Below the pieces are notes generated by a model, which had not been told where the DNA came from, did no database searches, and saw only the letters and a program-made list of their open reading frames with translations. Shown piece by piece: positions 1 through 13,678 of a stretch of DNA of 13,678 bases. Position 1 is the first letter of the stretch. The number at the start of each line of letters is the position of its first letter. The translations under genes and the position numbers were made by a program. Source of the DNA: Mariprofundus sp. (lineage in GTDB: Bacteria; Pseudomonadota; Zetaproteobacteria; Mariprofundales; Mariprofundaceae); assembly GCA_015485035.1 (NCBI GenBank), contig WFUI01000028.1:1-13678 (forward strand), written 5' to 3'.

Positions 1-924
1 CCATTGTTCGAGCTCTGGCAAGGTGAGATTGATCCGGCTCTGGCAGGGGATACGTATATTGCCGCCTTACCTGAGCCGATTGAGCAGATTCACCGGGCGC
101 TGGTGATGGGCGTAGCCGATTATGTGTTGCGTAACGGCTGCACACAGGTGGTGATCGGCCTGTCCGGGGGCATTGATTCGGCCCTGACAGCAGCTGTCGC
201 GGTCGAGGCGCTGGGAGCTGAAAATGTACTGGGTGTATTGCTTCCATCGCGGTATTCCAGTGATCATTCGATTACCGATGCCGAGGCGCTGGTGGCGAAT
301 CTGGGGATCGAGGCGATTACCCTGCCGATTGCTGAAAGCGTTGCGGCAGTTGAAGCGACACTGGCTGATACCTTTGCTGCCTGGAATAAATCGGAGCCGG
401 ATATCACCGAGGAAAATATTCAGGCACGCATGCGTGGTCTGTTGCTGATGGCGATTTCGAATAAAACCGGACGCATGGTATTGACCACCGGCAACAAATC
501 GGAAATGGCGGTGGGTTATGCCACCCTGTATGGCGATATGGCCGGTGGTTTCGCCATGCTCAAGGATGTGTATAAAACAGAAGTGTTTGCCCTGTGCCGC
601 TGGCTGAACCGGGAACACGAAGTGATTCCTGAAAATACGATCACAAAACCGCCATCAGCTGAATTAAGACCGGATCAGAAGGATTCGGATTCCCTGCCTG
701 ATTATGAAGTACTGGATGCCATTCTCACAGCCAATATCGAGGAGCGCCTCAGTGTGGACGAAATAGTGGCTCGCGGTTTTGAATATGATGAAGTCAAACG
801 CGTGGTGCGCATGTTACAACTGGCCGAGTACAAACGTCGCCAGGCACCGCCGGGAGTGAAAATCACCGAACGCGCCTTTGGCAGGGATCGACGTTATCCG
901 ATCACGCACGGGTTTTGGGAGTAA
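1..924 (+). CDS. nadE: NAD+ synthetase, C-terminal part (5' end outside window)
   Basis: This enzyme makes NAD+ from deamido-NAD+ (nicotinic acid adenine dinucleotide), ATP and ammonia or glutamine; it is the last step of cytosolic NAD synthesis. The reading frame is open from base 1, so the gene begins upstream; the first in-frame TTG at position 4 is not a credible start. The visible 307 codons contain the ATP-pyrophosphatase P-loop SGGIDSA (bases about 166-186), then RMRGLLLMAISNK, the TTGNKSEMAVGYAT segment, and KPPSAELRPDQ with DSLPDYEVLD, all typical of the synthetase domain. The preceding stretch, QGEIDPALAGD and PEPIEQIHRAL, resembles the linker after an N-terminal nitrilase-type glutaminase domain, so the full protein is probably the long glutamine-dependent form. 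The amidase itself is not in view. The frame ends in TAA with no obvious terminator. The next gene starts 98 bases downstream. Identification is firm; the domain content of the missing part is inferred. Confidence 0.95.
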   Translation, partial: PLFELWQGEIDPALAGDTYIAALPEPIEQIHRALVMGVADYVLRNGCTQVVIGLSGGIDSALTAAVAVEALGAENVLGVLLPSRYSSDHSITDAEALVANLGIEAITLPIAESVAAVEATLADTFAAWNKSEPDITEENIQARMRGLLLMAISNKTGRMVLTTGNKSEMAVGYATLYGDMAGGFAMLKDVYKTEVFALCRWLNREHEVIPENTITKPPSAELRPDQKDSDSLPDYEVLDAILTANIEERLSVDEIVARGFEYDEVKRVVRMLQLAEYKRRQAPPGVKITERAFGRDRRYPITHGFWE

Positions 925-1000
925 TACAGGCAAATTTTCGTGATGCGTAGTTGACGTTTTCAGCCATCATGTAATCAAAAGGAACACCATCACGACATAA

Positions 1001-1017
1001 CCCCGTAAAAGGCGGGG
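1001..1017 (+). promoter_or_regulatory. Small hairpin overlapping the ribosome binding site of the glutamate-synthase-like gene
   Basis: CCCCG (1001-1005) pairs perfectly with CGGGG (1013-1017), leaving a seven-base loop TAAAAGG. The purine-rich loop and 3' arm are the only Shine-Dalgarno-like sequence before the ATG at 1023, so the stem would partly hide the ribosome binding site. A TTGACG that could be a -35 box lies at 951-956, but no convincing -10 box follows at the right spacing. Regulation by this hairpin is inference; the stem is short and could be incidental. Confidence 0.35.
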
Positions 1018-1022
1018 ACTCT

Positions 1023-2531
1023 ATGTTCAGTGAATTCATCGGAAGTGTATACAATGGTTTGTCGGCACTGTTGCTGATTTCGCTGGTTGGCTTGTTGTTG
1101 GCACTGGTGGTGATGTTTATCGTGGATGTTACCCAAAGCAGGAACGCCGTGCGGCGCAATTATCCGGTCATTGGTCGTTTTCGCGGTCTGTTCGAGCATC
1201 TGGGCACATTCTTCCGGCAATACTTCTTTGCCATGGATCGAGAGGAAATGCCGTTTAATCGTGCGCTGCGCGACTGGGTCTACCGGGCTGCCAAAAATCA
1301 GGACAGCACCATTCCGTTCGGTTCGACGCGCGATGTGAATCCGGTCGGCAGTGTCTCGTTTGTGAACTGCCCTTATCCGACGCTGGATGTCGATGCAGTG
1401 CCGACGCAGGCCATGGTCATAGGGCCGGACTGCGCTGTCCCGTTTGAATCAAGCAGTCTGTTTAATATTTCCGGCATGAGTTACGGGGCGCTGTCCAAAG
1501 TGGCAGTGCAGGCGCTCTCGCACGGGGCGGCCAGAGCCGGTTGCTGGATGAATACCGGTGAAGGCGGATTATCGCCGCATCATTTGTCGGGCGGCTGCGA
1601 TATTGTCATGCAGATCGGTACGGCCAAATACGGCGTGCGCGATGCAGATGGGAGCTTGTCTGATGAGAAGTTGCGTGAACTCGCTGCCATTGAACAGGTC
1701 AGAATATTTGAAATCAAACTCAGTCAGGGTGCCAAGCCGGGCAAGGGCGGTATTTTGCCGGGCCTGAAAGTCACGGCTGAAATCGCGGCCATTCGAGGTA
1801 TTCCAGAGGGGCAGGATTCGATCAGTCCGAATCGGCATGTGGAGATCGATAATCCGGGTGAACTGCTGGATATGGTAGCCCGTATTCGCGAGGTCACCGG
1901 CAAGCCGGTCGGATTTAAACTGGTGCTGGGCGGTTGTGGAGCGCTGGATAACCTGTTCGATGAAATCAAACGGCGCGGTGTTCACGCAGCCCCGGATTTT
2001 ATCACCCTGGACAGCGCCGATGGCGGTTCCGGTGCTGCACCCCAACCGCTGATGGATTTTATGGGCATGACGCTGAAAGAAAGTCTGCCGATGTTGATTG
2101 ATCACCTGGTCGGTTACGGCTTGCGCGATCGGGTGCGGGTGATTTGCTCGGGCAAGCTGATTACGCCGTCCGGCGTCGCCTGGGCGCTGTGTATGGGGGC
2201 GGATTTTATCGTATCGGCGCGTGGTTTTATGTTTGCGCTGGGCTGTATTCAGGCCATGCAATGCAACAAAAATACCTGTCCGACCGGCATCACCACGCAC
2301 CAGAAACGTTTACAGCGCGGACTTGATCCGCAGGACAAGGCGATAAGAGTGGCGTATTATGTGGAAAACATGCGGCATGACGTGGGCGTGATTGCACATT
2401 CCTGCGGCGTTAAACATCCGCGCCAGTTACAGCGCCGACATGCGCGCGTGGTGACCATGGACGGCAGCAGCGCAGGCTTGCATATCATTCATCCGGAAAC
2501 CGAAGCCGGTTTTCCGCACGGAAAGGAGTAA
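1023..2531 (+). CDS. Membrane-anchored FMN-binding glutamate synthase-like protein
   Basis: A 502-residue protein matching only the FMN-binding synthase domain of glutamate synthase (the GltB central/C-terminal part). It lacks the glutaminase domain and the C-terminal beta-helix. Residues about 12-34 form a hydrophobic segment followed by RNAVRRN, consistent with a single N-terminal membrane anchor with its catalytic part in the cytoplasm. Conserved segments seen are SGMSYGALS (150-158), NTGEGGLSPHH (177-187), KLSQGAKPGKGG (232-243) and the DSADGGSGAAP loop (330-340). Three cysteines at 408, 414 and 419 are spaced C-x5-C-x4-C before PTG, which is the [3Fe-4S] pattern of glutamate synthase. 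Members of this stand-alone family are usually annotated as glutamate synthase-like, but their substrate is generally unknown. The aldehyde dehydrogenase gene starts 5 bases after the stop, and its Shine-Dalgarno lies inside this gene's last codons, so the two are very likely co-transcribed and translationally coupled. The family call is confident; the reaction is not known. Confidence 0.9.
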   Translation: MFSEFIGSVYNGLSALLLISLVGLLLALVVMFIVDVTQSRNAVRRNYPVIGRFRGLFEHLGTFFRQYFFAMDREEMPFNRALRDWVYRAAKNQDSTIPFGSTRDVNPVGSVSFVNCPYPTLDVDAVPTQAMVIGPDCAVPFESSSLFNISGMSYGALSKVAVQALSHGAARAGCWMNTGEGGLSPHHLSGGCDIVMQIGTAKYGVRDADGSLSDEKLRELAAIEQVRIFEIKLSQGAKPGKGGILPGLKVTAEIAAIRGIPEGQDSISPNRHVEIDNPGELLDMVARIREVTGKPVGFKLVLGGCGALDNLFDEIKRRGVHAAPDFITLDSADGGSGAAPQPLMDFMGMTLKESLPMLIDHLVGYGLRDRVRVICSGKLITPSGVAWALCMGADFIVSARGFMFALGCIQAMQCNKNTCPTGITTHQKRLQRGLDPQDKAIRVAYYVENMRHDVGVIAHSCGVKHPRQLQRRHARVVTMDGSSAGLHIIHPETEAGFPHGKE

Positions 2532-2536
2532 TACAG

Positions 2537-3991
2537 ATGACAGAAGTTGAACATTTCCCGTTAATGATTGCCGGTGCCGTTGAAGTGAAAGCTGAAGGCA
2601 AACCGCTGGAGGTGAAATCCCCTTACGATGATCACCTCATTGCTACAGTAGCCACTGCCAATGCGGCAGCTGTGGAGTCAGCGTTGACTTGTGCCAGCCG
2701 ATTATTCGCTGATCGGGAAGGGTGGATTCCCGTCGATCAACGCATCGCCAGCCTGGAGCGCATGATTGAACTGTTGAAAGAGCAGGCCGAATCACTGGCA
2801 CTGGGTGCAGCAGAGGAAGGTGGCAAACCGTTGACAGATTCTCGAATCGAGATGGCCCGTTGTATCGACAGTATTCACATTTGCATCGATACCCTGCGCA
2901 CCGATGTCCCGCATCCGCCGGTGATGGGGGTGAATGCGGCTTCTGAACACCGGGTGGCGCTGATGCAGAAGGAGCCGATTGGCGTGGTGGTGGCGGTCAG
3001 TGCTTTTAATCATCCGCTTAATCTGATTGCGCATCAAGTCGGCCCGGCCATTGCGGCGGGTTGTCCGGTGATCGTTAAACCGGCGGCGGATACGCCGCTA
3101 TCCTGTTTGCGGCTGGTGAAGCTGTTTCATCAGGCCGGCGTGCCGGAGGGATGGTTGCAGTGCATTGTGCCGGAATCAAGACAGCTGTCTGAGCGGCTTG
3201 TAACCGATGTGCGCGTGGGCTTCTTCAGTTTTATCGGCAGTGCAAAAGTCGGCTGGCATTTGCGCTCGAAGCTGGCAGCCGGCACGCGTTGTGCGCTGGA
3301 GCATGGCGGCGTAGCGCCGGTGATTGTGTGCAAGGATGCGGATATTAAAAAGGCGTTGCCGGGTCTGGTGAAAGGGGCGTTTTATCATGCCGGTCAGGTA
3401 TGTGTTTCGGTGCAGCGCCTGTTTGCGCATGCATCGATTGCTCGTAAACTGGCGGACAAAATGGCGGCTCAGGCCAAAGCGCTGGTGGTGGGTGATCCCA
3501 TATCGGATGCAACCGAAGTCGGTCCACTGATTCGCCCACGGGAAGTGGATCGCGTGGATGTGTGGGTGAAAGAGGCGGTGGCTGGTGGCGCAGAATTATT
3601 GTGCGGAGGCGACAGGCTCGATCACCATTGTTATGCACCGACCGTGCTGTTTAATCCACAGCACGATGCAACTGTGTCCACACGTGAGGTGTTCGGGCCG
3701 GTGGTGTGTATTTATCCGTTTACCGGGCTGGATGAAGCGATCGAAGAAGCCAACGGGCTGGATATGGCATTTCAGGCTTCTGTTTACAGTCGCGATATTG
3801 ATATGGCGTTGGGCGTTGCCAATCGACTGGATGCCTCGTCTGTAATGATCAACGATCATACTGCTTTCCGGGTGGACTGGATGCCCTTCGCCGGCCTGAA
3901 ACACTCAGGTCTCGGCGTGGGCGGCATCCCGTTCACGATCCGCGATATGCAAATCGAAAAAATGACCGTCATCCATTCCAATGCAGTGTAA
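2537..3991 (+). CDS. Aldehyde dehydrogenase family protein, substrate unassigned
   Basis: A 484-residue NAD(P)+-dependent aldehyde dehydrogenase that would oxidise an aldehyde to the acid, probably in the cytoplasm. The start ATG has AAAGGAG (2522-2528) eight bases upstream. Family landmarks are all present: Asn158 in AFNHP, Lys181 in VIVKPAA (cofactor ribose), the SFIGSAKVG turn (231-239), the general-base Glu255 in LEHGG, the nucleophile Cys289 in GQVCVSVQR, EVFGPVV (384-390) and PFAGLKHSGLG (450-460). Length is normal for the family. The GQVCVSVQR context is of the lactaldehyde, succinate-semialdehyde or glyceraldehyde-3-phosphate-like branch, but I cannot fix the substrate. It sits between an FMN/Fe-S oxidoreductase-like gene and an acetolactate-synthase-like gene, and the arrangement suggests a shared pathway. 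The downstream gap is filled by an inverted-repeat element that starts on this gene's stop codon. Confidence 0.92.
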   Translation: MTEVEHFPLMIAGAVEVKAEGKPLEVKSPYDDHLIATVATANAAAVESALTCASRLFADREGWIPVDQRIASLERMIELLKEQAESLALGAAEEGGKPLTDSRIEMARCIDSIHICIDTLRTDVPHPPVMGVNAASEHRVALMQKEPIGVVVAVSAFNHPLNLIAHQVGPAIAAGCPVIVKPAADTPLSCLRLVKLFHQAGVPEGWLQCIVPESRQLSERLVTDVRVGFFSFIGSAKVGWHLRSKLAAGTRCALEHGGVAPVIVCKDADIKKALPGLVKGAFYHAGQVCVSVQRLFAHASIARKLADKMAAQAKALVVGDPISDATEVGPLIRPREVDRVDVWVKEAVAGGAELLCGGDRLDHHCYAPTVLFNPQHDATVSTREVFGPVVCIYPFTGLDEAIEEANGLDMAFQASVYSRDIDMALGVANRLDASSVMINDHTAFRVDWMPFAGLKHSGLGVGGIPFTIRDMQIEKMTVIHSNAV

Positions 3992-4087
3992 AAGCATTTA
4001 CCACAAAGGCACAAAGACACTAAGAAAGATCAGTTACTAGTCATGCCTACTTTGTGCCTTTGTGTCTTCGTGGTGAAAAGGTTTTGA
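3990..4087. repeat. Inverted-repeat element, copy 1 (MITE-like, 98 bases)
   Basis: Arms of 25 bases, 4000-4024 and 4050-4074, are inverted repeats with four non-Watson-Crick positions, two of them G-T wobbles. The left arm starts ACCACAAAGGCACAAAG and the right arm ends CTTTGTGTCTTCGTGGT when read with its small differences. The arms are internally repetitive (CACAAAG twice). The element has the same outer ends as the one at 12620-12787: AAAAGCA-TTACCAC on the left, and GTGGTGAAA followed within 2-3 bases by TTTTGA on the right. It overlaps the stop codon of the aldehyde dehydrogenase and ends nine bases before the Shine-Dalgarno of the next gene, so any transcript crossing it would carry a long hairpin. 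No coding potential is seen inside. It is probably a non-autonomous dispersed repeat. Confidence 0.75.
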
Positions 4088-4095
4088 TCTGTTTC

Positions 4096-4102
4096 TAAGG
4101 AG
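4096..4102 (+). promoter_or_regulatory. Ribosome binding site that fixes the acetolactate-synthase-like start
   Basis: TAAGGAG is a strong Shine-Dalgarno. An ATG at 4103 abuts it directly and cannot be used efficiently. The in-frame ATG at 4109 is six bases away and is therefore chosen as the start, which removes two residues from the longest reading frame. Confidence 0.8.
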
Positions 4103-4108
4103 ATGCAT

Positions 4109-5761
4109 ATGAATACAGCGGAATTGCTGGTGAAGTGTCTGGAAACCGAAGGTGTCGAATATATTTTCGGCGTGCCGGGTGAAGAGAATGCCGATTTTAT
4201 GATGGCGCTGGAGGCTTCCGATTCAATTCGTTTTATCCTGACCCGGCATGAACAGGGTGCGGCTTTTATGGCCGAGGCCTACGGGCGGTTAACCGGTAAT
4301 CCGGCCGCCTGCCTGGGAACATTGGGGCCGGGGGCGACCAATCTGATTACCGGCGTGGCAGATGCCAATATGGATCATGCGCCGATGCTGGTGCTGACCG
4401 GTCAGGGGGCAACCACCCGCCTGCACAAGGAATCTCACCAGATTATGGATGTGGTGAGCATGTTCAAGCCGGTGACCAAGTGGGCGACTTCGATCCGTCA
4501 TCCATCCGCCGTACCGGAAATTGTGCGCAAGGCCGTGCGTCTTGCGCGGGGAGAAAAACCGGGCGCATGTCATATCGAACTGCCTGAGGATGTTGCCAGA
4601 CTGGAAACCGATGCGCAGCCCATGCAGCCGCGCCGCTATCGTCGTCCGGTCGCAGATCCGGGGCAAATCGATACGGCTTTTGCCATGCTCAGGGCTGCCA
4701 GACGTCCCGTCATTCTGGTTGGTAACGGTTGCGTGCGTCACGATGCCAGCCGTGAGTTGCGCCGCTTTTGCGAGGTCACCGGCATCGGCGTTATCAACAC
4801 ATTCATGGCCAAGGGTTGTGTCGATGCCGACGCCGGTTATTGTCTGTATACGATTGGTTTGCAGGCCAAAGATGTAGTGGCTTGTGCGCTGGATGCAGCC
4901 GATCTGGTCATTACTCTGGGTTACGATATGGTCGAATATCATCCTCATTTGTGGAATGCAGGTCGCGACAAACACATTATTCATATCGATTTCCAGCCGG
5001 CTGAAATTGATGAGCATTATCAGCCTGAACTGGAACTGGTCGGAGACTTGAGCCATACGCTGGCCGCCATCAATGCCAATATCGAGCAGCTCGGGCCGGT
5101 ACAGCGAAATTTGAGTCAGCAGCGGCAAACGCGGCAACAGATGCAGCAGGAACTGATGCAATATGCTGCCGATGAAACGGAGCCCCTGATTCGGCCCCAG
5201 AAGGTGCTGGCCGATGTACGCAGGGTGATGGGGCGTGAAGATATTCTGTTATCTGATGTCGGAGCCCATAAAATGTGGATTGCCCGTCAGTATCAATGCC
5301 ACGAGCCCAATACCTGCCTGATTCCCAACGGATTCTGCTCGATGGGTTTTGCCTTGCCCGGTGCCATCGGGGCATCGCTGGTCTATCCTGACAAACGTAT
5401 TCTGGCCCTGTGTGGCGATGCTGGTTTCATGATGAATGTGCAGGAGATGGAAACGGCCAAACGGTTAAACAGCAATATTGTGGTGATGGTGTGGGAAGAT
5501 AACGCCTACGGCCTGATTGCCTGGAAACAACAGAACCAGTTCGGGCATCATACCGACCTGAGTTTTGGCAATCCGCAGTGGATGTTGCTGGCCGGAGCAT
5601 TCGGCTGGAACGGACATCGCGTGGCACGCAGCACAGAGCTTCAGGGTGTGCTTGAAGCTGCTTTTTCGGAATCCGGTCCGAGTATGGTGATTGTACCTGT
5701 CGATTATGCTGAAAACATGAAGCTGACCGAACGGTTGGGCAATATTGTCTGTGCTATTTAG
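4109..5761 (+). CDS. Acetolactate synthase large subunit-type ThDP enzyme (catabolic-like)
   Basis: A 550-residue thiamine-diphosphate enzyme of the acetolactate synthase family, which condenses two 2-oxoacids with loss of CO2 (pyruvate to acetolactate in the best-known members). Visible landmarks are GVPGEEN (21-27), the cofactor-activating Glu48 in RHEQGAAFMAEAYGR, LGPGATNL (72-79), the central domain with VILVGNG (201-207), and the metal/ThDP site CGDAGFMMNVQEMETA (435-450) followed by Asn465 in EDNAYGL. The usual GDG triplet is GDA here, a conservative change. No small regulatory subunit gene (ilvH/ilvN) follows. The length and the C-terminal VPVDYAENMKL resemble catabolic AlsS/BudB more than biosynthetic IlvB. 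No acetolactate decarboxylase is visible, so an acetoin role is unproven, and other ThDP carboligases or decarboxylases of this family remain possible. It probably shares an operon with the two preceding genes, although a hairpin-forming repeat separates it from them. The stop codon forms the first bases of a palindromic repeat. Confidence 0.85.
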   Translation: MNTAELLVKCLETEGVEYIFGVPGEENADFMMALEASDSIRFILTRHEQGAAFMAEAYGRLTGNPAACLGTLGPGATNLITGVADANMDHAPMLVLTGQGATTRLHKESHQIMDVVSMFKPVTKWATSIRHPSAVPEIVRKAVRLARGEKPGACHIELPEDVARLETDAQPMQPRRYRRPVADPGQIDTAFAMLRAARRPVILVGNGCVRHDASRELRRFCEVTGIGVINTFMAKGCVDADAGYCLYTIGLQAKDVVACALDAADLVITLGYDMVEYHPHLWNAGRDKHIIHIDFQPAEIDEHYQPELELVGDLSHTLAAINANIEQLGPVQRNLSQQRQTRQQMQQELMQYAADETEPLIRPQKVLADVRRVMGREDILLSDVGAHKMWIARQYQCHEPNTCLIPNGFCSMGFALPGAIGASLVYPDKRILALCGDAGFMMNVQEMETAKRLNSNIVVMVWEDNAYGLIAWKQQNQFGHHTDLSFGNPQWMLLAGAFGWNGHRVARSTELQGVLEAAFSESGPSMVIVPVDYAENMKLTERLGNIVCAI

Positions 5762-5793
5762 GGGAGCACTGATGAATTCAGCATCTTCTTAAC
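5759..5793. repeat. Palindromic repeat starting at a stop codon, copy A (decayed)
   Basis: This 35-base stretch, starting with the TAG stop of the acetolactate-synthase-like gene, aligns without gaps to 7634-7668 after glnA, with 25 identical positions by my count. The shared core is CTGAT then TCAGCATCT. Copy A keeps only part of the dyad symmetry (CTGA/TCAG plus wobble pairs towards the ends), so it is the more degenerate copy. It is not followed directly by a T-run, so it is not a terminator by itself. Confidence 0.65.
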
Positions 5794-5832
5794 GGGGGTC
5801 GGCGAGCCGGGAAATGCCGTTGCTGTTTTTTT
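5791..5832 (+). terminator. Possible intrinsic terminator after the acetolactate-synthase-like gene
   Basis: AACGG (5791-5795) pairs with CCGTT (5817-5821), enclosing a GC-rich segment with an inner CGG/CCG pairing. GCTG then leads into a run of seven T (5826-5832), and a further T-rich stretch follows. The stem is broken by internal loops and there is a four-base gap before the T-run, so this is weaker than the terminator after glnA. It lies where the three-gene operon should end. Confidence 0.5.
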
Positions 5833-5877
5833 CAGGTTTTTTATTTGTATTTATTTATTTGTAAGCAAATTGTCCGG

Positions 5878-5905
5878 TGACAGACACATTGCTGTGTCCC
5901 GGTCA
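5878..5905. repeat. Hairpin GACACA-TTGC-TGTGTC in the glnA upstream region
   Basis: GACACA (5883-5888) and TGTGTC (5893-5898) form a perfect six-base stem around TTGC. An outer TGAC (5878-5881) can pair with GTCA (5902-5905) across small bulges. The sequence GTCCGGTGACAGACAC reminds me of palindromic ends seen near REP-associated transposases, but that is from memory only. It could equally be an operator or a relic of a dispersed repeat. Confidence 0.4.
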
Positions 5906-6006
5906 TAGCCATCGTATAGAATGATATGTTGATATGGCCCTGGTTATGATGTTATCGCCGGATAAGAACCATGTTGTCTGCAGCGGAACATGTAACTGAC
6001 CCGATT

Positions 6007-6060
6007 GGGGGATGCACGCAGCTTTCCCGTCTCCCCCTTTCCATGGTGCGTGCATTCCCT
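6007..6060. promoter_or_regulatory. Long inverted repeat in the glnA leader
   Basis: ATGCACGCA (6012-6020) and TGCGTGCAT (6047-6055) are perfect inverted repeats. Extending outward, GGGGG (6007-6011) faces TCCCT (6056-6060), giving a 14-pair stem with two G-T wobbles and a 26-base loop. It lies about 160 bases before the glnA start. A partial direct repeat, CCATGGTG followed by C/T-GTG, occurs at 6041 and again at 6078. It could be an mRNA structure or spaced half-sites for a regulator. The halves contain TGCAC- and GGTGC-like elements faintly similar to NtrC half-sites, but the 26-base spacing does not fit a standard NtrC site. Confidence 0.45.
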
Positions 6061-6107
6061 TTCCCATCCGTTTTTCACCATGGTGTGTATACCGATTGTG
6101 CATGTTT

Positions 6108-6124
6108 GCCGGCGGAAAGCCGGC
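6108..6124 (+). promoter_or_regulatory. Stable GCCGGC hairpin in the glnA leader
   Basis: GCCGGC (6108-6113) and GCCGGC (6119-6124) form a perfect six-pair GC stem with a GGAAA loop, extendable by a T-G and a T-A pair. No T-run follows, so it is not an intrinsic terminator. It would sit about 96 bases upstream of the glnA start in the mRNA. I do not recognise it as a known riboswitch. Confidence 0.4.
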
Positions 6125-6208
6125 GACAGGATTGATTGCCATGACATCGAATTTGTGACAAAGTCCCGCTTCCTATTTTACCGGGTGGGATTTTCTGTAA
6201 CCAATGAG

Positions 6209-6213
6209 AGGAG
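6209..6213 (+). promoter_or_regulatory. glnA: Ribosome binding site that fixes the GTG start of glnA
   Basis: AGGAG, within GAGAGGAGAT, lies seven bases before the GTG at 6221. Translation from this GTG gives [11 protein letters not shown], the usual beginning of type I glutamine synthetases. This excludes the in-frame ATG at 6005, which would add 72 residues without family resemblance. Confidence 0.85.
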
Positions 6214-6220
6214 ATCAACA

Positions 6221-7636
6221 GTGAGTGACGCAATTCAAAAGGTTTTTGACCTTGTAAAAGAAAACGAGTGCGAATTTGTAGATGTTCGTTTTACGGACAC
6301 CAAGGGCAAATGGCAGCACGTAACATTTCCAATCGGCGAGCTGAACGAAGATTGCTTTGAAGATGGCTTTGCTTTCGACGGCTCATCCATTGCCGGCTGG
6401 TGTGATATCAATAATTCCGATATGGCACTGATTCCGGATCCGGCCAGCGCCAATATCGATCCATTCTTCGAAGCTTCCACGCTGGTGCTGGTGGCTCAGG
6501 TGATCGATCCATTGACCGGCCAGGACTACAACCGTTGTCCGCGTCAGGTGGCACAGCGGGCATTGAGCTATATCCGCACAGCGGGCATTGCCGATACCGT
6601 TTATTTCGGACCTGAACTGGAGTTCTTTGTTTTTGACGGTATGCGCTACAAGAATGAGATGGGTGGCTGCAGCTACGAAGTGGCATCAGAAGAAGCAGCG
6701 TGGAATTCGAATGCTAAATATGAAGGTGGCAATACCGGTCATCGCCCAAGTGTGAAGGGTGGTTACTTCCCCGTGCCGCCGGTCGATTCCCTGCATGAAA
6801 TGCGTAACGATATGAGTCTGGTGATGACAGATTTGGGCATTACCATGGAATGCCATCACCATGAAGTGGCAACTGCCGGTCAGTGCGAGCTGGCCATGCG
6901 TTTCGGCCAGCTTATCGAGCAGGCGGACAAGGCACAGTGGTACAAATATGTCGTACATAATGTTGCCGATGCGCATGGTAAAACGGCTACTTTCATGCCC
7001 AAGCCGATTTTCAATGACAACGGTACGGCCATGCATGTTCACCAGTCTATCTGGAAGGATGGCAAGAACCTGTTCGCAGGTGATAAATACGCCAATCTGA
7101 GTCAGGAAGCGCTGTGGTACATTGGCGGCATCATCAAACATGCCCGCGCACTGAATGCTTTCACCAACTCGTCCACCAATTCCTATAAGCGTCTGGTGCC
7201 GGGCTTCGAAGCGCCGGTGATGCTGGCCTATTCCAACCGTAATCGTTCGGCCTCCATCCGTATTCCGGTTGTGAATTCTGATCCGGCGCGCCGTATCGAA
7301 GTGCGTTTCCCTGATTCGTCTGGCAATCCGTACCTGACCTTCACCGCCATGCTGATGGCCGGCCTTGACGGCATTGCCAACAAGATCGATCCGGGCGAAG
7401 CTGCAGATAAAAACCTGTACGACCTGCCTCCGGAAGAAGAAGCGAAAATCCCGACAGTGTGCAGTAGCCTGGATCAGGCGCTCGAAGCATTGTCTGCCGA
7501 TCGTGACTTCCTCAAAGTCGGCGGTGTGATGGATGATGATATGATTGATGCCTACATCGAACTGAAGATGGAAGAAGTCACTGAACTGCGTATGCGTCCG
7601 CATCCGATTGAGATGCAGATGTACTACTCCTGCTAA
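6221..7636 (+). CDS. glnA: Glutamine synthetase type I (adenylylation-regulated)
   Basis: This enzyme makes glutamine from glutamate, ammonia and ATP; it is a cytoplasmic dodecamer and the entry point of ammonia assimilation. The 471-residue length from the GTG start matches type I enzymes. Visible landmarks are FDGSSIAGW (52-60, inter-subunit Asp loop), the metal-binding glutamates 132 and 134 in [19 protein letters not shown] with MHVH (261-274; His272), [14 protein letters not shown] (325-338) with flap Glu330, and NRSASIRIP (341-349). Tyr400 in NLYDLPPEE is the adenylylation site, which places the protein in the GlnE-regulated beta subgroup. The loop reads NGTAMH where NGSGMH is more usual, a mild variation that keeps the glutamate-binding Asn-Gly. 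glnE lies 176 bases downstream but behind a strong terminator. A GTG start and a structured leader suggest additional control of expression. Identification is firm. Confidence 0.98.
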
Positions 7637-7668
7637 GGAAGTGCTGATTCAATCAGCATCTCCCTAAT
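7634..7668. repeat. Palindromic repeat starting at the glnA stop codon, copy B
   Basis: TGCTGAT (7642-7648) and ATCAGCA (7652-7658) are perfect inverted repeats around TCA. The dyad extends through G-T, A-T, G-C and G-C pairs to the stop codon itself, giving about 13 of 15 pairs over 7634-7666. Ungapped similarity to 5759-5793 is 25 of 35 positions. The TAA stop of glnA is the left edge of the palindrome. No T-run follows, so the true terminator is the separate one at 7707-7735. It is probably a small dispersed palindromic element; I cannot name it. Confidence 0.7.
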
Positions 7669-7706
7669 GATGATGTCTGTTTGAATAAACAGGCTGTGAA
7701 TACAGA

Positions 7707-7735
7707 AAGGCCGTCCGAAAGGGCGGCCTTTTTTT
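7707..7735 (+). terminator. Strong intrinsic terminator after glnA
   Basis: AAGGCCGTCC (7707-7716) pairs with GGGCGGCCTT (7721-7730) around a GAAA tetraloop. The ten pairs include one T-G wobble, and the T-run continues from the 3' arm to 7735. This is a textbook Rho-independent terminator and should separate most glnA transcripts from glnE. Confidence 0.95.
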
Positions 7736-7783
7736 GTCCGGATCAGATGCGTTGAACAGGGGTCGACAGCTCTGCGATATGCA

Positions 7784-7816
7784 ATGGAGGTATCAGAGAC
7801 TATAGTTAAGCAATGA
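7784..7816 (+). CDS. Possible ten-codon leader ORF overlapping the glnE start (MEVSETIVKQ)
   Basis: An ATG at 7784 opens ten codons whose TGA stop (7814-7816) overlaps the glnE ATG (7813-7815) in an ATGA arrangement, the classic geometry of translational coupling. glnE itself has only a weak Shine-Dalgarno (AGTTAAG), so coupling would help its translation. Against it, the mini-ORF has no clear Shine-Dalgarno of its own, and an ORF this short with this overlap can arise by chance. Confidence 0.2.
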   Translation: MEVSETIVKQ

Positions 7817-10554
7817 ACGACTCCATGCTGGAAAAGATTCCTGCACACCTGCATGCCGATGTGCAGCGGGTTTTTGATCTGTCGCAGCAGTTTTCAATGT
7901 TGATGCATAGCGCTACCGAAGATGAGTGCAGGAATCTGTTTGTCGATACTGACAATGCCCAGATGCCGGATGGCAGCCACAACTGGGTGCCTGCCTGTGA
8001 CAGCAACGATTTGATGAGCTGTATGTCCCATCTGCGCCAGTGCAAAAACCGGGCACACCGGCATCTGATCTGGTGGGAAATAGGTCTTAATGGAGATATA
8101 GACATTTCATGTCGGGCGATTGCGGATCTGGCTTCAGGATTGCTTTCTCTGGCGTTGAAAATGGCAGAGCGGTTGATTGCGCCGCGTTACGGGCGTGTGG
8201 TCAATGGTTCGTTCTGTGTGGTTGGTCTTGGCAAACTGGGGGGGCGGGAACTGAATCTGGGTTCGGATGTTGATCCGCTGTTCATATGGCAGGGTAGTGG
8301 AGAGTCAACGGGCGGACGTCAATCGATTCCGGTAGCTGAATATTATACACAAATGTCCAGAATGTTGATTCGACTGATGAGCGAGCGCACAGCAGATGGC
8401 ATTGTATGGCCGGTGGATATGAGGCTCAGACCCGGCGGTGATGGTGCCTCCATTGCCCTGAGCCTTGATGCCACGCTTAATCACTATCTGGAGTATGGCC
8501 AGACATGGGAACGGGCCATGTTGATCAAGGCGCGTCCTGTGGCGGGGGATTTGATGCTGGGCCAGGCATTTGTCGAAGGCGTTGCACCGTTTATTTATCG
8601 TCGTTATCTGGATTATACCACCGTGGCAGCGCTGGCCGAGATGAAACGCCGCATTGATATTCAGGCCGGAAGTGGCGGTATAGCACCGGGGTTTGATGTG
8701 AAGCGGGGCAGGGGCGGCATTCGCGAAATCGAATTCATTATCCAGTCATTGCAACTGTTGCATGGTGGCAGAACCCCTGAACTGCGCCTGCAACCCAGCA
8801 TGCAGGCCATTGATGCACTGATGCAGGCGGGCGTTATCGCGCAACAAGAAGTGGAACCACTCAAGGAGGCGTACAGATTCTGGCGGCGAATCGAACACGC
8901 CATTCAGGCCCGGCGCGGCGAACAGACCCACAAGCTGCCTGCAGATTATCGTGATTATCTGTCTGCAGCTACCGGTATTGCCGATATAGAACAGCAGCTG
9001 CTGCGGCATGCCGGCATCGTTGAGGCCGCATTCAATAAATTCGTCAAACCGGTCGATGCCGGTGCCCGCATGGGTCAGGACTGGTTGAATGGCGCCCATG
9101 TCGGTCTGGATGGCATGCAGCCAGAGGATCAACGCCGCATACAGGCTGCGCTGCACAATATTGATGTGAATTTATCGCGCGGCCTGTTGCCCGAACGCAG
9201 CCGGGTGCAGGTGGAGCGGATTCTGTCTTACGCCATGCCGCGCTGGCTTGATGATGCCAACGGGGTAACTGCACTGGAGTCGCTGGCCGAACTGATACGC
9301 TCAATTGCCGGACGTGCCACCTGGATTGATCTGCTGGCCACGCATCAGGGTGCGCTGGACTGGTTAGTCGGGGTGCTCTCGGCCAGCCGTTATCTGGCTA
9401 ATCATATTGTCAAAGATCCCTCATGGCTGGAGTGGCCGCTAACGGTTGAACACAGTGCGAACGATATCGGAGATATTTGTCGTCATTTGGGTGGGCTGCG
9501 CGATTTCGGTGATGTGGAACAAACCCTGGCTGATATTGGTCGCTGGGTGGATCGGGGTAGATTGTTGTCGGCGCTCGCAGTCGATGCCCATACAGCTGAT
9601 GCGATGGAGATTGGCGGTTGGCTGGCGGATATTGCCGATGCGGCGACGCAGGCTGTGCTGCGCCTCTGCCTCCACCAAATGGAACTGTCTGCCGATTTTC
9701 CGTTTGTGGCTTTGGCCATGGGTAAACACGGTTCGCGTGAAATGGGGTTGGTGTCTGATCTCGATATGGTGTTTGTATTGGCGCACGATGATCCGCGTGA
9801 GATATTGGGAAAACGGAGCATGGGTGAACATGCCCAGCGCCTTGGCCGGCGTATGATTCAGTATCTGACCGGTAAACCGCCATTCGGGGCGGGGTTTGAG
9901 TTCGATGCGCGTTTGCGTCCGTCAGGCAGTTCCGGCGTGCTGGTGACCGGCATAACAGGCTTTCGGGATTATCAATTACATGAAGCCCAAACCTGGGAAC
10001 ATCAGGCGCTATGTCGGGCGCGTTCCGTAGCCGGGAGGGATGCGGACAGAGAGCGTGTCGAGCAAGTGGTAACAGAGGTGCTGAATCAACCGCGAAATCA
10101 GGCTGATCTGGCTGCGGATATGATTACGATGCGCCACAAGATGCTTGATCATCTGGCCAGCAAGTCCGATGCGATCATCAATCTGAAGCAGGATGCCGGC
10201 GGCCTGGTGGATATCGAGTTTATGGCTCAATTCGCGCGGCTCGCTTTTGCTGTCAATGCAAGAAGGACGATTGATATTCTGCACCAACTGCCACAAAGCG
10301 CGCCAGACAGCTGGCATCAATATGCCGGTTTTCTGGCTGAAACCTATCTGGACTATCGTCAGATGGAGAATGTACTGCGTGTAGAGTTATGGCGTTCCAT
10401 CGGAAAATTGCCAAATGATCTGACGGCAATCGAGTGGGAGACCATGCGTCGCCATGCTGCAGTCGATTCGCCGCAGCGTCTTATTGAGCGGATGGAGAGG
10501 GTAAGCCGAATATTTCATGCATTGATTGTTGGAACGGATGTGGCACAGGAGTAG
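7813..10554 (+). CDS. glnE: Glutamine synthetase adenylyltransferase / deadenylylase
   Basis: A bifunctional cytoplasmic regulator that adds AMP to, or phosphorolytically removes it from, the GlnA tyrosine, normally under control of PII protein and glutamine. The 913-residue protein has two nucleotidyltransferase halves. The N-terminal de-adenylylase half has GLGKLGGRELNLGSDVD (138-154; Asp152 and Asp154), VDMRLRPGGDG and GRGGIREIEFIIQ (299-311). The C-terminal adenylylating half has AMGKHGSREMGLVSDLD (635-651; Asp649 and Asp651), FDARLRPSGSSG (697-708) and QDAGGLVDIEFMAQ (793-806). Both catalytic aspartate pairs are intact, so both activities should be retained. The protein is slightly shorter than the Escherichia coli enzyme (about 946 residues), mainly before the first catalytic domain. 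The start ATG is weakly supported; Met5 at 7825 is an alternative. Its target gene glnA lies directly upstream with the matching tyrosine. zwf follows after 67 bases with no clear terminator. Confidence 0.97.
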   Translation: MNDSMLEKIPAHLHADVQRVFDLSQQFSMLMHSATEDECRNLFVDTDNAQMPDGSHNWVPACDSNDLMSCMSHLRQCKNRAHRHLIWWEIGLNGDIDISCRAIADLASGLLSLALKMAERLIAPRYGRVVNGSFCVVGLGKLGGRELNLGSDVDPLFIWQGSGESTGGRQSIPVAEYYTQMSRMLIRLMSERTADGIVWPVDMRLRPGGDGASIALSLDATLNHYLEYGQTWERAMLIKARPVAGDLMLGQAFVEGVAPFIYRRYLDYTTVAALAEMKRRIDIQAGSGGIAPGFDVKRGRGGIREIEFIIQSLQLLHGGRTPELRLQPSMQAIDALMQAGVIAQQEVEPLKEAYRFWRRIEHAIQARRGEQTHKLPADYRDYLSAATGIADIEQQLLRHAGIVEAAFNKFVKPVDAGARMGQDWLNGAHVGLDGMQPEDQRRIQAALHNIDVNLSRGLLPERSRVQVERILSYAMPRWLDDANGVTALESLAELIRSIAGRATWIDLLATHQGALDWLVGVLSASRYLANHIVKDPSWLEWPLTVEHSANDIGDICRHLGGLRDFGDVEQTLADIGRWVDRGRLLSALAVDAHTADAMEIGGWLADIADAATQAVLRLCLHQMELSADFPFVALAMGKHGSREMGLVSDLDMVFVLAHDDPREILGKRSMGEHAQRLGRRMIQYLTGKPPFGAGFEFDARLRPSGSSGVLVTGITGFRDYQLHEAQTWEHQALCRARSVAGRDADRERVEQVVTEVLNQPRNQADLAADMITMRHKMLDHLASKSDAIINLKQDAGGLVDIEFMAQFARLAFAVNARRTIDILHQLPQSAPDSWHQYAGFLAETYLDYRQMENVLRVELWRSIGKLPNDLTAIEWETMRRHAAVDSPQRLIERMERVSRIFHALIVGTDVAQE

Positions 10555-10621
10555 GTTTCCGAATCGTTTTTTTCTGTGACGCAATGCTGCGGAGTAATCC
10601 GTCTTACTGGATGTATAAATC

Positions 10622-12610
10622 ATGAATAATCAAAGCAGACAGGAAATCTCACCCGATTTTTTGGCCGCCATGAATCTGGATGCGGATTCTCCCGACCCAT
10701 GTGTAATCGTGGTGTTCGGCGCATCGGGTGATTTGACCAAACGCTTGCTGATTCCCTCCCTGTTTAATCTCTATTGCGATCATCTGTTGCCGGATTCCTT
10801 CGCTATTCTCGGTATGGCCATGGATGAATACAGTACCCAGACGTTCCGGGCCAGAATGACAGAAGATGTGCATGTTTTTTCACGTCAGGAGCAGTTTGAC
10901 GATGCTGCCTGGGCGGATTTCTGCGACCGGATTCACTATCTGAAAGGCCGCTTTGATGATGAACATGCATTCCAGCAGTTAAAGAAATTCCTTCAGGCGC
11001 TGGACGGGCGTCATGACACCGGTGGTAATATTCTATTTTATATGGCTACGCCGCCCTCCGTGTTCAGCATGATTTCTACCGGTCTGGAACAGGTCGGACT
11101 CAATGATGGCAAAGGTAGCTGGCGACGAATCATCGTGGAAAAGCCGTTCGGCACCGATCTGGCATCGGCGCGTAAGCTGAACCGGGAAATTCTTACCTAC
11201 TGGCGCGAAGATCAGGTGTATCGTATCGACCATTATCTGGGCAAGGAAACGGTGCAGAACCTGCTCGCATTCCGTTTCGCCAACGGCATGTTCGAGCCGC
11301 TGTGGAATCGTACTCATATCGATCATATCCAGATTACCGCCACCGAACAGGTCGGGGTGGAGTGGCGGGGCGGTTATTATGACCAGTCCGGTGTGATTCG
11401 CGATATGATTCAGAATCATTTGTTTCAGATGATGGCCTATTTGTGCATGGAGCCGCCAACCTCGTTCGAGGCCGAAGCCATTCGTAATGAAAAGTTCAAA
11501 CTGCTCAGTGCCGTGCGCATCATGAAGCCGGAAGAGGTGCGTTATAATGCTGTGCGCGGCCAGTATGATGAAGGTGTCAATGTCGATGGTTCGCCAGCCA
11601 GGGCATATCGGCAGGAACATGCGGTTGATCCGCATTCCAATACCGAAACCTATGCAGCGGTGAAGTTACGCATTGATAACTGGCGCTGGCACGGGGTTCC
11701 CATCTTTCTGCGTTCGGGCAAGGCGCTGCGCACCAAGTCCACCGAGATTGTCGTGCAATTCCGTCGTGCGCCGGAGTTCACCTTCAAGGGTACGCCGGCT
11801 TCCGGCCAGCTGGAAGCCAATCAGCTGATTTTCCGTATCCAGCCCAATGAGGGTATCGAGATTCGTTTTCTGGCCAAGCGGCCCGGGCCGTCGATGCATA
11901 TGCGCAAGGTCAATATGAACTTTGAATATGACGAGGCATTTATCACGCATCCGGGCACCGGTTATGAAACCATGTTGTACGATTGCATGCACGGCGATCC
12001 CTCGCTGTTTTCGCGCTCGGATCTGGTGGAAACGGCATGGAGCATCGTGCAGCCGATTCTGGATGTATGGGGCAGTGAAAAGGCTCGCGACTTCCCCAAT
12101 TATCCGTTCGGCTCATGGGGGCCGAAAGCGGCATTTAATCTGCTCGCACCCGATCACCGGCGCTGGCTGGCGCGGACACCGCAGCAGGCGCTTGAGCGCG
12201 TGCCGATGTTTGAGGGGAGCGGCAAAACCATGCTTCACGCCTTTGCCATGATGCTCAAACCGGCTGTATTCAATGCCGGCGATGAAATTGCCAGATACGG
12301 TGATGAAGGACGCGAGCTGTTCATTATTGAAATGGGCAGCGTGGATATTATTGATCAGGAAGGAGATGTCGTCACCACCTTGAGCGACGGACAGGTGTTT
12401 GGCGAATTGAGCCTGCTGGTGACCAAAAAACGCCGTGCATCAGTGCGTGCGGTAACATACTGCGCCCTGTATATCATGGAAAAACGCGATTTCTGCAAAG
12501 TATTGATGGACAGGCCCCAGTTTGCCGGTCGCCTCATGCATACTGCGCGAGAGCGTTATAATGTCATCGTCGATGCCCAGGAATGGCTGGCATCGGATGA
12601 TCTGGATTAA
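10622..12610 (+). CDS. zwf: Glucose-6-phosphate dehydrogenase fused to a cyclic-nucleotide-binding-like domain
   Basis: This enzyme oxidises glucose-6-phosphate to 6-phosphogluconolactone with NAD(P)+, the first step of the oxidative pentose phosphate or Entner-Doudoroff route. The 662 residues exceed the usual 480-510. Residues about 27-515 are a complete enzyme: FGASGDLTKRLL (32-43, cofactor loop), EKPFG (173-177), RIDHYLGKE (201-209; His204 and Lys208), RDMIQNHLFQ (260-269; general base His266), IFLRSGKAL (361-369) and GSWGPKAA (497-504). After a linker, residues about 536-650 look like a cNMP-binding (CAP-ED) domain: FNAGDEIARYGDEG, LFIIEMGSVDII, then the phosphate-binding cassette FGELSLL with RRASVRA (593-610; Glu595, Arg604), then helices. 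No DNA-binding helix-turn-helix follows. The gap from glnE (10555-10621) holds no clear terminator. The Shine-Dalgarno (GGAT, 10609-10612) is weak; Met17 is a less likely start. A gnd gene follows. The enzyme call is firm and the extra domain is very likely; ligand binding is inference. Confidence 0.95.
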   Translation: MNNQSRQEISPDFLAAMNLDADSPDPCVIVVFGASGDLTKRLLIPSLFNLYCDHLLPDSFAILGMAMDEYSTQTFRARMTEDVHVFSRQEQFDDAAWADFCDRIHYLKGRFDDEHAFQQLKKFLQALDGRHDTGGNILFYMATPPSVFSMISTGLEQVGLNDGKGSWRRIIVEKPFGTDLASARKLNREILTYWREDQVYRIDHYLGKETVQNLLAFRFANGMFEPLWNRTHIDHIQITATEQVGVEWRGGYYDQSGVIRDMIQNHLFQMMAYLCMEPPTSFEAEAIRNEKFKLLSAVRIMKPEEVRYNAVRGQYDEGVNVDGSPARAYRQEHAVDPHSNTETYAAVKLRIDNWRWHGVPIFLRSGKALRTKSTEIVVQFRRAPEFTFKGTPASGQLEANQLIFRIQPNEGIEIRFLAKRPGPSMHMRKVNMNFEYDEAFITHPGTGYETMLYDCMHGDPSLFSRSDLVETAWSIVQPILDVWGSEKARDFPNYPFGSWGPKAAFNLLAPDHRRWLARTPQQALERVPMFEGSGKTMLHAFAMMLKPAVFNAGDEIARYGDEGRELFIIEMGSVDIIDQEGDVVTTLSDGQVFGELSLLVTKKRRASVRAVTYCALYIMEKRDFCKVLMDRPQFAGRLMHTARERYNVIVDAQEWLASDDLD

Positions 12611-12619
12611 AGAAAAACG

Positions 12620-12787
12620 AAAAGCAATTACCACGGAGTACGCAGAGTTAAAGGCAAGGCATGTTTGTAGAAGCCACATAACAAATGAATGTCCATAGTT
12701 ATCATCAGATCAAAAATGTGCATGCCTCATTATTTTCTATTGGTTTACTCTGCGAAACTCTGCGTACTCTGTGGTGAAAGATTTTGA
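12620..12787. repeat. Inverted-repeat element, copy 2 (MITE-like, 168 bases)
   Basis: Arms ACCAC-GGAGTACGCAGAGTT (12630-12649) and the matching 12756-12775 are inverted repeats with 19 of 20 Watson-Crick positions and one G-T. An inner GGCATG (12658-12663) can pair with CATGCC (12721-12726). The right side also has a tandem ACTCTGCG at 12747 and 12757 followed by ACTCTG. The outer ends match copy 1 at 3990-4087: AAAAGCA-TTACCAC on the left, and GTGGTGAAA then TTTTGA on the right. The arm interiors and the centre differ in sequence. It occupies nearly the whole gap between zwf and gnd, ending just before the gnd Shine-Dalgarno. No ORF is seen inside. Confidence 0.75.
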
Positions 12788-12809
12788 ATTTGAAAAAAGG
12801 AGACGAATG

Positions 12810-13678
12810 ATGAAACTGGCAATGATTGGATTGGGTCGCATGGGCGGCAATATGGTGAAGCGTTTGATGCAGGGTGAGCATGAAGTGGTCGCCTTCGATG
12901 TGGATGCAGCACCGGGCATAGCCCTGGCCGATGAGTTTGAAGGTGTATCGGCGGCCAGCAGTCTGGTCGATGTGATTGCACAGCTGCCGACGCCACGCGT
13001 GATCTGGGTGATGGTGCCGCATCAGTTTGTCGATGGCACGATTGCCGGTTTGCTGGAGGCCGGTGTCGAGGCAGGCGATCTGATTATCGATGGTGGTAAT
13101 TCCAATTATAAGGAAGGTCAGCGTCGCGGCGCTGAACTGGCCGAAAAGGGTGTGCTGTTTGCCGATTGCGGCACCTCCGGTGGCGTCTGGGGCTTGCAGA
13201 ACGGATACTCGCTGATGATTGGCGGCGAAAAAGCAGCCATTGATCTGATTGCGCCGGCACTGACCACGCTGGCCTCGAATGACGGCAAGGGCTGGGGCCA
13301 TATGGGGCCGATCGGTTCCGGTCATTTCGTCAAGATGGTTCATAATGGTATGGAATACGGCATGATGCAGGCCTTTGCCGAAGGCTTTGAACTGATGAAA
13401 GCCAAAGAGGAATTCGATCTGGATATGCACCAGATATCACGCGTATGGCAGCATGGTTCGGTGGTCAGTTCATGGTTGCTGGATTTGACCGGCGATGCGC
13501 TGGAGGCCGATGGTGATCTCTCATCTTTGTCCGACTGGATGGATGATTCCGGCGAAGGGCGCTGGACCGCCAAGGAGGCGATTGATTTGGCCATTCCGAC
13601 CCCGGTGATGACACTGGCCTTGCAGATGCGTTTCCGCAGCCGTCAGACAGATGCATTCGCAGGCAAGATCGTCAATGC
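12810..13678 (+). CDS. gnd: 6-phosphogluconate dehydrogenase, decarboxylating, short NAD-type (3' end outside window)
   Basis: This enzyme oxidatively decarboxylates 6-phosphogluconate to ribulose-5-phosphate, the third step of the oxidative pentose phosphate pathway. The frame is open to the right edge, giving 289 residues. The short single-repeat form of about 300 residues would need only about ten more. Landmarks are the Rossmann loop GLGRMG (7-12), IIDGGNSNY (92-100), DCGTSGGVWGLQNG (119-132), and FVKMVHNGMEYG (173-184) with catalytic Lys175 and Glu182. The second strand ends in FDVD, an acidic residue where NADP+-dependent enzymes have Asn-Arg-Thr, which points to NAD+ preference. AGGAG (12798-12802) lies seven bases before the ATG at 12810; the adjacent in-frame ATG at 12807, four bases away, could also be used. 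It sits downstream of zwf across an inverted-repeat element, and no lactonase gene lies between. The family is firm; cofactor preference is inferred. Confidence 0.95.
   Translation, partial: MKLAMIGLGRMGGNMVKRLMQGEHEVVAFDVDAAPGIALADEFEGVSAASSLVDVIAQLPTPRVIWVMVPHQFVDGTIAGLLEAGVEAGDLIIDGGNSNYKEGQRRGAELAEKGVLFADCGTSGGVWGLQNGYSLMIGGEKAAIDLIAPALTTLASNDGKGWGHMGPIGSGHFVKMVHNGMEYGMMQAFAEGFELMKAKEEFDLDMHQISRVWQHGSVVSSWLLDLTGDALEADGDLSSLSDWMDDSGEGRWTAKEAIDLAIPTPVMTLALQMRFRSRQTDAFAGKIVN

Follow-up and report, generated by a model that had tools for sequence, protein, structure and literature searches.

We found that the window, a stretch of 13,678 nucleotides from Mariprofundus sp., encodes a polypeptide in which a glucose-6-phosphate dehydrogenase (G6PDH) core and a canonical cyclic-nucleotide-binding (CNB) domain are both intact. 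The fused gene, a zwf extended by a C-terminal CNB domain, lies at 10622..12610 on the forward strand and is a single open frame of 662 amino acids plus stop with matches to PF00479, PF02781 and PF00027. On balance, we lean slightly toward the view that its product is an isoenzyme of G6PDH on which a cyclic nucleotide acts directly as an allosteric regulator, a function predicted here from the sequence.

No account of a G6PDH-CNB fusion was found among the papers listed in searches of the open-licence full-text literature, which has most subscription journals outside it; this agrees with the sequence-only reading, which knew of no described CNB-regulated G6PDH. The word dehydrogenase is absent from the accessible text of a survey of 30 CNB families (Kannan 2007, PMC2246266), and a CASP16 paper (PMC12750041) was rejected as an account of the fusion, the targets in its accessible part being unrelated. 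Public databases annotate these proteins with both Pfam domains, so that the architecture is visible there, and no discussion of it was found in the literature covered.

Domain architecture and sequence constraint

The catalytic core (residues 22-515, 10685..12166, forward strand) is complete in a profile search, scoring 220 bits with PF00479, 394.7 bits with PF02781 and 615.4 bits with TIGR00871, all above cut-off. D203, H204 and K208 of the DHYLGKE motif and the histidine H266, all of which have catalytic roles, are present in 239 of 239 fused proteins (237 of them distinct); since these proteins were selected by the DHY-GKE motif, H266 alone is an independent test of the active site. Family profiles and active-site residues together identify the polypeptide as a G6PDH, predicted to oxidize glucose 6-phosphate with NAD(P)+. 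Among solved structures of plain bacterial G6PDH, the nearest by sequence are the Synechocystis entries 9emm/9emn and the nearest by fold is that of L. mesenteroides (1dpg). Plain enzymes for the most part stop near residue 515-520 in the numbering of the fused protein, whereas the fused enzyme adds 147 residues of CNB (516-662); the frame, which had been said to run about 145 residues past the usual end, is indeed unbroken to residue 662.

The added part begins with a linker and the N-terminal CNB helices (residues 516-545, 12167..12256, forward strand; model helices 520-525 and 535-542). Its length is fixed, with 31 residues from W515 to L545 in 234 of 237 fused proteins and 32 in the other 3. 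The beta-roll (residues 549-629, 12266..12508, forward strand) matches PF00027 above the gathering score with an E value of 5e-16, and a search with the tail by itself gave 202 distinct solved sequences at E <= 0.01, with the CNB of the SthK channel and relatives of PKA and PKG among the best 60 of these. In the structure model from which the fold was taken (the second, a monomer; the first had a pLDDT of 65), pLDDT is 84-95 (means of ten) from residue 541 to 630. The tail is predicted to form a beta-roll with a cassette helix and C-terminal helices, as in CNB domains; the latter helices cover residues 621-646 (12482..12559, forward strand; model helices 621-630 and 632-646) and include the conserved R645 (0.98) and Y646 (0.96). 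A fold comparison of the model with solved structures gave one CNB entry among the 50 matches listed.

The phosphate-binding cassette spans residues 590-610 (12389..12451, forward strand). Its glutamate, Glu595 (12404-12406; PKA Glu200), is kept in 236 of the 239 fused proteins, and its arginine, Arg604 (12431-12433; PKA Arg209), nine residues on, is kept in 234; Arg605 (12434-12436) follows. Two misses at each position belong to the truncated or partial P0180 and the frame-slipped P0176, and the remaining exceptions are four otherwise intact proteins, P0028, P0031 and P0048 at Arg604 and P0042 at Glu595. Ala606 is nearly invariant, and Gly560 in the beta2-beta3 loop, which we take to be the counterpart of PKA Gly169, is 97% conserved. 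In CNB families, conservation of such a loop glycine goes along with that of the cassette arginine, according to the accessible text of Kannan 2007 (PMC2246266). The assignment of the tail as a canonical CNB domain thus has the support of the profile match, the solved relatives, the predicted fold and the conserved residues. The sequence-only reading had made the same domain call, with Glu595, Arg604 and Arg605 placed as found here, and the profile search and the fold part of the structure prediction that it had proposed both bear it out.

In comparisons of the window with nine close genomes, of which two were saturated and seven computable, dN/dS was 0.013-0.141 for the tail (residues 530-650) and 0.034-0.100 for the core. 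The tail value exceeded that of the core in three of the seven, the most distant ones, where dS is near saturation and the values are therefore rough. Core and tail distances are correlated among 90 sampled proteins (r 0.864; 0 of 500 permutations as high). These data show that core and tail have been kept together under purifying selection, ligand residues included. The conservation also bears on whether the CNB might work without a ligand, as an oligomerization or docking domain. A canonical cassette is missing from the CNB-like domains of Fnr, FixK, NnR and similar families, as described in the accessible text of Kannan 2007 (PMC2246266); evolution is quicker in the tail, with a mean pairwise difference of 0.521 against 0.347 for the core, and four members have lost a cassette residue. 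However, the cassette positions rank with the most strongly conserved ones in the tail, and a purely structural role would not need such conservation, which makes a ligand-free domain quite improbable in our judgement.

Occurrence and origin of the fusion

A frame of this kind could be an artefact in which a sequencing or assembly frameshift merged zwf with an adjoining CNB gene, and such errors do occur among these proteins, as in the database relative P0176, whose sequence points to a frame slip where the two parts join. Against this, full-length fused matches are present in 40 of 78 Zetaproteobacteria genomes, the fusion is found in Mariprofundus ferrooxydans PV-1, and the CNB is in frame with the G6PDH C-terminal domain (G6PD_C) at 23 of 23 named loci. 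A frameshift, which the sequence-only reading had named as a refutation of the fusion, is thereby excluded in practice, and we assign it a vanishingly small probability. Two apparent tail losses were likewise dismissed, that in P0176 as a frame slip by reading of the sequence and that in P0180 because the entry is named partial.

A search with the tail gave 71 proteins, of which 68 have both G6PD_C and CNB; PV-1 and other Zetaproteobacteria are among the named fused ones. Across the 78 Zetaproteobacteria genomes, the fusion (a frame of at least 640 residues; the same 40 genomes align to residue 650 or beyond, and a short partial match in G245 was left out) occurs in 40 and is absent from 38, plain zwf occurs in 36 (a few partial), both in 17 and neither in 19. 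At a completeness of at least 90% (n = 42), the corresponding numbers are 26 with fusion, 25 with plain zwf, 13 with both and 4 with neither. In 221 other Pseudomonadota genomes, no G6PDH match extended past residue 550 among the matches listed, and those that passed about residue 525 mostly ran through a stop codon.

The survey of zwf homologues of about 660 residues that had been suggested from the sequence yielded fused relatives in Zetaproteobacteria and in other phyla. The tail of the divergent protein P0068 retrieved 68 proteins, 47 of them fused and including a second fused group; 28 aligned fused proteins of this search are 50-57% identical to the window protein. A tail-only alignment scan of named genomes gave the 23 loci mentioned above, which belong to Rokubacteria, a Verrucomicrobiaceae metagenome-assembled genome, Acidobacteria, Blastocatellia, Myxococcales, Bdellovibrionales, Gallionellaceae, Pseudomonadales, other Gammaproteobacteria and three Zetaproteobacteria; all come from metagenome bins, so that individual taxon labels may be wrong. 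L051 and L055 among them are cut by contig ends, and L057 has a split frame. With the core of a Rokubacteria member as query, 118 of the best 120 of 8000 proteins carry the CNB, and the remaining two are the frame-slipped and the partial entry mentioned above. Planctomycetota are represented by Isosphaeraceae and Tundrisphaera lichenicola in this search and by Urbifossiella in the P0068-tail search, and Acidobacteriota, where the fusion is rare, by 2 of 199 genomes, one being the query's own.

Because residue 605 differs between branches, independent fusions in Zetaproteobacteria and elsewhere had been suspected; they were ruled out by three core-only trees, in which Zetaproteobacteria rows were thinned and the incomplete L051, L055 and L057 left out. 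In the first tree, built from 57 fused rows and 25 plain ones, a branch with support of 100/100 separates the two kinds, and the fused rows group together again in a quick tree with 40 plain rows (SH-aLRT 100). A third tree, for which ten fused and four plain rows (L116-L119) of the quick tree were dropped and one fused row was added, has 98 rows (48 fused and 50 plain, Acidobacteriota included) and contains a single fused clade (100/100), whose sister is a pair of plain Acidobacteriota enzymes (97/93). As far as the trees tell, there was a single fusion event. A plain Acidobacteriota enzyme is 53% identical to the fused L050, to which the fused window protein is 51.5% identical. The patchy occurrence suggests that the fusion moved by horizontal transfer.

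The nearest unfused relatives of the P0068 tail include the ion-channel CNBs P0116, P0118, P0120 and P0121, three of the four being named Leptospira; domains of this type are a possible source of the fused CNB. Related CNBs also occur on architectures with a PF02163 peptidase, a PF00924 mechanosensitive channel or a PF07992 oxidoreductase (P0122, P0126, P0128-P0130, P0134 and P0136). In one Rokubacteria genome, a frame of 1611 residues adjoins the fused zwf (L046:5458-10290, forward strand), with consecutive matches to transketolase, transaldolase and phosphoglucose isomerase; judged by these matches, it is a pentose phosphate multi-enzyme fusion.

Related CNB proteins and the nature of the ligand

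The channel CNBs of SthK (4d7s) and 5v4s are among the closest solved sequences, aligned through the cassette with E values of 2e-22 to 5e-22. The motif R-T-A-[ST]-V-R-A occurs in most members of the second fused group, in SthK and in the Channel_Bact consensus given in the accessible text of Kannan 2007 (PMC2246266). The output of an SthK-type CNB is channel gating, whereas the fused protein is a soluble enzyme and has Arg at residue 605 in the window. Mycobacterial Pat is a soluble bacterial enzyme with a CNB, although its enzyme part is an acetyltransferase, unlike G6PDH. The NCBIfam model of Pat matches the tail at 2.9e-15, but with 53 and 56 bits, far below the cut-off of 460, and an identity with Pat was rejected. 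The family 2B encapsulin (38.9 bits on the tail, cut-off 400) is likewise bacterial with a built-in CNB; it is a shell protein, while the fused G6PDH is an enzyme.

At residue 605, the Zetaproteobacteria-like proteins (split from the others at 64% core identity to the window protein) carry R in 31, Q in 22, K in 6, T in 3 and others in the remainder of 71, whereas the other fused proteins carry T in 93, N in 23, S in 18, A in 13 and others in the remainder of 168. Thr after the cassette arginine is PKG-like; it is also present in SthK, so that it does not settle the case for cGMP. Arg605 of the window matches neither the Ala of PKA nor the Thr of PKG, a feature of selectivity that is not defining for a CNB. 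As the residue after Arg604 varies between branches, one common ligand is not assured. Residue 597, presumably the place of PKA Ala202, is S, A, G or C in fused proteins wherever a residue is present.

These positions need to be weighed against the idea that the CNB is a working switch for something other than a purine 3',5'-cyclic nucleotide, be it a different kind of nucleotide, cyclic or not, or a metabolite. The split at residue 605 (Arg, Gln or Lys in 59 of 71 versus Thr, Asn, Ser or Ala in 147 of 168) speaks for it, as does the known change of ligand in the CNB of Trypanosoma PKA, which binds nucleosides according to the accessible part of PMC10959531. Yet the Trypanosoma type, with Glu at the Ala202 place and Arg209 lost, was rejected here, as the window has Ser at residue 597 and keeps Arg604. 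Moreover, Glu595, Arg604, Ala606 and Gly560 are nearly invariant, and the consensus of a bacterial CNB family provides a precedent for a basic residue after the cassette arginine (GEMALLSGQERKASVIA; accessible text of Kannan 2007, PMC2246266). We therefore regard such a ligand as unlikely. Returning to a purine cyclic nucleotide, cAMP is the likeliest candidate, which we place somewhat below even, whereas cGMP appears distinctly doubtful.

The genome of the window encodes five class III cyclases (PF00211) and eight CNB domains distributed over seven proteins, the fused G6PDH included. At the sites that select the purine, three of the cyclases have Lys and Thr in a standard context, and one is divergent around these sites. 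The fifth (C8:6127-6585) has Glu and Gly there. We take Lys and Thr to be adenylate-cyclase-like and Glu and Gly to be possibly guanylate-cyclase-like, so that the fifth enzyme possibly makes cGMP. Class III cyclases were found in 77 of 78 Zetaproteobacteria, in 23 of 23 named fused genomes and in 5 of 14 genomes of a control panel. They are equally common where the fusion is missing (37 of 38 Zetaproteobacteria), so that their co-occurrence does not discriminate and was dismissed as proof of a cyclic-nucleotide ligand; it shows just that a ligand can be made.

Genomic context and proposed control

In the window, the fused zwf is flanked by a gene read by eye as glnE and one read by eye as gnd, the latter 6-phosphogluconate dehydrogenase-like (12807..13678, forward strand; start codons at 12807) and cut by the window end. 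The counterpart of gnd at the same place in L067 matches the 6-phosphogluconate dehydrogenase families. Fused zwf, gnd, plain zwf and 6-phosphogluconolactonase stand in a row on one strand at L067:3393-8643 and L068:3357-8653 (gnd and lactonase family matches checked for L067, one of the two loci), and a fused and a plain G6PDH may therefore be co-expressed there. Outside Zetaproteobacteria, no shared gene partner was found among 17 neighbours at 8 loci; with two L067 neighbours, the scan covered 19 neighbours at 9 of the 23 loci. The gap between zwf and gnd contains an imperfect 30-base inverted repeat (12620-12785) with arms 106 bases apart; 24 bases of one arm recur with at most 3 mismatches at four other places of the genome, two of them facing on one contig, and the repeat is probably a dispersed element.

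A second G6PD_C match, partial in some cases, is present in 20 of the 23 named fused genomes, and the window's genome (96% complete) has one match, so that a plain partner is frequent and not constant. Three of the named genomes (G319, G320, G321) share contig coordinates with G116, G176 and G088 from the survey of the class, of which they are therefore not independent. RuBisCO is present in the window's genome and, among Zetaproteobacteria, in 34 of 40 genomes with the fusion and 26 of 38 without it (p 0.11), or in 26 of 26 and 13 of 16, respectively, at a completeness of at least 90% (p 0.049). The link of fusion and RuBisCO is thus marginal, and a clear link was discarded. In two Zetaproteobacteria genomes (G080 contig 59 and G104 contig 124; L148 and L150), a distance of about 4 kb, with other genes in it, separates the fused zwf from the gene for the large subunit of RuBisCO.

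Allosteric control by a nucleotide is plausible for this protein. The product of a class III cyclase would bind the cassette, with Glu595 contacting the ribose and Arg604 the cyclic phosphate. Binding may move the C-terminal CNB helices, and the movement may pass through the fixed-length linker beside the end of the catalytic domain to change G6PDH activity or the state of the tetramer. In other CNB-regulated proteins, the empty CNB inhibits and the ligand relieves inhibition; the same sign here would be a guess by analogy. In an autotroph, such a switch could keep the oxidative pentose phosphate pathway off during CO2 fixation, avoiding futile cycling, and start it when needed; in genomes that also have a separate plain zwf, the latter may provide flux free of cyclic-nucleotide control. 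The arrangement would resemble cyanobacterial G6PDH, the enzyme of an autotroph switched by a regulator: oxidized OpcA binds its tetramer and raises activity, as stated in the accessible part of PMC13071761. Autotrophs hence do control the G6PDH step via an added regulator. OpcA, however, is a separate redox-sensing protein, whereas the regulator of the fused enzyme is a CNB in the same chain.

Bacterial cyclic nucleotides are mostly thought to act through transcription factors such as CRP. We tentatively propose, at a confidence that falls short of even, a widespread and undescribed class of second-messenger-gated G6PDH that goes back to one ancient fusion, is patchy over about seven phyla and changed its ligand preference at residue 605 in the Zetaproteobacteria branch, with the cyclic nucleotide acting directly on entry into the oxidative pentose phosphate pathway and bypassing transcription. 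The fusion is a single soluble protein, for which the plain isoenzyme, often in the same genome, is a natural control. If the proposal is true, the multiple class III cyclases encoded in these genomes would gain a direct metabolic target, and a cyclic nucleotide acting directly on G6PDH would adjust the supply of NADPH and the flow of carbon within seconds.
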